Source of the DNA: a virus
DNA length: 54,995 nucleotides
Strand: one strand, 5' to 3'
IMG/VR virus record: IMGVR_UViG_3300027418_000012
Location: 1-54,995 of that record
Shown here: piece by piece, positions 1 through 54,995 of the stretch
Numbering within the stretch: position 1 is the first letter of the stretch
How the letters are laid out: each line of letters opens with the position of its first letter
Translations under genes and position numbers: made by a program
The notes under the pieces: model-generated
The model's input: only the letters and a program-made list of their open reading frames with translations
Databases searched by the model: none
What the model was told of the DNA's origin: nothing

Positions 1-35
1 TGCCTACCCAATCAGACTACCCCACCATAATTATT

Positions 36-52
36 GACGGGGCTACCCCGTC
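36..52. promoter_or_regulatory. Short perfect hairpin upstream of first gene
   Basis: GACGGGG and CCCCGTC pair perfectly around a CTA loop, 23 bases before the first start codon. There is no T-run after it, so it is not a standard terminator. It may be the end of an upstream element cut by the window edge or a leader structure. Confidence 0.4.
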
Positions 53-75
53 ATCACTCGTAAACTCGTTATATT

Positions 76-390
76 ATGGCACAATTATCAATTGCAATGC
101 TTACAGAGCAAGCATTGGGTCAGTTAGACAAACTGACTTTCAACCTTGCCAACGCTGAATGCAGAGCATCAGCTAATGGCAATGTAGGTTTTAAAGTTAA
201 AACCGACCAAGGGAAGGTTATCACCTTCTGGACTTCTACGGCTGACGCAACCGTAAAAGCCCTTGATGACGCTGGAAACTTCCAGGTCATTCCAGGCACC
301 GGTTTGGCGGAAGAGAAACTTCCTGACGGTACCACTGCTTACGGGTTGATTGATAAATCATCAACAGGCCGTAACAGTTTCTGGAAGTAA
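76..390 (+). CDS. Hypothetical protein, 104 aa
   Basis: I do not recognise a family. The protein is soluble, without signal peptide or membrane segment. The middle (about residues 35-75) alternates hydrophobic and polar residues as in a small beta-rich domain, and Gly/Asp turns are frequent (for example DDAGNF and LPDGTTAYG). Base use looks more GC-rich than in the AT-rich genes that follow, which fits a highly expressed or recently acquired gene. A strong terminator follows 11 bases after the stop, so it is probably the last or only gene of its transcript. The ATG sits after an AT-rich leader (TCGTTATATT) with no Shine-Dalgarno sequence. Confidence 0.75.
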   Translation: MAQLSIAMLTEQALGQLDKLTFNLANAECRASANGNVGFKVKTDQGKVITFWTSTADATVKALDDAGNFQVIPGTGLAEEKLPDGTTAYGLIDKSSTGRNSFWK

Positions 391-400
391 CCTTCCAGAT

Positions 401-432
401 GAGAGAAGACTATATGTCTTCTCTCTTTTTTT
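401..432 (+). terminator. Rho-independent terminator
   Basis: A perfect 10-bp stem (GAGAGAAGAC with GTCTTCTCTC) closes a TATAT loop and is followed by seven T. It ends the transcript of the 104-aa gene. Confidence 0.93.
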
Positions 433-775
433 CTGTTACGTAACGTTTAACACGCAGTAGTTTGTAGACAATCTTATAGATTGCATAGTACTTTTCTCTC
501 ATAACTAATTGATTGTGAGAGAGTTAGTGTGTTACAGAAAGACAGGTGCGTATTTCTTAATGTATTTTCTATGCCATATATTCCAATTTTGCAGCGGATA
601 ATATGGCTATAACTAGCAGGTGTTAAGGCTAGTGCGTTCTATAAATACAGTTCTAATCTAAGTAAGACAGATAGACAAGCAAATGATATACCACATACAC
701 TGTGTTATATAGCTTGGAGTTCCTGATTGTACAAACGTAGATAGATTAGTATTGTATATATAGAGGTCACCTAAA
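430..775 (+). ncRNA. Structured non-coding region, leader of the next gene
   Basis: About 350 bases with no convincing gene but several perfect inverted repeats. TTTCTGT (430-436) pairs with ACAGAAA (534-540), extended by AACAC (449-453) with GTGTT (529-533). TCTCTCA (495-501) pairs with TGAGAGA (516-522), GCCATAT (573-579) with ATATGGC (601-607), and ACTAGC (612-617) with GCTAGT (628-633). The region ends in GAGGTCACC 16 bases before the next ATG, a motif repeated in the following leader. It could be a long regulatory 5' leader or a separate RNA. No tRNA-type T-arm was found. Confidence 0.5.
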
Positions 776-786
776 AATCTATTATT

Positions 787-978
787 ATGATTATTTTACT
801 TGGTTCTAATTACGACGGGGTTACAGACGTATACCATTTTTACTATCACAACAGTGAAACTAATTGGTATTATGAGATGGCCTGTAGAAACTCATTTGGT
901 ACAGCTGATATGAATTCACGTACTAAAGATATATCAATGGAAGAATTTAAACAACTAGCAGGTGATAGACTTGCTTAG
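787..978 (+). CDS. Hypothetical protein, 63 aa
   Basis: A small acidic protein rich in Tyr, Trp and Asn (residues 9-31), with no recognised domain. It reads like a compact soluble phage protein. The ATG follows an AT-rich stretch after the GGTCACC leader motif. The stop codon is the first base pair of the next hairpin (976-1008), so its 3' end is built into the following structured region. Confidence 0.6.
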   Translation: MIILLGSNYDGVTDVYHFYYHNSETNWYYEMACRNSFGTADMNSRTKDISMEEFKQLAGDRLA

Positions 979-1164
979 TGTTTACATTTAGCTAAAGTAA
1001 AAACACTACACATCTACAGGGACTATCCTTGATTATCCCCTGGTGTAGACCTTTAAGCAGTAAATCAAGCTATGTTGCTTATTGGACTTTTTCTTATTAA
1101 CTCCTCTGAGGGAGTATAAACCGTGTTAGGCTCAGAGCGTCCGTAGTATATCTACGGGGTCACC
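976..1164 (+). ncRNA. Structured leader with H-type pseudoknot
   Basis: Successive helices fill this gap. TAGTGTTT (976-983) pairs with AAACACTA (1001-1008). TCTACA/GGGA (1013-1022) pairs with TCCC/TGTAGA (1036-1049). TAAGCA (1054-1059) pairs with TGCTTA (1076-1081). A 5-bp stem ACTCC/GGAGT (1100-1115) has a loop TCTGAG that is exactly complementary to CTCAGA at 1131-1136, a textbook pseudoknot. CCGTAG/CTACGG (1141-1157) follows, and then GGGGTCACC 15 bases before the next ATG. This looks like a cis-regulatory RNA, but I cannot assign it to a known class. Confidence 0.55.
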
Positions 1165-1178
1165 AAAAATCATTAAAC

Positions 1179-1400
1179 ATGAAAAACATCATTAACTACG
1201 TTTGTAGCATCTCTGCCTCTCTGTTGATACTTATCTTCTTAGAAGGACTATTAACGAGAGGTATGGCCTTTAAATTTGAATTGTACGGTATTATAGCTTG
1301 GGTAGCCCAAGTAGTAATTACCATTTTCTTCATTTCTCTTGCTATTCTAATCACTCAATCTGATTTAGAAGACAAAAAACGCAAGACTAGATCATTTTAA
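1179..1400 (+). CDS. Small membrane protein, 73 aa
   Basis: Two hydrophobic segments are visible, about residues 4-26 (starting NIINYVCSIS) and 33-58 (ending FISLAILI), separated by a short loop and followed by a charged tail ending KKRKTRSF. This is the shape of a small inner-membrane hairpin protein. Function is unknown; holin, antiholin or superinfection-exclusion proteins share this shape, but it is far from the endolysin. It is preceded by the pseudoknot leader and followed by another structured leader, so it is probably controlled on its own. Confidence 0.65.
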   Translation: MKNIINYVCSISASLLILIFLEGLLTRGMAFKFELYGIIAWVAQVVITIFFISLAILITQSDLEDKKRKTRSF

Positions 1401-1405
1401 ACACT

Positions 1406-1490
1406 TTCAGGGAGCTCACCAGTGAGCTATAATCATAGTATAGTTTAGTTTATTATACTATGACTAGGGGTCATACATGAGCTCCCTGAA
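1406..1490 (+). promoter_or_regulatory. Leader with 13-bp closing helix and competing hairpin
   Basis: TTCAGGGAGCTCA (1406-1418) pairs perfectly with TGAGCTCCCTGAA (1478-1490). Inside it TCATAGTATA (1433-1442) pairs with TATACTATGA (1454-1463). The 5' strand of the outer helix can instead form AGCTCAC/GTGAGCT (1413-1419 with 1422-1428), so two mutually exclusive folds exist. GGGGTCA at 1467-1473 echoes the motif of the two previous leaders. The element ends 34 bases before the next start. It could be a switch; ligand or factor is unknown. Confidence 0.6.
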
Positions 1491-1524
1491 TCTATTACAT
1501 CATCATTTAATCATAATTACACTT

Positions 1525-1950
1525 ATGAAACAAGTTATCACTAGGGATATGCTTCCAAAAATAAAAGCACCCAAATTTAAAGTGGCAGGGTTTATTCTCA
1601 ATGAGTATGAGTTAAGATGCCTAATGCTTGAAACAGCAAAAAACAACATTCAAAGCGGTATTTCCGTTATTGATATGCAAAGCAATCAAAAGGCTTTTAT
1701 ACAAAAAGACGGCAGTTTAACTCAATACATTGGAGAATCATTAAAAATTAATGGCAAATTAGGCTTAGAATTACTTCAACACAGAGTAAGTAAACTTAAC
1801 GAACTAGCACAAATGTTAGATATAAGTCCTATTGAACTCCTTAAAACAGTTAATAAACTGTCTACCGTTGTAAAGTTAGAAGGACTAGAAATGATTAGCA
1901 AGTCTGTAATGGAAACAGTAGCAATTAAAAATAAGAAAAACAAAATTTAA
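1525..1950 (+). CDS. Hypothetical protein, 141 aa
   Basis: The start is placed at ATG 1525 because the upstream in-frame ATG at 1477 lies inside the leader helix. The protein is mostly helical; residues about 35-65 (ETAKNNIQSGISVIDMQSNQ) look alpha/beta. The C-terminal half carries a regular amphipathic stretch (HRVSKLNELAQMLDISPIEL) that resembles a small helix-turn-helix region, then a Lys-rich tail. It could bind nucleic acid, but no family is recognised. A short gene follows after 13 bases. Confidence 0.65.
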   Translation: MKQVITRDMLPKIKAPKFKVAGFILNEYELRCLMLETAKNNIQSGISVIDMQSNQKAFIQKDGSLTQYIGESLKINGKLGLELLQHRVSKLNELAQMLDISPIELLKTVNKLSTVVKLEGLEMISKSVMETVAIKNKKNKI

Positions 1951-1963
1951 ATCATTTTACACC

Positions 1964-2113
1964 ATGATACGCAAAAAAAACTTAGTCTTCAGGACTTACA
2001 ACCAATTCACAGAATGGTACTTAAAAATGTCTAGAAAGTTCATTAAACTTAAACTTATATACTTAAAACTATTTAGATCAAGTACTTATATAGCTGTTAC
2101 TATCAGCTATTAA
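1964..2113 (+). CDS. Short basic ORF, 49 aa
   Basis: The ATG follows AAATCATTTTACACC, the same kind of AATCATT leader used by neighbouring genes, 13 bases after the previous stop. The peptide is strongly basic and aromatic (MIRKKNLVFRTYNQF at the start, then SRKFIKLKLIYLKLF). It may be a nucleic-acid-binding or membrane-interacting peptide. There is no homology evidence; the case rests on spacing and leader. Confidence 0.4.
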   Translation: MIRKKNLVFRTYNQFTEWYLKMSRKFIKLKLIYLKLFRSSTYIAVTISY

Positions 2114-2440
2114 TATATTCTGTAATTGTAATTAAACATTAGTTTCCCCCAAACTAAGTAATGACTATGAGCCATTCCCACGCCAAAAGATCACATATTG
2201 TGACTGATAGTAACATCAGATAGGAGTGTAGGGTGTTGCAGGGCTCTGGTCATTTATTAAAGTGCACAATAGATATAACAGTATGGGAATCCATCCCTAC
2301 TAACACAGCTAGCGGACTGTTATACTATGTGCATAATCCATCTATTCCATAAAAACATTATGTAGATGGTGACCCGGAGACTGAAATATGTCAATGGGTG
2401 CCATTTATTAAAACCCTTTCATTTTATCACCAATCAATTC
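2114..2440 (+). ncRNA. Structured non-coding region upstream of the 194-aa gene
   Basis: A gap of 334 bases holds a hairpin TTAGTTT/AAACTAA with a loop of five C (2139-2157). It also holds a long helix in which TGCAC, ATAG and TATAACAGT (2263-2282) pair with ACTGTTATA, CTAT and GTGCA (2316-2333) with two bulged A, giving 18 base pairs. CCATCTA/TAGATGG (2338-2369) and AATGG/CCATT (2393-2405) follow. The region has no T-run terminator, so it is either a leader or an RNA processed from the transcript. Confidence 0.55.
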
Positions 2441-2447
2441 ATAAAAC

Positions 2448-3032
2448 ATGAAAACTTTCTCAATTAGTGCTCCATGGGACACTAAATCAATTGTCGTTAG
2501 AGTAGAACTAGGTAAATACGCTAACGGTAGAACTAGAATCAATCTTATAGATGATTCTGACAACGAGCCATATTGTACGGCTACAACTAACCTTCCTGAT
2601 GTCTTATTACTAGACAATGAAGTCTTTATCAAAGACTATTCAGAGAACGAAGGCGTATTAGACTTCTTAACTACGAACAACATCGTAATTGCTACAAACA
2701 AATGGGCAACCAGTGGTTTTGTAGATGTACAGGTGTGCACTCTCAATCCTGAATCAGAATGGGGAATGATTCCTAATCTTTATTCAGATGAAGAACCAGA
2801 GTATGACAGTGCTGGCTTTTCTGTATCTGATAGAACTGTAAATCAAGAATTTACAGCTACATTAGAACAAGATGAGCAAAGATATGATGATAAGCATAAC
2901 ACAATGCCACCTCCACCACTTGAAATAGATATGGTGACAGGTAAATGCATGTGGCTTATCAAAGATTATAAAATATGGGCTAATACATATGAAGAAGCTG
3001 TAAAGCATCTTGATGTGATTGAATCATTTTAA
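2448..3032 (+). CDS. Hypothetical protein, 194 aa
   Basis: An acidic soluble protein without a recognised family. The first ~95 residues (starting MKTFSISAPWDTKSIVVRVE) look beta-rich. A disordered acidic and Pro-containing stretch lies around residues 108-160 (DEEPEYDSAG; MPPPPLEID), and a compact C-terminal segment contains KCMWLIKDYKIWANTYEEAV. The layout resembles small phage proteins that modify host functions, but this is inference. It follows a 330-base structured leader and precedes a 75-aa gene by 9 bases. Confidence 0.65.
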   Translation: MKTFSISAPWDTKSIVVRVELGKYANGRTRINLIDDSDNEPYCTATTNLPDVLLLDNEVFIKDYSENEGVLDFLTTNNIVIATNKWATSGFVDVQVCTLNPESEWGMIPNLYSDEEPEYDSAGFSVSDRTVNQEFTATLEQDEQRYDDKHNTMPPPPLEIDMVTGKCMWLIKDYKIWANTYEEAVKHLDVIESF

Positions 3033-3041
3033 ATCATTAAC

Positions 3042-3269
3042 ATGAAAAAAGCATTAGAAGTATTATTTGGTATTAGAGAGCCTAAAAAGCTCTCTAAACC
3101 AATTGAACTATCATTTTCTACATTAATTCCTATTAGTAGGCCAGGTATGGGAGAATGGTTCAAAAGATATAACGTGGGCATATTGTCTGATAGACAATCA
3201 ACTAATGTCCAAATTAGAATGGGTAACATCATTAAGTATGTTGATCTACATTCTATAAGAAATTTTTAA
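3042..3269 (+). CDS. Hypothetical protein, 75 aa
   Basis: A small basic protein. The start is supported by the AAATCATTAACATG leader, nearly identical to the one before the 73-aa membrane protein. No domain is recognised; the C-terminal half (RYNVGILSDRQSTNVQIRMG) looks like short beta strands. It is the last gene before a terminator and probably shares a transcript with the 194-aa gene. Confidence 0.6.
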   Translation: MKKALEVLFGIREPKKLSKPIELSFSTLIPISRPGMGEWFKRYNVGILSDRQSTNVQIRMGNIIKYVDLHSIRNF

Positions 3270-3307
3270 TAGGACTTGGACCGGTTCTACTTCACTGAAC
3301 TAGCAGT

Positions 3308-3345
3308 TTGCAGGCTAATCTTTAAAACCTGCAATTTTTATTTTA
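3308..3345 (+). terminator. Rho-independent terminator
   Basis: TTGCAGG (3308-3314) pairs with CCTGCAA (3328-3334), followed by TTTTTATTTT. It ends the transcript of the 194-aa and 75-aa genes. Confidence 0.88.
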
Positions 3346-3381
3346 GGTAACAATAATTAATTAATTCATAATCAATCATTT

Positions 3382-4146
3382 ATGAAAAAGCAATCAGATG
3401 CTTCAATTCTAAAGACAATAATGCCTTTAGAAATCTTACGTAAAGACTCCAATAAGAGTCTTGGTATTTTAAACATGGTCAATAGACCAATTGTACCCTC
3501 ACATGTCACCTCTGTAGCTACATCAATTGAGAAAATAGGTCTTATACGACCTGTTGTTGTAGCTAATCTAGACTTAAAAGAGTTTAAAGGAGAATATATT
3601 ATAGACGGACAGCATTTGTTTAATGCTTGTATGAGACTAAACAAACATGTTCCTTATGTAAAAATAGACATAAACTCGGAAGAAGAACTAATAGACATAT
3701 TAGCCAGTCTTAACAATTCATCTAAAGCATGGACATTAAAAGACTATGTACAATCATGGGCATACATACGCTCAGATTTTAGAAAATTAGCTAAATATCG
3801 TCAAACATATGATTTAGAATTAGTAGCAATTGCAGGTATTCTGCATAAGTCTCCTAATATATTTCATTGTATGAACTTAATTAAGAAAGGTGAGCTGGTA
3901 ATTAAAAACGAAGCGGTAGCTGTCAAGGTGATGGAGTATACTAATGATCTATTAGGTGTATTCTACAAGTTTGATAGAAAAAACGCTAGAAAGTTAGTTA
4001 ATGCATATGTACAGTATGTAACAAACACTCATGATTCTTATAATCATAAAAAATTCTTAAATAACATTAACAAGCAGAAAAGTAAATTAGAACTGTTATT
4101 GGCTAATCCCGATGATGTAACTGATTTCTTTAATAAAATGTCTTAA
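3382..4146 (+). CDS. ParB/Srx-fold domain protein, 254 aa
   Basis: Residues about 35-105 match the ParB N-terminal (ParB/sulfiredoxin) fold: SHVTSVATSIEKIGLIRPVV followed by EYIIDGQHLFNACMRLN, the usual arrangement of a recruiting helix, a beta strand and the GQHR-like box (here DGQHLFNA). ParB-fold domains bind or hydrolyse nucleotides and often bind DNA. The rest (about 115-254) is helical and unlike the DNA-binding domain of chromosomal ParB, and no ParA partner is nearby. Phage members act in nuclease, partition or regulatory roles; which applies here is open. The gene sits between a terminator and a structured RNA. Confidence 0.75.
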   Translation: MKKQSDASILKTIMPLEILRKDSNKSLGILNMVNRPIVPSHVTSVATSIEKIGLIRPVVVANLDLKEFKGEYIIDGQHLFNACMRLNKHVPYVKIDINSEEELIDILASLNNSSKAWTLKDYVQSWAYIRSDFRKLAKYRQTYDLELVAIAGILHKSPNIFHCMNLIKKGELVIKNEAVAVKVMEYTNDLLGVFYKFDRKNARKLVNAYVQYVTNTHDSYNHKKFLNNINKQKSKLELLLANPDDVTDFFNKMS

Positions 4147-4149
4147 TGT

Positions 4150-4433
4150 TATTAAACTCGGTGAGACTAGCATGTGCTAGTATGGGTACTCTCTTACCCG
4201 AACCATAGATGCAAGACTGATCAACTATGAGATGCTGCAGATGAAAACTGGACGTTCTTAACTGAACTAGTAAGATGGCTGCCGTGATGGGGGCATACCA
4301 AAGAGACTACTGCATTAGCTAACGCTTCATAAGCCAGCACCGTTTTGAGTAGTATTGACTGAACCTGACAGCACAGCTGTTCAGATGTAGGGAACTTCAA
4401 CACAATCAGTACGTTAAGCTGATTATTTTTATT
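4150..4433 (+). ncRNA. Candidate structured RNA of about 280 nt with terminator
   Basis: No credible gene is seen here, but the stretch is densely structured. ACTAGCA/TGCTAGT (4166-4181) is followed by GGGTA/TACCC (4184-4199). ACTACT near 4306 can pair with AGTAGT near 4349, CTGAAC (4359-4364) pairs with GTTCAG (4379-4384), and a terminal hairpin with T-rich tail starts at 4404. It could be a free-standing small RNA or the 3' part of the ParB-gene transcript. CTGAACTAG at 4262-4270 also occurs at 3295-3303 before the previous terminator. It resembles no class that I recognise; RNase P and 6S hallmarks are absent. Confidence 0.55.
4404..4433 (+). terminator. Terminator of the 4150-4433 RNA
   Basis: AATCAG (4404-4409) pairs with CTGATT (4419-4424), followed by ATTTTTATT. 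The next ATG is only 25 bases downstream, leaving little room for a promoter. Confidence 0.75.
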
Positions 4434-4457
4434 AATCATTCATTAAATATAAAAACC

Positions 4458-4853
4458 ATGTCAAAAAAATTGACACCAACTATTGCCAAAGCATTGGCAG
4501 AGAAAGTACGAGCTGAACTAGTAGTTCGTCACAAAGGAAGCACTGAAACCATTACCAAAAAGGTTGAGTCTTCTAAACTCTATAAAGAGTTAATACTAAC
4601 CATCAAGAAAATTGATGAGCTTGACGAGAAAAAACAAGTTCTTAGAAAAGAAATAGAGGAGAATTTATCTACAAAAATGTATGATGTAGGTGTATCAGCT
4701 TATCACTCTACACCACATATATCTGTCAACTATCGTTCTGCATTCTCAGTGGAGAGTATTAAAGATATGATCTTGATAGAAGACTATATGTCTGAAGACG
4801 CAAAAACTCCAGAAGAGTTTGTCAAATTTATTGCTGATAAATTATCTAAATAG
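4458..4853 (+). CDS. Hypothetical coiled-coil protein, 131 aa
   Basis: A charged, mainly helical protein. Residues about 45-75 (LTIKKIDELDEKKQVLRKEI) form a predicted coiled coil. The C-terminus ends EEFVKFIADKLSK. No family is recognised. It heads a run of four closely spaced genes (4458-6030) that ends at a strong terminator, which suggests an operon. Confidence 0.65.
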   Translation: MSKKLTPTIAKALAEKVRAELVVRHKGSTETITKKVESSKLYKELILTIKKIDELDEKKQVLRKEIEENLSTKMYDVGVSAYHSTPHISVNYRSAFSVESIKDMILIEDYMSEDAKTPEEFVKFIADKLSK

Positions 4854-4860
4854 CAATTAT

Positions 4861-5037
4861 ATGACAATTGAACAACTGAATAGGCTGCTAAATGCAGCTT
4901 GTGAAATCATTACAGCATTAGAAGAGCATGCTGATGAATCATTAAAAGAAGATATTGATGCTTTCTTTAATGAAATTAAATATTCTGATGATATAAAAGA
5001 CGAAATTGATCATTATGAATTGGGTGGTGAAGCATAA
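4861..5037 (+). CDS. Hypothetical acidic protein, 58 aa
   Basis: The start is put at ATG 4861, seven bases after the previous stop. The longer frame from 4819 would overlap the upstream gene and add an unnatural hydrophobic lead. The protein is short, helical and acidic (EEHADESLKEDIDAFFNEI). Function is unknown. Confidence 0.6.
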   Translation: MTIEQLNRLLNAACEIITALEEHADESLKEDIDAFFNEIKYSDDIKDEIDHYELGGEA

Positions 5038-5068
5038 GTAATTAATAACAATTTAAAAACAATTTACC

Positions 5069-5416
5069 GTGAGTAAAAAATTAATCAAAGGTGTACAAAC
5101 AGCATTTGTTGCTGACATCAAAGCAGGAGTAAAAACAGAAGTATTAGTAAGTAAATATGGCTTTCCTAATAGAGGCAAGTTATATCAAACTATGTACTAT
5201 TTAAGAAAAACAGGTGTATTACCTAAAAGAAAGCATAAAACAGCTAAGAAAGTTGTTAAGCCTGTAATGACACAAACTAAAACTGTAGACAATACAGCGT
5301 CTATAAACAATTTTAGAACTGTGTTTTTCCAAGACTTTTCTGTGCAGATTCATAAGAAAGCTAATTCAAGAGTGGTATTGGATGAGAACAACAACGTCCA
5401 TATTTTAAACAACTAA
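5069..5416 (+). CDS. Putative DNA-binding protein, GTG start, 115 aa
   Basis: Starts with GTG after TTTAAAAACAATTTACC. The first half is basic and reads like a helix-turn-helix module: KAGVKTEVLVSKYGFPNR then GKLYQTMYYLRKTGVLPKRK, with a recognition-helix-like second helix. A Lys-rich linker and a short C-terminal segment follow. It may be a small regulator or transposase-type HTH protein. No partner domain is present, so regulation is the more likely role. Confidence 0.55.
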   Translation: MSKKLIKGVQTAFVADIKAGVKTEVLVSKYGFPNRGKLYQTMYYLRKTGVLPKRKHKTAKKVVKPVMTQTKTVDNTASINNFRTVFFQDFSVQIHKKANSRVVLDENNNVHILNN

Positions 5417-5427
5417 AAGTTAACCGT

Positions 5428-6030
5428 ATGTTATTTAAACAACGAGGATTTAACCACGAAGAAGAGATCTTTCATAGAGCTCTTAGCATAAGTGATGACG
5501 TTAAAAACATAGTAAGAGAGAAAATATTCTTCTCATGTTTTTGTAACGGATTACAAGCTATGGACTTGTTTGAAGACATAAATGACGCTCCAAGATCATT
5601 GTCTACAGTGACAGGTGATCTAGAAAAGTGTTTAGAAATGACTGATGGTCATGAAGAATATGAATATGCTTTACTGTGTTTCACTATGTATCAGAGACTT
5701 ACTAAACCTATTTTAGCAGATTATAAAATGCAGAATAGTACAGATCCTGAAGATAGAGAAGCTAGATTAAAACATAGAATTATAGAAGCTATTATGGAAT
5801 TAAAGCGTGAAGCTGATAGAGCTGAGTCTGATGAAGACAGTGATTATCCTGATGAAGAAAAGGGACCATTTGCTGTTAATCAAGAAAGAATGCTGACACG
5901 TTTAACATACATAAAAAAATCTAAGTATAACTTCAATACATATATGAATTTGATGAGAGGTGTTAAAAGCACTAAATCAGATTTTGATATAGATGGAATG
6001 TTAGGAAATATAATGAAAGGTGATGATTAG
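5428..6030 (+). CDS. Hypothetical acidic helical protein, 200 aa
   Basis: A mostly helical protein with many Glu/Asp; an acidic stretch at about residues 130-148 contains ESDEDSDYPDEEKG. The first part includes FFSCFCNGLQAMDLFEDIND. There is no signal peptide or membrane segment. I do not recognise a family. It is last in the 4458-6030 run and is followed by a terminator. Confidence 0.65.
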   Translation: MLFKQRGFNHEEEIFHRALSISDDVKNIVREKIFFSCFCNGLQAMDLFEDINDAPRSLSTVTGDLEKCLEMTDGHEEYEYALLCFTMYQRLTKPILADYKMQNSTDPEDREARLKHRIIEAIMELKREADRAESDEDSDYPDEEKGPFAVNQERMLTRLTYIKKSKYNFNTYMNLMRGVKSTKSDFDIDGMLGNIMKGDD

Positions 6031-6044
6031 TAAATAAGTAAAAG

Positions 6045-6071
6045 AGGGGGGCAGCAATGCCTCCTTTTTTT
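6045..6071 (+). terminator. Rho-independent terminator with GCAA loop
   Basis: GGGGGCA (6047-6053) pairs with TGCCTCC (6058-6064), with one G-U pair, around a GCAA loop, followed by seven T. It closes the 4458-6030 operon. Confidence 0.9.
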
Positions 6072-6107
6072 ATTACATTTGCTTCCCTTCATTTACAAAA
6101 CACACAC

Positions 6108-6398
6108 ATGTCACAACTTATCAACTATAGATTAAAAAATGGCTTTGGACAAGTTAGTAACAATATCATGAGAGATCCTGAAGTTTCTTTGCAAGAAAAG
6201 GCAGTTTATTCTTATCTTTGTACTTACTCAGATGCCATTACTAATCAGACATATGTTGGTATAGCTAAAATGGCAGATGAATGTGGAGTGTCTCAATCAA
6301 CTATTAAAAGAATATTAAATAGTCTTGAGAGTAAAAGAATAATAGTAAGAGTAACTCGTGGTAGTGGATTAACATCGTTTACAAACATATTAAAATAA
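6108..6398 (+). CDS. Helix-turn-helix protein, 96 aa
   Basis: ATG 6108 is chosen because the longer frame from 6057 begins inside the terminator. Residues about 20-90 form a winged-helix-like domain of the kind found at the N-terminus of phage and plasmid replication initiators (HTH_36 type). It has VSLQEKAVYSYLCTYSD, then MADECGVSQSTIKRILNSLE as helix-turn-helix, then IIVRVTRGSG as the wing. It ends right after this domain, so it has no initiator body and probably acts as a regulator. It sits just upstream of the large non-coding RNA region. Confidence 0.75.
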   Translation: MSQLINYRLKNGFGQVSNNIMRDPEVSLQEKAVYSYLCTYSDAITNQTYVGIAKMADECGVSQSTIKRILNSLESKRIIVRVTRGSGLTSFTNILK

Positions 6399-6399
6399 A

Positions 6400-7053
6400 A
6401 GCTTTAATAGCAGCGGGCCAGGCTCAGATAAGCAGGTATTAGTACGCTATTTATATGTATAACTCCTGAGCCCCAGCTAACTTATAATTGTAATCACACT
6501 GAGCGTCTCCTCATTATAGCTGTGATGTATGTTGTTATTGAGTAATGACCAACAACAATTAAACTTATTAACTGATTATAGAAGACTCGTAAGACCCTGC
6601 GGGCTAGGTCAGCTATAATGGTTAAAAATAAAGATCTGATCCTAAGTGCCTATCATTAGTTCTTGTCTCGTTCGTCAAACAGTTCCGTCATTTAGTAGTA
6701 CGACATGTGTATTGAGCTCCGTCAAACGAAAGATGGTCATACCTAGTAGCATTACGTAATAGTACAAAAGTAGTCCTTGAGATAGATCTTTTTTAAAATA
6801 TTACCAAGTTGAAGTCAGTGGCAATAAAACCGGCCACGTGAACTGTCCTCTTAGTATTGCACTGTAGAGAGCCACGATAAAACCGGATACTTGGGAGCAG
6901 TTGATGAAATGCACGTCTGGAAGCTGTTAAACATAAGAACCTGAACAGATAAACCAGAATAATACATACAGTAAGAATTCCAGGTCTGACTGTAAAGTAA
7001 TCAATGATTTAGAAGTGGTGGAGTTTTTAATAGATCTCCACTACTTCTTTTTT
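6400..7053 (+). ncRNA. Large ornate non-coding RNA candidate, about 650 nt
   Basis: No gene is credible in this 660-base stretch, yet it carries many exact long-range complements. Examples are GGCTCAG/CTGAGCC (6421-6472), ATCACA/TGTGAT (6493-6526), an 11-bp CATTATAGCTG/CAGCTATAATG (6512-6620), GTTGTT/AACAAC (6531-6556), AAAGATCT/AGATCTTT (6630-6791) and GTGGC/GCCAC (6818-6837). It ends in its own terminator, immediately before a tmRNA. Size, complexity and company recall the large ornate phage RNAs GOLLD and ROOL, which occur near phage tRNA genes. I cannot confirm membership from sequence alone, and the 5' end is a guess. Confidence 0.65.
7011..7053 (+). terminator. Strong terminator ending the large RNA
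   Basis: AGAAGTGGTGGAG (7011-7023) pairs with CTCCACTACTTCT (7036-7048) over 13 bp with one G-U pair, followed by a run of T to 7053. It separates the large RNA from the tmRNA starting six bases later. Confidence 0.93.
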
Positions 7054-7058
7054 ATAAT

Positions 7059-7482
7059 GGGGCCGTATTGGTTTTGACAGATATGAGGAAGGTAGTATCA
7101 CATGTAAGCCTTGGAACAGGTAAACAAGTTCTAAACAATAACCGTAAAGAGTCAATCTGAGCGTGTTGCAGAAGGTGAAGCTATCTTAGCTTCTATCTTT
7201 GCTTCTGAGTATGCATTAGCAGCTTAGGCAACTGGGTGGTAACAACCTGGAAACAGAAAGTTACAAATGTTTTCTCTGTTATGTCAAAACAGAGTGGTGG
7301 ATGGTAAGCAGAACCTGCGTACCCCAATTTACTGATCAAGATGAAGCTTCGGACTGTAGTAAATACGCAAGCTTGAAACATAGGAAACGCTACAGCAAAT
7401 TCCTATATCAAATAGATCTAAGCATGTAAGAACGGTATTATTGTCACGTATTTGGACAGGGGTTCAACTCCCCTCGGCTCCA
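7059..7482 (+). ncRNA. ssrA: Transfer-messenger RNA (tmRNA)
   Basis: tmRNA rescues stalled ribosomes and tags the unfinished protein for proteolysis. The 5' end GGGGCCG (7059-7065) pairs with CGGCTCC (7475-7481) as the acceptor stem, with one G-U pair. The T-arm AGGGG/TTCAACT/CCCCT lies at 7458-7474, and the D-loop region reads GGTTTTGACAG. CTAAGCATGTA (7418-7428) matches the conserved 3' part of bacterial tmRNAs. The tag frame ends at TAG 7225-7227 and reads GEAILASIFASEYALAA from 7174; the exact resume codon may be up to two codons earlier. The final ALAA is the usual protease signal. CCA is not encoded. No SmpB gene was recognised in the window, so host SmpB would be needed. Confidence 0.93.
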
Positions 7483-7500
7483 CACATTAAAAACAACATT

Positions 7501-7722
7501 ATGAGAGGTAGTAAATATCCTTATTATAAACAAAAAAACAACCATATGCAAGATGTAGTATTCAAAGTGTATCAAGTATTTTATACTAAACCTGCTAAGA
7601 AAAGAAGAAAAGCATTAAGTATTATGCTTAAATGGTGCTTTAAAGAATACATTAAGACTTTTAAAAAGGAAGAAATTCCATTAAATGTAATGACAAATGA
7701 GATCGTTAAGCTTGATGATTAA
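7501..7722 (+). CDS. Hypothetical basic protein, 73 aa
   Basis: The start is ATG 7501, just after the tmRNA; a longer frame from 7441 would translate the tmRNA T-arm and is rejected. The protein is very basic (KQKNNHMQDVVFKVYQVFYT; PAKKRRKALSIMLK) and helical. Function is unknown. Its stop overlaps the next small gene. It may rely on transcription reading through the tmRNA gene. Confidence 0.6.
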   Translation: MRGSKYPYYKQKNNHMQDVVFKVYQVFYTKPAKKRRKALSIMLKWCFKEYIKTFKKEEIPLNVMTNEIVKLDD

Positions 7723-7843
7723 ATACTTTATGCTTTTTACTATAGCATATATAGCCTTGTGGATACTGGCCATATTACAATTAATAAATGAAGCTTTTGT
7801 TTCTTTAATAAATAAATTAAAAAATATATGGACCAAGAACTAG
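7715..7843 (+). CDS. Small membrane peptide, 42 aa
   Basis: This short frame overlaps its neighbours on both sides (8 and 16 bases), the typical packing of this phage. It encodes one hydrophobic helix (MLFTIAYIALWILAILQLIN) with a Lys-containing tail. A single-span membrane peptide is likely; its role is unknown. Confidence 0.5.
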   Translation: MIKYFMLFTIAYIALWILAILQLINEAFVSLINKLKNIWTKN

Positions 7844-8046
7844 ACCCAATAAATCATGGGCACTATATAGAGTTGATAGACAGAGTACATGTAATGGCTT
7901 CTAACATAGAAGATCATTTAATTAATCACCGCTTGACAGCTGATGTAGCAGAATTAAAAGATCATTTTGAGAAAGCTCAAGAGTCTCTTATGAATGCATA
8001 CCAACTAATAGGTAATATAATGCCAGATAATGACAGAGTATACTAA
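7828..8046 (+). CDS. Hypothetical helical protein, 72 aa
   Basis: A small acidic helical protein (starting MDQELDPINHGHYIELIDRV) with heptad-like spacing in residues 15-60. It overlaps the next gene by 17 bases, so the two are probably translationally coupled. No family is recognised. Confidence 0.6.
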   Translation: MDQELDPINHGHYIELIDRVHVMASNIEDHLINHRLTADVAELKDHFEKAQESLMNAYQLIGNIMPDNDRVY

Positions 8047-8593
8047 ACTACCCATACCTAAAGATACGGCATGGGATACAGCAAGATTTAAATGGGGTAG
8101 ATATATCCATTGGCGTATTAGATACTTCTTTCAAGGAGTATGGAATATAATACGATGGATGCCAACTATCTTTCATGATAAAGATTGGGATGATTATTAC
8201 ATTACTAAGATGCTACAAAAGAAACTTGAGTTTCATAGAGCTCATCTAGTATCAGAGAATAGACATGTAAATATAGATAGAGATAACTACTGGATGACAG
8301 TGGTACTTAATCTTTTAGAACGTAAACATACAGAATACTATCAAATGGAACGTTATGACTATATGGTACATGGCCCAGAACTATTTGATGATTTAATATC
8401 AGACACTCTTGATGAGTATATAGCTAAATATGGTAGTGCTAAACGTGCAGCTATTAAAAAGTATGCTAAAAATAACCCACGTCTTAATGATAAGGAATCT
8501 ATATCATTTTATATGTGTACTATACGTCAACAGAAAGCTGATGATCTAATATTTGAGATTCTTAAAAGACATTCTGCCGAATGGTGGGATTAA
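8030..8593 (+). CDS. Hypothetical protein, 187 aa
   Basis: A Trp/Tyr/Arg-rich soluble protein. The N-terminal third contains DTARFKWGRYIHWRIRYFF and IIRWMPTIFHDKDWDD. The rest is helical and charged (LLERKHTEYYQMERYDYMVH). I recognise no catalytic motif. It could be an enzyme or a structural accessory protein; there is no basis to decide. Neighbours on both sides are also unknowns. Confidence 0.65.
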   Translation: MTEYTKLPIPKDTAWDTARFKWGRYIHWRIRYFFQGVWNIIRWMPTIFHDKDWDDYYITKMLQKKLEFHRAHLVSENRHVNIDRDNYWMTVVLNLLERKHTEYYQMERYDYMVHGPELFDDLISDTLDEYIAKYGSAKRAAIKKYAKNNPRLNDKESISFYMCTIRQQKADDLIFEILKRHSAEWWD

Positions 8594-8604
8594 ATTTATA
8601 AATT

Positions 8605-9156
8605 ATGACAGAAGAACAATATATAGAACTAAAAGATAAATACCTTACAAATATTAAAAGGTATATGATACAAGAAGGAGGACTATTCTCTCACATCAGC
8701 GTATTTGCTGAAAAGTTAGGATATGATGAAGATGATGATCAAGAAACTAAAAATGCTATTATTCATATTCCTCTACCTACAAAGATTGCTAACTCAGATG
8801 AAGGCAAAGAGTACTTTGTTACCAAAATGATACCTGATATAGCTAGTTCATTAAAAGAAGGTTTTACAACAACAGGTGTAGCCTGGGCTTCCGAAGCTTG
8901 GTTAAGATCTTCTCATATAGATGATAAACAACCAGAGAACTGGAAAGATATGCCTATAAAAAAAGAGGTGTTAATGGTATCTATGGAGTCTGCATTTGGT
9001 AATGAAACCAGTGTCTACGAAATAGTACGTAATGGAATGAAGGTAACCGAGGAAGGGTTATCTGACACAATTGAATTAATTAAGGACGAAGAGCTTAGTG
9101 GTGAAAACCTCAATTTTGAAGGTAGATTCACCGGCCTTTATAAAAAATTTATATAA
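8605..9156 (+). CDS. Hypothetical protein, 183 aa
   Basis: An acidic alpha/beta protein. It begins MTEEQYIELKDKYLTNIKRY and contains GVAWASEAWLRSS followed by a short strand KKEVLMVSMESA, which suggests an alpha/beta core at about residues 90-130. No family is recognised. Its TAA overlaps the next ATG by one base, indicating coupled translation. Confidence 0.65.
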   Translation: MTEEQYIELKDKYLTNIKRYMIQEGGLFSHISVFAEKLGYDEDDDQETKNAIIHIPLPTKIANSDEGKEYFVTKMIPDIASSLKEGFTTTGVAWASEAWLRSSHIDDKQPENWKDMPIKKEVLMVSMESAFGNETSVYEIVRNGMKVTEEGLSDTIELIKDEELSGENLNFEGRFTGLYKKFI

Positions 9157-9320
9157 TGATTAAATGGATTAAGGACTTATTTAAATCAACAAGAGTTAAA
9201 GAACTTGAACAGCATATTTCTGTTTTAGAAAGAGAACTTTTAAAAAGACAGGAAGATATTAATAAAACCAATGCTTATTGGAAAAGAAAGATGCATAACC
9301 TAAAAAAGAGAGAGGATTAG
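9156..9320 (+). CDS. Coiled-coil small protein, 54 aa
   Basis: Starts at the ATG overlapping the previous stop (TAATG). It is a short, highly charged helix with a heptad pattern (TRVKELEQHISVLERELLKR), then a basic tail. It probably oligomerises or pairs with a coiled-coil partner. Function is unknown. About 90 AT-rich bases without an obvious signal follow. Confidence 0.6.
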   Translation: MIKWIKDLFKSTRVKELEQHISVLERELLKRQEDINKTNAYWKRKMHNLKKRED

Positions 9321-9412
9321 TATATTATAGCTCTATTATCCAACCTATTAGTAATCAAGTGATTGTAAATTGAGCTTTAGTAAGTAGTTTTATAGCAAAT
9401 AATACTATAACT

Positions 9413-9670
9413 ATGATTTATCAATTACCAAACGGAAAGGTAATAGAGATAAGTACAGAACAATATTTTGAGATGTCCGATGAAGAGTTTGAATATTTAG
9501 TAGCTTATAACTATGGTGAGATTGTTGAAAATCCATGGTTTGGCTCAGTGATAAGTAAAGCAGATAATTCTAAAGAAGATGTTACAGAGACTGTTCCTGA
9601 CTTAACAGATATCCCCTTATCAGAAAAACTTGTTAATCCTGATCTTGATATGCAAAGAGAAGAAGAATAG
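9413..9670 (+). CDS. Hypothetical acidic protein, 85 aa
   Basis: A small acidic protein beginning MIYQLPNGKVIEISTEQYFE, where a beta hairpin is followed by an EF-like acidic helix (MSDEEFEYLVAYNYGE). The C-terminal part is disordered and acidic (VPDLTDIPLSEKL). Similar short acidic proteins occur in other crAss-like phages by my recollection, without known function. A terminator follows. Confidence 0.65.
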   Translation: MIYQLPNGKVIEISTEQYFEMSDEEFEYLVAYNYGEIVENPWFGSVISKADNSKEDVTETVPDLTDIPLSEKLVNPDLDMQREEE

Positions 9671-9694
9671 AACAATTTTAATTATTACACACGT

Positions 9695-9727
9695 CCCCTA
9701 GGTTTATAATCTAGGGGATTTTTTTTT
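9695..9727 (+). terminator. Rho-independent terminator
   Basis: CCCCTAG (9695-9701) pairs with CTAGGGG (9711-9717), followed by A and nine T. The next start codon is only about 20 bases further. Confidence 0.92.
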
Positions 9728-9746
9728 ATTTTTAAATATAACAAAC

Positions 9747-10217
9747 ATGAGCAGCGTAAAAGTGGTAGCAGATGAAAACCAAAATGTCCTTTTCATCTCA
9801 GAAAACAATCCAGAGTATGGATGGATCTTTGTAGAGCAAATTGCTACACAAATTGAAAACGGTTGGTTAAGAAATGTAAGACGTAAAGCCCGTATTATGG
9901 GTAAAGTGTCTGACTTACAAGAATTAGGTTACACTACAGATAGTGATTTACCTGGAAAGATCATTGTAAAAGAATCTTTCACTCCATTTAATTTAGAGAA
10001 CCCAGATCGTGATCTTAAGATTGCTGGTAGCACTGGAATTATATGCAGAGTAGATGATCAAGCAATATATAGACAAACTTTTTACACGTCAAATGAGAAC
10101 TTACAAGATGAATTAATTTCTCATACTAATACGTTAGAAATCAAAGAGGTTATGAACGCTCAAAAAGCTATTAACTCATTGAATATCAGTAAAGTATCAA
10201 CTTCAGTAGAATTATAA
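9747..10217 (+). CDS. Hypothetical protein flanked by terminators, 156 aa
   Basis: A soluble alpha/beta protein. The N-terminus (VKVVADENQNVLFISENNPE) suggests beta strands. EQIATQIENGWLRNVRRKAR is a basic helix, and IICRVDDQAIYRQTFYTSN lies near residue 100. No motif of a known family is evident; a nucleic-acid-binding role is possible because of the basic helix. Terminators lie on both sides, so it may be expressed as its own transcript, perhaps at high level. Confidence 0.7.
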   Translation: MSSVKVVADENQNVLFISENNPEYGWIFVEQIATQIENGWLRNVRRKARIMGKVSDLQELGYTTDSDLPGKIIVKESFTPFNLENPDRDLKIAGSTGIICRVDDQAIYRQTFYTSNENLQDELISHTNTLEIKEVMNAQKAINSLNISKVSTSVEL

Positions 10218-10225
10218 TTTAATAG

Positions 10226-10255
10226 AAAAAGGGCTAGGTAATCTAGTCCTTTTTT
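10226..10255 (+). terminator. Rho-independent terminator
   Basis: AAAAAGGGCTAG (10226-10237) pairs with CTAGTCCTTTTT (10243-10254), with one G-U pair, and ends in a T-run. Confidence 0.9.
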
Positions 10256-10288
10256 CTTATATTTACTAATCACATAATACATCATAAC

Positions 10289-10807
10289 ATGTACAATCAT
10301 CACAAAACCGTATCTGCTAACTCTAGAGGAATCATTATTTCTTTCAGAGATATCAACAAACATAAGTTTATGGCTTATGACAACCAGTACGTAAATGACC
10401 TTCAATTAAAAGGTAGATCAAAATACCAGCAAATTGAACCACCAGTGTTTAACTTTAAACAACAACAGATTTATTCTGAAGCTGTGTATGGTCTTAACAT
10501 ATTTACTAAAGAAGATTTACAAAAAATGCCGGCTACTAAAAAGTCAGCAATCCTTAATCATTTTAATAAAGTGCAAAGGTTTTTAAATGCATGGAAACAA
10601 GAGATAGTTAGTATCAAAGTTGATTCTTTTCTATTAAAGCTATTTCCACGATCATCTGTTATAAAACACATGGTTGAAATTAAAGGGTCAGACGACACTT
10701 TAAAAGATAAACATTCATTTAAAGAACTTGGCATTAGTAAAAAGATGATAGCTAACAAGCTAATAGAAGCTAGATTATTACCAAAAGAATTTTTTAAACT
10801 CACGTAA
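10289..10807 (+). CDS. Hypothetical basic protein, 172 aa
   Basis: A basic, largely helical protein. Residues 1-35 contain short strands (RGIIISFRDINKHKFMAYDN). The middle holds KKSAILNHFNKVQRFLNAWK and the end is Lys-rich (KKMIANKLIEARLLPKEF). The C-terminal half could fold as a small helix-turn-helix unit. The family is not recognised. It opens the run of genes that leads to the SF2 helicase. Confidence 0.65.
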   Translation: MYNHHKTVSANSRGIIISFRDINKHKFMAYDNQYVNDLQLKGRSKYQQIEPPVFNFKQQQIYSEAVYGLNIFTKEDLQKMPATKKSAILNHFNKVQRFLNAWKQEIVSIKVDSFLLKLFPRSSVIKHMVEIKGSDDTLKDKHSFKELGISKKMIANKLIEARLLPKEFFKLT

Positions 10808-10811
10808 ACTT

Positions 10812-11021
10812 ATGCAAAATATATTTGTAACAGAAAATGACGTTCAGCTTGTATTAGTGCCTGAAAATGAATTAGATAGACTATTAATCAATAAACTACT
10901 AGATAATGGTCCAGTAGAAATTATTAGAGTTAGTCAACCTATAGGCGTTATGGGACAATCTATACAAGATGGTGTTATTATTAAAAGAAAAGTAATGTTA
11001 GATGATTCAAGCAAAGCTTAA
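10812..11021 (+). CDS. Hypothetical protein, 69 aa
   Basis: A small protein with strand-like N-terminus (MQNIFVTENDVQLVLVPENE), then a helix and a C-terminal strand ending in basic residues. It overlaps the HNH-like gene downstream by 20 bases. Function is unknown. Confidence 0.6.
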   Translation: MQNIFVTENDVQLVLVPENELDRLLINKLLDNGPVEIIRVSQPIGVMGQSIQDGVIIKRKVMLDDSSKA

Positions 11022-11409
11022 AACATGTGCAGGTTGTAATGAGCCTAAACACATTTGGAAATCAGATGGCAAAGATAAATACTGTAAGGAGTGCTGGTAT
11101 AAAGTCCAGCCTCCAAAAGGTATGCCTAAGCAAACCAAAAAACCTAATCCCATTAGTGTAAAAATGAAACAAACAGTAGATGAGTATTCTAAGCTTAGAA
11201 ACTTATTTATGATAGCTAATCCCAGTTGTAAAGCTGCGTTAGTAGGCTGTACAATAATTGCTACAGATGTTCATCATAAAACAGGACGTGGAGAAAATCA
11301 TTTAAAAGTCAGCACTTGGCTTCCAGTGTGCAGATCATGCCACTGTTGGATTGAGGAAAATCCTAATGAAGCTAAAGAACTTGGCTATTCAGAAAATCGT
11401 TTAAATTAA
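11002..11409 (+). CDS. HNH-like zinc-finger protein, 135 aa
   Basis: Two Cys pairs at the N-terminus (CAGC near residue 9 and CKEC near residue 30) form a zinc ribbon. The C-terminal half resembles an HNH fold: CTIIATDVHHKTGRG supplies the paired His, and LPVCRSCHCWIEENPNEAKE carries the CxxC knuckle and a following helix. HNH proteins nick or cut DNA and some process recombination intermediates. The canonical final His is not obvious, so catalysis is not certain. It lies between small unknown genes, upstream of a helicase. Confidence 0.65.
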   Translation: MIQAKLKTCAGCNEPKHIWKSDGKDKYCKECWYKVQPPKGMPKQTKKPNPISVKMKQTVDEYSKLRNLFMIANPSCKAALVGCTIIATDVHHKTGRGENHLKVSTWLPVCRSCHCWIEENPNEAKELGYSENRLN

Positions 11410-11414
11410 ATTTT

Positions 11415-11633
11415 ATGCAAAATTGCCCAAAATGTTCACAAGAAGGTAAATTTCTAACAAGCCCGTTTCAAGTAGTTGGTAAAACTTATTACAAAATTGA
11501 CAAAGATACTTTTTTGTGTTACAGACACTGGTATCAATCAAAAAAACGTAAATATCAGATTTCAGGAGACTATTATTCTATTATAAGAGAAATAAACAAA
11601 CCTGAATATTTACAAGAGAACTATCTAAAATAA
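11415..11633 (+). CDS. Zinc-ribbon-like small protein, 72 aa
   Basis: Begins with CPKC (residues 4-7). A further Cys and His around residues 34-37 (FLCYRHWY) could complete a metal site. The remainder is basic and aromatic. It follows the HNH-like gene by 5 bases, which suggests that the two are expressed together. The role is unknown. Confidence 0.6.
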   Translation: MQNCPKCSQEGKFLTSPFQVVGKTYYKIDKDTFLCYRHWYQSKKRKYQISGDYYSIIREINKPEYLQENYLK

Positions 11634-11642
11634 AACTAGTTT

Positions 11643-11924
11643 ATGGAAAAAACATGGGATGAAATTAGAGACAGCTACAGAATGGCAGCAGTCCATTTTG
11701 CTAACAGATACAACGAGCAAGTATCTGAACACATTATTGATGTTATGATATCAACAATGATGACTAAAGACAGCGTTTTACATGGCGGAAGCTTTGTACA
11801 AGCAGTAATTAACAACGATTTAAAGGATGCAATCAGTAGAGCTGATACAGAATGCCTTAAGCATTTAAGAATCATCACACTATGTGCAAACTTTTGTAAC
11901 GTACAATATGAAATGAACTACTAA
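11643..11924 (+). CDS. Hypothetical helical protein, 93 aa
   Basis: A small, mainly helical protein (starting MEKTWDEIRDSYRMAAVHFA), with several Cys near the end (TLCANFCNVQYE). Its TAA overlaps the ATG of the helicase gene, so the two are probably coupled. I recognise no family. Confidence 0.6.
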   Translation: MEKTWDEIRDSYRMAAVHFANRYNEQVSEHIIDVMISTMMTKDSVLHGGSFVQAVINNDLKDAISRADTECLKHLRIITLCANFCNVQYEMNY

Positions 11925-13027
11925 TGAGTAAAAGAGAAATTATTCAACAGGAAGCCTTAGATATGGCTATTAAACACAAACGTTGTGGTCTTGGTATATC
12001 TATGGGTGTTGGTAAAACTCTTATAGGATTAAAATACATAGATCATTTCAGAAAAGATAATAAGCTTAGGGTGCTAGTAGTAGCCCCTAAACTTTCTATA
12101 TTTGAATCATGGAAAGATGATGGAACTAAATTTGATATAAATGTAGATGATTTAGAATTTACTACATACTTATCACTTAATAAGTTTAACCCTAACAACT
12201 ATGATTTAGTAGTGCTAGATGAGTGTCATAGTTTACTAGACTCTCATGAAATCTTTCTAGCTAACTACACTGGTAAAATATTAGGCCTTACAGGCACGCC
12301 TCCTAGATATACAAAATCAGAGAAGGGTCAGATGGTCTTTAAATATTGCCCAATAAGTTATAAATACATCACTGATGATGCTGTAGACGATGATATTCTT
12401 AATGACTATAGAATTATAGTACATAAAATGCCTATTGGTACAAGTAGTAATATGCTTGTACAATTAAAAGATAAACAGTTTTATACATCAGAGAAAAAAA
12501 ACTATGAGTATTGGACTAAAAGAATAATGGATTCTCAATCTAAAAAGCAAGAGCAAATAGCTTCTGTAATGAGGATGAGAGCTTTAATGAATTTTAAAAG
12601 TAAAGAAGAGTATGCTAAACTTTTATTAAATGATATGGAAGACAAGTGTTTAGTATTTTGTAATACACAAGAACAAGCAGATAGAATCTGTAAACAGTCT
12701 TATCATTCTAATAACCCCGACTCTGAAGATAACCTACAAGAATTTAAAGATGGTAACATCTCTGAATTGTCATGTGTAATGCAGCTTAATGAAGGTGTAA
12801 ACATACCTAATCTTAGAGCTGGAATAATTATGCATGCCTACGGTAATGAGCGTAAAGCTAATCAGCGTATTGGTAGACTCTTAAGACTTAACCCTGATGA
12901 TACAGCGTATATACATATACTATGTTATTCAGGTACAGTGGACGAGCGTTGGGTGGCAGAAGCACTTAGAGATTTAGATCCTAGAAAAATTAAATACTTT
13001 GACGTAAACCTAGAAGATTATGAGTAA
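11924..13027 (+). CDS. SF2 DEAD/DECH-type helicase, 367 aa
   Basis: An ATP-dependent nucleic-acid translocase. Motif I is SMGVGKT (about residue 27), motif Ia is VVAPKLSIFESW, motif II is DECH (VVLDECHSL, about residue 96), motif III is LTGTPPR, and motif VI is QRIGRLLRL (about residue 319). At 367 aa it is a compact two-lobe core without large accessory domains. Such phage helicases assist recombination, branch migration or replication restart. It overlaps the next gene by 8 bases. The exact substrate cannot be read from the sequence. Confidence 0.93.
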   Translation: MSKREIIQQEALDMAIKHKRCGLGISMGVGKTLIGLKYIDHFRKDNKLRVLVVAPKLSIFESWKDDGTKFDINVDDLEFTTYLSLNKFNPNNYDLVVLDECHSLLDSHEIFLANYTGKILGLTGTPPRYTKSEKGQMVFKYCPISYKYITDDAVDDDILNDYRIIVHKMPIGTSSNMLVQLKDKQFYTSEKKNYEYWTKRIMDSQSKKQEQIASVMRMRALMNFKSKEEYAKLLLNDMEDKCLVFCNTQEQADRICKQSYHSNNPDSEDNLQEFKDGNISELSCVMQLNEGVNIPNLRAGIIMHAYGNERKANQRIGRLLRLNPDDTAYIHILCYSGTVDERWVAEALRDLDPRKIKYFDVNLEDYE

Positions 13028-13415
13028 TCACTTAACAGGAAAATTTATAAAGAAAGGAGGAAAACTAGACTTTAGTAGTTTAGCGTCATCTAAACAGTTT
13101 GAATTATTTGTATCAAGTGTACCTGAACATAGCATAGTGGAGTTTTTCTACGAAGTTACTCATGATGATGGTACGCTTCCTCAGCTAGCCAAGTTACATG
13201 TAATGCTAAAACAATTAGCAACACATATTGGTGAGACTGTAGAGAATATGAAACTACTAGTAAAAGATAGAGCTGGTCTATGCATAGCCAGAGAGGTTGC
13301 AGGTAAAGAATACTTCTTAGCAAAAAGCTTTGCAGAATGTTCTAAAGATGAACTATCCCTTGCTATACAAGCAGCAATAGAAATTAGCCACGAGGTAAAC
13401 CATCCTCTAGTGTAG
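13020..13415 (+). CDS. Hypothetical protein, 131 aa
   Basis: A mixed alpha/beta protein. The middle segment (PQLAKLHVMLKQLATHIGET) is a long amphipathic helix followed by MKLLVKDRAGLCIAREVAGK. This arrangement faintly recalls small phage recombination factors such as NinB, but the match is too weak to name. It overlaps the SF2 helicase gene, which fits a recombination context. Its 3' end overlaps the convergent gene 13384-13683 by 32 bases. Confidence 0.6.
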   Translation: MSNHLTGKFIKKGGKLDFSSLASSKQFELFVSSVPEHSIVEFFYEVTHDDGTLPQLAKLHVMLKQLATHIGETVENMKLLVKDRAGLCIAREVAGKEYFLAKSFAECSKDELSLAIQAAIEISHEVNHPLV

Positions 13416-13683
13416 GAGCTTCTAGTTCTTCTTGAACAGTTAATCCTTTACTATGAGCTACCACTTCTAAGTGTCTTACAAAAAAAGATAGAAATGCAAA
13501 GTGTTCAATCCATTCTTCAGGATATTGATTCTTTAGAATAAGATCTTGAGCCTTAGTAATTTCTTCTTCAGTTTTACCTTCTATAACATATAGAAGTAGC
13601 TTTTGTAAGTTAATTAAAGTGTTACCTCCCACCTCAATAGGAAATGTAGTATCTCTTTTAATTGCTGTATAAGTATTAGCCAT
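13384..13683 (-). CDS. Lone opposite-strand gene, 99 aa
   Basis: The frame is protein-like: MANTYTAIKRDTTFPIEVGG begins like a beta-stranded N-terminus, followed by amphipathic helices (LINLQKLLLYVIEGKTEEEI; EEWIEHFAFLSFFVRHLEVV). No membrane helix or known domain is seen. It is the only minus-strand gene inside a long plus-strand block and overlaps the end of the 131-aa gene tail to tail. Only 34 bases separate its start from the divergent uracil-DNA glycosylase gene, so the two may share a promoter region. Confidence 0.7.
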   Translation of the reverse strand: MANTYTAIKRDTTFPIEVGGNTLINLQKLLLYVIEGKTEEEITKAQDLILKNQYPEEWIEHFAFLSFFVRHLEVVAHSKGLTVQEELEAPTLEDGLPRG

Positions 13684-13700
13684 AGGTATATTTATTTATA

Positions 13701-13708
13701 CAAAAATA
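13701..13708 (-). promoter_or_regulatory. Possible Bacteroidota-type -7 box
   Basis: On the minus strand this reads TATTTTTG, matching the TAnnTTTG -7 element of Bacteroidota promoters, 17 bases before the start of the 99-aa gene. A well-spaced -33 TTG is not seen, and the area is AT-rich, so chance is possible. Confidence 0.3.
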
Positions 13709-13717
13709 ATCAAATTT

Positions 13718-14434
13718 ATGTTACAAACTGTGGATCTTGCAGATATAAAATGCAAATTAATAGAAAAATTGAAACCATCAGGTTGGTCAAGTAAGCTTAA
13801 AGGCTTTGTACAATCATCTGATTTTGATAAGATTTTACAGAATTTATATGATTTAAGAGAGGCAGGTAAAAGATTTACTCCTCCTCTAAAACAAGTTTTT
13901 AGAGCATTTGAAGAATGCCCCGTAGACAAACTACGTGTAATTATAATAGGACAAGATCCTTATCCTCAGCTAGGTGTAGCAGACGGGTTAGCTTTCTCAT
14001 GTGGTAGCACAGAAAAACCTCAACCAAGTCTACGAAACATGTTTGAGGCCATAGAACAGACAGTATATCAAGAATTTCCTACTTATCAAGATCCAAATCT
14101 TACAAGATGGGCTAACCAAGGAGTGTTATTAATAAATAAAGCACTTACTTGTGAAGTTGATAAGGTGGGCTCTCACTATGATGTATGGAATGAGTTTTTA
14201 ATGTATGTATTAGATATACTAAACTTTACAGACAGCGGTTTAATCTTTGTATTACTAGGTAAACCAGCACAAGAGTTAGAAAGTTTAATAGGACCTAATC
14301 ACTACATTATTAAAGCTAGTCATCCTGCATCAGCAGCTTATACTAAAACAGTATGGGATTGCAAAGATCTTTTTAATCAGGTTAATGAGATTATTACAAA
14401 ATGTAATGGTCCACAATTCACAATCAGTTGGTAA
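13718..14434 (+). CDS. ung: Uracil-DNA glycosylase, family 1
   Basis: Removes uracil from DNA as the first step of base excision repair. GQDPYP (about residue 77) carries the catalytic water-activating Asp. Further family motifs are the uracil-binding Phe in GLAFSC, LLINKALTC (about residue 143), and HPAS (about residue 203), a variant of the usual HPSPLS minor-groove loop. At 238 aa it is close to the normal 220-230 aa. Phages carry Ung to cope with dUMP misincorporation or cytosine deamination; no dUTPase or uracil-DNA system is seen nearby. It starts a new plus-strand run divergent from the 99-aa gene. Confidence 0.95.
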   Translation: MLQTVDLADIKCKLIEKLKPSGWSSKLKGFVQSSDFDKILQNLYDLREAGKRFTPPLKQVFRAFEECPVDKLRVIIIGQDPYPQLGVADGLAFSCGSTEKPQPSLRNMFEAIEQTVYQEFPTYQDPNLTRWANQGVLLINKALTCEVDKVGSHYDVWNEFLMYVLDILNFTDSGLIFVLLGKPAQELESLIGPNHYIIKASHPASAAYTKTVWDCKDLFNQVNEIITKCNGPQFTISW

Positions 14435-14452
14435 TCAACTAAAAACAATTTT

Positions 14453-14872
14453 ATGGCAATTCAAAAAGAAAACGTGTCAATTGATGTCCAAGACATCATT
14501 GAATTATTACACAGTGGTTACACTTGGTTTAAGAAAGATGATCTTGGCTACGGCTCTATTCAAGAGAAGTTTAACGCTCTAGATATTCATATTAAGACTA
14601 TCCAGAAGCATCCTGAATTAGCAAATGTAGATACAATAGCTAAGGTATTTGTAATTACTAATAGAAATAAAACAGATAATGGATCAACAACCACCAATGA
14701 CATTAGTGTCAAACGAGATGAGATCAATTTGGGGGGCTTACCTAAGACTGATGACAGGAATACAAGATCTACAGATACAAGCATCCTATCTCAAGTCAAC
14801 AACGGAACTCCTGGAACTAGCACAGCAGAAAGTAGTGAACAAAATGATCTCTCAGCCTTTGCCAATCTCTAA
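14453..14872 (+). CDS. Hypothetical protein, 139 aa
   Basis: The first ~70 residues look folded and helical (ENVSIDVQDIIELLHSGYTW; FNALDIHIKTIQKHPE). The rest is Ser/Thr/Asn-rich and disordered (NKTDNGSTTTNDISVK and onward). It stops 4 bases before the chosen start of the AAA ATPase gene, so it could be an adaptor or substrate for the ATPase/VWA pair. This rests on position only. Confidence 0.6.
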   Translation: MAIQKENVSIDVQDIIELLHSGYTWFKKDDLGYGSIQEKFNALDIHIKTIQKHPELANVDTIAKVFVITNRNKTDNGSTTTNDISVKRDEINLGGLPKTDDRNTRSTDTSILSQVNNGTPGTSTAESSEQNDLSAFANL

Positions 14873-14876
14873 TCCT

Positions 14877-16277
14877 ATGAAACCTTTAAGACCTAGTCCT
14901 ACAATGAGTGCAACACAGTTTGCTGTAGGACGTCAATTAATAGGTAATGATAATAATATATGGGAAGTAACTGCTACATCAGCAGGTATACACAGATGGG
15001 TAAAAGCTAAATATGTTCAATCAGGTACTTTTCATCCTAGTGCATTTAACATACCTAGTACACAGATATCAAATATTAGCATTGACCCCAATGCTCAACA
15101 ATCATTTAAATACAAACAAAATAACATGTCTAAAGTAAAATCTATTACAAAAAAATCTACTCAAGAAGTGAGAACAATTGACACCTCTTTAATTAATAAA
15201 GAAGAAGTGTTTAAAATGCTAGCATTAGCAGAAGCTACAGGCTTACCCTGCTTATTAGTAGGTGCACCAGGTGTTGCTAAAACTAAAACTATAATTGACT
15301 ATGCTAAAGCATGGTTAAACAGAGACGGTAATATGACCGCAGAAGATTTTGCTAATAAAATCTACATACTAGAGACTGACGAAGGTACTAAAGCATCAGA
15401 GATTAAGGGTATGCCTGACTTAGGTAAGTTATTCACTGATAACAAGTATGAGCTTAACACTCCTATTGCTGATGCAGAGATTGTAATCATCAACGAGGTG
15501 GATAAAGCTAGCTCTGGTATCCGTAATGCTATGCTAGGTGTAATGAACGAGAAGTTCTTATTCAACGGTAAGCACAAGATCCCATGTAAGTGGAAGTTAT
15601 TTGTAGCTACCTGTAATGAGATTCCTAAAGATGAGACAGGATCTCCTTTCTGGGACCGTTTTATGTTGAAGATGACTGTAAATCGTGTATCTGCAGGTGA
15701 ATTAGCTAAATATTTTAGCAAAGGAGCTCGTAACTACAGAGAGAAGTTTTCTATTGGTGTACCTAATAAGCAAGAAATTGAGAGTTTAGAAGTACCGGCA
15801 AATAAATTAGAGAAATATCTTGAGGTGGGTTATCAGCATAGCTCAGATCGTACATTAACATTTGTACCTAGTCTGACTAAAGCAGTTAGTTACATTTGGG
15901 ATATCAGTCTTGATAAAGCTCTTGTAAAAACAGCTCAGATTATGATCTCACAAAATGCAGGTTCAGAATTACAAAACAAGTTGATGAGTCCAGAAGTTAA
16001 GGCAGTTATGTCTAAGGTAGAGATGTTACATTCTCATAGCTCTAATGAGCAATTAGAACTAGCTATAGCTGAAATTGAAAGCTTAATCAATACTTATACA
16101 TCTCGTGGTATTATGGATGAAGGTCAAGTAGACGAAATAGAATTATCTATGCAGTATATTTTACAAAATCACCCAGCTAGAGAAACTCAATTGACTGAAG
16201 ATTTTGAAGCTATGATGTCTGAAGCAGAAGTATTTGCTGATGTAGCACTTCAAAATGGTTCTAGTAATCCTTTCTAG
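14877..16277 (+). CDS. MoxR/CobS-type AAA+ ATPase
   Basis: A chaperone-like AAA+ ATPase. Walker A is VGAPGVAKTKT (about residues 127-137 from this start). Walker B is IVIINEVDKA, with NE in place of the commoner DE. The sensor-like VATCNEIP and the arginine-bearing helix near FWDRFMLKM are in order. MoxR-family proteins work with a VWA partner to remodel target proteins or insert metals; the next gene encodes a VWA protein. Start 14877 follows the previous stop by four bases. ATG 15126 is an alternative that would drop an N-terminal domain containing GNDNNIWEVTATSAGIHRW. Confidence 0.88.
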   Translation: MKPLRPSPTMSATQFAVGRQLIGNDNNIWEVTATSAGIHRWVKAKYVQSGTFHPSAFNIPSTQISNISIDPNAQQSFKYKQNNMSKVKSITKKSTQEVRTIDTSLINKEEVFKMLALAEATGLPCLLVGAPGVAKTKTIIDYAKAWLNRDGNMTAEDFANKIYILETDEGTKASEIKGMPDLGKLFTDNKYELNTPIADAEIVIINEVDKASSGIRNAMLGVMNEKFLFNGKHKIPCKWKLFVATCNEIPKDETGSPFWDRFMLKMTVNRVSAGELAKYFSKGARNYREKFSIGVPNKQEIESLEVPANKLEKYLEVGYQHSSDRTLTFVPSLTKAVSYIWDISLDKALVKTAQIMISQNAGSELQNKLMSPEVKAVMSKVEMLHSHSSNEQLELAIAEIESLINTYTSRGIMDEGQVDEIELSMQYILQNHPARETQLTEDFEAMMSEAEVFADVALQNGSSNPF

Positions 16278-16300
16278 TATAATCTTTTAAATAAAGTAAA

Positions 16301-17824
16301 ATGGCACTAAGAAGTCTCAGTACAGGAAAGCAGTATAAGAATGTTTATACTATCCTAGAGAAAGTAAAGAAAGGAGAAATACAGTCTCATTACAAGAACG
16401 ATGATGGAGGATTATTTGGTAAGCTTAATTTTTATAAGAAATCAGATCTTATTAAACCTCACATGCATTATATAGATGAAAGAAGACTAGCCACTGTAGT
16501 AGATGCTCATCTTAATGACCAAAATAATACTACGGCATTCTATACTAAATTTAGTAGAAGTGTGGGATGTACAAGTTTACCAGAAGACAAAAAGCCTGAT
16601 TGGCAAGCATTCCAAAAAAAGATGACAGAAACATATCAAAAGTTTCCTAAGCACTTAAAGAATGACATCTTTAAAATGTTTTATCATAAGATGGATAAAC
16701 TAGATTTTGAAGAACGCACTGAAAGTAACTATACTCAGTATAAGTTTCTAGAGCGTTCTAATAATCCTGTAGGTAAGATCATGACTGAGACTAGTAGTCT
16801 TAAATCAGCCATATTTACCAGAAATCTAATGCATTATTACATTATGCAGATGACTATGATGGAATTTATAGATCCAGATGCTGCTAAACAATTAATGAGT
16901 GGTCTTAATGGTGAGTCAGACTTTGATAATCAAGGCATGGACGATCTTATAAATAAGATGTTAGATAGTAGACTATCTAAAAACATGCTAGATGATGCTA
17001 TACAAGAAGCTCAGAATACATGTAAGGCTATGGATGAAGCTATACCACAAGATCTTCAAGATGAGATGTTTAATAACGTCAAAGATGGAGGAGCTAATGC
17101 AGGTAAACTAAGTCCAGATTACATTAATCAAGTGACTGCTAATATTAGGAGAATCAATCTATCTATGGGGTCTCTTAAAGACAAGATTAAGAAGTTAATG
17201 GATAAGTCCAAGAACTACTTTTCTGCTAAGAAAGAAACTATCCAAGAAGATTTATTCAACTCTGATAATTTAGCAGGCTTAGATGAATATGTATTCTTAC
17301 ATCCTCAATTGAGGAAGTTCATGATTGAAGACATTATGATTAAGGATAGTAAGTCTATAGGTAAGATTAACATCTATATAGACATATCTGGTTCAATGTC
17401 AGACACATGTGGAGTGGGAGATATAGATGGAACAAGAATAGATAAGCTAGACTTTTGTAAAGCATTTGCACTTAAGATGCAGGATTTAGGAATGTTGAAT
17501 AAAATATATACATTCAATAATCATGTAAAAGAACTTAAGACAGATGTGTTTTCAATAGCTAATTTAACTACATGTGGCGGTACATCAATTAACACTGTGG
17601 TAGAGCATATTAAAAGACATGATGATAATGCACTAGTAATCACAGATGCTGAAGATGGATGCCATAGTTATTCAGAGAAAGCTTTCTTTATAGGTGTGAA
17701 AGGTGCAAACTTTAATCACTTTGATAAGAAGACTATACAGAAGTATTCTGAAAGCGGTCAAGTAGTAGTATTTGATGGTAACAGAATATTTAATGTTAAC
17801 ACAAAAGGTGGTATTACAAATTAA
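16301..17824 (+). CDS. VWA-domain protein, partner of the AAA+ ATPase
   Basis: The C-terminal ~160 residues are a von Willebrand factor A domain. IYIDISGSMSD (about residue 357) gives the metal-binding DxSxS motif, TCGGTSINTVV (about residue 425) the conserved Thr, and LVITDAEDG (about residue 446) the late Asp. The long N-terminal part is helical and charged. The order AAA+ then VWA copies the MoxR/VWA, NorQ/NorD and CobS/CobT pairs of bacteria. In phages the target is not known. Its end overlaps the convergent minus-strand gene by 11 bases. Confidence 0.88.
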   Translation: MALRSLSTGKQYKNVYTILEKVKKGEIQSHYKNDDGGLFGKLNFYKKSDLIKPHMHYIDERRLATVVDAHLNDQNNTTAFYTKFSRSVGCTSLPEDKKPDWQAFQKKMTETYQKFPKHLKNDIFKMFYHKMDKLDFEERTESNYTQYKFLERSNNPVGKIMTETSSLKSAIFTRNLMHYYIMQMTMMEFIDPDAAKQLMSGLNGESDFDNQGMDDLINKMLDSRLSKNMLDDAIQEAQNTCKAMDEAIPQDLQDEMFNNVKDGGANAGKLSPDYINQVTANIRRINLSMGSLKDKIKKLMDKSKNYFSAKKETIQEDLFNSDNLAGLDEYVFLHPQLRKFMIEDIMIKDSKSIGKINIYIDISGSMSDTCGVGDIDGTRIDKLDFCKAFALKMQDLGMLNKIYTFNNHVKELKTDVFSIANLTTCGGTSINTVVEHIKRHDDNALVITDAEDGCHSYSEKAFFIGVKGANFNHFDKKTIQKYSESGQVVVFDGNRIFNVNTKGGITN

Positions 17825-19103
17825 TTTTTGAACCTACCACCATAAATAATAGCATAGGAACTTGGGGATTAGTTGAAAGACTAGTCCTCAATCCTATGTT
17901 TAATTTAAAACGCTTGGTAAAAGCGTAGTCACTAGATACACCAGTGATAAATCCCATATCTTGGGAAACCACAAAATCCTTAGTATCAAATAGATACACA
18001 ACAGGACTCCCTGATACATATAGTTCAGGAGATAAGTTTAACCTCTTATTGACAGCAAAAGGTCTAGTATAAAATAAAAGAAGATTGTGCATTAGATTGT
18101 CTTTACTAAAAGACAAAGTGTAGTTGGCACCTGTAACACCCCATTTACCCATAGGGTAGATATAAGCATATGTTAAGAAACTAGAAACGTTTCCAAACAT
18201 CACTGCTGTTGTAAAACCAAAGTTAGATATAGATTCTAACTTCCCAGCATTGAAATTCATTTTAGTATATCTAGAAGAGACAACAAACTGTTTTAGATTA
18301 CTCCAAACCATACCACTTACGCCCCAGGAAGATGCTCCAGTCATAGAAGACTGAGATATTCCCCCGCTAAGTACTAACGCTATACTAGCGTCAACATTTT
18401 GACCTGCAGTTAAGTCAGAGTTAAATAAAATAGGATTCATCCTAGCCTGAGCTTTATTAGAGGATTTAGAATCCTTTTTACTGTCAGACTTTTTCTCTTC
18501 AGATTTCTTTTCAGACTTAGACTCTGATTTAGATTCAGACTTTTCTTCAGATTTAGACTCAGAACTACTTTCACTCTTAGATTCAGATTTAGACTCTGAA
18601 GATGAACTACTAGAACTTGACTCAGAACTTGATGATGAGCTACTGCTAGAACTAGCAGGTGCTGGAGCAGGGGCAGCAGCAGGTGCAGCAGGAGGAGGAG
18701 CGGCTGCTGCAGATGAGGCAGCGGCAGAAGCAGCTGAAGAAGCGGCACTAGAAGCCGCAGATGACGTTGCAGAGCTTACAGCAGCACTTACTGCAGCAGA
18801 GACAGCGTTGGCTGTAACTGTATTGCTAGTTTGTGCAGTTTGAGCAACAGAACAGGGAGATAATTTTCTATAGTCTTCATACACTTGATTAAGCCAAGCC
18901 TGAAATGCACCAGAAGATACATCAGCGGAAGTAAAAGTACGAGACTTATTATAAAAGACAATAGTAGTAATCCCATTGATAGGAATACTAAAAGTGCTAA
19001 CGACTTTTGTACAAGGGTCAACAAAAGTTTGTATAAGAGTTTGATTATACGCATAAAAAGGTAGTAATACTACTAAAATTAGAGCAAATATAAACTTTTT
19101 CAA
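17814..19103 (-). CDS. Exported protein with Ser/Ala/Glu linker and beta-barrel-like C-terminus, 429 aa
   Basis: A signal peptide (MKKFIFALILVVLLPFYAYN) is followed by a small N-terminal domain to about residue 95. A striking low-complexity tract follows at about residues 100-225: first Ala/Ser repeats, then Pro/Ala, then a Ser run, then SESKSESK-type Glu/Lys repeats. The C-terminal ~200 residues alternate polar and hydrophobic residues with Gly/aromatic turns, as in an outer-membrane beta-barrel. KRLNLSPELY and TKRFKLNIGL have close counterparts in the 296-aa neighbour. The start is TTG, right after the TGA of a 35-aa gene. It probably ends up in the outer membrane with a long flexible periplasmic or surface arm. 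Confidence 0.75.
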   Translation of the reverse strand: MKKFIFALILVVLLPFYAYNQTLIQTFVDPCTKVVSTFSIPINGITTIVFYNKSRTFTSADVSSGAFQAWLNQVYEDYRKLSPCSVAQTAQTSNTVTANAVSAAVSAAVSSATSSAASSAASSAASAAASSAAAAPPPAAPAAAPAPAPASSSSSSSSSSESSSSSSSSESKSESKSESSSESKSEEKSESKSESKSEKKSEEKKSDSKKDSKSSNKAQARMNPILFNSDLTAGQNVDASIALVLSGGISQSSMTGASSWGVSGMVWSNLKQFVVSSRYTKMNFNAGKLESISNFGFTTAVMFGNVSSFLTYAYIYPMGKWGVTGANYTLSFSKDNLMHNLLLFYTRPFAVNKRLNLSPELYVSGSPVVYLFDTKDFVVSQDMGFITGVSSDYAFTKRFKLNIGLRTSLSTNPQVPMLLFMVVGSKINL

Positions 19104-19211
19104 TCACTTTAACTTGTTTAAGATGACTAGATTAGATTTGATTAAAGCTGCAGTTTTAACTCCAGACTTAACTGATCTCATAGCTCTTTTCTTTTTCTTA
19201 GCGTTTGCCAT
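19104..19211 (-). CDS. Tiny basic protein, 35 aa
   Basis: Starts ATG at 19211, 12 bases after the beta-barrel gene, and stops directly against the TTG of the 429-aa gene. The sequence is Lys/Arg-rich (MANAKKKKRAMRSVKSGVKT). It may be a DNA-packing or virion peptide. Evidence is the tight spacing and the codon-like sequence only. Confidence 0.5.
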   Translation of the reverse strand: MANAKKKKRAMRSVKSGVKTAALIKSNLVILNKLK

Positions 19212-19223
19212 TGTAATTAAAAT

Positions 19224-20114
19224 TTAAAACTGAAAATCTGTTCCTATCATAAATAGGATTGGGTTACTCTTTTTGTAGCCAACTGATTCACTTAATTTAT
19301 CCCAAGTTGTATTATATCTGATATTAGTGTTTAATATAAATCTTTTAGTTATTTTCCAATCTACAGATGTACCGTAGTATAAGTCTAAATTGAAATCATT
19401 TAAGTACCCAAGATCAGATGCTGTTCCATCTTTAAATTGTTTGTAGATATCACTCATAGTAAATACTTGAGGTGATATATTTACTCTTTTTGTTTTAAAT
19501 GTATATGTATACATAGCCATACCTCTGTAAGTAATTTGACTTGATGCCGGCATTGTTGGGTATATTAAATCTACAAAGTTACCATCTATATCTACTGTAT
19601 ATTTTCCTTCCCATTCACCTTGGTAGGTCCCCCAGAATGTTTTAGAAGCAATTAGACTATAGCCAAAGGTTCCAAACTTTTTAGATCTAAATACATCTAT
19701 AAATGATAGTGTAATATCTTTCTGAAAATCAAAATCTGTTGAATAAAAAGATTGTATTGTAGTAGTTCTTGTATCTGTATTTCTGCTGAAACCATATCCA
19801 ACACCATAATAATTCCATACTGGGTTTATTGATGATGCAAATGAGTGTCCCCACTTACCATTATTAGATGACTTACTATATCCCAGATTCAGTGTGGTAG
19901 ATACTTGTTTACCAATTATACCCACTGATAGGTTTGATGATGAAAGAACATCTTTTGAAAAGTCAACATAGGATTGTAATATACCTAGGTTATTCCAATC
20001 ACCACTTTCTCCAAATAGTTCTTTAGGTGATAGCTGTAATGTATCAGGTTTTTGTACCTGTGCATTTGATATAAATCCAATCAGAACTAATAATATAGTT
20101 AATAAGTATTTCAT
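19224..20114 (-). CDS. Outer-membrane beta-barrel-like protein, 296 aa
   Basis: The signal peptide MKYLLTILLVLIGFISNAQ has the SNAQ cleavage region common in Bacteroidota. The body is beta-rich with alternating patterns (SNLSVGIIGKQVSTTLNLGY; FGTFGYSLIASKTFWGTYQG) and ends NPILFMIGTDFQF, a terminal Phe like the beta-signal of barrel proteins. KRVNISPQVF and TKRFILNTNI align with motifs in the 429-aa neighbour, so the two are probably paralogues. It starts at the stop of the CsgG-like gene (one-base overlap). A role in the envelope during infection is likely; the exact function is unknown. Confidence 0.75.
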   Translation of the reverse strand: MKYLLTILLVLIGFISNAQVQKPDTLQLSPKELFGESGDWNNLGILQSYVDFSKDVLSSSNLSVGIIGKQVSTTLNLGYSKSSNNGKWGHSFASSINPVWNYYGVGYGFSRNTDTRTTTIQSFYSTDFDFQKDITLSFIDVFRSKKFGTFGYSLIASKTFWGTYQGEWEGKYTVDIDGNFVDLIYPTMPASSQITYRGMAMYTYTFKTKRVNISPQVFTMSDIYKQFKDGTASDLGYLNDFNLDLYYGTSVDWKITKRFILNTNIRYNTTWDKLSESVGYKKSNPILFMIGTDFQF

Positions 20115-20830
20115 TACTTAGTAAATATTCCTTTTTTAATCATTCTATCTAAGATTCTAGCACACGCTATATCTAGGGCTTTCTTCGTAGCAATAGATAT
20201 AGTGGATTGATTAAACTTCACTGGGTCTAAAGAAGCATCAGATAAACCTGAAGTCTCTTTAGTAGTCTTAGCCTCACCAAGCCCAGAGGCAGAAATAATG
20301 GTTGCTGTCTCAGCATCTGTAAATCTAACTTGTAGACCAATACGTGTTACCATCATTTGTTTGGTATCACCCTTAATATAAACAGACTCGTCTTCTGATA
20401 TAGAATAATCATAGCACTCAATAGTAACAAAATACTTAGCTAGGTTAATTTTACCTCTACCGTCTAGTTTATTCTCAGAGATGCCCGATTGTGAAGCTTG
20501 AAACTGCTTTACCATACGGTTTTTAATCTCTGTCTTATCCTCTGTAAACTTGAACCTATTAAGATTCTCTAAATACTCCATAGAAATGTTAGCTACGCCT
20601 AATCCTACACGCTTTTCTTTAAGCTCCGGATACATTTCATACATCTCATCTGATATACCCGCTTTAAGGATTTGTATAGGTATTTGTACACCTTCATAGT
20701 CTAAAAATTGTGATATGTCTATAGCCTTTTCAAAGCTAGCTTTATAATTCTCAGTTTGAGTCTTAGCTATCTGAGCATTACTGCTAATAGTTAATAGTAA
20801 ACCTGTTATAAAAATTAGTATGTTCTTCAT
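20114..20830 (-). CDS. CsgG-like exported protein, 238 aa
   Basis: Has a signal peptide (MKNILIFITGLLLTISSNAQ) and a domain resembling the CsgG/LpoB fold. KRVGLGVANISMEY supplies the early strand, INLAKYFVTIECYDYSI the variant of the usual 'is-known-as-a-separate-form' strand, MVTRIGLQVRFTDAETATII the long hairpin before the helix, and ATKKALDIACARILDRMI the closing helix. CsgG forms the outer-membrane export pore for curli; related proteins activate peptidoglycan synthases. There is no lipobox Cys after the signal, unlike classic CsgG. It sits among exported proteins on both sides. Membership of the superfamily is fairly likely; pore function is inference. Confidence 0.7.
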   Translation of the reverse strand: MKNILIFITGLLLTISSNAQIAKTQTENYKASFEKAIDISQFLDYEGVQIPIQILKAGISDEMYEMYPELKEKRVGLGVANISMEYLENLNRFKFTEDKTEIKNRMVKQFQASQSGISENKLDGRGKINLAKYFVTIECYDYSISEDESVYIKGDTKQMMVTRIGLQVRFTDAETATIISASGLGEAKTTKETSGLSDASLDPVKFNQSTISIATKKALDIACARILDRMIKKGIFTK

Positions 20831-21045
20831 TTAGATTTATTTATAGATCTGGACCAATATATAAAAGAGAGCCAGAAGCATCCGGAAAGGAAATAGAAAG
20901 TTATATCTGCAGCCCAATATGAACCTGTAGCGTCCATAATCAGCTTGAAGAGGAAGTCGTAGCCAAACGGCAGAAAAAACATGGCTAATAGTAGGGAAGT
21001 ATCTTTGTAAAAAGTAAATCTTTTTATTCTGTCTTTGTAATTCAT
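20827..21045 (-). CDS. Small two-span membrane protein, 72 aa
   Basis: Two hydrophobic segments (LLLAMFFLPFGYDFLFKLI and FYFLSGCFWLSFIYW) follow a basic N-terminus (MNYKDRIKRFTFYK). It overlaps the CsgG-like gene by four bases (ATGA). A competing frame (20837-21055) is rejected because it lacks this pattern. It resembles small membrane proteins in lysis or envelope blocks of Bacteroidota phages; holin-like function is possible. Confidence 0.7.
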   Translation of the reverse strand: MNYKDRIKRFTFYKDTSLLLAMFFLPFGYDFLFKLIMDATGSYWAADITFYFLSGCFWLSFIYWSRSINKSK

Positions 21046-21069
21046 CAGGGTCCATGGGAGTTAATTAAG

Positions 21070-21651
21070 TTAACAATGTTCATCCTTGATCTTACCACAG
21101 TGGATACATTCATAGTCTCCATCATGGTCTATATCTGCAAACACATGCTCACACTGTCTGTGTTCTTGATGCTCAAACTCTAATTTCTTAAGCTCAATCT
21201 CATGGTGATGCTGTTCAGCCACTTTATCAGCTTCAGCTTTAACTACATGATCAATCTTAGTTTGTTCAGACGCTCGGCCCGCAGCAGCAACAAATGCATC
21301 AGGAATTAATGGAGCATATGGTTTGTTAGACTCTTTAATGTCATTAACACTACCTATACTAACACCATCTTCCTCGTCCATTTTCTGTACAAGCATCTTA
21401 TCTTTATCTGTATCAGAAAACCAATAGTCTATAATCTTACCATAAGAACCAATAAAGGCTCCTAATAATAACATAAGTAATTCTTTCCATTCACCGGCCA
21501 TAACAGCGTTATTAGATACAGCTACGAATATTCCAGCTATAATCATAATAAATGTTCCTAGTACTAAGCCAGTAATGTACCAGCGTCTAGTCATCATTTT
21601 ACCTAGTAGTTCTTTAAATCCACCAGATTCTGGTTGTTTTTTATCTTCCAT
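21070..21651 (-). CDS. Membrane protein with C-terminal zinc motif, 193 aa
   Basis: Two membrane segments lie at about residues 24-49 (WYITGLVLGTFIMIIAGIFV) and 56-77 (LLMLLLGAFIGSYGKIIDYW). A cytosolic or periplasmic tail follows, with a helical His-rich segment. The last ~30 residues hold Cys/His in a zinc-ribbon-like pattern (CEHVFADIDHDG; YECIHCGK; a final Cys). Function is unknown; the hairpin membrane topology is shared with holins. It belongs to the minus-strand envelope block. Confidence 0.7.
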   Translation of the reverse strand: MEDKKQPESGGFKELLGKMMTRRWYITGLVLGTFIMIIAGIFVAVSNNAVMAGEWKELLMLLLGAFIGSYGKIIDYWFSDTDKDKMLVQKMDEEDGVSIGSVNDIKESNKPYAPLIPDAFVAAAGRASEQTKIDHVVKAEADKVAEQHHHEIELKKLEFEHQEHRQCEHVFADIDHDGDYECIHCGKIKDEHC

Positions 21652-21678
21652 AAAACTTTTTTAGTTCTTAATAATATA

Positions 21679-21978
21679 TTACCATTTTGGAGCTTCTTCT
21701 TTAAACTCATCACCATCTTTTTTAGGTTTAGCAGGAGCCGGTTTAGGATCTGCAGCTTTCTGATTAATAATAACAGTTTTACCTCCAGCAGGTTGAGACT
21801 GCTGATTAGAGTTAGTAATGTTAATTACAGGTGCAGCCTGTATAGGAGCAGCTTTATCTTCTCCACCAAATAAGGTTGAGCCTAACCAAGCCCCACCAGC
21901 CGTTACAACTGTAGCTATAGTACCTAATATTGTTTTTTTTAGACTAGAGCCCGTTGATTCTTGTTGTTCTTCTGACAT
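21679..21978 (-). CDS. Single-span protein with disordered tail, 99 aa
   Basis: One hydrophobic, Gly/Ala/Thr-rich segment (about residues 14-35, TILGTIATVVTAGGAWLGS) is followed by a long Pro/Ala/Lys/Gln-rich disordered tail ending EEAPKW. The tail could span the periplasm or bind partners. Its six-base spacing from the lipoprotein gene suggests joint expression. Confidence 0.65.
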   Translation of the reverse strand: MSEEQQESTGSSLKKTILGTIATVVTAGGAWLGSTLFGGEDKAAPIQAAPVINITNSNQQSQPAGGKTVIINQKAADPKPAPAKPKKDGDEFKEEAPKW

Positions 21979-21983
21979 AAAAT

Positions 21984-22358
21984 TTATTTTATAATTATTG
22001 GATGTTTAACTTCTTTACCTGCTATATCTATAAAGATTAAATCATAATCCTTTTTAGGTAATGCAGATAGGTCATATACCTTTTTAGTAATAATATCAGT
22101 GGCTGTAAAGCCCTCTGTTTTAACAGCCTCATCTTTTCCAAATGGAATTACTTGTACTGAATACTTAGCTCCCGGAGTGGTAACAAACTCCACTGTAACA
22201 ACATTACCAGTTTGACCTATAGACTTTATAGATGTAGCTGTAGATTTAATACCTAAATCAATGGTATTCATTATTACAGGAACATCCACCTTTCTACAGC
22301 TTAACGCTAATAGTGTTACTAAAAACCCTAACCCTAAAACTTTGTCTATTTTTCTCAT
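21984..22358 (-). CDS. Lipoprotein, 124 aa
   Basis: A lipoprotein signal (about residues 5-21) ends in the lipobox LALSC, so Cys 21 should be lipidated. The mature part is a small beta-sandwich-like domain (GNVVTVEFVTTPGAKYSVQV; KDYDLIFIDIAGKEVKHPII). It probably anchors to the inner face of the outer membrane or is displayed on the surface. It lies directly after the cohesin-like secreted gene and could be its anchor or chaperone, as inferred from position. Confidence 0.75.
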   Translation of the reverse strand: MRKIDKVLGLGFLVTLLALSCRKVDVPVIMNTIDLGIKSTATSIKSIGQTGNVVTVEFVTTPGAKYSVQVIPFGKDEAVKTEGFTATDIITKKVYDLSALPKKDYDLIFIDIAGKEVKHPIIIK

Positions 22359-22360
22359 AG

Positions 22361-24487
22361 TTAGAAATTGTTATAACCTGTTAATTTAATTTGTGAAGTA
22401 TTTAGATTAATACCTAATTGATTTCCTTTAGCATCAGAAGCGTCCATAGTTTGTGACACTTTAATAGCTGTTAATATATTCACTCCTTCTCCTATAGTGC
22501 TAAACTTAAGTTTAAACGGAACACTTACACCAGTGAGAGAAGCAGACTTGTTCTGATCTAATGCTCCAAACTTTACACGACCATCTTTTGTATTAGCAAA
22601 TACATACCATGTAGCAGGTACTGTTGGAATTAACTCTTCAAACTTTATCTTAGCAGGATCAAACGTAAACTCAAACTGTAAACCACTTACATTTAAACCC
22701 TTAGTATCTAAACCTACAGGTATTTCTATAGTGTTACTTGTTACAGTTGAATTTGTTAAGTTTACATCTACAGCACTAATATCATATGGAGTGTTAATCC
22801 ATCCCCCAGTAGCTTGCACTTGAGTAGCCATAGTCTTAAATACAGTGTTTGTCTGTAAACTATTAATAGCATTAGTCTGTACAGAAGATGTACCCCCGGA
22901 AGATACAATCACCTGAGAAGAGTGAGATCTGTTTACATCAGCCCATAGAAGATACTTAAGATCTAATATAGCATTAGTACCTAAAGCTCCTGTTTTAAAA
23001 TAAGCATGTGGTGTTGTAATATCCTTCCAGTTAGATGTAGTAATAGCTCCCCAAGAGCTGTTAGGATCTACATCAAATACAAATTCAGACTTAAAAGAAT
23101 AATCTGTACCATTTGCTCTTATGTAAGGAAGGTATGTAGAAGTGTTATCAGAAGCTTTAGTAAATGTAGAAGGCACTCTATATTGTGCCCAGGTAGCATC
23201 AGCAGATAAATATTCTATAGGTCCAGTGTATAAATCAAACAATTGTATACTTCTAATACTACTAGGTGTAACACCTGTAGGGAATTTTCTCATATCTAAG
23301 TATAGTGTACTATTGCTAGTACCAACAGATACATAAGACCATTCCACTTGACCACCAACACTCATTACATCAGCAGCTTTCCAAGTAGGAACACTTCTAT
23401 AACTAGTGCCTGCTCCTGCAGAAGTATAAGTAGTAGGTAATTTAAATAATGTATCTATTCCTGCAACCTGAGCTAGTAATCTAGGAAGGTCACCCCCATC
23501 TATTTTACTGTTGTCATTAATATCTGCAGCCAATAAAGACTGTCCAGTTTTTAAATTCTGACCGTTAGATCCGTCCAGACCCATAGAAGTAAACTCTGAT
23601 TGAGCTGTAGTAAAATCTGATATAGTGATTGCACTATTGTATATAGTGTAAAGCTTATCCATATCATGCATAACACTAACATCATACACTTTGTTAGCAG
23701 CTAATAAAGATTGATTAACATCAACCGCTCCTGTAGATGTAACACTAAACATTTGACCTGTTTTAGCAAGTGTGTCATAGAAGAAAACTTTTAAAGGGGA
23801 AAGATTATATAAGTTAGAGTTTACATCTACATTAGCTGTTACATACTTACCAAAGTTTTGGTTCATTATAACAGAAGTAGATAATGGAGTTTCCATTAAA
23901 GTAGCTTCTTGATTTCCTGATCCATTCCATGCAGATACAAAGTTTAACTTAATAGGATTAAATGTATATGCCGTAGAAGCAGCTTTTAATCTAAATGTAA
24001 TTTTAACAAGAGCATCATAACTAGTATAAGGCATTGCCGAATTAGTAGACCAAGTAAGTGTACTTCTTAAAATAGCATAAACATTGGTAGTACTATAGTT
24101 ATAATTAGCATATTGATAATTAGTAGTACCATTTGTAGTGGTATTATTATTATTACCTGACGTAGCAGGAATAAAGTTATAACCTGGATAGTTATAATAA
24201 GAAATAGTAGGTGATGAATTCTGAGGAAGAACACCACCATTACCACCAGTACCTGTATGTGCAACAGTAACTAATTCAAAGTTATCTTTATCATACTGAA
24301 TATCAAATAGTAACTGACGGGTAGTAGAGTTACTATTACCGTTAGCATAAATAACATAATCAAAGGTTGTACCTCTATCTAAAGATGCACCACCTACTGA
24401 TGTAGCAGCTTTAAACTTGATTTGGCCGTAAGATAGTGTCACAAATATTGTAAAAATTGTGACAAGAAACAGTCTTAATTTACTCAT
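22361..24487 (-). CDS. Secreted protein with cohesin-like and dockerin-like segments, 708 aa
   Basis: A signal peptide (MSKLRLFLVTIFTIFVTLSY) is followed by a beta-rich domain at about residues 24-205 that begins like a cohesin (TSVGGASLDRGTTFDYVIYA; LLFDIQYDKDNFELVTVAH). At about residues 320-345 comes ADINDNSKIDGGDLPRLLAQ, a calcium-loop pattern like one half of a dockerin. The last ~130 residues form another cohesin-like sandwich (LQFEFTFDPAKIKFEELIP; GRVKFGALDQN). Cohesin and dockerin domains hold extracellular complexes together. Such a secreted protein is unusual for a phage. It overlaps the upstream gene by four bases. Could also be a tail or adhesion protein, but the signal peptide argues for export. 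Confidence 0.72.
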   Translation of the reverse strand: MSKLRLFLVTIFTIFVTLSYGQIKFKAATSVGGASLDRGTTFDYVIYANGNSNSTTRQLLFDIQYDKDNFELVTVAHTGTGGNGGVLPQNSSPTISYYNYPGYNFIPATSGNNNNTTTNGTTNYQYANYNYSTTNVYAILRSTLTWSTNSAMPYTSYDALVKITFRLKAASTAYTFNPIKLNFVSAWNGSGNQEATLMETPLSTSVIMNQNFGKYVTANVDVNSNLYNLSPLKVFFYDTLAKTGQMFSVTSTGAVDVNQSLLAANKVYDVSVMHDMDKLYTIYNSAITISDFTTAQSEFTSMGLDGSNGQNLKTGQSLLAADINDNSKIDGGDLPRLLAQVAGIDTLFKLPTTYTSAGAGTSYRSVPTWKAADVMSVGGQVEWSYVSVGTSNSTLYLDMRKFPTGVTPSSIRSIQLFDLYTGPIEYLSADATWAQYRVPSTFTKASDNTSTYLPYIRANGTDYSFKSEFVFDVDPNSSWGAITTSNWKDITTPHAYFKTGALGTNAILDLKYLLWADVNRSHSSQVIVSSGGTSSVQTNAINSLQTNTVFKTMATQVQATGGWINTPYDISAVDVNLTNSTVTSNTIEIPVGLDTKGLNVSGLQFEFTFDPAKIKFEELIPTVPATWYVFANTKDGRVKFGALDQNKSASLTGVSVPFKLKFSTIGEGVNILTAIKVSQTMDASDAKGNQLGINLNTSQIKLTGYNNF

Positions 24488-25125
24488 TTTTTATCTTCTA
24501 TTATCTTGGTTACTAATGAATTACATGCTTTCTTTAAAGCACTTGATAGGTTTTGATTGTTAAACTTACCTCCCTCATCTACAAGTAATGTAGACATAGA
24601 GATTTCATCTGCAGACTCTTCTACTAAGAATTTCTTTTCTAGCTTGCCGTCTTTATAATAAAATCCCTGCAATCTAATTACAACGGATTCTTTATTCTTA
24701 TGTATTATAGATAGACTAGATTGTGTCTTTAGAACATCTAAATAAATTATATCTACCTTTAACATGTTCTTTGATGTAGGATCTAAAGAGATTTCTCTTT
24801 CTTGAAATACCTCTTCTAGGATGTTCTTAACACCAAACTCTAATTTTCTGTTACCAGCAAGATTACCTATCTGTACCTTGTTAGTGATAGCTCCTATAGT
24901 AATGTCTTTAGGGCCTTCATATGAAATATTACCAGGGCTGTTTTTAAATGTCCCGTCAAACTTCCAATTAAACTCATTAGACATCTGCTGAAGCTTTTCC
25001 TGATTACCAGAAAACTCTAAGTATACAGAATAGAACATTAAACCTATAGCAAAGATTAACCATGCTCCTACAAAAGTTAAAAAACCATAAAATATATACT
25101 CACGTATCTTATATAGCACTGTCAT
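24484..25125 (-). CDS. Membrane-anchored envelope protein, 213 aa
   Basis: One N-terminal membrane anchor (about residues 10-33, FYGFLTFVGAWLIFAIGLMF) is followed by a domain of alternating strands and helices (ITNKVQIGNLAGNRKLEFGV; LKVDIIYLDVLKTQSSLSII; LKKACNSLVTKIIED). The arrangement resembles YajG/CsgG-type periplasmic domains, but the match is not strong enough to name. It overlaps the cohesin-like gene by four bases, so the two proteins are probably made together. Confidence 0.68.
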   Translation of the reverse strand: MTVLYKIREYIFYGFLTFVGAWLIFAIGLMFYSVYLEFSGNQEKLQQMSNEFNWKFDGTFKNSPGNISYEGPKDITIGAITNKVQIGNLAGNRKLEFGVKNILEEVFQEREISLDPTSKNMLKVDIIYLDVLKTQSSLSIIHKNKESVVIRLQGFYYKDGKLEKKFLVEESADEISMSTLLVDEGGKFNNQNLSSALKKACNSLVTKIIEDKK

Positions 25126-25143
25126 CTCTTAAATTTTTGCAAG

Positions 25144-25168
25144 AAAAAAGGGTAGAAATTATCTACCC
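25144..25168 (-). terminator. Minus-strand terminator
   Basis: On the minus strand GGGTAGA (25162-25168) pairs with TCTACCC (25150-25156), followed by six T. It overlaps the stop codon of the 40-aa gene and separates the lysis genes from the envelope set downstream. Confidence 0.85.
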
Positions 25169-25281
25169 TGTCCTCTATATTTACTAATTTTTTTAGCCTT
25201 AGGGCCAGAAGTTTTGTAAGCTCTCCCTGTTTTACGCTTACCAAAACTGATCTTACGACTGTCTGATTTTACTTTAGCCAT
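25159..25281 (-). CDS. Tiny basic protein, 40 aa
   Basis: A Lys/Arg/Gly-rich peptide (MAKVKSDSRKISFGKRKTGR at the start, ending KKISKYRGQGR). It starts 17 bases after the endolysin gene and its stop lies in the terminator stem. Such peptides could bind DNA or RNA or be packed in the virion; the function is not known. Confidence 0.55.
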   Translation of the reverse strand: MAKVKSDSRKISFGKRKTGRAYKTSGPKAKKISKYRGQGR

Positions 25282-25298
25282 TGTGGTTTTTTTAAATA

Positions 25299-25916
25299 TT
25301 ATACAAGTAATGTGTGAAACTCTTTAAAATGTTTGATACGATCAGCTAAACCAATAGTACCACCATTAACTCTTTTTGTGATCTTTGTAACCACTTCATC
25401 AGTGGCACCTGTATCTGCAATTTCATTAAGTTTATTCTTAGACCAGAACCATGCTGCAGAAGTTAGAGCATGTGTTGAAGCTACTGAATCAGGATTAACT
25501 GACATATCTACACCAATTGATTTACCAAATGCTGTATAGTTATCTTTACCAGTTAGCTGAATGTAACCACGGCCTCTAAATTTATAACCATCACCAGATG
25601 CTTCAGCACCGTTACCCATACGTCCACCATATACAAGATTTGCAATCTTCTCAGGCTTTTTAGCATAAGCAGCTGCTTTAGGTTCATCAATTGTACCGTC
25701 TGGACGCTTAAAATACTTTTTAAATATACCTACTAAGCCTTTAGCAGAGTAGTTAAGGTTTTCTTGTGTAACTCTAAATCCACCAGATTCATGACCAGCT
25801 TGAGCTAAGAAATGAGATAAACGTAATGCAGTGGTAACACCAAACTTTTCTTGTATAGAAGGAATCTGAGCAATAACTGTATCAGGAACATGTCCTTTTA
25901 AACGAGATAGGTCCAT
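25299..25916 (-). CDS. GH19-family endolysin (chitinase-like muramidase)
   Basis: Cleaves the glycan strands of peptidoglycan to lyse the host. Motifs fit glycoside hydrolase family 19 endolysins: LSHFLAQAGHESGGF (about residues 33-47) with the catalytic Glu in GHESGG, RGRGYIQLTGKDNY (about residue 116) for substrate binding, and ITKRVNGGTIGLADR near the end. The length of 205 aa is typical for the single-domain enzyme. There is no signal peptide, so a holin is needed; membrane proteins just upstream are candidates. Confidence 0.95.
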   Translation of the reverse strand: MDLSRLKGHVPDTVIAQIPSIQEKFGVTTALRLSHFLAQAGHESGGFRVTQENLNYSAKGLVGIFKKYFKRPDGTIDEPKAAAYAKKPEKIANLVYGGRMGNGAEASGDGYKFRGRGYIQLTGKDNYTAFGKSIGVDMSVNPDSVASTHALTSAAWFWSKNKLNEIADTGATDEVVTKITKRVNGGTIGLADRIKHFKEFHTLLV

Positions 25917-25918
25917 GA

Positions 25919-26089
25919 TTAAGATTTAGGTTTGTAATATCTTTTTTTCTTTTTAGGAGCTGCTTCTGGTTCAGATGCAACTACTACTTGTTTAGCTTTA
26001 GGAGCTTCTTGTTTAGCTACTGGAGCAGCAACTACTGCTTTTGCAGGAGCTGAAAACAAACCTTTAAAAAACGCAATAATTTTCTTCAT
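25919..26089 (-). CDS. Small Ala/Lys-rich protein, 56 aa
   Basis: Starts at ATG 26089, one base after the upstream gene, and ends just before the endolysin start. An N-terminal hydrophobic stretch (KKIIAFFKGLFSAP) is followed by Ala/Pro/Lys/Glu repeats (EAPKAKQVVVASEPEAAPKK) and a basic end. It could be a membrane-associated linker peptide of the lysis block. There is no known family. Confidence 0.55.
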   Translation of the reverse strand: MKKIIAFFKGLFSAPAKAVVAAPVAKQEAPKAKQVVVASEPEAAPKKKKRYYKPKS

Positions 26090-26090
26090 A

Positions 26091-26711
26091 CTATTTCTTT
26101 AATTTTATCTTCCAATAAGATTGAATACCATAAGTGATAGGACCGTTAATTTCAGTACCTATATTCAATCCATAAATATGATCTTTTTTATTCTTTAATA
26201 ACAATCCAGCACTAGCTCCTGTAATTCCAAGAGTTTGATTACCATTTATACCACCACCCAAAAACATTTGAGTCTTAGGCTTTTCATAATGCTGTATAGT
26301 TACAGTGTTAGTTATTGTAGGAATCTTATAGTTAGATCTCACTGATCTACCTCTAAGACTATTCTGGTTCACTGTATCTGTAATAGCTACATAACCAAGG
26401 GTATCTATTCTAATAGTATCTTTAAATTCTACAAGAGCCATATACTTACCTAATAAGTCATTATACTGAGCTAAAAGCTTAGGATAATTAGTATCAGCTA
26501 TATATTCTGGAGGAGTGGCAATAGTGTCATGTAACACCTTACCCTTCAAAGTCATTGTCTTATAAATAGTTGTATCATGTACAGACCAACTAGTATCATG
26601 TACAACAGTTGTATCTGATTTCTTACCGCTAAAGTTTACATAGCCACAACCGCCTTGTTGAAAGAACAACACTACAATTAAAATAACTATAATTATACTA
26701 AGATACTTCAT
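26091..26711 (-). CDS. Anchored protein with beta-rich C-terminus, spanin-like candidate, 206 aa
   Basis: The start is set at ATG 26711, which overlaps the holin-like gene by 14 bases. An N-terminal hydrophobic segment (MKYLSIIIVILIVVLFF) precedes QGGCG, possibly a weak lipobox. An extended polar part (residues 28-140) has a repeated DTT/HDT pattern, and the C-terminal part looks like a few outer-membrane strands (MFLGGGINGNQTLGITGASA). A protein that reaches from the inner membrane to the outer membrane beside the endolysin fits a spanin, the factor that breaches the outer membrane. This is inference from place and shape. Confidence 0.62.
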   Translation of the reverse strand: MKYLSIIIVILIVVLFFQQGGCGYVNFSGKKSDTTVVHDTSWSVHDTTIYKTMTLKGKVLHDTIATPPEYIADTNYPKLLAQYNDLLGKYMALVEFKDTIRIDTLGYVAITDTVNQNSLRGRSVRSNYKIPTITNTVTIQHYEKPKTQMFLGGGINGNQTLGITGASAGLLLKNKKDHIYGLNIGTEINGPITYGIQSYWKIKLKK

Positions 26712-26946
26712 TTGACTTCTTTTTAAATGAGAACTTGTCTGCAGTATCACCACCTATAGCAGCTATACATATAAACATTACAGCATCTACTAAAGCGTCA
26801 GAAGGTTTAATATCTCCATGACTAAAGCTATTAGCTGTTAATGTTATACATAAGAATAACGCACACATAAAGCCTACAACAGGCTTAATGGATGTAGAGC
26901 CACGCTCATCTTTAAAAAGGTCTAAAGCCCAGTCTTTAAAATTCAT
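26698..26946 (-). CDS. Holin-like two-span membrane protein, 82 aa
   Basis: Two membrane segments (about residues 22-42, IKPVVGFMCALFLCITLTAN, and 51-68, DALVDAVMFICIAAIGGD) join through a short loop. Ends are charged (N-terminal KDWALDLFKDERG; C-terminal KFSFKKKSNEVS). This is the size and topology of a class II holin, which forms the inner-membrane hole that releases the endolysin. The gene order beside an anchored protein and a GH19 enzyme supports a lysis cassette. Confidence 0.75.
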   Translation of the reverse strand: MNFKDWALDLFKDERGSTSIKPVVGFMCALFLCITLTANSFSHGDIKPSDALVDAVMFICIAAIGGDTADKFSFKKKSNEVS

Positions 26947-27221
26947 TTTCTAAATTTAAATTTGTTATCAACTAAGACAGCATATATAGTCTCTTCTTCT
27001 CTTTTAGGAATAAAAGGTGAAGGGATTGTATTACTAGTCTTAAACATTTGACGTTCTATGTTATCAATACGGGTCTTGTCTATATTAGACTGAGCCATTA
27101 ATAACTTTACATCAGATTTAATCTCGTTTACATCATTCCAGATGAGTAAACTAACTAAGGATACAAGTGTTGGGAATATCCAAGCTTTAAATGTACCTAT
27201 AGAAGGATTGTCTTTAGTCAT
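26943..27221 (-). CDS. Single-span coiled-coil protein, 92 aa
   Basis: One membrane segment (about residues 12-28, WIFPTLVSLVSLLIW) is followed by a coiled-coil stretch (DVNEIKSDVKLLMAQSNIDK; TRIDNIERQMFKT) and a Pro-rich tail. This is the pattern of phage hemolysin-XhlA-like or spanin-like lysis helpers. It overlaps the holin-like gene by four bases (ATGA). Confidence 0.65.
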   Translation of the reverse strand: MTKDNPSIGTFKAWIFPTLVSLVSLLIWNDVNEIKSDVKLLMAQSNIDKTRIDNIERQMFKTSNTIPSPFIPKREEETIYAVLVDNKFKFRK

Positions 27222-27233
27222 TTTTAGTTAAGA

Positions 27234-27515
27234 TTATGCTGTTTTTAACACCTTAAACTCATACACTGATCCTTGAGGCTTTACTAAGCTGATAGTCAAT
27301 GAGTTAGGGATGATTTTACCAGTTGAATCTTTACGTACAAAATAACGTAAGCCTGAAGGTTGTTTAACCACTGCTTGTCCAGCACCAGCTGCTACGTTTT
27401 GAGCAGGGATACTAATACTATCTGCAGGAATGTTACGTGGTGCCTCAACAGACATCATTGTACCCGGAATAGGGAAGCCTAAGGCGTCTTTTTGGGCATA
27501 AAACTTTTTAGCCAT
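27234..27515 (-). CDS. Hypothetical protein, likely structural, 93 aa
   Basis: A small beta-rich protein (FYAQKDALGFPIPGTMMSVE; YFVRKDSTGKIIPNSLTISL). Two similar units appear, YAQKDALGFPIPGTMMS and FVRKDSTGKIIPNSLTIS, so it may be an internal duplication. No family is recognised; small head or tail proteins often look like this. It is the first gene of the minus-strand block, facing the replication genes across a 114-base divergent gap. Confidence 0.65.
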   Translation of the reverse strand: MAKKFYAQKDALGFPIPGTMMSVEAPRNIPADSISIPAQNVAAGAGQAVVKQPSGLRYFVRKDSTGKIIPNSLTISLVKPQGSVYEFKVLKTA

Positions 27516-27603
27516 TGTATAAATAATTTAAAATATAAACTTAGAACATGTAGAATTTGTATAATCCCTACAATATAATATACGAAATATTCAGGAAATT
27601 ATC

Positions 27604-27611
27604 TACATTTG
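27604..27611 (+). promoter_or_regulatory. Possible -7 promoter box in divergent intergenic region
   Basis: TACATTTG matches the Bacteroidota -7 consensus TAnnTTTG, 18 bases before the DnaA-like gene, in the only divergent gap between the minus-strand envelope block and the plus-strand replication block. A -33 TTG at standard spacing is not evident, so it may be a phage-specific or chance match. Confidence 0.35.
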
Positions 27612-27629
27612 TGAACATAAAATCTATAT

Positions 27630-28121
27630 ATGAACCAACAACAATACGCCAGCCGTTTAGAGAAAAAGCTTATAGACAATTTTAAAGAAGACTTTTTTAA
27701 CAAATTTGAGTACTATCCTGTGGTTTTAACCAAAATTAACCTGATTACAGATGAATCAGATAAAGCGGCATTAATCACCTTGGATGAATTAGAATCTTAT
27801 TTTACCCCATTTTTACCTATTAAGTACCATAAAGTGGTGCATTTAAAGCAAAAGCTTAGAATAAGAGAAATCACTGAGCTAAGGTCTATTTTCTGCTTTT
27901 TAGCTAGAAATATGAGCTACTCTCTTAAGACTATTGGAGAATATCTTAACGGGAGAGACCACACTACAGTTATTCATTCAGTTAACACCTTTAAAGATTT
28001 AATTGAAACCTGCCCCGTATTTAGAGAAAAGTATCATAGAGTACTAGATAACATTAAACAAATAAACAATATAACAGATGAGTCACCAATTATGGAACGT
28101 TTGCAGAAAATACAGCATTAG
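27630..28121 (+). CDS. DnaA domain-IV-like replication initiator, 163 aa
   Basis: The C-terminal ~85 residues match the DNA-binding domain IV of DnaA: ELRSIFCFLARNMSYSLKTI is the first helix pair, and GEYLNGRDHTTVIHSVNTFK holds the signature DHTTVIH that contacts DnaA boxes. The N-terminal part is short and has no Walker motifs, so there is no ATPase. The protein could mark the phage origin, compete with host DnaA or recruit the helicase. It opens the replication block. Confidence 0.88.
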   Translation: MNQQQYASRLEKKLIDNFKEDFFNKFEYYPVVLTKINLITDESDKAALITLDELESYFTPFLPIKYHKVVHLKQKLRIREITELRSIFCFLARNMSYSLKTIGEYLNGRDHTTVIHSVNTFKDLIETCPVFREKYHRVLDNIKQINNITDESPIMERLQKIQH

Positions 28122-28635
28122 CCCTAATCAGCTGTACTATTTAGATAGTTGTAGAGAAAAAATTGTACCTAGCCAAGTTATTAATGCTGAGGCTCAAAGA
28201 GTTGTATGTGAACAAAGAGGATGGATGAGCCCTGATGGTAAATTAACAGAAGGGGCATTATATATTTTAGATGAATTTGAAACATTTTTAAAAAAGACTA
28301 AGTCTAGAATTACAAAAGAAATTTTAGGTGATGATTTTATAAAAAATGTAAATGAATACAGAGAAATGTTTCCTGCTAACAGACTGCCTTCTAAAGAGTT
28401 AGGTAGACAAATGCCTGCTGAGCTTACAAAGAAGTTTGTAGAGTTCTTTAAGAAGTACCCCCAATATGATTGGGAATTAGTTTTGGATGCAACGGATTAT
28501 TACGTAAATTACTATAAGAAGCTAGACTATAAATTTATGGCTACTAGTAGTTATTTTATACTTAAAAATGACACGTCTAAATTAGCGGACACTTGTCAAG
28601 CTATATTAGATGACCCTAAAATATTAAATATTTAA
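28078..28635 (+). CDS. Hypothetical replication-block protein, 185 aa
   Basis: Overlaps the DnaA-like gene by 44 bases. The N-terminus (SISPNQLYYLDSCREKIVPS) is typical of small helical proteins that bind replication factors. The remainder is helical, with aromatic residues (DWELVLDATDYYVNYYKKLD). It could load the helicase or cooperate with the initiator, an idea based on position only. Confidence 0.65.
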   Translation: MSHQLWNVCRKYSISPNQLYYLDSCREKIVPSQVINAEAQRVVCEQRGWMSPDGKLTEGALYILDEFETFLKKTKSRITKEILGDDFIKNVNEYREMFPANRLPSKELGRQMPAELTKKFVEFFKKYPQYDWELVLDATDYYVNYYKKLDYKFMATSSYFILKNDTSKLADTCQAILDDPKILNI

Positions 28636-28656
28636 AAATAATTTAGATATTTTTTG

Positions 28657-28683
28657 GAAGTTATAAACACATTTATTAACTTC
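28657..28683 (+). promoter_or_regulatory. Hairpin between replication genes
   Basis: GAAGTTATAAA pairs with TTTATTAACTTC (one bulged T) around CACA. It lies 22 bases after the previous stop and 30 before the next start. No T-run follows, so it may act in transcript stability or translation. Confidence 0.4.
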
Positions 28684-28713
28684 ACATCCCTCAAAATTAC
28701 AAAAACACAGTGT

Positions 28714-28917
28714 ATGACAGATTATGAAAAAGAGATAGAAGATAAATTCTATCAAATTACTATTCCTCTTAATGAGAAGAAATCAATCTACGGGATTAGT
28801 TTAGAAGGTTTTAAATTAGCTGTTAATAATTTAATGACTAAAGCTGTTCTAGAAGGAAAGATAGAAACATTAAATGAAGTTAGAGTGGATCTTAAGAACA
28901 TTGTAACCACTTTATAA
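28714..28917 (+). CDS. Hypothetical protein, 67 aa
   Basis: ATG 28714 is preferred over the upstream TTG at 28654, which would translate the hairpin. A small acidic/amphipathic protein (MTDYEKEIEDKFYQITIPLN). Its TAA overlaps the ATG of the helicase gene by one base, so it may act with or regulate the helicase. There is no known family. Confidence 0.6.
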   Translation: MTDYEKEIEDKFYQITIPLNEKKSIYGISLEGFKLAVNNLMTKAVLEGKIETLNEVRVDLKNIVTTL

Positions 28918-29972
28918 TGTCAGAACAGAAAGAAAGACTTTATGGTGCTAGAAAGTATTCAGAAATCTTAACAGAGACTGCTAAATACGTAGATGATAGA
29001 CGTAAAGGAAACATTAAATCTTTACTAACACCTTGGCCTGGGCTTAACAAAGCTGGTGTCAACGGTATAGAATGGGGCTCTCTTATTACAATTGGTGCAA
29101 GACCTGGTGCAGGTAAAACACTTATTGTAAGTCAGATTTTAAGAGAAGCTCGTAAGTTAAATCCTGGACAAGAATTTAACATCTTAGAGTTCCAATTTGA
29201 AATGGGAGCTAAACAGTCAGGCTCTAGAGCTTTTGCTGCAGAGACTGCTCTTGACTATAATCAAATCTTAAGTACTACACAAGCTCTTGATGACTATAGT
29301 TATAATTTATTATTAAAGTATATTAAAGAGACTGAATTACTAGAGAGTCAAGGTATACATAGATTACAAATAAATAATCCTATTAACAATAGAGAGATAG
29401 TAGATGCTATTAAACAATTTTATGTTGCTCTTGGTAGCAAACCCTTAATAGTGACCATTGACCATAGCTGGTTAATTAAAAAAGCACCAGATGAGAGAGA
29501 GAAAATTGCTACATTGTACAACACTGTAGAAGCCTTAATGCAAGTTAAGAAAGAACTTCCTGTCATCATATTTATGGTCACACAACTTAACCGTACAATT
29601 GATGAGCCGTCAAGAAAGGAGCCAGGTAAAATTGGTAACTATCCTGTATCATCAGATGTATTTGGTGGTGACGCTCTTATGCAAGGATCAGATATGCTAG
29701 TAGCATTGAATAATCCTTATAAAGCAAACATTCCTTTATATGGGCCTAAAGAGTATGATGCTAAAAAGAATCATATCTTTATGCACTTACTTAAAGTGAG
29801 AAACGGATCAGATGATAATAACTTACTATTCATGGATGCTAATTTCAATAGACAGAAATTAATAGAAGTGGCAGAGTTTGACTCTCAGAATCCAACAGGT
29901 ACATATCAAAGACGTTCAGCTAGAAATCAAACAGCTGGACAGCAATTTACAACAAATCAATTTCAACCTTAA
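28917..29972 (+). CDS. Replicative DnaB-like helicase, RecA-fold, 351 aa
   Basis: Unwinds DNA at the phage fork. The RecA-type core shows Walker A GARPGAGKT (about residue 61), FQFEMGAKQSGSR (motif like the DnaB SLEM region), Walker B VTIDHSW (about residue 180), and the DnaB-type MVTQLNR followed by SDVFGGDALMQGSD. It lacks the N-terminal DnaB domain, as do many phage gp41/DnaB-like proteins. The tail after residue 330 is disordered and Gln-rich. It belongs to the run that also encodes primase, SSB and polymerase. Confidence 0.92.
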   Translation: MSEQKERLYGARKYSEILTETAKYVDDRRKGNIKSLLTPWPGLNKAGVNGIEWGSLITIGARPGAGKTLIVSQILREARKLNPGQEFNILEFQFEMGAKQSGSRAFAAETALDYNQILSTTQALDDYSYNLLLKYIKETELLESQGIHRLQINNPINNREIVDAIKQFYVALGSKPLIVTIDHSWLIKKAPDEREKIATLYNTVEALMQVKKELPVIIFMVTQLNRTIDEPSRKEPGKIGNYPVSSDVFGGDALMQGSDMLVALNNPYKANIPLYGPKEYDAKKNHIFMHLLKVRNGSDDNNLLFMDANFNRQKLIEVAEFDSQNPTGTYQRRSARNQTAGQQFTTNQFQP

Positions 29973-29985
29973 CAAAAAACAGATT

Positions 29986-30579
29986 ATGTCAGATTTTAAT
30001 TTTTTACAGTCTGCCGATGAGCAGAAAAAAGAATGGAAGCGTAGTAAGCTTGAAGCTGTACGATCCCATCATAAAACATTAATTGAAGATCTTGGTATTA
30101 GTATCACAGACTTCAATATGAAAATGCCCTTCCATGATAAATCAGGAAGATTAGTAGTAGGTATCTTTTCATCAGAGTTCAAGAAAGAAAAAGGTTTCTA
30201 TTTTGAATTAGTTACTAGAGAGCTAGACCCTGCAGACGTTAAACGTACAGTGTATAGAATCCCTTATAATGCAGCTTTTGAAGAAGAGTATGAATTAAAT
30301 GAGAAAGGTTCTTATTTAGTCCCTATTGAACAACTAAGATCTGTTAATCCTCAGTCTATTGCTATTAGTAAATATGCAGCAGTTGAGAGTACACAGAACA
30401 TCTTTACAACAAATGCTAACCCGTCTTTAAAAGACATGCCTATGTATCCAGCACCTGCTTCTATGGATTCATCAGATGCTCCGTATAGTGAGATGACTAT
30501 TAGAGATTACTATGCTATCCATACAGGTAAGCCTGTAAGTAGCAAGAACTGGTTAAACGAGCTTATAAAATCTAAATAA
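29986..30579 (+). CDS. Hypothetical replication-associated protein, 197 aa
   Basis: The start is put at ATG 29986 (AACAAAAAACAGATT leader); the longer frame would overlap the helicase gene. The protein is soluble: a basic helical start (ADEQKKEWKRSKLEAVRSHH), then a beta-rich segment (SGRLVVGIFSSEFKKEKGFY), then a Pro-rich region near residue 155. No family is recognised. It sits between helicase and Sak4-like genes, so a replication or recombination role is plausible. Confidence 0.65.
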   Translation: MSDFNFLQSADEQKKEWKRSKLEAVRSHHKTLIEDLGISITDFNMKMPFHDKSGRLVVGIFSSEFKKEKGFYFELVTRELDPADVKRTVYRIPYNAAFEEEYELNEKGSYLVPIEQLRSVNPQSIAISKYAAVESTQNIFTTNANPSLKDMPMYPAPASMDSSDAPYSEMTIRDYYAIHTGKPVSSKNWLNELIKSK

Positions 30580-30596
30580 CAAATAATAACAATCAC

Positions 30597-31280
30597 ATGG
30601 CACAAGGAGTATTAATTATTGCAGAGTCCGGTGCAGGTAAGTCTACAGCTATTGAGACCCTGGACCCAAAAGAAACTTTCATCATTAATGTGGCTAACAA
30701 ACCGTTACCCTTTAAAGGATGGAAGTCAAAGTATTCTATATGGTCTAAAGATAATCCTACAGGTAATATGTATGATAAGTCTAGCACCCAGAATATTTAT
30801 GCAGCATTACAGTATGTAAATGACAAGCGTCCTGAAATCAAAACCATAGTGGTAGATGATTTTCAGTACATGAGCTCGTTTGAGTTCTTTGAAAGAGTAG
30901 ACGAGAAAGGTTATGAGAAGTTCACTCAAATCGGTGCAGGTTTAGCTCGTATAGCTAGAATGCCTAAAGACTTGAGAGAAGACTTAACTGTATTCTTCTT
31001 AACTCATGCAGAAGAATCTACTGATATGGATGGTAAACGTAAATTAAAAGCAAAGACTATTGGTAAAATGGTTGATGAAAAGCTTACTTTAGAGGGATTA
31101 TTCTCTATAGTGCTTTACGGTAAAGTGAAGAAAGGAAAAGATGATGTAATTAGATATGTTTTTGAAACTCAGACTACAGGTGATAACACATGTAAGTCAC
31201 CTAAAGGAATGTTTGATACCTTTGAGATAGCAAACGATTTAGGTTTAGTAAAAAAAGCAATCACAGATTTTGAAAATTAG
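30597..31280 (+). CDS. Sak4-like RecA-type ATPase, 227 aa
   Basis: A single-domain P-loop ATPase of the phage Sak4/AAA_24 type that promotes single-strand annealing. Walker A is AESGAGKSTA (about residues 8-17), and Walker B is IVVDDFQY (about residue 86). LTVFFLTHAEES (about residue 132) is the sensor strand. The gene directly after encodes an SSB-like protein, the usual partner of Sak4 enzymes. RadA-type recombinases are an alternative, but the short length favours Sak4. Confidence 0.85.
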   Translation: MAQGVLIIAESGAGKSTAIETLDPKETFIINVANKPLPFKGWKSKYSIWSKDNPTGNMYDKSSTQNIYAALQYVNDKRPEIKTIVVDDFQYMSSFEFFERVDEKGYEKFTQIGAGLARIARMPKDLREDLTVFFLTHAEESTDMDGKRKLKAKTIGKMVDEKLTLEGLFSIVLYGKVKKGKDDVIRYVFETQTTGDNTCKSPKGMFDTFEIANDLGLVKKAITDFEN

Positions 31281-31311
31281 TTGAACGTTTAACATTTATA
31301 AAACAAACAGT

Positions 31312-31923
31312 ATGTTTAGTACAAAAGGACAAGAAGTAAAACAAGGTGGTGGAGTACAGAAGTCTCTACAACCAGGAGTAAATTATGCACACATCTTTAG
31401 TGCATCAGTAAGAGAATCTAAAAATACAGGTAAAAAAGCTCTGGAATTAGTTTTAGAGGGACCTGTATTAGAAAACTTTGAGGGGTGGACTATAGAAAAA
31501 GGTAATGAGAATGGCCCTAAATTTACAGGCCAATCTGCTAGAGTGTCTGCAAGTATGTGGATTGATTCTTATAATGAGACGAGTCCGTCTAAAAATGAGA
31601 TTATGAACAAGCTTAGCATTATTGCTGTAGAATTGGGTTTAAAAGATGAGTTAGATACTATCAGTGCATCTAGTATTGAAGACTGGGTTGCTCAAGTAGC
31701 TAAGTTATTAAAAGGAAAGAATTTATATTTCTTCCTTAAAGCTCAAGAAGAAGAGTACAATGGTAAAACAATTGTTAAGTTATCACTTCCTAAGTTTAAA
31801 TTTGCAAACGCAGATGAAAGTAAATTAGAGAAGTTTGACAAGAATAATCAATATCATTACAAAGCTTTACAGACTAAGCCAGTATCTGGTTTTGAGCCTG
31901 TAAACGAAGATTTTAACATGTAA
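31312..31923 (+). CDS. SSB-like single-stranded DNA-binding protein, 203 aa
   Basis: The pattern is like phage SSBs of the gp2.5/DUF669 kind: an OB-like beta core (NYAHIFSASVRESKNTGKKA; ALELVLEGPVLENF; RVSASMWID) followed by helices and KNLYFFLKAQEEEYNGKTIV. The C-terminus ends PVNEDFNM, an acidic/hydrophobic tail as in SSBs that recruit partners. The tandem with the Sak4-like ATPase strengthens the call. A strong terminator follows, consistent with abundant expression. Confidence 0.75.
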   Translation: MFSTKGQEVKQGGGVQKSLQPGVNYAHIFSASVRESKNTGKKALELVLEGPVLENFEGWTIEKGNENGPKFTGQSARVSASMWIDSYNETSPSKNEIMNKLSIIAVELGLKDELDTISASSIEDWVAQVAKLLKGKNLYFFLKAQEEEYNGKTIVKLSLPKFKFANADESKLEKFDKNNQYHYKALQTKPVSGFEPVNEDFNM

Positions 31924-31948
31924 AGTCTTTCTTTCATATACATTCTGA

Positions 31949-31980
31949 GGGGGGAGTTTCTACTCTCCCCAATTTTTTTT
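31949..31980 (+). terminator. Rho-independent terminator after SSB-like gene
   Basis: GGGGGGAGT (31949-31957) pairs with ACTCTCCCC (31962-31970), one G-U pair, then eight T. Only 12 bases remain before the primase ATG, so primase is probably made by read-through. Confidence 0.92.
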
Positions 31981-31992
31981 AAATTCTTAGCT

Positions 31993-32961
31993 ATGTTTAA
32001 AACTAAAAATCTGGTACATGATATAAAAGATGTACCAACACCTTGGGTATTTGAACATTTTTGCAAACTGAAAGAAAAGTTAGCTGGTGAAGATGTAAAA
32101 ATTAAAAGCTTATTTAATAGTAAAGAACGCACGCCAAGCATGTGTATATACTTTGATGCAAAAGTTAAAGTGTATAAGTATAAAGATTTCTCTACAGGTA
32201 AGGGGGGCTCAGCTATAGATCTTGTAAAAGATATCTATGACTTACCATATCATAAAGCCTGCAATCTAATTGTAGAGCAATATAATGATTATGTTCTCCA
32301 TAATAATGGAGGATACGACGTAAAGGAATTTAAAGAGCAGTCTAAGTATAAAGTACATAGTTATATTTTTAGACCATGGACTACTCAAGATCAATACTTC
32401 TGGACCCAGTTTAATATTGGATCTAAATTACTAGATGAGTATTGTGTAAAACCCCTATCATATTACACTATGATAAAGGACGGTAAAGAATTAGTAATTA
32501 GTGGAAACTACATCTATGGGTATTTTACCAAAGGCGGGGAGCTATATAAAATCTACCAACCTAAAACATCAGATAAAAAGTTTCTAAAAATTAAAGACCA
32601 TTTACAGGGAGAGCAGCATCTAGAGCAGAATGATTATTTAATTATTCTGTCCAGTCTTAAAGATATGATGTCTCTGAAGTCTCTTAAGCTTTCTAATATA
32701 AATGTAGTAGCCCCAGATAGTGAGAACTCTATGATTAAAAGAGACACTATGGAGCAATTTATAAAAGATTATAAGAAGGTGATAGTAATGTTTGATAATG
32801 ACGATGCAGGTATTAAAGCTATGGAAAAGTATAAAACTACTTACCCTGCAGTGGAAATCCTTCTTCTTCCTATGAGTAAAGACTTGTCTGACTCAATAAA
32901 AGACAATGGAGCTAAAGCTGTTAGAGACAGATTGGTTCCATTAATAAATAAAAAATTATAA
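31993..32961 (+). CDS. DnaG-like primase with Toprim domain, 322 aa
   Basis: Makes RNA primers. The N-terminal part resembles the DnaG zinc/fold region in layout (SLFNSKERTPSMCIYFDAKV; YKYKDFSTGKGGSAIDLVKD) but the zinc Cys set is not obvious. The Toprim core is at about residues 205-300: LIILSSLKDMMSLKSL with an S-L-K in place of the usual E-G, and VIVMFDNDDAGIKAMEKY with the DxD metal site. The leading Glu of Toprim is thus unclear. It follows the SSB gene and overlaps an HNH gene by one base. Confidence 0.82.
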   Translation: MFKTKNLVHDIKDVPTPWVFEHFCKLKEKLAGEDVKIKSLFNSKERTPSMCIYFDAKVKVYKYKDFSTGKGGSAIDLVKDIYDLPYHKACNLIVEQYNDYVLHNNGGYDVKEFKEQSKYKVHSYIFRPWTTQDQYFWTQFNIGSKLLDEYCVKPLSYYTMIKDGKELVISGNYIYGYFTKGGELYKIYQPKTSDKKFLKIKDHLQGEQHLEQNDYLIILSSLKDMMSLKSLKLSNINVVAPDSENSMIKRDTMEQFIKDYKKVIVMFDNDDAGIKAMEKYKTTYPAVEILLLPMSKDLSDSIKDNGAKAVRDRLVPLINKKL

Positions 32962-33353
32962 TGGCAACTAGAAAGAAACCTGTTAAGAAAACAAGTAGAG
33001 TTCCTAAAACTAGAAATGCGGGGACTATGACTGAATCAGCTTTTTGGTCATTCATACGTAGTGCCCTTAGACAGAAGTCTAGGTGGTGGAAACCTATTAC
33101 AGAATGTAAAATGAAAGCTCGTAGGCCCTACAAGGGACCTAATAAGAGACAGAAGTTTGAATACTTATGTAATAGTTGTAAGACATGGTTTCCTGATAAG
33201 CAAATTAACGTGGACCATATTGTAGGAGCAGGTAGTTTAAACTGTGGGCAGGACCTTCCCGGATTTGTGGACAGGCTCTTCTGTGAACAAGATAACTTAC
33301 AGGTACTTTGTACAACATGTCACGATCATAAAACAAAATTAGAAAAGAAATGA
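32961..33353 (+). CDS. HNH endonuclease, 130 aa
   Basis: The C-terminal half is an HNH nuclease: YLCNSCKTWF (first CxxC), NVDHIVGAGS (catalytic His in VDHI), LQVLCTTCHDHKTKLEK (second CxxC and final His). The N-terminal part is basic (TRKKPVKKTSRVPKTRNAGT) and could bind DNA. Such nucleases occur near crAss-like replication genes and could process replication intermediates or host DNA. There is no sign of an intron or intein that would mark it as a homing enzyme. Confidence 0.9.
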   Translation: MATRKKPVKKTSRVPKTRNAGTMTESAFWSFIRSALRQKSRWWKPITECKMKARRPYKGPNKRQKFEYLCNSCKTWFPDKQINVDHIVGAGSLNCGQDLPGFVDRLFCEQDNLQVLCTTCHDHKTKLEKK

Positions 33354-33535
33354 GTGAAGAAAATATGTCTAAACAGCAACTAGACAATCAAGCTGCTGAA
33401 TTAAAGAACTGTAATGACTTAATTAAAGAGTTAGTAGCTCTCCTTGAATATGAGGAAGCTATGACTATAGATCCTAGATCTCAGCAAAAGATGAGTGCTA
33501 AACTTATAGAATTAGGATTATGGCCAAGCAGATAA
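33350..33535 (+). CDS. Hypothetical helical protein, 61 aa
   Basis: A small, acidic, helical protein (LDNQAAELKNCNDLIKELVA) that overlaps both neighbours (4 and 16 bases). It has heptad-like Leu spacing, so it may oligomerise. The role is unknown. Confidence 0.6.
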   Translation: MSEENMSKQQLDNQAAELKNCNDLIKELVALLEYEEAMTIDPRSQQKMSAKLIELGLWPSR

Positions 33536-33963
33536 CTACAGAAGAAATAATAGCCAAGTATCCAAAGATATTTGAAGACTATCAGGGTAACCCCGGCAGG
33601 GTTAACTGGCATGGTGTACCAGAAGGCTGGTTACCAATTATAGATAAACTATGTGATTGTATACAATGGTATATAGATCATCATGTTAAACATACAAAAG
33701 AAGGGCAGTATAAACCAACTCAAGTTACATGTGTACAAATGAAAGAAAAGTTTGGAGGCTTACGCTTCTATACAAATGGACATGATGAAGTAGTAGAAGG
33801 TATGGTTAAAATGGCTGAAAGTATGTGTGATGACAAATGTCAAGACTGTGGATCAGAAGAAGACCTAGGTGTTACATCAGGTTGGATAACTGTACTCTGT
33901 AGAAATTGTGTAATAGCTCATGGTGATAGAGCCATGGGAGTTTGGAAACCTAAAAATTTATAG
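33520..33963 (+). CDS. Zinc-binding hypothetical protein, 147 aa
   Basis: The middle part contains VTCVQMKEKFGGLRFYTNG and the C-terminal part a four-Cys site: CDDKCQDCGS and LCRNC (about residues 102-128). The KEKFGGLRFY motif is widespread in small bacterial and phage proteins with an unassigned function. The Cys set makes zinc binding likely. It starts inside the previous gene (16-base overlap). Confidence 0.7.
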   Translation: MAKQITTEEIIAKYPKIFEDYQGNPGRVNWHGVPEGWLPIIDKLCDCIQWYIDHHVKHTKEGQYKPTQVTCVQMKEKFGGLRFYTNGHDEVVEGMVKMAESMCDDKCQDCGSEEDLGVTSGWITVLCRNCVIAHGDRAMGVWKPKNL

Positions 33964-33964
33964 T

Positions 33965-34303
33965 ATGGCAGATATAGATCAAGAGATAGATCACAACTCA
34001 GCATTTAGAAAATGGATGGAAGATCCAGAAACTCAAAGAATGCAGGAAGAAGCTCAAAAGCAGTGGGAAGAAGAGAAACAAAAGTTAAAAGATGATCTTA
34101 CACCAGAGATGGTTAATGACATTAGAGAATGGCGTTGTGTAGAAGACTACACCTGGAGAGGGATAGCTACAGCTTTTTACGAAAAGTATAAAGACTTTAG
34201 TTACTCTCACAGTATACTGCCAGGTAATCAAATTGACGGTATGATGATTTGCGGTGTTGCACAAGATTTATTAAAACAAGAAAACTCAGAAGGATGGAAT
34301 TAG
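33965..34303 (+). CDS. Hypothetical acidic protein, 112 aa
   Basis: ATG 33965 directly follows the previous stop; the longer frame starting inside the upstream gene is rejected. Acidic and charged helices (EDPETQRMQEEAQKQWEEEK) form the first half. The second half has DIREWRCVEDYTWRGIATAF, which resembles a short helical domain. Its end overlaps the nuclease gene by 10 bases. No family is recognised. Confidence 0.65.
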   Translation: MADIDQEIDHNSAFRKWMEDPETQRMQEEAQKQWEEEKQKLKDDLTPEMVNDIREWRCVEDYTWRGIATAFYEKYKDFSYSHSILPGNQIDGMMICGVAQDLLKQENSEGWN

Positions 34304-35322
34304 AATCATTAATGGAAGAAACAGTTATCAAATTACAAGATGACTTTTATAGTAAGAAGTTTTACTTCTCTTATAGTAGCTTAAACAAGCTTATGTGGAA
34401 CCCTGCAGTATTTTATCAGATGTATGTTCTAGGTAATAAAGAAGAACGTACTGATGCTCACTTAGTACAAGGTAAGATTATTCATGCTCTTATTTTAGAA
34501 GAAGAGAAGTTTAATGACCAGTTTGTTATCAGCCCCGGCAAACTTCCAGGTGATAATATTAAAATAATAGTTGACAGAGTGTATAATCATCATGTAGAAT
34601 TAGCTAAAGATGGTGACACTCGTACTAACTTAGAAGAGTTTGACGGTGCAATACTAGATGTAATGAAAGATATTAATTATTTTCAGAACCTAAAGACCGA
34701 TCAACAGCGTGTAGAAAAAGTGATTACACTAGAAGCTACTAACTATTGGGCATTTCTTAAGATTAAAGGAGCTAAAACTCTAATTGATCAAGAGACATAT
34801 GACTATTGTAAGAGTGCAGTGGAACTAATCAAAGCTAACAAATCTATTTGTGAGCTAATTGGTTGTGATTTAAATGATTTTAGTAATGTAGAAATTCATA
34901 ACGAGTATCCAGTACAAATAGAATTTGATGACAAACCTTTTGGTTTTAAAGGAATTATAGATAATTTGCTTATAGATCATGACAAAAAGATTATATTTGT
35001 AAACGATATCAAGACTACTAGTAAAGATTTAAAAGACTTCCCTGAGAGTGTAGAGTTTTATTCTTACTGGATGCAAGCAGCCATTTATTTATCAATGGTT
35101 ACTGTAATCTATAAAGAATTAATACAGAAAGGGTATAACGTTAAATTTCATTTTGTAGTTATTGATAGAGCATTTCAAACTTATGCATTCCCAATATCAA
35201 GCACTACATATAGTGATTGGTTAGAAAGATTCTTTAAGGTGATAGAAAAAGCTGCATGGCATTATACCAATAAAAGCTATGACTTACCTTATGATTTTGC
35301 AACTGGGACTGTAACTTTATAA
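34294..35322 (+). CDS. PD-(D/E)XK exonuclease-like protein, 342 aa
   Basis: Resembles RecB/Cas4-type nucleases of phages. FSYSSLNKLMWNPAVFYQMY begins the domain (like LSYSxIxxFxxCP), and LVQGKIIHALILEE gives the conserved Gly-x-x-x-His helix. GFKGIIDNLLIDHDKKIIFV then carries the Asp, followed by NDIKTTSKDL with the D-x-K core. The C-terminal helix FYSYWMQAAIYLSM is also typical. It probably digests DNA ends during recombination or host DNA breakdown. ATG 34312 is an alternative start. Confidence 0.85.
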   Translation: MELESLMEETVIKLQDDFYSKKFYFSYSSLNKLMWNPAVFYQMYVLGNKEERTDAHLVQGKIIHALILEEEKFNDQFVISPGKLPGDNIKIIVDRVYNHHVELAKDGDTRTNLEEFDGAILDVMKDINYFQNLKTDQQRVEKVITLEATNYWAFLKIKGAKTLIDQETYDYCKSAVELIKANKSICELIGCDLNDFSNVEIHNEYPVQIEFDDKPFGFKGIIDNLLIDHDKKIIFVNDIKTTSKDLKDFPESVEFYSYWMQAAIYLSMVTVIYKELIQKGYNVKFHFVVIDRAFQTYAFPISSTTYSDWLERFFKVIEKAAWHYTNKSYDLPYDFATGTVTL

Positions 35323-35332
35323 AGAAAACAAT

Positions 35333-35893
35333 ATGATAGAAAACCTTTATGGGAAGTATTTTCAAAAATCACGATCATTTTTATATCCAGCTCTTGGTAT
35401 TAGACGTTCTAGTAACATTAGTCCAACAGGGACCTATCTTTCTCTTGAGGGGAAGATAGATCCTGAGGATATGAGATTGGTAGTAGCATATAAAGTTACT
35501 AAAGATGAAGGGTTTAAAGTGTTTGAAAAACAAATGCTACTTACTAATCCTTTATTTGACAGTAAAATAGATGTAAAAGAATACAGTCTTTATATATTTA
35601 ATTTTGAGATATATAAAGATGACTGGTTCAACTTCTTATTAGGAAAATATTCTAAACTATCAAATGTTTTAAAGAGAGCTATTAAAACATATTATGGTGA
35701 AAGCTCTTCAGAGTATAAGTATATGGATACTTATTTGTATCCTGAAAAGTATCACGGTGTATACTCTAAGCTATTAGATGTAGACATAGATACTATAAAG
35801 ACTACCAAGGAATTATGTAACCCGTGTGATTTAGAAAAAGAAACTTTAAAAATTCCTATAGAAGATACACAATTATTAGAAAAGACTACTTAA
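35333..35893 (+). CDS. Hypothetical protein, 186 aa
   Basis: An alpha/beta protein with aromatic-rich strands (SRSFLYPALGIRRSSNISPT; YSLYIFNFEIYKDDWFNFLL). No motif is recognised. It is found between the nuclease and a 133-aa unknown in the replication block; I have a general memory of similar proteins in crAss-like phages but cannot assign a function. Confidence 0.65.
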   Translation: MIENLYGKYFQKSRSFLYPALGIRRSSNISPTGTYLSLEGKIDPEDMRLVVAYKVTKDEGFKVFEKQMLLTNPLFDSKIDVKEYSLYIFNFEIYKDDWFNFLLGKYSKLSNVLKRAIKTYYGESSSEYKYMDTYLYPEKYHGVYSKLLDVDIDTIKTTKELCNPCDLEKETLKIPIEDTQLLEKTT

Positions 35894-35913
35894 CTTTGTA
35901 AAAAACAAACAAT

Positions 35914-36315
35914 ATGAATAAATCAATGATGTTAATTACATCCGTATGGGGAAGTAAAAAGACATTTAAGTTAATCCCTGTAACATCAGACTCCCCTTAT
36001 AACGAGGCTATCTTTGACGTAGATAATAAAGTGCTAGCAGTTATATCAAAACAGAAAAAAGAATCATTGCATATGCTTGCTAAGCTTAATGAATTTGGAG
36101 ATCCTCAGACAATGAAGATCGGCAGAAGAGCTAATGGTAAAGACTATGCTGAAGAGCGTAAGACACTAGAGACTTTCTATGAATACTATGTAGAAAACGT
36201 TCCTGAAGTAGAAAACTTTATTAATATGTTTGCTATTAATGCAGACAGCTTTGATTATAAGAAATACTTCGTAGAAGAAAAAGCAGCTACACCTAGTAGC
36301 ATTGTGACCGTATAG
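35914..36315 (+). CDS. Hypothetical protein, 133 aa
   Basis: A small basic alpha/beta protein (MMLITSVWGSKKTFKLIPVT; IFDVDNKVLAVISKQKKESL) with a helical C-terminal half (RKTLETFYEYYVENVPEVEN). It is last before a terminator that precedes the DNA polymerase. TAACTTTG at 35891-35898 lies before it, a possible promoter box. Function is unknown. Confidence 0.65.
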   Translation: MNKSMMLITSVWGSKKTFKLIPVTSDSPYNEAIFDVDNKVLAVISKQKKESLHMLAKLNEFGDPQTMKIGRRANGKDYAEERKTLETFYEYYVENVPEVENFINMFAINADSFDYKKYFVEEKAATPSSIVTV

Positions 36316-36338
36316 ACTAACCCAAACAAAAACTGGAT

Positions 36339-36364
36339 AAGGGAAGAGAAATCTTCCCTTTTTT
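36339..36364 (+). terminator. Rho-independent terminator before DNA polymerase gene
   Basis: AAGGGAAGA (36339-36347) pairs with TCTTCCCTT (36352-36360) around a GAAA loop, and a T-run follows to 36364. It precedes the polymerase start by 43 bases. Confidence 0.9.
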
Positions 36365-36407
36365 CAGCTTCAATAACAAGGGGGGACAGCTTAACTGAAC
36401 CATATAT

Positions 36408-38348
36408 ATGAAACAAGATTTACCAACCCATTGGGTTATGGATTATGAAACCCTTCTCAACTGTTTTGTAGGTGTGTTTCAACACTACAAAGATGACAGC
36501 ATTAGTGAAATATTTATTATCACTAAAGACCAAAATGACTTACCTAAATTTATTGATTTCTTAAAGAAATGTGTACAGCTTAATCAGTGGCATATATCTT
36601 ATAATGGTCTAGCATTTGATGCTCAGATCTCACAACACATACTTAAAAATGAAGCTAAGTTGTTGAAACTTAGTGGATTAGAAGTAGCTATGTATATTCA
36701 TAAGCTAGCTCAAAGTATTATTGACAAGTCTGATAGAGGAGAGTTCCAAGAGTTTGCACCTAGACAGCTTAAAATTAGACAGATAGATTTATTTAAGATG
36801 AATCACTGGGATAATAAAGCTAAGATGTCTTCTCTTAAATGGATACAGTATTCTATGGACTGGCAAAATGTAGAAGAGATGCCTCATCATCATACTAAGC
36901 CTGTTGAGAATGATCAGCAGCTGCAGGATATAATAACTTATTGTATTAATGATGTACAATCTACTAAGAAGATATTTGAGCACTCTAAAGAGCAAATAGA
37001 ACTTAGAAAGACTCTTACTAATGAATACGGTATAGATCTCTATTCTGCTTCAGAGCCTAGAATTTCTAAAGAACTGTTCTTATTTTTCCTTGAGAAGAAA
37101 CTAGGATGGGATAAAACAGAAATTAAAAGACTCAGAACAAAACGTGATGAGATCTATCTTGGACAATGTATTCTTCCCTATATTAAATTCCAGACAGTAG
37201 AGTTCCAAAAGATTCATGACTACTTTAGAACTAAGGTGGTTACATCTACTAAAGACAAGTTAAAATACACTCTTGATTATAAAGGCGTAAAAACTGACTA
37301 CGGTCTTGGCGGCATCCATGGTGCAAAAGATGCAGGAGTATATCAAGCTCAACCGGGATGGACCATTATGACATCTGACGTAACTTCTTTCTATCCTAAT
37401 CTAGCCATTAAGAACAAGTTTCATCCAGAACACCTACCTCAGAAAGAATTTGGGGACCTGTATGAATGGTTTTTTGAAGAGCGTAAAAAGATTCCTAAGT
37501 CTGACCCAAAGAACTATGTATACAAGATTATTCTTAACAGTACATACGGTCTTACAGGTGATGAGAATAGTTTCCTATACGATCCTAAAATGACTATGCA
37601 GATTACTATCAATGGTCAGCTTCAATTATCTATGCTATATGAGATGCTATCTCTAGCTATTCCAGAAGGTATACCGCTTATGCAAAATACAGATGGTCTA
37701 GAAATGATGATTCCTACCTCATCTATATCCACTTATATGGATGTATGTGCTCAATGGGAAACAATCACTCAGCTTAACCTAGAACATGACGAGTATTCTA
37801 AAATGATTATAGCAGACGTAAATAATTATATGGCTGTCTATAAGAATGGAAAGGTAAAGTCAAAAGGTAAATATGAGTGGGAAGATCTAGAGAAAAAGAA
37901 GGTGGCTGTACTTCATAAGAATAAATCTTTTCTTATTATTCCTAAAGCTATCTATGCCTACTTTGTTTATGGTACACTACCAGAAGAGTTTCTTGCCCAG
38001 AATAAATCTATATATGATTACTGTGGCGGGATTAAAGCTAAGTTTGGGTGGTACTATGAAGAAAGAAGTTTAGTTAATGGTGAGCTAGTTACAAATAGAT
38101 TGCAAAAGATTGTTAGATATTATGTAAGCAAGTCAGGAACTAAAATTATGAAATGCCATTCTGATGGTAGAGAGATGCAGGTGGAAGCCGGGGAATGGAT
38201 GCAGAAGATAGCTAATGAAATAGATCCAAACATAGCTTACGAAGCATATGATATAGATACAGAATATTATTTAGAAAACATATACAAGCAAATAGAGCAG
38301 ATTAACAAGATTAAACTAAGCTCTTTCACACAATTATCATTATTTTAA
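36408..38348 (+). CDS. Family B DNA polymerase, 646 aa
   Basis: The replicative polymerase, with proofreading. Exonuclease motifs are DYETL (about residue 12), YNGLAFDAQI (about residue 65), and YCINDVQSTK (about residue 182). Polymerase motifs are A DVTSFYPNLAI (about residue 324), B YKIILNSTYG (about residue 372), and C QNTDGLEMMI (about residue 426). Motif C has NTDG in place of DTDS, keeping the metal-binding second Asp but losing the first. At 646 aa it is compact for family B. It follows a terminator, so it may have its own expression control. Confidence 0.94.
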   Translation: MKQDLPTHWVMDYETLLNCFVGVFQHYKDDSISEIFIITKDQNDLPKFIDFLKKCVQLNQWHISYNGLAFDAQISQHILKNEAKLLKLSGLEVAMYIHKLAQSIIDKSDRGEFQEFAPRQLKIRQIDLFKMNHWDNKAKMSSLKWIQYSMDWQNVEEMPHHHTKPVENDQQLQDIITYCINDVQSTKKIFEHSKEQIELRKTLTNEYGIDLYSASEPRISKELFLFFLEKKLGWDKTEIKRLRTKRDEIYLGQCILPYIKFQTVEFQKIHDYFRTKVVTSTKDKLKYTLDYKGVKTDYGLGGIHGAKDAGVYQAQPGWTIMTSDVTSFYPNLAIKNKFHPEHLPQKEFGDLYEWFFEERKKIPKSDPKNYVYKIILNSTYGLTGDENSFLYDPKMTMQITINGQLQLSMLYEMLSLAIPEGIPLMQNTDGLEMMIPTSSISTYMDVCAQWETITQLNLEHDEYSKMIIADVNNYMAVYKNGKVKSKGKYEWEDLEKKKVAVLHKNKSFLIIPKAIYAYFVYGTLPEEFLAQNKSIYDYCGGIKAKFGWYYEERSLVNGELVTNRLQKIVRYYVSKSGTKIMKCHSDGREMQVEAGEWMQKIANEIDPNIAYEAYDIDTEYYLENIYKQIEQINKIKLSSFTQLSLF

Positions 38349-38358
38349 AATTACAATT

Positions 38359-39165
38359 ATGCCAGCAAAAACAGAGTTTACAACTGAGCAACGTATTAGA
38401 TCCGCTAATTTACCTACCCATGGTAAGACTTACACAACTATCCCTCACGGATATGTTATAGACGAAACAAGAAGAGAACTGCAAGCTGCAGGTTTTCATA
38501 TACAAAAAGAAGTTTACAAGACTAATTTAGATGGTCAAGTGGCACAAGGTATATATCACTTAAATTATGGCAGTGACTCAGATATGGGTCTAATGTTTGC
38601 ATGGTCAAACAGCTATAATAAGATGATGAAATTTAAATGTGCTGTAGGTGCACAAGTATTCATATGTATGAATGGAATGGTATCTGGAGACTTATCCAAC
38701 TACTCAAGAAAACATACAGGTAATGCTTTGCAGGAAGCTACAGATACTATTAAACACCAAATTTCTAATGCTAGAACATACTACGATCAACTAGTTAAAG
38801 ATAAAGAGATGTTAAAAGTTATTACATTAACTAAAAGTCAGCAAGCAGCTATAGTAGGTCAGTTATTGATTGAACAAGATGTACTAACTCTTAGCCAAGT
38901 TGGTATTGTTAAGCGTGAGATAGAAACTCCTACACATACTTATAACGCCCCGGCTGATTCAGCATGGACATTATACAATCATATTACACTAGCTTTAAAA
39001 GACTCACATCCAATGAGTTATTTAAACGACCATCAAAAGTTACATAGTTTCTTTGTAGATCAATATAAAATTACTAAGAAATTTATACAACCAGAATTAC
39101 TATTTGTAGAAGAAGCTGAAAAAGCTTTGGTAGAAAGTGATGATAGTGGTGTAATCTTTTTATAA
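38359..39165 (+). CDS. DUF932-like protein, 268 aa
   Basis: Resembles the DUF932 family common in phages and plasmids. LMFAWSNSYNKMMKFKCAVG and QVFICMNGMVSGDLSNYSRK are the kind of segment found in those proteins (substrate-like SxxxxxxFxxGxxVFxCxNG), followed by a long helical part (EATDTIKHQISNARTYYDQL). The biochemical function is not known. It follows the DNA polymerase gene by 10 bases, so is part of the replication transcript. Confidence 0.72.
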   Translation: MPAKTEFTTEQRIRSANLPTHGKTYTTIPHGYVIDETRRELQAAGFHIQKEVYKTNLDGQVAQGIYHLNYGSDSDMGLMFAWSNSYNKMMKFKCAVGAQVFICMNGMVSGDLSNYSRKHTGNALQEATDTIKHQISNARTYYDQLVKDKEMLKVITLTKSQQAAIVGQLLIEQDVLTLSQVGIVKREIETPTHTYNAPADSAWTLYNHITLALKDSHPMSYLNDHQKLHSFFVDQYKITKKFIQPELLFVEEAEKALVESDDSGVIFL

Positions 39166-39173
39166 AATCTTAT

Positions 39174-39512
39174 ATGGAAGACAGCGTAGGTTCAGTATTT
39201 AAATCAGTGTTACAACATCTAAAGTGTATTGAAGTGAGACTAGACTGTGCAAAAGCTCTAACTAGTCAAAAACAGAAATACGCTTTAGGTAATGCTGTAC
39301 AAAAAGTAAAGCTTGCTATTAATCATATATGTGATCTATTACCAAATTCAAAGGGTGCAATGGAAGTAAAGAAAGAACTAGATAGTGATCATCTAGTTTA
39401 TGTAATGTTACTGACAGAGCAACTCTTTGACCTTGGTAGTGATGACTTAGAAGAGATAATAGAGCTAGTAGATAATCATATTAACAAAAACTATGGCAAG
39501 GGAGAAATGTAA
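39174..39512 (+). CDS. Hypothetical helical protein, 112 aa
   Basis: A mainly helical protein (SVGSVFKSVLQHLKCIEVRL; VQKVKLAINHICDLLPNSKG) with acidic end. No family is recognised. It overlaps the next gene by 20 bases. Confidence 0.6.
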   Translation: MEDSVGSVFKSVLQHLKCIEVRLDCAKALTSQKQKYALGNAVQKVKLAINHICDLLPNSKGAMEVKKELDSDHLVYVMLLTEQLFDLGSDDLEEIIELVDNHINKNYGKGEM

Positions 39513-39849
39513 AGTGACTGGCAAGTCTAGGTTTCCAACACCTGGAGAAGCTAAGGAAGCTATGACTAGTCTCAAGTCAAGTAAAAGATACTATGATACA
39601 ACAGGTAAAAGAATAAATAGAGGAGCAGGTAAAGTAAAACAATGTAGATTTTACTACTGCTGCCACTGTAACGGTTATCATATGACTAGTCAAGATGCAC
39701 CTTTAAATCAGAAAAAGAGAGAAAGAATGCACAAAGATAGAGTAGAGTCTACTAAGACTTTGGTAAAAAATAAACAAGAGGCAGCAGAGTGGATGAAAGA
39801 CTCTCTGCCATTTCCTGAAACTAAAATTAATAACAATGAAGTGGTATAA
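39493..39849 (+). CDS. Zinc-finger protein, 118 aa
   Basis: A basic protein with a compact Cys/His site CRFYYCCHCNGYHMTS (about residues 50-65), the pattern 'C-x-x-C-x-x-[WY]-H' used by small phage zinc fingers that bind nucleic acid. The N-terminus is also basic (AREKCKVTGKSRFPTPGEAK) and the C-terminal half is a long charged helix. Possible roles are RNA or DNA binding. Confidence 0.65.
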   Translation: MAREKCKVTGKSRFPTPGEAKEAMTSLKSSKRYYDTTGKRINRGAGKVKQCRFYYCCHCNGYHMTSQDAPLNQKKRERMHKDRVESTKTLVKNKQEAAEWMKDSLPFPETKINNNEVV

Positions 39850-40156
39850 ATTAAATGAAGATCACAGTGTAGAACTATTTCCAGAAGGTGAGTATCCTTT
39901 AAACGGTGATTTACGTAGTGCTATTAAACACATAGGAGATGATGTAGTAAATGATCAAAGAATATCTACAGTGTTTTTACATCTAGATCATAACTGGAAC
40001 CCAGATGGTCAACCAGTATTATTTGAAACCATGATCTTTGGTGGAGAGTATGATGAAGAGATGTGGAGATACTGTACATGGGATCAAGCTAAAGCTGGAC
40101 ATGATAGAATTGTAAATTGCCTTAAAGAAGGCGTAACACCAATAGAAAATATATGA
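39836..40156 (+). CDS. Hypothetical protein, 106 aa
   Basis: A small acidic protein with strand-turn patterns (MKWYKLNEDHSVELFPEGEY; STVFLHLDHNWNPDGQPVLF; ETMIFGGEYDEEMWRYCTWD). It looks like a compact single-domain protein of the kind often found in phage operons; the Gly-Gly and acidic stretch may contact a nucleotide or metal. No function is assigned. It overlaps both neighbours. Confidence 0.65.
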   Translation: MKWYKLNEDHSVELFPEGEYPLNGDLRSAIKHIGDDVVNDQRISTVFLHLDHNWNPDGQPVLFETMIFGGEYDEEMWRYCTWDQAKAGHDRIVNCLKEGVTPIENI

Positions 40157-40839
40157 TTATAGGAATCAACGGATATGCCGGCAGTGGGAAAGACACTGTC
40201 GGTACTATTATCCAATATTTAAAAGCTAAACCACAAAACACATCTTTAGAAGATGTATTAGACTTTCCTCTTACTCATCAGTGGTGGTTAGAAGACATGT
40301 CCACCTGGGAAATAAAGAAATGGGCTGGTAAACTTAAATCTATTGCTAGTATGTTAACTGGTATAGATAAATCAAAGTTTGAAGACCAAAAGTTTAAAAA
40401 AACTAATCTAGGACCTGAATGGGATTGTAACCCTCCAGAAATAAGAGGATTAGGTACATCACATAAACGACCTATGACTGTAAGAGAATTCTTACAAAGA
40501 TTAGGTACTGATAGTCTAAGATATGGTTTACATGAAAACACATGGGTCAATGCTCTTATGGCTGATTATAAAGCTATAGACTATAATGATGATGAACAAC
40601 CCGAACATCCTAATTGGATTATTACAGATACTAGATTTCCTAATGAAGCACAAGCTATTAAAGATGCAGGAGGTTTAGTAATCCGTGTAGATAGACCAGG
40701 CGTTAAACCTATCAACGATCATCCTTCAGAAATAGGATTAGATGGTTGGAAGTTTGATTATAAGATAGCTAACGTGTCTGATCTTAAAGCTCTTACTGGG
40801 ACAGTAAAGATGATATTATTAAAAGAAAACTTATTGTAA
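40153..40839 (+). CDS. Deoxynucleoside monophosphate kinase, 228 aa
   Basis: Phosphorylates dNMPs to dNDPs to feed phage DNA synthesis. IIGINGYAGSGKDTVG (residues 2-17) is the P-loop of the T4 gp1/dNMP kinase type. RPMTVREFLQRLGTDSLRYG (about residue 97) is the substrate region, WIITDTRFPNEAQAIKDAGG (about residue 156) the Walker B-like strand and DTRFPNEA motif, and VIRVDRPG follows. This set is characteristic of the family. Confidence 0.92.
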   Translation: MIIGINGYAGSGKDTVGTIIQYLKAKPQNTSLEDVLDFPLTHQWWLEDMSTWEIKKWAGKLKSIASMLTGIDKSKFEDQKFKKTNLGPEWDCNPPEIRGLGTSHKRPMTVREFLQRLGTDSLRYGLHENTWVNALMADYKAIDYNDDEQPEHPNWIITDTRFPNEAQAIKDAGGLVIRVDRPGVKPINDHPSEIGLDGWKFDYKIANVSDLKALTGTVKMILLKENLL

Positions 40840-41195
40840 TGTGTGAACACTGTATAACCTATGGAGAGGGTGATGACGATGTATATGAAGTTACTCAAGA
40901 AGATATTAATCTTTGGAAAGATAACGGTAAATACTTTGGTTATCCTAAATGCTGCATAGAAGAATTCTGTAATAGAGAGACTATTGATATTACACCAGAG
41001 CAGGAGCAAGTTATTGATAATCATGGGTTTATCCCATGTCAGAAACATGCTATCATGATTTTGGAAAATAAGACCACTTTAAAAGACCTTATTATTAATA
41101 GAGAGTGTCAATATGATTATCCTATGGATGATGAAGACGCTGAACTTATGAAATTTTTAATAGAAAATGATCCAGAATTCCAAATTAACGACTGA
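40839..41195 (+). CDS. Cys/His-motif protein, 118 aa
   Basis: Contains KYFGYPKCCIEEFCNR (about residue 29) and HGFIPCQKHA (about residue 62), a pair of motifs that recur together in phage and archaeal proteins of the DUF483 kind by my recollection. Cys/His suggest metal binding. Function is unknown. The ATG overlaps the preceding TAA by one base. Confidence 0.62.
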   Translation: MCEHCITYGEGDDDVYEVTQEDINLWKDNGKYFGYPKCCIEEFCNRETIDITPEQEQVIDNHGFIPCQKHAIMILENKTTLKDLIINRECQYDYPMDDEDAELMKFLIENDPEFQIND

Positions 41196-41313
41196 TAAGT
41201 CTGTAAAGAAAAGAAAAAGATTTAAAATTCCTTATGTTAAAGTAACTTTGCAGCAGGATAAATCAGTATATAAAAATAATAGTAAGCTATATGAAAATTC
41301 TACACATAAGTGA
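41167..41313 (+). CDS. Short basic ORF bridging two genes, 48 aa
   Basis: The frame overlaps the previous gene by 29 bases and the next by 23. It encodes a basic peptide (KSVKKRKRFKIPYVKVTLQQ). The presence of a TAACTTTG box inside it (41243-41250) could mean that it is only a promoter-bearing gap, so this gene is tentative. Confidence 0.4.
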   Translation: MIQNSKLTTDKSVKKRKRFKIPYVKVTLQQDKSVYKNNSKLYENSTHK

Positions 41314-41980
41314 TACTCATGGATTTCATGATGACTTTCCTGAAGCTACTTGGAAAGATATAGACATAGTTGTACATAGTGGTGACTGCTCTAATTATGC
41401 AGATGTTTTTAGGAATATACACGAAGTACATAAATTTCTTAATTGGTATGAAATGGTTCCAGTTAAACATAAAATATTTGTAGCTGGTAATCATGATACT
41501 TCTATAGAAAGAAATAAATGGGCTCCTAGTGAATTTACTGATCGTGGTATTACATACTTACAAAATAGTGAGGTTGTAATAAACGATCTTAAGTTCTACG
41601 GATCTCCTATTACGCCTACCTTTGGAGATTGGGCATTTATGAAAGGTAGAGATAAGACTCATGAAGTGTGGGCAAAGATTCCAGATGACACTGATGTACT
41701 TATAGTACATGGTCCACCTAAAGGTATACGTGATTTATCATTTGATAGAAACGGAAAACTAGAAATGTGTGGAGACTTAGCTCTTTATAAAAGATGTCAA
41801 GCTCTTAAAAGTAAGTTAAAACTAGTATGCTTTGGTCACATCCATGATATGGATGGAGTAGACAACCAAGGTATATCTAGATATGCTAAAACAGAAACAG
41901 CATTTTCTAATGCAGCTTGTGTAAGAGATGGCCGCTTTGATTTAGGATTAACATCCTATGGAAACAAATTTAAAATTTAG
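41291..41980 (+). CDS. Calcineurin-like metallophosphoesterase, 229 aa
   Basis: All metal-binding motifs are in order: ISDTHG (D and H, residues 5-10), HSGDC (about residue 31), VAGNHDTS (about residue 66), VHGPPKG (about residue 139) and FGHIHD (about residue 179). It hydrolyses phosphoesters; phage members remove phosphates from nucleotides or RNA/DNA ends. The substrate cannot be read from sequence. It sits in the nucleotide-metabolism part of the operon. Confidence 0.93.
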   Translation: MKILHISDTHGFHDDFPEATWKDIDIVVHSGDCSNYADVFRNIHEVHKFLNWYEMVPVKHKIFVAGNHDTSIERNKWAPSEFTDRGITYLQNSEVVINDLKFYGSPITPTFGDWAFMKGRDKTHEVWAKIPDDTDVLIVHGPPKGIRDLSFDRNGKLEMCGDLALYKRCQALKSKLKLVCFGHIHDMDGVDNQGISRYAKTETAFSNAACVRDGRFDLGLTSYGNKFKI

Positions 41981-41983
41981 CAT

Positions 41984-42214
41984 ATGAAAGACAAATGTAT
42001 TTTATGTGATGCTGAAACAGCATACGATAGTTCTACCCATATAGATATGAGAGTAGGATATATAGAAGGTGCAGGACAATTATGTCATGCCTGTTGGATG
42101 AGAGGTACAGATAGAAGACACTTTTTAGTACCATATAATATTGTTTACAACACTCCTAATGATCAAGAGTTAGGAGCTAAAGTGAGAGAATTATACTATG
42201 AAACAGAAAGCTAA
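41984..42214 (+). CDS. Zinc-ribbon small protein, 76 aa
   Basis: Two Cys pairs (CILC at residues 4-7 and CHAC at 34-37) form a treble-clef-like ribbon. The rest has basic residues near RGTDRRHFLVP. It overlaps the following gene by 17 bases. Function is not known. Confidence 0.65.
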   Translation: MKDKCILCDAETAYDSSTHIDMRVGYIEGAGQLCHACWMRGTDRRHFLVPYNIVYNTPNDQELGAKVRELYYETES

Positions 42215-42467
42215 CGTTGCAGAAGATCTTATTAACCAAATGTTTATTATAGCTGGCCATCCAGAGGTCAGCTATAATGACATCCTTGATAGAAAAGATG
42301 CTTGGTACACTGAATGGACTATGACTGAAGCTCAAAGAGATGAGTGGAAAGAATGGTGCTTCAACTATCTAAAGAAAAACAAAAAAGCATGGACTAAAAG
42401 GCTAGTAGAAAGAGAAGTAGCAATGTTTGACTTATGCTATGGTTTAAAAATAGATGATACTAAATAA
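42198..42467 (+). CDS. Hypothetical protein, 89 aa
   Basis: A helical, Trp-rich protein (DRKDAWYTEWTMTEAQRDEW; KEWCFNYLKKNKKAWTKRLV). The TEAQRDEWKEWCFNYLKK element recalls small phage proteins of unknown function that occur widely. It overlaps its upstream neighbour. Confidence 0.62.
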   Translation: MKQKANVAEDLINQMFIIAGHPEVSYNDILDRKDAWYTEWTMTEAQRDEWKEWCFNYLKKNKKAWTKRLVEREVAMFDLCYGLKIDDTK

Positions 42468-42483
42468 TTAATAAATTTGCAAT

Positions 42484-42759
42484 ATGTACAAAGCAGACGT
42501 TTTATATGAGGATACATGTATTAGAGTGTACGATCCAGAGAAAAAAGAGTTAATAGCAGTTTTTAAAACCTATGCTAAAGCATCTAGTAGACTTGGAGTG
42601 AGAGCATCAACGGTTCAACATAAGTGTGAATCTAAACGTAGAATGCTTTCTCCAATACTAAACAAAGAAGTGGCTTGCAGAATAGGTGTAATAAAGGACG
42701 GTGACAAAGAATTAATAGACCGTACCGAAAAGTATTTAACAATTAAACCTATAAAATGA
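42484..42759 (+). CDS. Hypothetical HTH-like protein, 91 aa
   Basis: The N-terminal half reads VRVYDPEKK-like strands and then FKTYAKASSRLGVRASTVQH, a helix-turn-helix-like segment as in the NUMOD1-type motif (a-k-A-s-x-x-l-g-v-x-x-s-t-v). NUMOD-type motifs often accompany homing nucleases, but no nuclease is attached, so a stand-alone DNA-binding role is suggested. It overlaps the next gene by four bases. Confidence 0.58.
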   Translation: MYKADVLYEDTCIRVYDPEKKELIAVFKTYAKASSRLGVRASTVQHKCESKRRMLSPILNKEVACRIGVIKDGDKELIDRTEKYLTIKPIK

Positions 42760-43025
42760 AAAAGTATATAACAGCAATTTTAAGTATAGGAACAATTAGC
42801 TTATTGTTCTATACCCTATTTGATCTTAAGAATCAAGTAAAACAAATACCAGTGTTGCAACATCAATTAGACAGTGTGACTATTCAATTAGATAGTTTAT
42901 CTCTAATTAATTTTCAAAATGAAGTGCAAAATGGTAGATATGAAATAACTTTGGAGCAGCTTAAAGAAACCAATCCTAAAGCAGCTAAAAAGTTTGAAGA
43001 ATTTATGAACAGTAAAACTGAATAA
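42756..43025 (+). CDS. Single-span coiled-coil protein, 89 aa
   Basis: An N-terminal membrane segment (ITAILSIGTISLLFYTLFDL) is followed by a coiled coil (LQHQLDSVTIQLDSLSLINF) and a charged helix. It resembles the small anchored coiled-coil proteins of phage lysis or envelope functions, though it is in the replication block. It is followed by another single-span peptide. Confidence 0.62.
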   Translation: MKKYITAILSIGTISLLFYTLFDLKNQVKQIPVLQHQLDSVTIQLDSLSLINFQNEVQNGRYEITLEQLKETNPKAAKKFEEFMNSKTE

Positions 43026-43026
43026 A

Positions 43027-43149
43027 ATGAAGCAGTGGTTTAACAAAATCAAAAAGTATAATTGGACATTCTTAATAGTATGGGTGTCAATAATTACAAT
43101 ATCATTTACTTTATGGTATTACATCTTTAAAATAGTAAAAAACTTATGA
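43027..43149 (+). CDS. Small membrane peptide, 40 aa
   Basis: Starts one base after the previous stop and overlaps the thioredoxin-like gene by four bases (ATGA). It encodes one hydrophobic helix (WTFLIVWVSIITISFTLWYY) after a basic start (MKQWFNKIKKYN). It may pair with the upstream anchored protein. Confidence 0.6.
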   Translation: MKQWFNKIKKYNWTFLIVWVSIITISFTLWYYIFKIVKNL

Positions 43150-43406
43150 GCACTTTAGAAGTAAAAACATTTATAGAAGAATGGTGTCCCACTTGTCAGA
43201 AAGTAGCACCAGCACTTTCAAACCTAGAAAGTAGGTATAATACAAGACTATCTTGGCAGAATTTAAACACTGACCAACATGGTGGGACATATGAGGTTGG
43301 AGCAATACCTACAGTTATTTTTGTAAAAGACGGAGTGGAGGTAGAAAGAATGGTTGGAGAAAGACCTGCATTCCTCTATGAAGAGACTATTCTTAAATAC
43401 TTGTAG
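43146..43406 (+). CDS. Thioredoxin-like protein, 86 aa
   Basis: The redox motif WCPTC (residues 13-17), the cis-Pro segment VGAIPTVIFVKDG (about residue 52), and a final helix fit a short thioredoxin or glutaredoxin-like protein. It lacks a signal peptide and therefore works in the cytosol. A role in supplying electrons to ribonucleotide reductase is usual in phages, but no such enzyme is in the window. Confidence 0.85.
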   Translation: MSTLEVKTFIEEWCPTCQKVAPALSNLESRYNTRLSWQNLNTDQHGGTYEVGAIPTVIFVKDGVEVERMVGERPAFLYEETILKYL

Positions 43407-43408
43407 AT

Positions 43409-43672
43409 ATGTCAACACGTAATAAGTATAGACTAACAAGGTTAAATGACGGTCTTGTTAAAGAAGGTATACAGATAGTTTGGATTAACTATAAGCTTAC
43501 TGGTAATTCTAAGTATAAACGCCCCGCTAAAGGTAGAGGGTTAGTTATATATAGAGGCATGGCTGACTATTGGCAAACAACAAGAGTGCAATCTTTTACA
43601 AGAGTGAAAGGTGGCACCGTAATATTTACTACAGAAAATAGTAAGTATATACTAGAAACAATAAAGATTTAG
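43409..43672 (+). CDS. Hypothetical basic protein, 87 aa
   Basis: A small basic protein (KYRLTRLNDGLVKEGIQIVW; NSKYKRPAKGRGLVIYRGMA) with strand-like alternation, which would fit a compact beta fold. Function is unknown. It lies between thioredoxin and a fusion protein in a tightly packed run. Confidence 0.62.
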   Translation: MSTRNKYRLTRLNDGLVKEGIQIVWINYKLTGNSKYKRPAKGRGLVIYRGMADYWQTTRVQSFTRVKGGTVIFTTENSKYILETIKI

Positions 43673-43673
43673 C

Positions 43674-44276
43674 ATGAGTCATCAGCTAGAAAAGTATAAA
43701 GACTACTACTTAGAAAACGACAGAGTAATCTTCACAGCTGCTTTTCACATAAACAGAGGAAGCTGCTGTGGTAGTGGGTGCCGCCACTGTCCATACACTA
43801 AACCTCATACAAGAGGTAACATTAAAATATTAGAAAATATGAAAACAGCTCTTTATCTTGATGACGTAAGAACACCTACAGATACTATTCCAGGCTATGA
43901 GCCTTGGAATGTAGTGAGAAACTACGAAGAGTTTACTAGTTGGATTTTAGTTAATGGTATACCTGATTTGATCAGCTTTGACCACGATCTAGCTGAGGAG
44001 CATATAGATGACTATTTTAGCCAGCTAGCTTCTCAGGGATATCAGCATCCCAACTATGATAAATATGCTGAAAAAACAGGCTTAGACTGTGCTAAATGGT
44101 TAGTAGATCTTGTACAAGCTAATCCCAAGCTAGTAATTAAAGCCTGTTCTGTACATAGCCATAACCCGGTTGGAGCTAATAATATACATAGCTTCATCAA
44201 TGGCTTTAAAAAACACATGGGTTGGGCTGAAGATTGTTATATAGGGAAGCACCCTTTCACTGTAGAAAATAAATAA
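43674..44276 (+). CDS. DUF5522-like / cyclic-phosphate receiver-domain fusion, 200 aa
   Basis: The N-terminal ~45 residues resemble the DUF5522 motif: YYLENDRVIFTAAFHINRGS then CCGSGCRHCPY, a dense Cys cluster that likely binds metal. From about residue 58 a second domain begins, TALYLDDVRTP and PDLISFDHDLAEE, matching the cyclic-phosphate-processing receiver (cREC) domain that acts on cyclic nucleotides or RNA ends. The two are fused in one frame without an evident break. A role in RNA repair or anti-defence is a guess. It precedes the last small plus gene. Confidence 0.72.
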   Translation: MSHQLEKYKDYYLENDRVIFTAAFHINRGSCCGSGCRHCPYTKPHTRGNIKILENMKTALYLDDVRTPTDTIPGYEPWNVVRNYEEFTSWILVNGIPDLISFDHDLAEEHIDDYFSQLASQGYQHPNYDKYAEKTGLDCAKWLVDLVQANPKLVIKACSVHSHNPVGANNIHSFINGFKKHMGWAEDCYIGKHPFTVENK

Positions 44277-44284
44277 ATAGACAT

Positions 44285-44458
44285 ATGAAAAAAGGGTTCA
44301 GCTTAGAGTTTTTTAAAGAAGACGGAAGTCTGTTAGGCATTAGTTATGATAAACAAAACTTCTGTGATGAGATTACAGATGATAAGAAGTTAGTAATTAG
44401 TGCTTACCACTCCATATCAATTGGAGTGATCTTTATGAAAATAACAATCGTGTTTTAA
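44285..44458 (+). CDS. Small hypothetical protein, 57 aa
   Basis: Starts 8 bases after the fusion gene and ends just before the bidirectional terminator. A mixed small protein (FSLEFFKEDGSLLGISYDKQ; VISAYHSISIGVIFMKITIV) that looks like a two-strand fold with a central acidic part. No family is recognised. Confidence 0.55.
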   Translation: MKKGFSLEFFKEDGSLLGISYDKQNFCDEITDDKKLVISAYHSISIGVIFMKITIVF

Positions 44459-44462
44459 AAAG

Positions 44463-44490
44463 AAAAGGGGAAAGTAAAATTTCCCCTTTT
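44463..44490. terminator. Bidirectional terminator between convergent blocks
   Basis: AAAAGGGGAAA (44463-44473) pairs with TTTCCCCTTTT (44480-44490) around GTAAAA. A T-run follows on the plus strand and the A-rich flank gives one on the minus strand, ending both the replication block and the giant-gene block. Confidence 0.93.
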
Positions 44491-44492
44491 TA

Positions 44493-47400
44493 TTAGTATC
44501 CTGCTTGTAGTTTAATATCCCAGTCTTTTCTAAAGTCATCATCATATGTAGCCATAAGTAACATTGCTTCTTTAGCTACAGGTACCATTCTATTAAAGTA
44601 TTTTAAAGGTTTTGCAGACTTAATTAACTCTTCATTTCCTGTAACTTGACCATAAGTCTCCTTACTTAAAGCTCCCATAAATCTATACATATCTTCAGCT
44701 AAACCAACTGCCGGAACAGGAGATTTAATTAACTTAGTAAATTCAGTAGGTAAGTAGTAAAATGCAAACTCATTATAATATTTTCTAAGGGCTCTAGCTA
44801 AGTATAACTTCATGCCCTTATTCTTTCTATCTTCATCATCTCCTGAAACAACTGACATAACAGCAACTGCAAAAGATGTAAGAACCATAACTTCTAGCAT
44901 CATAGATCTTAGATTACCTCTGTACATGTCTATGAACTCAGCCTCAGATATATTAAATTCCTGTCCTTTTTCAAGAGCATCACGTTTTAAGTTTTCAAAC
45001 TTTTCTCTACCCATCTTTACAACATCATCACCAAAACCAGTGATAATACCTTTAAGTAATGTAGGGATGTTCTTAAAAAAGATCTTACTAAAGAATACGT
45101 TAAACTTACCGTAGGTCCAAGTTTGTAATTCATCATCATACTGAAGACCTCCTAAACGCTCCTCAACCATCTCTGGTATCCAGTTTCTAAACTGCATTAA
45201 AGCAGAACCGTACACTGTGCTTCTAATACTATTGATATCATCTCTAGTTGAGTTACCTAGTATCTTTTTACTAACTCCTTTTATCTTACTTCTAAAGTCA
45301 GAAAAAGTATCAGACTCTTTATCAATCCCCGGAATAGAAAACTGACCATCTTTATCTAACTCACCTTTAACTAGTATACTTTCTTTATCCTGTAACTCAC
45401 CCACTTCTTTATCTATCTTAGCCATCAGAGCTTTTCTCTCTGAAGAAGATAAAGAGTAAAAGTTTTCATTATAGTTATACTTATCTTTTACAAACTTTTG
45501 TATACTAACAATCTGACCATCTACCACCATATGATCCATCATTATAGCAATTGCTACAGGGTATTGAACTCCTTTATCTGCTGCTCTTTGCATAGCATAG
45601 AAGTTATCTTTCTTTAATACAGCATTAGTAGCTGATAAAGATAGATCGTCTATCAATAGACTTTTATTACCTTCTTGTAAAATATTGAGGTATACTAAAG
45701 CTGCACGAGCTTTCTTACTCCCTCCTACAGCATGTATAGCTCTAGCCCAAGTTTTATTAGTAAAGAATATACCTTTCTGAGCAACGAACAAAGCATTACC
45801 TGTACCACCTACAAACTGAGCTGACGCTGAAATAGGGTTTAATGCTAATGTCTTTAAACTAAAGAAAGATATAGCTGACTGTACTGTCTTTAATAATGAG
45901 TATTCTTTGTTAATATTAAGTAATGGAATATTCACCTTAATCTTAGTGTCACTTCCTTTACCTTGAAGACTATCATAAATGTAATAATTAATAAAACCTT
46001 CTAATAAGTTAGCATTTCTATCATTATTTTTAACAGATTTAACCTTGCCATTTTCTAATACTATATTATTAAACGCATCAGTTACTAAACTCTTTTTACT
46101 TCTCTCAGCTTCCAATAACATAAGTGATTGATCTTCAATAGAATGCATAGCTTCATAGTTATACATATGAGCTGACCATACACCATACACTTTAAACAAG
46201 TCTCTTGACTTTTTAGAATAATCTGTCACACCAGTCTTTTCATCTGTTACTCCCATGTCTTTAGTAAAGTATACAGGAATACGATTAATAATACTACCAT
46301 CGGTTGGATCAACTTCTGGAGTGTATGCTGTACCTGAATCCACTTCTAAGCTTTCAAAGAATCCTTTAGTACTAAACAATCCTTTTACATCTCCAAATAC
46401 TAACTGATCTAATTTACCAGCATATGTAGAAGGTATAAACTTAGTTACATTTCTATCAATCATTCCTAGTTCTTCAGCATAGTTATTTAAAGACTGGAAG
46501 TAATCATACATCTCTTTTAACGGACCGTTAACGTAATTACCTGCAGCATCTTTTCTATTTAACTCTGCCCACTTTTCAGTGTACCATTGAGACTTAGGTT
46601 TAAGAAAGTTGTTATCTTTATTAATTAAAGCCTTAGTGTTAATTTTACCATCTTCTCTTATCACTTGGAAGTTACTCTTCCATTCAGCAATCTTTTTAGC
46701 AACCAGTGCTGCATTTTCTTGTTCATCTAAAGCATACTGTATAGATTTAAAAAACTCAATCTGTCTTTTTTCTGACGCAGCAAACTTAACATCATCAAAT
46801 TCTACGTTATCTACAAACCACTCAAAGTTACCATCTTCAATAGCTTTGTCTCTAGATTTATAAAACTCTGATTTATAAGTACTTACAAAGTTACCATTCC
46901 AGTTACCCTTGTCATTAATCTGAAGAATCATCTCCATAGCTTTATCAGTACTAATACCTTTTCCAGCTGCCCATTGTTTAAACTTCTTTTTAAGAGCTAG
47001 CAATTCACCAGCTGTCTTATCAAACTTAGCATCTCTTCTATTCTGAGCAATTCTTAATATCTTAGAGAAGATTCTAAAAGCCTTTTGAGGGATGTTAGAT
47101 AAAGAAGTTAACCATCCTCTTAATGTTCCCACTGCAGTCTCAGAATTAAGATAGTTAAATATACCATTGCTTTCAGCTAGTTTACTAGTTTGCTCATCAC
47201 GATAGTTTTTAATTGTATCAACTAACTTAGTAACCTTAGAAGTCATTTGTAAAAACTTTTCATTCACTTCTTTAAAGGCTGCCATCTCTTTAGCATTTCC
47301 TTTCTCTTTAACTACAGTGTAGTATTGATCACGTAAATCATATAATAGTACATTACTTTTACCAAACACCTCAAGAATCTTAATAGCTTCTTGAGTGTCT

Positions 47401-49415
47401 TTACCAGTCAGTGTTTTGTTTTCTAACATTTCACTGTACTTCTTATACTCTAATAATCCTAAGTCAACAAGTCTATTAACCTTACCCTTTAATTGTAAGT
47501 CACGAATAGCTATTCTAAGCTGACTAAGCTCCTCTCTCTTTTTATATAGCTCTTCTTTAGTATATCTAGTATTTTGAATCTTATCATAAATACCATTAAG
47601 CTGTTCTATAAGAGAATCCAATTGATCATCCCCTGTACTTTCTGTTCTAAGAACTACAGGTAATAAATAACTTTTCTCATCAGGAATTTTAGTAGGATCG
47701 GTATTACCTACTTCTATGCCTTTAATAGTTTCAATTCTTCCATCTCTAAAAGAGAAGGCTGTTCTAATAGGGATGGCACGAATCTTACCAAACTTACTAA
47801 ACCCGTATTGTAATTGTAAGATTTTACGATAGTTTTCTAACTGAATCCTATACATCTGCTCTTTATATGTCTTGATATCAGTCTGTTCTTTTCCAATCTC
47901 TTGGGACTTCCAGTCATAGATATCTACTAATCCATCTGCTTGTATTGCTAGCAAGTCAATACTACCAGCAATTTTAGTTTTCTGATCAAAGATTTTAACC
48001 TCAGTCATAAACACAGTGCTATTATCATACTGATTTAAAACTTCTTGTATATACTCATTCAATCCTTTATAGACAGCTTGATTCTTAATCTTAATATCTA
48101 TAGGTTTTTGACTAGGTCTTTTAGTACCATCCTCGTTTAACCAGCTATCAATTATATCTTTAATCTGCTCATGGATAATATCTCCATATTCAGCTTTAGC
48201 TAAGTCAATAAGCTTTTGTTTATCACTTCTTTGGTCAGATCTAAATATCTTCTTAAGCCACTTATCTACATAAAAAGATGTAACAGATCCTTTACCTTCT
48301 ACACCTTTATACCTATAAATGTGTCTCTTCTGGCCAGTTCTGTTATCAATACTGTTATCAAGATCAATGTTATCTTGATCTAATCTTAATCCTTGTACAG
48401 GATCTACTAAGTGATAATACTCTTCATCAATTAAACCTTCATCAGTTAATTGAGCAGTTTCACCATCAATGATCTGCTGAGCTGCATCCTCAAAAGGATT
48501 CTCATCAGCTTGATTAAATATAGAAGTGACATACTCCCATAATCTATTAAACCAATTAATTAGAGATCCTAATTTCTCATCAGTTTCTTCTAAAGCTTGA
48601 TTCTTAACTATATGTTCAGCTATCACTCTACCAATAGCTTCTTTTTTTATCTTATCAAAATTAATAGATCCATCTTCATTACGAAAAGCTTTTTTATTCT
48701 TATACTGATTAACTGTAGTGGTATACACCTTATACCCAGTTATCTTATTGTACATCTCTTTATATAAAGGATGTCCAGGTCCTAGCATTTCTACAAAGAA
48801 GTGAGCTGCCTCTTCAGGTAATACATCTAAAGAAGCTTTGTTTTCTACCACCTCAATAATCTTATTAAGCATGCTAGCTTTAGCTGCAGCATTAATTATA
48901 TTTCCCTCTGAATCACGTATCTCATTTACAGACTGAATAGATACACCTATTTTTTCTAAGAAACGTATAACTGCTTTATTATCAGACTCTTTAGGTTTAG
49001 CAGCCACCTGTGGTTCATTCACAGGCATTGGCTCCTCCATTTCTTCTACATCCTCTCGTTCTATAACAGGAGTCATCTCATCATTAAGTAGCTGATAGTA
49101 TGCTGATGCATCTGAATCTTTATGATACTCATTATGTAACTCTTGAAGTTCATCAAAAAACTCATCATTTATTATAGCATAGGCATTTCCTTGCCTAAAG
49201 TTCTCTCTATTACCTGTAGGATATAGTATAGGTATCTGTTTAATATCCACTGTAAATAACTTATCAGTATTTGTAACACCGTACTTATCCTTAGCTATTT
49301 TAGAATACTTATCATTATATAATCCAAATTCCATGCTGATGATTTTCATGTTATCATCAACAAGTCCTTTCTTTTTAAGATTATCAATTGTGTTCTGTCT
49401 TACGTTACAAACCAT
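44493..49415 (-). CDS. Giant protein with PD-(D/E)XK nuclease-like segment, 1640 aa
   Basis: Follows the RNA polymerase gene by 12 bases. At about residues 375-530 lies a nuclease-like domain: GSVTSFYVDKWLKKIF, YGDIIHEQIKDII, then KIAGSIDLLAIQADGL and VDIYDWKSQEIGKEQ with the D-x-x and D-x-K core. The rest is long charged helices (about 530-900) and a C-terminal region with a hydrophobic helix near residue 1520 (EVMVLTSFAVAVMSVVSG). In crAss-like phages such giant proteins sit with the virion RNA polymerase and are thought to be injected. A role in DNA entry, host DNA attack or transcription support is possible; the nuclease role is inferred from the motif alone. Confidence 0.78.
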   Translation of the reverse strand: MVCNVRQNTIDNLKKKGLVDDNMKIISMEFGLYNDKYSKIAKDKYGVTNTDKLFTVDIKQIPILYPTGNRENFRQGNAYAIINDEFFDELQELHNEYHKDSDASAYYQLLNDEMTPVIEREDVEEMEEPMPVNEPQVAAKPKESDNKAVIRFLEKIGVSIQSVNEIRDSEGNIINAAAKASMLNKIIEVVENKASLDVLPEEAAHFFVEMLGPGHPLYKEMYNKITGYKVYTTTVNQYKNKKAFRNEDGSINFDKIKKEAIGRVIAEHIVKNQALEETDEKLGSLINWFNRLWEYVTSIFNQADENPFEDAAQQIIDGETAQLTDEGLIDEEYYHLVDPVQGLRLDQDNIDLDNSIDNRTGQKRHIYRYKGVEGKGSVTSFYVDKWLKKIFRSDQRSDKQKLIDLAKAEYGDIIHEQIKDIIDSWLNEDGTKRPSQKPIDIKIKNQAVYKGLNEYIQEVLNQYDNSTVFMTEVKIFDQKTKIAGSIDLLAIQADGLVDIYDWKSQEIGKEQTDIKTYKEQMYRIQLENYRKILQLQYGFSKFGKIRAIPIRTAFSFRDGRIETIKGIEVGNTDPTKIPDEKSYLLPVVLRTESTGDDQLDSLIEQLNGIYDKIQNTRYTKEELYKKREELSQLRIAIRDLQLKGKVNRLVDLGLLEYKKYSEMLENKTLTGKDTQEAIKILEVFGKSNVLLYDLRDQYYTVVKEKGNAKEMAAFKEVNEKFLQMTSKVTKLVDTIKNYRDEQTSKLAESNGIFNYLNSETAVGTLRGWLTSLSNIPQKAFRIFSKILRIAQNRRDAKFDKTAGELLALKKKFKQWAAGKGISTDKAMEMILQINDKGNWNGNFVSTYKSEFYKSRDKAIEDGNFEWFVDNVEFDDVKFAASEKRQIEFFKSIQYALDEQENAALVAKKIAEWKSNFQVIREDGKINTKALINKDNNFLKPKSQWYTEKWAELNRKDAAGNYVNGPLKEMYDYFQSLNNYAEELGMIDRNVTKFIPSTYAGKLDQLVFGDVKGLFSTKGFFESLEVDSGTAYTPEVDPTDGSIINRIPVYFTKDMGVTDEKTGVTDYSKKSRDLFKVYGVWSAHMYNYEAMHSIEDQSLMLLEAERSKKSLVTDAFNNIVLENGKVKSVKNNDRNANLLEGFINYYIYDSLQGKGSDTKIKVNIPLLNINKEYSLLKTVQSAISFFSLKTLALNPISASAQFVGGTGNALFVAQKGIFFTNKTWARAIHAVGGSKKARAALVYLNILQEGNKSLLIDDLSLSATNAVLKKDNFYAMQRAADKGVQYPVAIAIMMDHMVVDGQIVSIQKFVKDKYNYNENFYSLSSSERKALMAKIDKEVGELQDKESILVKGELDKDGQFSIPGIDKESDTFSDFRSKIKGVSKKILGNSTRDDINSIRSTVYGSALMQFRNWIPEMVEERLGGLQYDDELQTWTYGKFNVFFSKIFFKNIPTLLKGIITGFGDDVVKMGREKFENLKRDALEKGQEFNISEAEFIDMYRGNLRSMMLEVMVLTSFAVAVMSVVSGDDEDRKNKGMKLYLARALRKYYNEFAFYYLPTEFTKLIKSPVPAVGLAEDMYRFMGALSKETYGQVTGNEELIKSAKPLKYFNRMVPVAKEAMLLMATYDDDFRKDWDIKLQAGY

Positions 49416-49427
49416 TGTTTAAATATT

Positions 49428-52400
49428 TTAGCAAGTAAATGGATCTTTTTCATCTAGGTCCTCATTATTATCTATCTGATCTGTTAAATCTTTATCCTTT
49501 TTAGTAGGAGTATTTTTTTCTTTAAACATATCAGGGAATAATTCTCTAGCACTTACATAGCCACCCATCATCAATTTAGTACTAACATCAGCTTCTTTAC
49601 TGCTGTTGTTCTCTAAAATTGACTCTTGATTAGGATCAGTATACAATTCTAGCATCTTATTTCCATTACCTAATTTACTTATAGGTAAGTATAAAGTGTT
49701 TCCTTTCTTATCTTTTAAATCAGACTTTTGGAAAAGAACTGGTTCAAAAGCCTTAAACACTGTTTTATTCTTCTTCATCTCTCTATACTCTTCCTTACTC
49801 ACCTTAGGATTCTTAATATATTTTACATAGAAGTCATGCACAATTGCAGAACTTTCAGGATTAATACTAAGACTTCCGCCTCTCACCTTTAACCAGTAAG
49901 GAGCTTTTGGAACAATACTTCTATTAGTCCAGTTGTTCTGATGGAAAGTTCTCCAAACTTGCTCTGTGTCAATTTTAGGATCAGCTTTGAATTTATCTAG
50001 AATAGTCTTAACTAGCTCAGAGTAAATTTCAGTACTTAATATCTTTTTAAAATCAACAAAACTAGATTGTAAACCTGATTGCAAGATACTAAATTTGGCT
50101 AAATTATCTGTAAAAGTAAGCAAATCATTATCTGCAGTTTCCTGAGCATACTCCTTTAAGTTATTTAAAGCTTCAATTACATTGTTAATTTGGAATGTAT
50201 CCATTCTATTTCTAAACAACATGATGTTATCAGTCTTGGTAGCATCGTCAGTCATTAACGGAAGTAGTTCCTTAATAACTAAGTTATCTGAAATATTAGG
50301 GTCTATAGAGTTTTTATAGTCATAAAGCTTTTTAGCCATGGTACCACCACTTGTAAAGAAGTCCTTATACAAGCTGTTCATCACCTTAGTCTTACCATCA
50401 TTATCTACGAAAGGTGTAGTATGTAATACATAACCAATAACATGATTCTGATACCTATTAATTAGATTAGTAACATCATCCTTTGTAAAAAAATACTCTG
50501 GGTCATCAATCTTACTATACAATGGTTGGAACACCTCTTGTAATTCAGGGCTTAAAGTGATAAAGAAGTTCTTAAACATATTAAATATATCTTCCTTTTG
50601 AGCTTTCATCTCACCTAGGAATGTATTATCTAATACTGATTCTGGATTATTAACAAACTCTTCAGAAGCCGATCTTTCCCATCTAGCTATCTGTAACATA
50701 TTTTCTTGAGTGGTACGAGTCTTATTGGTATCGTAGCTAGTAGCCTGCATAAAGTTACTTAAGAATCTAGATTGAGATTCATATTGTAAGTAGTTCATTA
50801 GTACAGAGATTTGTAATGCTGCATCTGCTCTATCACCATTAGAAACACCTTGCTTAAGTTCAGATAAGCTATAAGACCCTTTGCTTTGATCCACCTCATT
50901 AAGCTGCTTAAGAATGCTAGCTTTCATAGCTGATTGTACACCAGCTGGGGAATCTTCTACAGAAGCTAATTTAGCTTTTAAATTACCACCAGTTAATCTA
51001 TCATAATACGGAGCTATCACTTTGTAAAATAAGTCTTGTCTAATTAACTCTTCACCGTTAATCTTCTTAAAGTTAGATTTGTTCTTACCTAGCTCTGTAA
51101 AATAACTATCTAATATAGGTTGGTTAAAGAAATATGCAAGCTCATTTACAGGTACACCATGATGTTGTAAATAAAACCATGTACCTGCAGTGTTTAAAGA
51201 GAAGTTTAAGTCAAATACAAACGGATTCTTAGCCCCGTCCACAAATCCAGATAGAGCTTCTGACATTAAATCAGATATAGTGTCTCCATTTACATCTGTA
51301 ATGTGACCTATGTTGTATAAGTTATCCTCTGTTTTAGGATGATGACTCAGTTTAATATTAATACTTCTTTGAGTCTCATCTTTGCCAGCTAAGTATTTAA
51401 TACCGCTAGTCTTAAACACTGAATTAAGTTTCAATCCGCTCACCTGAGCTATAGCATGTAAAGTGGAATGTAATGCTGCAATACCTACCATTCTCTTAGC
51501 AGTTAAGTATCTCTCTCTAGTAGTAGCAGATCCTACAAAGGTTCTTAAATAAGTAGGAGACTTCTCGTCTTCTTCTAATTTAGTACCTGCAGCCACCTTA
51601 GCTTTCTTAATAGTTTCAGCCAACACTTCTAAGTTCTCTGTAGTGTTAGGAACAACTAGTTGTGAGTAGTTTTCAGGACGTAGGATAAGCTCAGACATAA
51701 CATTGATAAGCTTATTCTGTAAACCTTCTTTGTCTACATCATTAGCAGGAGTATATATTAAAGATTTCTTTCCTCTATACTGAGCATTATAACGACTTAA
51801 TCCTTGTTTAAAGAACGCAAAGTCTTCTTGAGTTTTCTTGTCTTTAGCTATATCACTCAAAGAAGTCAGAGCTCCTTTAGATAATCTACCCTCATCTGTG
51901 TAAGTAGATCTATTAATCTCTTTAATTTGAGTACTACTTAAAGAATTTAATAAGTCATTAGCATACCTCTCATCTTTACCACGAGCTACCATATCAGCAA
52001 TCATGAAGTCTTTAAACTTCTTACTACTATAGTCAGCTACTACTACAGAAGAATTAGGTAAGTAGATGTTTAATTTATCTATATCAAAGTCAGATCCGGC
52101 TTTACCTACAATCTCAGATGGAACCACAATCATGTCTCCATTTGTAGAAGGAGTAAATCCTTTTATTACAATAGCTTCAATTGAGTTAGGAGCCTGTGTA
52201 GGAATACGGAATCCAATACCTTTTAATAACTGAGAATCTATATTACCATTAACTTTATAAACACCATTTTCTAAAACCATTCCTAATTCCTCAGGAGTAA
52301 CTTCTTTAAATGGCCAGCTAATATACACTTCCATACCTGCAATCTTTCCGTTTTCATTACGGTAGAATTTAAGATCTGAAGACTGCATACGAACACTAGC

Positions 52401-54995
52401 TTTTTCATCTTTACTTAACGTAAGTATAGCTTCCTTAGTTAATTTAACATACTTACCATCTTTTAGATATGCGTAGTCTCTTGGGTTCCTCTCATAAAGT
52501 GTGCTTGCTACTTGTACTGAAGCTTTACCGCTCATCTTCTCAGATATAACACGAGAGTCAACAATAGAGTTTAAGATGTTATCTATCTTGTCTTTATTGA
52601 TAAGAGTATCAAATGGATACTGCAATTCTTGTGTATCATCTTGGTTAATGATATAGTTAATAGCATTAACTATGTTCTCTGGTAAGTTTCTTTTCTCAGC
52701 CTCAGCCTTTAGTGTACGTACTAATTTAGAAAGATCTTTTACAACGTATTGATTATCAACCTTTTCTAATCCTAATTCTCCAAGTAGGGATTGTTTACCC
52801 AACTTAATCATCTTAGTAATAATATCATTATATTCAGCTATAAGCTTGCCTATCTCTTCGTTGATAGGAGCACCATTACTAAAGAAGTTAGTCATAACAA
52901 TCTTACTAACCTGAGTACCACGAACTACATACTGCTTTGGTTTACTAGACTGCTCCACTTGAATACCATAGAACTTACTATACAACTCTTGACGTGGTAA
53001 AGACTCTGGTAAAGTGTATTTATTATTTACAACTTGTACATTAGCACTTCCGTCTTCAGAATAGATAGATAAGAATTCATTATCTTCTGTAGTTACATTA
53101 CCCACCTTTTGACCTGATTCAAAACCAATAACATCTACTTGCTCATTTTGAGCAGCTAAATATAATGATTCAAATTGTGTACCTTCTATGTGACGGTAAA
53201 ACTTGGGTTGCAACGAGTGCTTTAAAAATACAGGATGAGTTAGATTATCAGTCTTAGCATATCCAAAGTATTGAGGCTTAAGAACTTGGAATATAAATCC
53301 AGGATCTCCTTTCTCATATATTTCTTTAGAAGATTCAATCTCAGCTTTTGTATAAGTTTTATATTCAGGACTTGACTTACCCACCTTAGTACCATTTGCT
53401 TTCTTAATAGAACCAGAGCGTACTAATTTCTCATAAGCCATTTCATAATTCCATTGTACTTCAGCTTGGTTGTTAAACTTACCACTCATGAATAAGATGT
53501 CTCTGATAGCATCAGGTAAACCCATTGCCATAGCATCTGCTTCTACTAAGTTCATATAAGCTTTAACACTACCTGTAAACTTACCACTCTTCATAATGAA
53601 TCCTGTAAGTTGACCTTGATCATCAAAACGTGCACCAATCTTAGACTCAGCTTTTTCTTTAGTTAAGTTGTTCTGAATCAATTGAGCGTATGTATTTTCT
53701 ACAATGTCTTTATGGAAAAGACTAGCTACGTTCATATCTTTAAATGATATGTTCTTTATAGTCTGATGTACATCTTTAGCACGCTGCTTACCATCATTAC
53801 GTACCATATTGTTATCCATCCATGCTACTACATCAGTATCTTCTACTAATGCCTCCTTGTTAGAAGTGGCACCGTTAGCACGCTTAGGTAAGTCTTTGTA
53901 CATAGCCGGGTGACCATATATAACTTTATGTTGCTCAGTTAGCAAGATCTCTTTATTGATAGCAAGGATACCAGCAAGATTGTTAATGTCATCTTCTGTG
54001 TAACCACTACGCTCTAGATTCTCAGAATCTTTTCCTAATGTTCTATATCTAATGTTTTGAGTCTCACCCAATCCTAAAATAGTATTAAGTGTATCATTAT
54101 CAATAGCATCTGTAATATATAATTCACTAGAGAAAGCTGCAGGCTTTACAAACAAGTCTTGACTCTTTAAAAACTCTGCAGTTTCTGCTATCTTATCATT
54201 TAGATAGTTCTTAATCTTAGTTTTTATCTTAGCATCATTAGCTTCAACAAACTCTTCAAAGTTTTCATATTTAGGTTCTTCAGAAAGAACATCTGATTTA
54301 AACTTGTTAATCAAGTCTTTACCTAAGATATCTCTAAAGTGCCCAAGATTGTACACCCCGGTATTCTCATCTTGATAGTACTGAATGTTTATAGGATCTT
54401 GAGATTGTATTACAGCTGCAGACATTTCATCAGCCAATTGAGCCATATACTTGTCAATGATTGCAGTGTCATTAAACTCCTGCATATCACGCACATCTTT
54501 AGAATTCACTATTAACTTACCAGGAATGCTAATACCATATTCAGTGCTCTTATCAGAGTTAATATTAGAGAACACTATGTTCTGTAATAGGTAATGAATC
54601 TCATTAGCTACTCTCTCAGGGAATTGAAGCTTAGCTGTATTAGCACCGTCTACATCACTGATACCTGTACCAGAAATAACATGGTACTTAAGGTTTGTAT
54701 TTCTTTTACGTCTACCCGCTTTGTCAAACAGAATACCTCCAGCCTTTAAAAGCTCAGAGTTAGTTTGATATGCATTAAGAACTACGTTGTCATCTTCATC
54801 AATAAAGCCTAACCAAGGACATGTTTGCACAAGTTCCTTTTGAGACTTAACTGTATTTAAAGTGTTAATAGTATTACTTAACAATGAAGGGATATTAACA
54901 GAATACTGTGTTTCTCCCTCAGCATTTAAATAACTAAGAACATTATCTTCACTATTAAACTTAGATTCTATACTAATAAGTGTACTAAGTCTACC
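49428..54995 (-). CDS. Virion RNA polymerase of crAss-like phage, 5' end outside window
   Basis: The frame is open to the right edge, so the protein is at least 1855 aa and its start is not in the window; a TTG at 54884 is only an internal codon. Near residue 968 of the visible part, KAGSDFDIDKLNIY carries DFDID, the catalytic metal-binding motif of the two-barrel RNA polymerases of crAss-like phages (related to YonO and eukaryotic RdRPs). Flanking segments, such as GIGFRIPTQAPNSIEAIVIK and VVPSEIVGKAG, fit the active-site barrel. This enzyme travels in the virion and transcribes early phage genes. Together with the neighbouring giant protein it forms the block typical of the order. Confidence 0.93.
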   Translation of the reverse strand, partial: GRLSTLISIESKFNSEDNVLSYLNAEGETQYSVNIPSLLSNTINTLNTVKSQKELVQTCPWLGFIDEDDNVVLNAYQTNSELLKAGGILFDKAGRRKRNTNLKYHVISGTGISDVDGANTAKLQFPERVANEIHYLLQNIVFSNINSDKSTEYGISIPGKLIVNSKDVRDMQEFNDTAIIDKYMAQLADEMSAAVIQSQDPINIQYYQDENTGVYNLGHFRDILGKDLINKFKSDVLSEEPKYENFEEFVEANDAKIKTKIKNYLNDKIAETAEFLKSQDLFVKPAAFSSELYITDAIDNDTLNTILGLGETQNIRYRTLGKDSENLERSGYTEDDINNLAGILAINKEILLTEQHKVIYGHPAMYKDLPKRANGATSNKEALVEDTDVVAWMDNNMVRNDGKQRAKDVHQTIKNISFKDMNVASLFHKDIVENTYAQLIQNNLTKEKAESKIGARFDDQGQLTGFIMKSGKFTGSVKAYMNLVEADAMAMGLPDAIRDILFMSGKFNNQAEVQWNYEMAYEKLVRSGSIKKANGTKVGKSSPEYKTYTKAEIESSKEIYEKGDPGFIFQVLKPQYFGYAKTDNLTHPVFLKHSLQPKFYRHIEGTQFESLYLAAQNEQVDVIGFESGQKVGNVTTEDNEFLSIYSEDGSANVQVVNNKYTLPESLPRQELYSKFYGIQVEQSSKPKQYVVRGTQVSKIVMTNFFSNGAPINEEIGKLIAEYNDIITKMIKLGKQSLLGELGLEKVDNQYVVKDLSKLVRTLKAEAEKRNLPENIVNAINYIINQDDTQELQYPFDTLINKDKIDNILNSIVDSRVISEKMSGKASVQVASTLYERNPRDYAYLKDGKYVKLTKEAILTLSKDEKASVRMQSSDLKFYRNENGKIAGMEVYISWPFKEVTPEELGMVLENGVYKVNGNIDSQLLKGIGFRIPTQAPNSIEAIVIKGFTPSTNGDMIVVPSEIVGKAGSDFDIDKLNIYLPNSSVVVADYSSKKFKDFMIADMVARGKDERYANDLLNSLSSTQIKEINRSTYTDEGRLSKGALTSLSDIAKDKKTQEDFAFFKQGLSRYNAQYRGKKSLIYTPANDVDKEGLQNKLINVMSELILRPENYSQLVVPNTTENLEVLAETIKKAKVAAGTKLEEDEKSPTYLRTFVGSATTRERYLTAKRMVGIAALHSTLHAIAQVSGLKLNSVFKTSGIKYLAGKDETQRSINIKLSHHPKTEDNLYNIGHITDVNGDTISDLMSEALSGFVDGAKNPFVFDLNFSLNTAGTWFYLQHHGVPVNELAYFFNQPILDSYFTELGKNKSNFKKINGEELIRQDLFYKVIAPYYDRLTGGNLKAKLASVEDSPAGVQSAMKASILKQLNEVDQSKGSYSLSELKQGVSNGDRADAALQISVLMNYLQYESQSRFLSNFMQATSYDTNKTRTTQENMLQIARWERSASEEFVNNPESVLDNTFLGEMKAQKEDIFNMFKNFFITLSPELQEVFQPLYSKIDDPEYFFTKDDVTNLINRYQNHVIGYVLHTTPFVDNDGKTKVMNSLYKDFFTSGGTMAKKLYDYKNSIDPNISDNLVIKELLPLMTDDATKTDNIMLFRNRMDTFQINNVIEALNNLKEYAQETADNDLLTFTDNLAKFSILQSGLQSSFVDFKKILSTEIYSELVKTILDKFKADPKIDTEQVWRTFHQNNWTNRSIVPKAPYWLKVRGGSLSINPESSAIVHDFYVKYIKNPKVSKEEYREMKKNKTVFKAFEPVLFQKSDLKDKKGNTLYLPISKLGNGNKMLELYTDPNQESILENNSSKEADVSTKLMMGGYVSARELFPDMFKEKNTPTKKDKDLTDQIDNNEDLDEKDPFTC

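Follow-up and report, generated by a model that had tools for sequence, protein, structure and literature searches.

What is encoded in the bases that lie ahead of a tmRNA gene in an uncultivated phage is the question raised by this locus, which sits in a viral stretch of 54,995 nucleotides (the window). To our knowledge only a few classes of large ornate phage RNAs exist, and their purpose is not established; such RNAs have reportedly been shown in recent work to build protein-free particles. The first-pass annotation had proposed that roughly 650 bases (6400–7053) specify a candidate large non-coding RNA, citing the lack of a plausible gene, a set of complementary pairs, and a terminator before the tmRNA. 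At this locus (6037–7485) the RNA elements, the terminators, the promoter-like match, the HTH gene and the tmRNA gene are on the plus strand. The lack of a gene was borne out: the stretch 6399–7058, between a complete HTH gene (ending at 6398) and the tmRNA, contains no open reading frame of at least 60 aa on either strand, and the longest one with an ATG, GTG or TTG start is 38 aa. The intrinsic terminator (7011–7053), which makes the RNA 3' end, was also confirmed as a 13-pair stem (7011–7023 with 7036–7048, one pair being G-U) followed by a T run. The tmRNA gene (7059–7485; ARAGORN; RF00023, 88.3 bits, E 5.6e-33) starts five bases past the end of that T run at 7053. This tmRNA has a long predicted tag of 27 aa, VKSQSERVAEGEAILASIFASEYALAA; the RVAEG stretch in it recurs in the tmRNAs of several relatives. 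The complementary pairs are likewise present, among them AAAGATCT at 6630–6637 with AGATCTTT at 6784–6791. When the window RNA was folded singly, the MFE z score was -0.81, and 3 of 20 shuffles folded at least as well. Because single-sequence folding was at chance, and because complements of 5–11 bases within 650 nt prove nothing alone, the pairs were taken as a lead and not as proof.

When the region was searched by blastn against an annotated phage collection, nothing came up beyond a chance match of 26 nt, and neither single-protein scans with the UP gene nor a 20-mer pattern found relatives. The route to relatives ran through a tmRNA pattern and then through alignments of the DNA polymerase, the A2 gene and the HTH gene. 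The tmRNA 5'-end pattern matched one IMG/VR record, G001, whose DNA polymerase is 69% identical to that of the window. The DNA polymerase alignment led to 80 related loci, and blastn within those records gave true homologues of the RNA region. Searching with the alignments of A2 and of the HTH gene yielded about 25 distinct loci in IMG/VR, the window included, with the conserved gene order UP - HTH - RNA - (optional genes) - DN - A2. A scan for the RNA core motif, independent of any protein, returned 10 contigs, of which 7 were real and 3 were chance matches in GC-rich coding DNA; the same HTH gene was directly upstream in 6/6 of the real contigs holding upstream sequence. No copy of the HTH-linked RNA was found in the G001 genome. 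In that genome (L005, 13770–14800) about 900 nt upstream of the tmRNA are gene-free, with a tRNA-like 3' end, GGTTCGATTCC..CCA, in their middle and no Rfam match. Elsewhere in the window, the 27-bp stretch 612–638 (around ACTAGCAGGTGTTAAGGCTAGTGCG) is identical in G001 non-coding DNA, compared with about 70% coding identity, and is a strongly conserved element.

Matches to tmRNA were present in 13 of the 32 records searched, nine of them, by coordinates, downstream of the HTH-linked RNA at a distance of up to about 2 kb, and a tRNA or tmRNA lies near the RNA in several relatives. Adjacency to a tmRNA is common but optional. The tmRNA neighbourhood stressed by the first-pass annotation thus holds for the window but only for some relatives, the constant partner being the upstream HTH gene.

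From the alignments, the RNA is predicted to fold as two independent domains joined by a tolerant linker: a 5' domain, made of hairpin A, helix H1 and helix H2, whose inner hairpins are exchangeable, and a 3' domain C. Hairpin A (6411–6479; 8 sequences) has a conserved inner AGGTATTAGTACGCTA-type stretch. It is followed by a variable slot with local hairpins (6480–6567), which is filled differently in relatives and ranges from absent to over 300 nt, and by helix H1 (6568–6625; 17 sequences). The 5' strand of H2, AAAGATCTGATCCTAAG, occupies 6630–6646 and has compensated pairs over 25 sequences; its covarying 3' strand, CTTGAGATAGATCTTT, occupies 6776–6791. The pair of 6630 with 6784 that had been noticed at the outset proved to be the outer part of this helix, with 368 of 375 cells paired over the 25 sequences and compensatory change at 10 of the 15 pairs. 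The H2 interior (6647–6775), where alignment is uncertain, carries exchangeable hairpin modules that include a recurrent GTAGTACGACATG...GAGCTCCGTCAAACGAA module, and in most relatives H2 ends in a T-rich stretch. A bulged-helix motif, 5'-CUGAU-3' opposite 5'-AUAG-3' with one bulged base, is common to H1 (AUGG in the window), to H2 and, in some relatives, to a further helix upstream. This helix occurs 33 times in the loci, often twice per RNA, versus 0.15 times expected from shuffles; the count required 4 or more pairs to either side of the bulge motif, and the window H2, with one inner mismatch, is not among the 33.

The linker (6792–6803) holds a complete gene in five relatives. In L213, L217, L221, L226 and L129 a whole 244-aa ParB-like gene stands exactly at this point, flanked by the 5' domain upstream and domain C downstream, and in the two tested the product matched PHROG 12305. 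The window has a gene weakly related to the ParB-like linker ORF (3382–4146; tblastn, 50 bits), about 2.3 kb upstream instead. Domain C (6804–7007; 12 sequences) is composed of P1 (6804–6809/6889–6894), the hairpins P2 and P3, P4 (6900–6905/7000–7005), P5 and P6. A further pairing, P7, is a probable pseudoknot and fits 71% of cells; a proposed helix P8 fits only 42% and is not claimed. A loop-loop pair reads CCG/CGG in 11 sequences and CCA/UGG in the twelfth. Domain C was seen in a single subclade only, at 12 distinct loci, and its covariance model R1 (209.7 bits) gave clear matches only at HTH-linked loci. R1 matches of 13–19 bits in other genomes were weak and were taken as chance. An exact domain C pattern was found in none of 84,980 bacterial and archaeal genomes, and hence no prophage or host was identified. 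Other relatives lack domain C and have a gene, tRNA or tmRNA next; what comes after the 5' domain may be a ParB-like ORF, a 143-aa ORF, a tRNA, a tmRNA or the next gene, and in some relatives a coding gene is immediately 3' of the 5' domain and H2.

To judge the pairing, both-side cells were compared with a tree null in which substitutions are replayed on the tree, a simplified form of R-scape's null. With structures that are favoured because they were derived from the very alignments under test, and with cells that are not independent, the counts were 45 versus 9.9 ± 3.4 for H2 (reached in 0/500 simulations), 34 versus 7.7 ± 3.2 for H1 (0/500; 17 sequences), 54 versus 13.4 ± 3.8 for domain C (0/500; 12 sequences), and 11 versus 3.4 ± 1.8 for hairpin A (reached in 1/500; 8 sequences). 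In a separate count, domain C had 58 both-side cells versus 20.5 when shuffled and 1–11 with slid partners. Only named pairs were tested in domain C, since all-against-all covariation on 12 sequences lacked power. By these alignments, structure is conserved at the RNA level, and pairing in A, H1, H2 and C covaries more than the tree-based and shuffled controls do. Over the helices, this strand has 84 G-U cells and 16 A-C cells, a bias that a plus-strand RNA should show; folding methods that allow G-U favour such an excess. The first-pass annotation had staked its proposal on covariation among homologues and on the absence of a conserved protein frame. Covariation was strong, and no conserved reading frame was found over the RNA in relatives.

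The HTH gene (6111–6398) is directly 5' of the RNA in every relative with upstream sequence present. Locus L129 had seemed to be without it, and the gene was found once more of the contig was read. Its ORF could begin at 6057, the start at 6111 being chosen by homology, and by PHROG and Pfam matches its product resembles the N-terminal domain of phage replication-initiation and DnaD-like proteins. An intrinsic terminator with a 17-pair stem and a T run (6037–6074) lies between the preceding gene and the HTH gene; no terminator was found between the HTH gene and the RNA in the window, and in some relatives H1 begins a few nt past the HTH stop codon. Because the terminator at 6037–6074 cuts off the preceding gene, the HTH gene and the RNA probably form one transcription unit, which would run from past 6074 to 7053. 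A weak promoter-like match, TTAACA-16-TAAAAT (6369–6396), would permit a separate RNA start; matches of this kind are no more frequent here than chance predicts.

No Rfam 15 family matched the region 6380–7070 (E<=10) or its relatives, even at permissive thresholds. The GOLLD model (RF02032) had no match in 6380–7070 (E<=10) or in the whole window record (E<=1). That the model works is indicated by the same search, which found GOLLD at other loci, L245 (G067), L246 (G061) and L247 (G066), with 88–112 bits and E values of 1e-25 to 1e-32. In these three genomes GOLLD lies, by coordinates, 3–5 kb upstream of the HTH gene, apart from the HTH-linked RNA, which must on this evidence be a different RNA. 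With E values so minute, and scores below the curated Rfam cut-off of 150, these GOLLD copies look like a subtype missed by the threshold. The ROOL model (RF03087) matched neither the window nor 33 related records, in a record search that had no positive-control match. Like GOLLD, the window RNA is a large structured phage RNA near tRNA or tmRNA genes. GOLLD is often near tRNA genes, has a conserved 3' region and a more variable 5' region, and can hold tRNA genes in its linker (PMC12286853), an arrangement that the relatives with a gene at the junction of the 5' domain and C resemble. The window RNA differs from GOLLD in having other helices and motifs. The likeness to ROOL is that to a phage RNA of about 600 nt which lies close to tRNAs and is extensively structured, pseudoknots included.

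The first-pass annotation had left the choice between a divergent GOLLD or ROOL member and a new class. Size range, phage setting and tRNA/tmRNA neighbourhood would suit a GOLLD or ROOL beyond the reach of covariance models, but with three of these genomes having GOLLD at another place, and with motif and blast likeness to those copies confined to short weak matches, we regard this as very improbable. The other half of the proposal is supported: by the searches made, this appears to be a new class within the large ornate phage RNAs. A literature search, with most subscription papers and bioRxiv preprints outside its scope, found no description of this RNA. Two RNAs may be likened to it by description. 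One is ARRPOF, as a review describes it (PMC12641628), a large structured mobile-element RNA linked to replication by its name, as the window RNA is linked to a replication-initiator-like HTH neighbour. The other is the approximately 800-nt, very abundant non-coding transcript from a large ORF-less region of phage ICP1 (PMC7567579), which belongs to another phage lineage.

We put at somewhat over one half, about 55%, the probability that window 6403–7053 specifies a large non-coding phage RNA of modular build and of a new class, stable and acting in trans as a structural scaffold. The structure, strand, modularity and genomic linkage of the RNA are what sequence comparison supports directly; the RNA would further accumulate as a stable RNA and would act at the infection stage, as has been proposed for GOLLD and ROOL. 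A stable, modular structural RNA that works in trans is the most likely reading, as it accounts best for a fold that is conserved, downstream genes that vary and a linker that tolerates insertions. Against it stand the HTH gene that is always directly upstream, with which a cis role in the HTH mRNA is possible, the confinement of domain C to 12 loci, and the leader-like position of a gene right after the 5' domain in some relatives. The main rival is accordingly a cis role in the HTH transcript, in which the region would be a long 3' untranslated, attenuator or processing element, or a leader, controlling stability or read-through. The constant upstream gene, the missing terminator between it and the RNA, and the T-rich end of most H2 helices, which a gene may follow at once, all speak for such a role. 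Yet the downstream gene is not conserved, and the free variation of what follows the 5' domain argues against the leader of one gene. Further, about 650 nt and two or more domains are far beyond the needs of an attenuator, domain C comes after an inserted gene in five relatives, and it has its own strong terminator at its end. On balance we consider the cis role unlikely.

Less likely again is an origin or replication-control RNA working with the initiator-like HTH protein, for which ARRPOF (plasmid area required for replication) would be a loose precedent. The replication-initiation and DnaD-like PHROG matches and the ParB-like genes at the locus in relatives are in keeping with it, but the protein has only the HTH part of an initiator, and no array of iterons is present, the direct repeats amounting to two short pairs. 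Selection on RNA pairing, with G-U tolerated, is a misfit with a DNA hairpin origin. The precise insertion of a gene between two structured domains could also suggest a mobile element of the intron or ribozyme kind, in which the linker gene is optional. This is the least probable of the explanations, given that no group I or II intron or ribozyme matched over the RNA, that the flanking genes are complete, that the locus is always the same, and that the inserted gene is ParB-like and not a homing endonuclease.

GOLLD and ROOL are known to self-assemble (PMC12286853), and by analogy only we offer, as less likely than not, that the HTH-linked RNA may be a further, unrelated class of self-assembling RNA that makes protein-free particles and is encoded alongside GOLLD in some phages. 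Its candidate assembly elements would be the repeated CUGAU/AUAG helices and the loop-loop contact of domain C. The loop-loop pair is the one hint of self-assembly and could equally be intramolecular, and self-assembly of the window RNA itself is speculative. The purpose of such RNAs would become more testable with one more class that is built in modules, has a constant protein neighbour and includes members with or without each module. The fixed HTH neighbour is a concrete candidate for a protein partner of the RNA, and phages carrying both the HTH-linked RNA and GOLLD would let each RNA be removed separately.

Other RNA features were seen in the window and its relatives. An intergenic Pistol self-cleaving ribozyme is at window 1100–1164 (47.3 bits, above the Rfam gathering score), and at 2110–2450 there is a long ORF-poor stretch with apparent inverted repeats and no Rfam match at the gathering score. 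Downstream of H2, and before a tmRNA or tRNA, L220, L227, L233, L236, L257 and L260 share a conserved element of roughly 90 nt, AGATGCCG..TACCGTATCTGTGGCGT..CAGATGGGATCTGGTATGCATCACAAGTATAC. In L230 and L233 the tmRNA genes have large structured insertions, and stretches found in these, such as AAGAGCTATGCTCCC, are also present in L150 past H2, as though RNA modules moved between the tmRNA and the HTH-linked RNA.

Follow-up and report, generated by a model that had tools for sequence, protein, structure and literature searches.

A tmRNA with a long tag and a conserved extension in a crAss-like phage record and its relatives

Introduction

The viral record IMGVR_UViG_3300027418_000012 of IMG/VR, analyzed here over its whole 54,995 nucleotides (hereafter, the window), carries a tmRNA-like locus near position 7059, which raises the question of where the encoded tag begins, how far it is kept among related phages, and what a phage could do with a tag of its own. 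The original prediction proposed a complete, phage-encoded tmRNA with a tag of about 17 codons, longer than those of Bacteroidota. Phage-borne tmRNAs as such are already known, as in mycobacteriophages Bxz1 and Wildcat, Bacillus phage G, and Melnitz (PMC4131195, PMC9004378), the last being two-piece, whereas the window encodes a one-piece molecule. To call them rare is roughly fair, given 402 carriers among 18,146 phage genomes in the portion of the survey covered here (PMC9004378). In the parts of the tmRNA literature that we consulted, however, including the 2025 tmRNA database paper (PMC11915505), we found no description of long phage tags, nor of a class in which such tags are conserved. 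According to the same parts, tags are most often 10 aa long (PMC11915505) and range over 8–35 aa (review, PMC8012679).

Carrier and anatomy of the tmRNA gene

The window ORF 49428–54884 (1818 aa) matches the RNA polymerase genes of crAss-like phages, including Bacteroides phages and Cellulophaga phage phi14:2, and carries GSD[FY]D[IV]DK, a motif of the DFDID type. This giant RNA polymerase on the same record upholds the phage origin proposed for the tmRNA. Another ORF (1640 aa) matches uncultured phage cr108_1, and the record further has DnaB-type helicase, primase, DNA polymerase, and Sak4-type genes; a PHROGs scan of 20 window proteins showed no capsid, portal, or terminase. At 55 kb, the record probably covers just part of a phage genome, its gene content places it among the crAss-like phages, and its crAss-like relatives point to Bacteroidota as the likely host phylum. 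The window also encodes a MoxR-type AAA ATPase (14679–16277, plus strand; PF20030, E 2.5e-24) and a Pistol self-cleaving ribozyme (1100–1164, plus strand; RF02679, 47.3 bits).

ARAGORN calls a one-piece, ssrA-like tmRNA gene at 7059–7483 (plus strand, as are all features of the locus given below), the sole RNA gene that it finds in the 54,995 bases; it reports no tRNA gene in 1–54995. The Rfam tmRNA model RF00023 matches 7059–7485 over its full length (model positions 1–374 of 374) with 88.3 bits (E 5.6e-33), far from zero and well above the gathering score of 47. The 5′ strand of the acceptor stem, GGGGCCG (7059–7065), pairs at all seven positions with CGGCTCC, which is followed by a discriminator A (7475–7482). 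The acceptor-stem scan places G3 (7061) opposite a U (7479), forming the G3:U70 pair that we take to be the identity element for alanyl-tRNA synthetase. The T-arm AGGGGTTCAACTCCCCT (7458–7474), apparent in the sequence and in the Rfam alignment, and the signature CTAAGCATGTA (7418–7428) are likewise present, so that the prediction of a complete tmRNA stands. CCA is only partly encoded, CAC coming next after the discriminator. Reading by eye with the Rfam alignment as a guide, we located a putative PK1-like pseudoknot (CCU/AGG and GGAAC/GUUCU, 7109–7132) ending 11 nt 5′ of the resume codon.

Directly 5′ of the gene lies a strong, terminator-like hairpin of 13 bp followed by a T-run (7011–7048; −23 kcal/mol, z −6.5), which is absent from the output of a simple terminator scan. 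Its motif AAGTGGTGGAG recurs on the minus strand at 2911–2921. Ahead of it, about 600 bases (6399–7010) are without any ORF of at least 80 aa and contain two copies of ATAAAACCGG.

Start of the tag

ARAGORN reads the tag from offset 86, which yields a frame of 27 codons, VKSQSERVAEGEAILASIFASEYALAA (7144–7224), opening with the resume codon GTA (7144–7146) and closed by the stop codon TAG (7225–7227); relatives and the tag profile give the same frame. The predicted ending YALAA (7210–7224) lies in this frame and is degron-like when compared with host-phylum tags. The start, on the other hand, had been placed at a GGT that is codon 11, and the tag is thus 27 rather than about 17 codons long.

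A scan with the tag profile found 39 further IMG/VR contigs encoding the same kind of tag, here called type 1. Together with the window these 40 sequences comprise 25 unique peptides and 29 unique DNA versions, with tags of 26 aa in 30 contigs and 27 aa in 10. ARAGORN recognizes a tmRNA in 23 of the 40, and the 17 that it missed were read separately. The frame opens with a GNN codon in every one (GCA in 12, GTA in 11, GGC in eight, GAC in five, and GCT in four), mostly preceded by AATAAAC or AATAACC; in the window the context is AATAACC|G, in relatives AATAAAC|G or a close variant. A comparable context precedes the resume codon in many of the 60 Bacteroidota tmRNAs described below. Across relatives, codons 7–10 differ at rates of 0.065, 0.048, and 0.233 at codon positions 1, 2, and 3, that is, mostly at the third position, as translation upstream of codon 11 predicts. 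We therefore place the resume codon at GTA 7144, on the combined evidence of the ARAGORN start, the spacing from the putative PK1-like element with its context and GNN start, and the coding-type variation of codons 7–10. A true start farther downstream, such as the GGT of codon 11 with a real tag of about 17 aa, would fit the variable amino acids of codons 1–6 and the shorter tags that ARAGORN favors in some relatives of a third type (below). We regard it as very improbable given the coding-type variation upstream of it and the context at codon 1, shared with many host tmRNAs; moreover, the "GE" with which such a tag would begin is not conserved, relatives having EGAS, EGDA, or EGAA there.

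The type-1 tag has a core, R[VI]xEGxxIxAxxF, which in the window reads RVAEGEAILASIF (codons 7–19, 7162–7200). Among the 29 unique sequences, pN/pS is 0.35 for codons 7–19, as against 0.70 for codons 1–6 and 0.65 for codons 20–27; most relatives were found through tag peptide patterns, so that the amino-acid conservation is partly by construction, which does not apply to the synonymous changes. The latter include serine codon switches, at codon 3 among AGT, TCT, and TCA and at codon 17 among TCT, TCC, and AGC. Phages still share the core when their RNA polymerases are only 21%–55% identical to that of the window (eight relatives aligned), whereas the C-termini vary, with VAVAA, VAIAA, EAVAA, and others in place of YALAA. 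Of 36 records searched, among them three of a second tag type and many fragments, 13 (the window being one) have a crAss-like RNA polymerase. Flanking genes on both sides are common to many type-1 loci.

The acceptor stem pairs at 7/7 positions in 39 of the 40 contigs (L167 being the exception), and G3:U70 is found in all 39. The tmRNA of L149 scores just 17 bits in Rfam. Several relatives (L124 and L167, L145–L147, and L149) have unusually long 3′ halves with extra hairpins or inserts, which ARAGORN misses; L124 and L167 also carry a variant of the signature, CTAAGCTTGTA.

Comparison with host tmRNAs

Of 61 Bacteroidota genomes, 60 have an RF00023 match. ARAGORN gave tags of 9–10 aa in 59 of these and of 14 aa in one; its calls for L190 and L207 were visibly misplaced and were re-read as 9 aa, bringing all 60 to 9–10 aa. 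The window tag is thus about three times as long as those of the probable host group, a stronger difference than originally claimed. Otherwise the molecules are much alike, sharing the G3:U70 stem, the T-arm, CTAAGCATGTA, a putative PK1-like element, a GNN resume codon (often in a TAAAC/T-G context), and a degron ending in Ala-Ala; what sets the window apart from tags such as GExxYALAA is the length of 27 aa and the conserved extension. The tag of mycobacteriophage Bxz1 is probably about 25 aa long. Mycoplasma, among the reduced bacteria, has tags of about 27 aa, which are similar in length but belong to cellular genes and are unrelated in sequence.

The long tag was not found among the sampled hosts. 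The two tag profiles match no tmRNA in 395 Bacteroidota genomes; such matches as there are (two genomes for each profile, E 0.003–0.006) are partial, lie inside long ORFs, and are about what chance would give. A scan of GTDB contigs with an 18-mer for a host tmRNA with the same start gave two chance matches, both outside a tmRNA context. The type-1 tag query matched no isolate phage. DNA matches in Gordonia phage cover 40 bases only, ARAGORN finds no tmRNA there, and we set them aside.

Further tag types

A second tag type was first met in three contigs obtained with a general tmRNA pattern (which matched at least 119 stretches), and a profile scan extended it to 12 contigs with tags of 26–28 aa. 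A scan with the 34- and 35-aa tags described below yielded a third type in 57 contigs, of which 56 are readable (L408 being cut at the contig end): 39 tags of 35 aa, 16 of 37 aa, and one of 38 aa, ending in GLAA, GVAA, or VVAA. This range of 35–38 aa goes beyond the 8–35 aa in the part of the review covered here (PMC8012679). For type 3, pN/pS is 0.24 over codons 7–27 and 1.09 over codons 1–6. The acceptor stem could be located in 58 of the 68 tmRNAs of types 2 and 3, with G3:U70 in all 58. Types 1 and 2 share neighboring gene families on both sides, such as an upstream HTH gene (15/40 type-1 and 6/12 type-2 loci), and thus what seems to be a single locus carries different tag types. Comparison of the profiles gave nothing firm on the kinship of the types; post hoc pairwise shuffles (z about 4) are suggestive of a relationship between types 1 and 3 and between type 2 and part of type 3.

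Eighty contigs chosen by their crAss-like RNA polymerase, and not by tag, held five tmRNAs, every one with a long tag: 23 aa (G481), 26 aa (type 1, in G432 and G416), 34 aa (G484), and 35 aa (G450). The other RF00023 matches in this sample are short and under the cut-off, and that of L324 at least lies in a tRNA cluster. Such a sparse distribution, even allowing for the many fragments in the sample, could suggest a functionless relic or a captured host gene. We consider this extremely improbable: the stems are intact, the frame is intact in all relatives, the neighborhood is conserved, the tag is under purifying selection, and no host with a type-1 tag turned up in either the GTDB 18-mer scan or the 395 Bacteroidota genomes.

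Possible roles of the tag

SmpB (PF01668) is absent from 15 of 16 records searched, namely, the window, 11 type-1 relatives, and three type-2 relatives. The sole match is on the contig of L031, where smpB adjoins an ssrA with a different tag, and which we therefore take to be bacterial. In the portion of the survey covered here, all smpB genes are on bacterial chromosomes except for two copies on one plasmid (PMC4131195), and hence none is in the phages that it covers. Since no phage SmpB was found, we presume that host SmpB is used.

The reading that we favor, and think reasonably probable, is a working phage tmRNA that uses host SmpB and encodes a host-like degron together with a phage-specific, conserved binding extension. 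A host synthetase would charge the molecule with alanine through G3:U70, and host SmpB would carry it into ribosomes stalled on truncated mRNAs during infection, where translation would resume at GTA 7144. The nascent chain would gain alanine and a two-part tag of 27 residues, consisting of the extension, about 19 residues (VKSQSERVAEGEAILASIF), and the C-terminal degron, YALAA in the window. The phage would regain ribosomes, and the product would pass to host Clp-type proteolysis, with the extension binding a protein, as an adaptor or tether, and so governing what becomes of the product or how fast it is degraded. We suggest a binding role because selection holds the amino acids of the extension while the degron varies; nothing points to a loss of Clp targeting, as a host-like degron is kept at the C-terminus.

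The lack of a phage SmpB is also what one would see if the tmRNA chiefly titrated host SmpB or outcompeted host tmRNA, the tag being secondary. According to the section covered here, phage DS6A encodes little beyond the tRNA-like domain, and strong inhibition of tmRNA is seen with a similar molecule (PMC4131195). A tag would be superfluous in a pure decoy, however, and all 40 type-1 contigs have an intact frame whose amino acids are under selection, which makes this explanation improbable. The extension might instead have no binding role, serving as a flexible spacer that exposes the degron to Clp and being conserved through recent ancestry or RNA constraints. The drift of codons 1–6 in types 1 and 3 and the distinct extension sequences at the same locus in types 1 and 2 are as expected of a spacer. 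We nevertheless find it unlikely, since a spacer would need no such constraint as that on codons 7–27 of type 3, and since the type-1 core persists between phages with strongly diverged RNA polymerases, through third-position changes and serine codon switches.

Two ideas on how a binding extension might work were set aside. The maximal helical moment does not clearly exceed that of shuffled sequences (mean z −0.61, −0.14, and 0.59 for types 1, 2, and 3), so that there is no structural support for an amphipathic binding helix, which is again compatible with a spacer. Nor did we find that the tag mimics another protein, whether of solved structure, in Pfam, or from host or phage: there was no match in PDB or Pfam, no convincing one in the 395 Bacteroidota genomes, and in all 14 phage records the tag profile matched nothing but the tmRNA itself. 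Taken together, a long tag that joins a conserved extension to a variable degron, found in several types at related loci, suggests that the phage needs the tag itself, beyond ribosome release. A bolder proposal, which we put forward tentatively as rather unlikely, is that crAss-like phages rewire trans-translation, their conserved extensions (in tags of 26–28 and 35–38 aa) recruiting an adaptor, sensor, or protease that is either chosen by the phage or the host's own; the fate of stalled products would then be set by the phage and not by the host tag.

Related frames in Flavobacterium psychrophilum phages

Among Flavobacterium psychrophilum phages, 29 GenBank records contain a 35-aa frame resembling type 3, with 62.9% identity in the 25 matches listed of the 29. 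In Fpv1 and Fpv20 it reads GNTNNSVVSLEDNAQVEANMNMAFSLIREDVAVAA. The Fpv20 tmRNA scores 58.2 bits against RF00023; ARAGORN finds no tmRNA in either phage, and neither record has a feature annotated at the site. As in type 1, the tag is extended, with a conserved middle and, in these phages, a VAVAA end, but it is 35 aa long and its extension differs in sequence from that of the window. Since phages of a culturable Flavobacterium carry this longer version, experiments can directly address whether proteins are tagged, which protease is used, and what its loss costs the phage in fitness.

One type-3 phage tmRNA (L376, 3209–3467) contains a Group I intron (91.8 bits) within its 3′ part; intron-bearing tmRNAs are known in bacteria, according to the part of the database paper covered here (PMC11915505).
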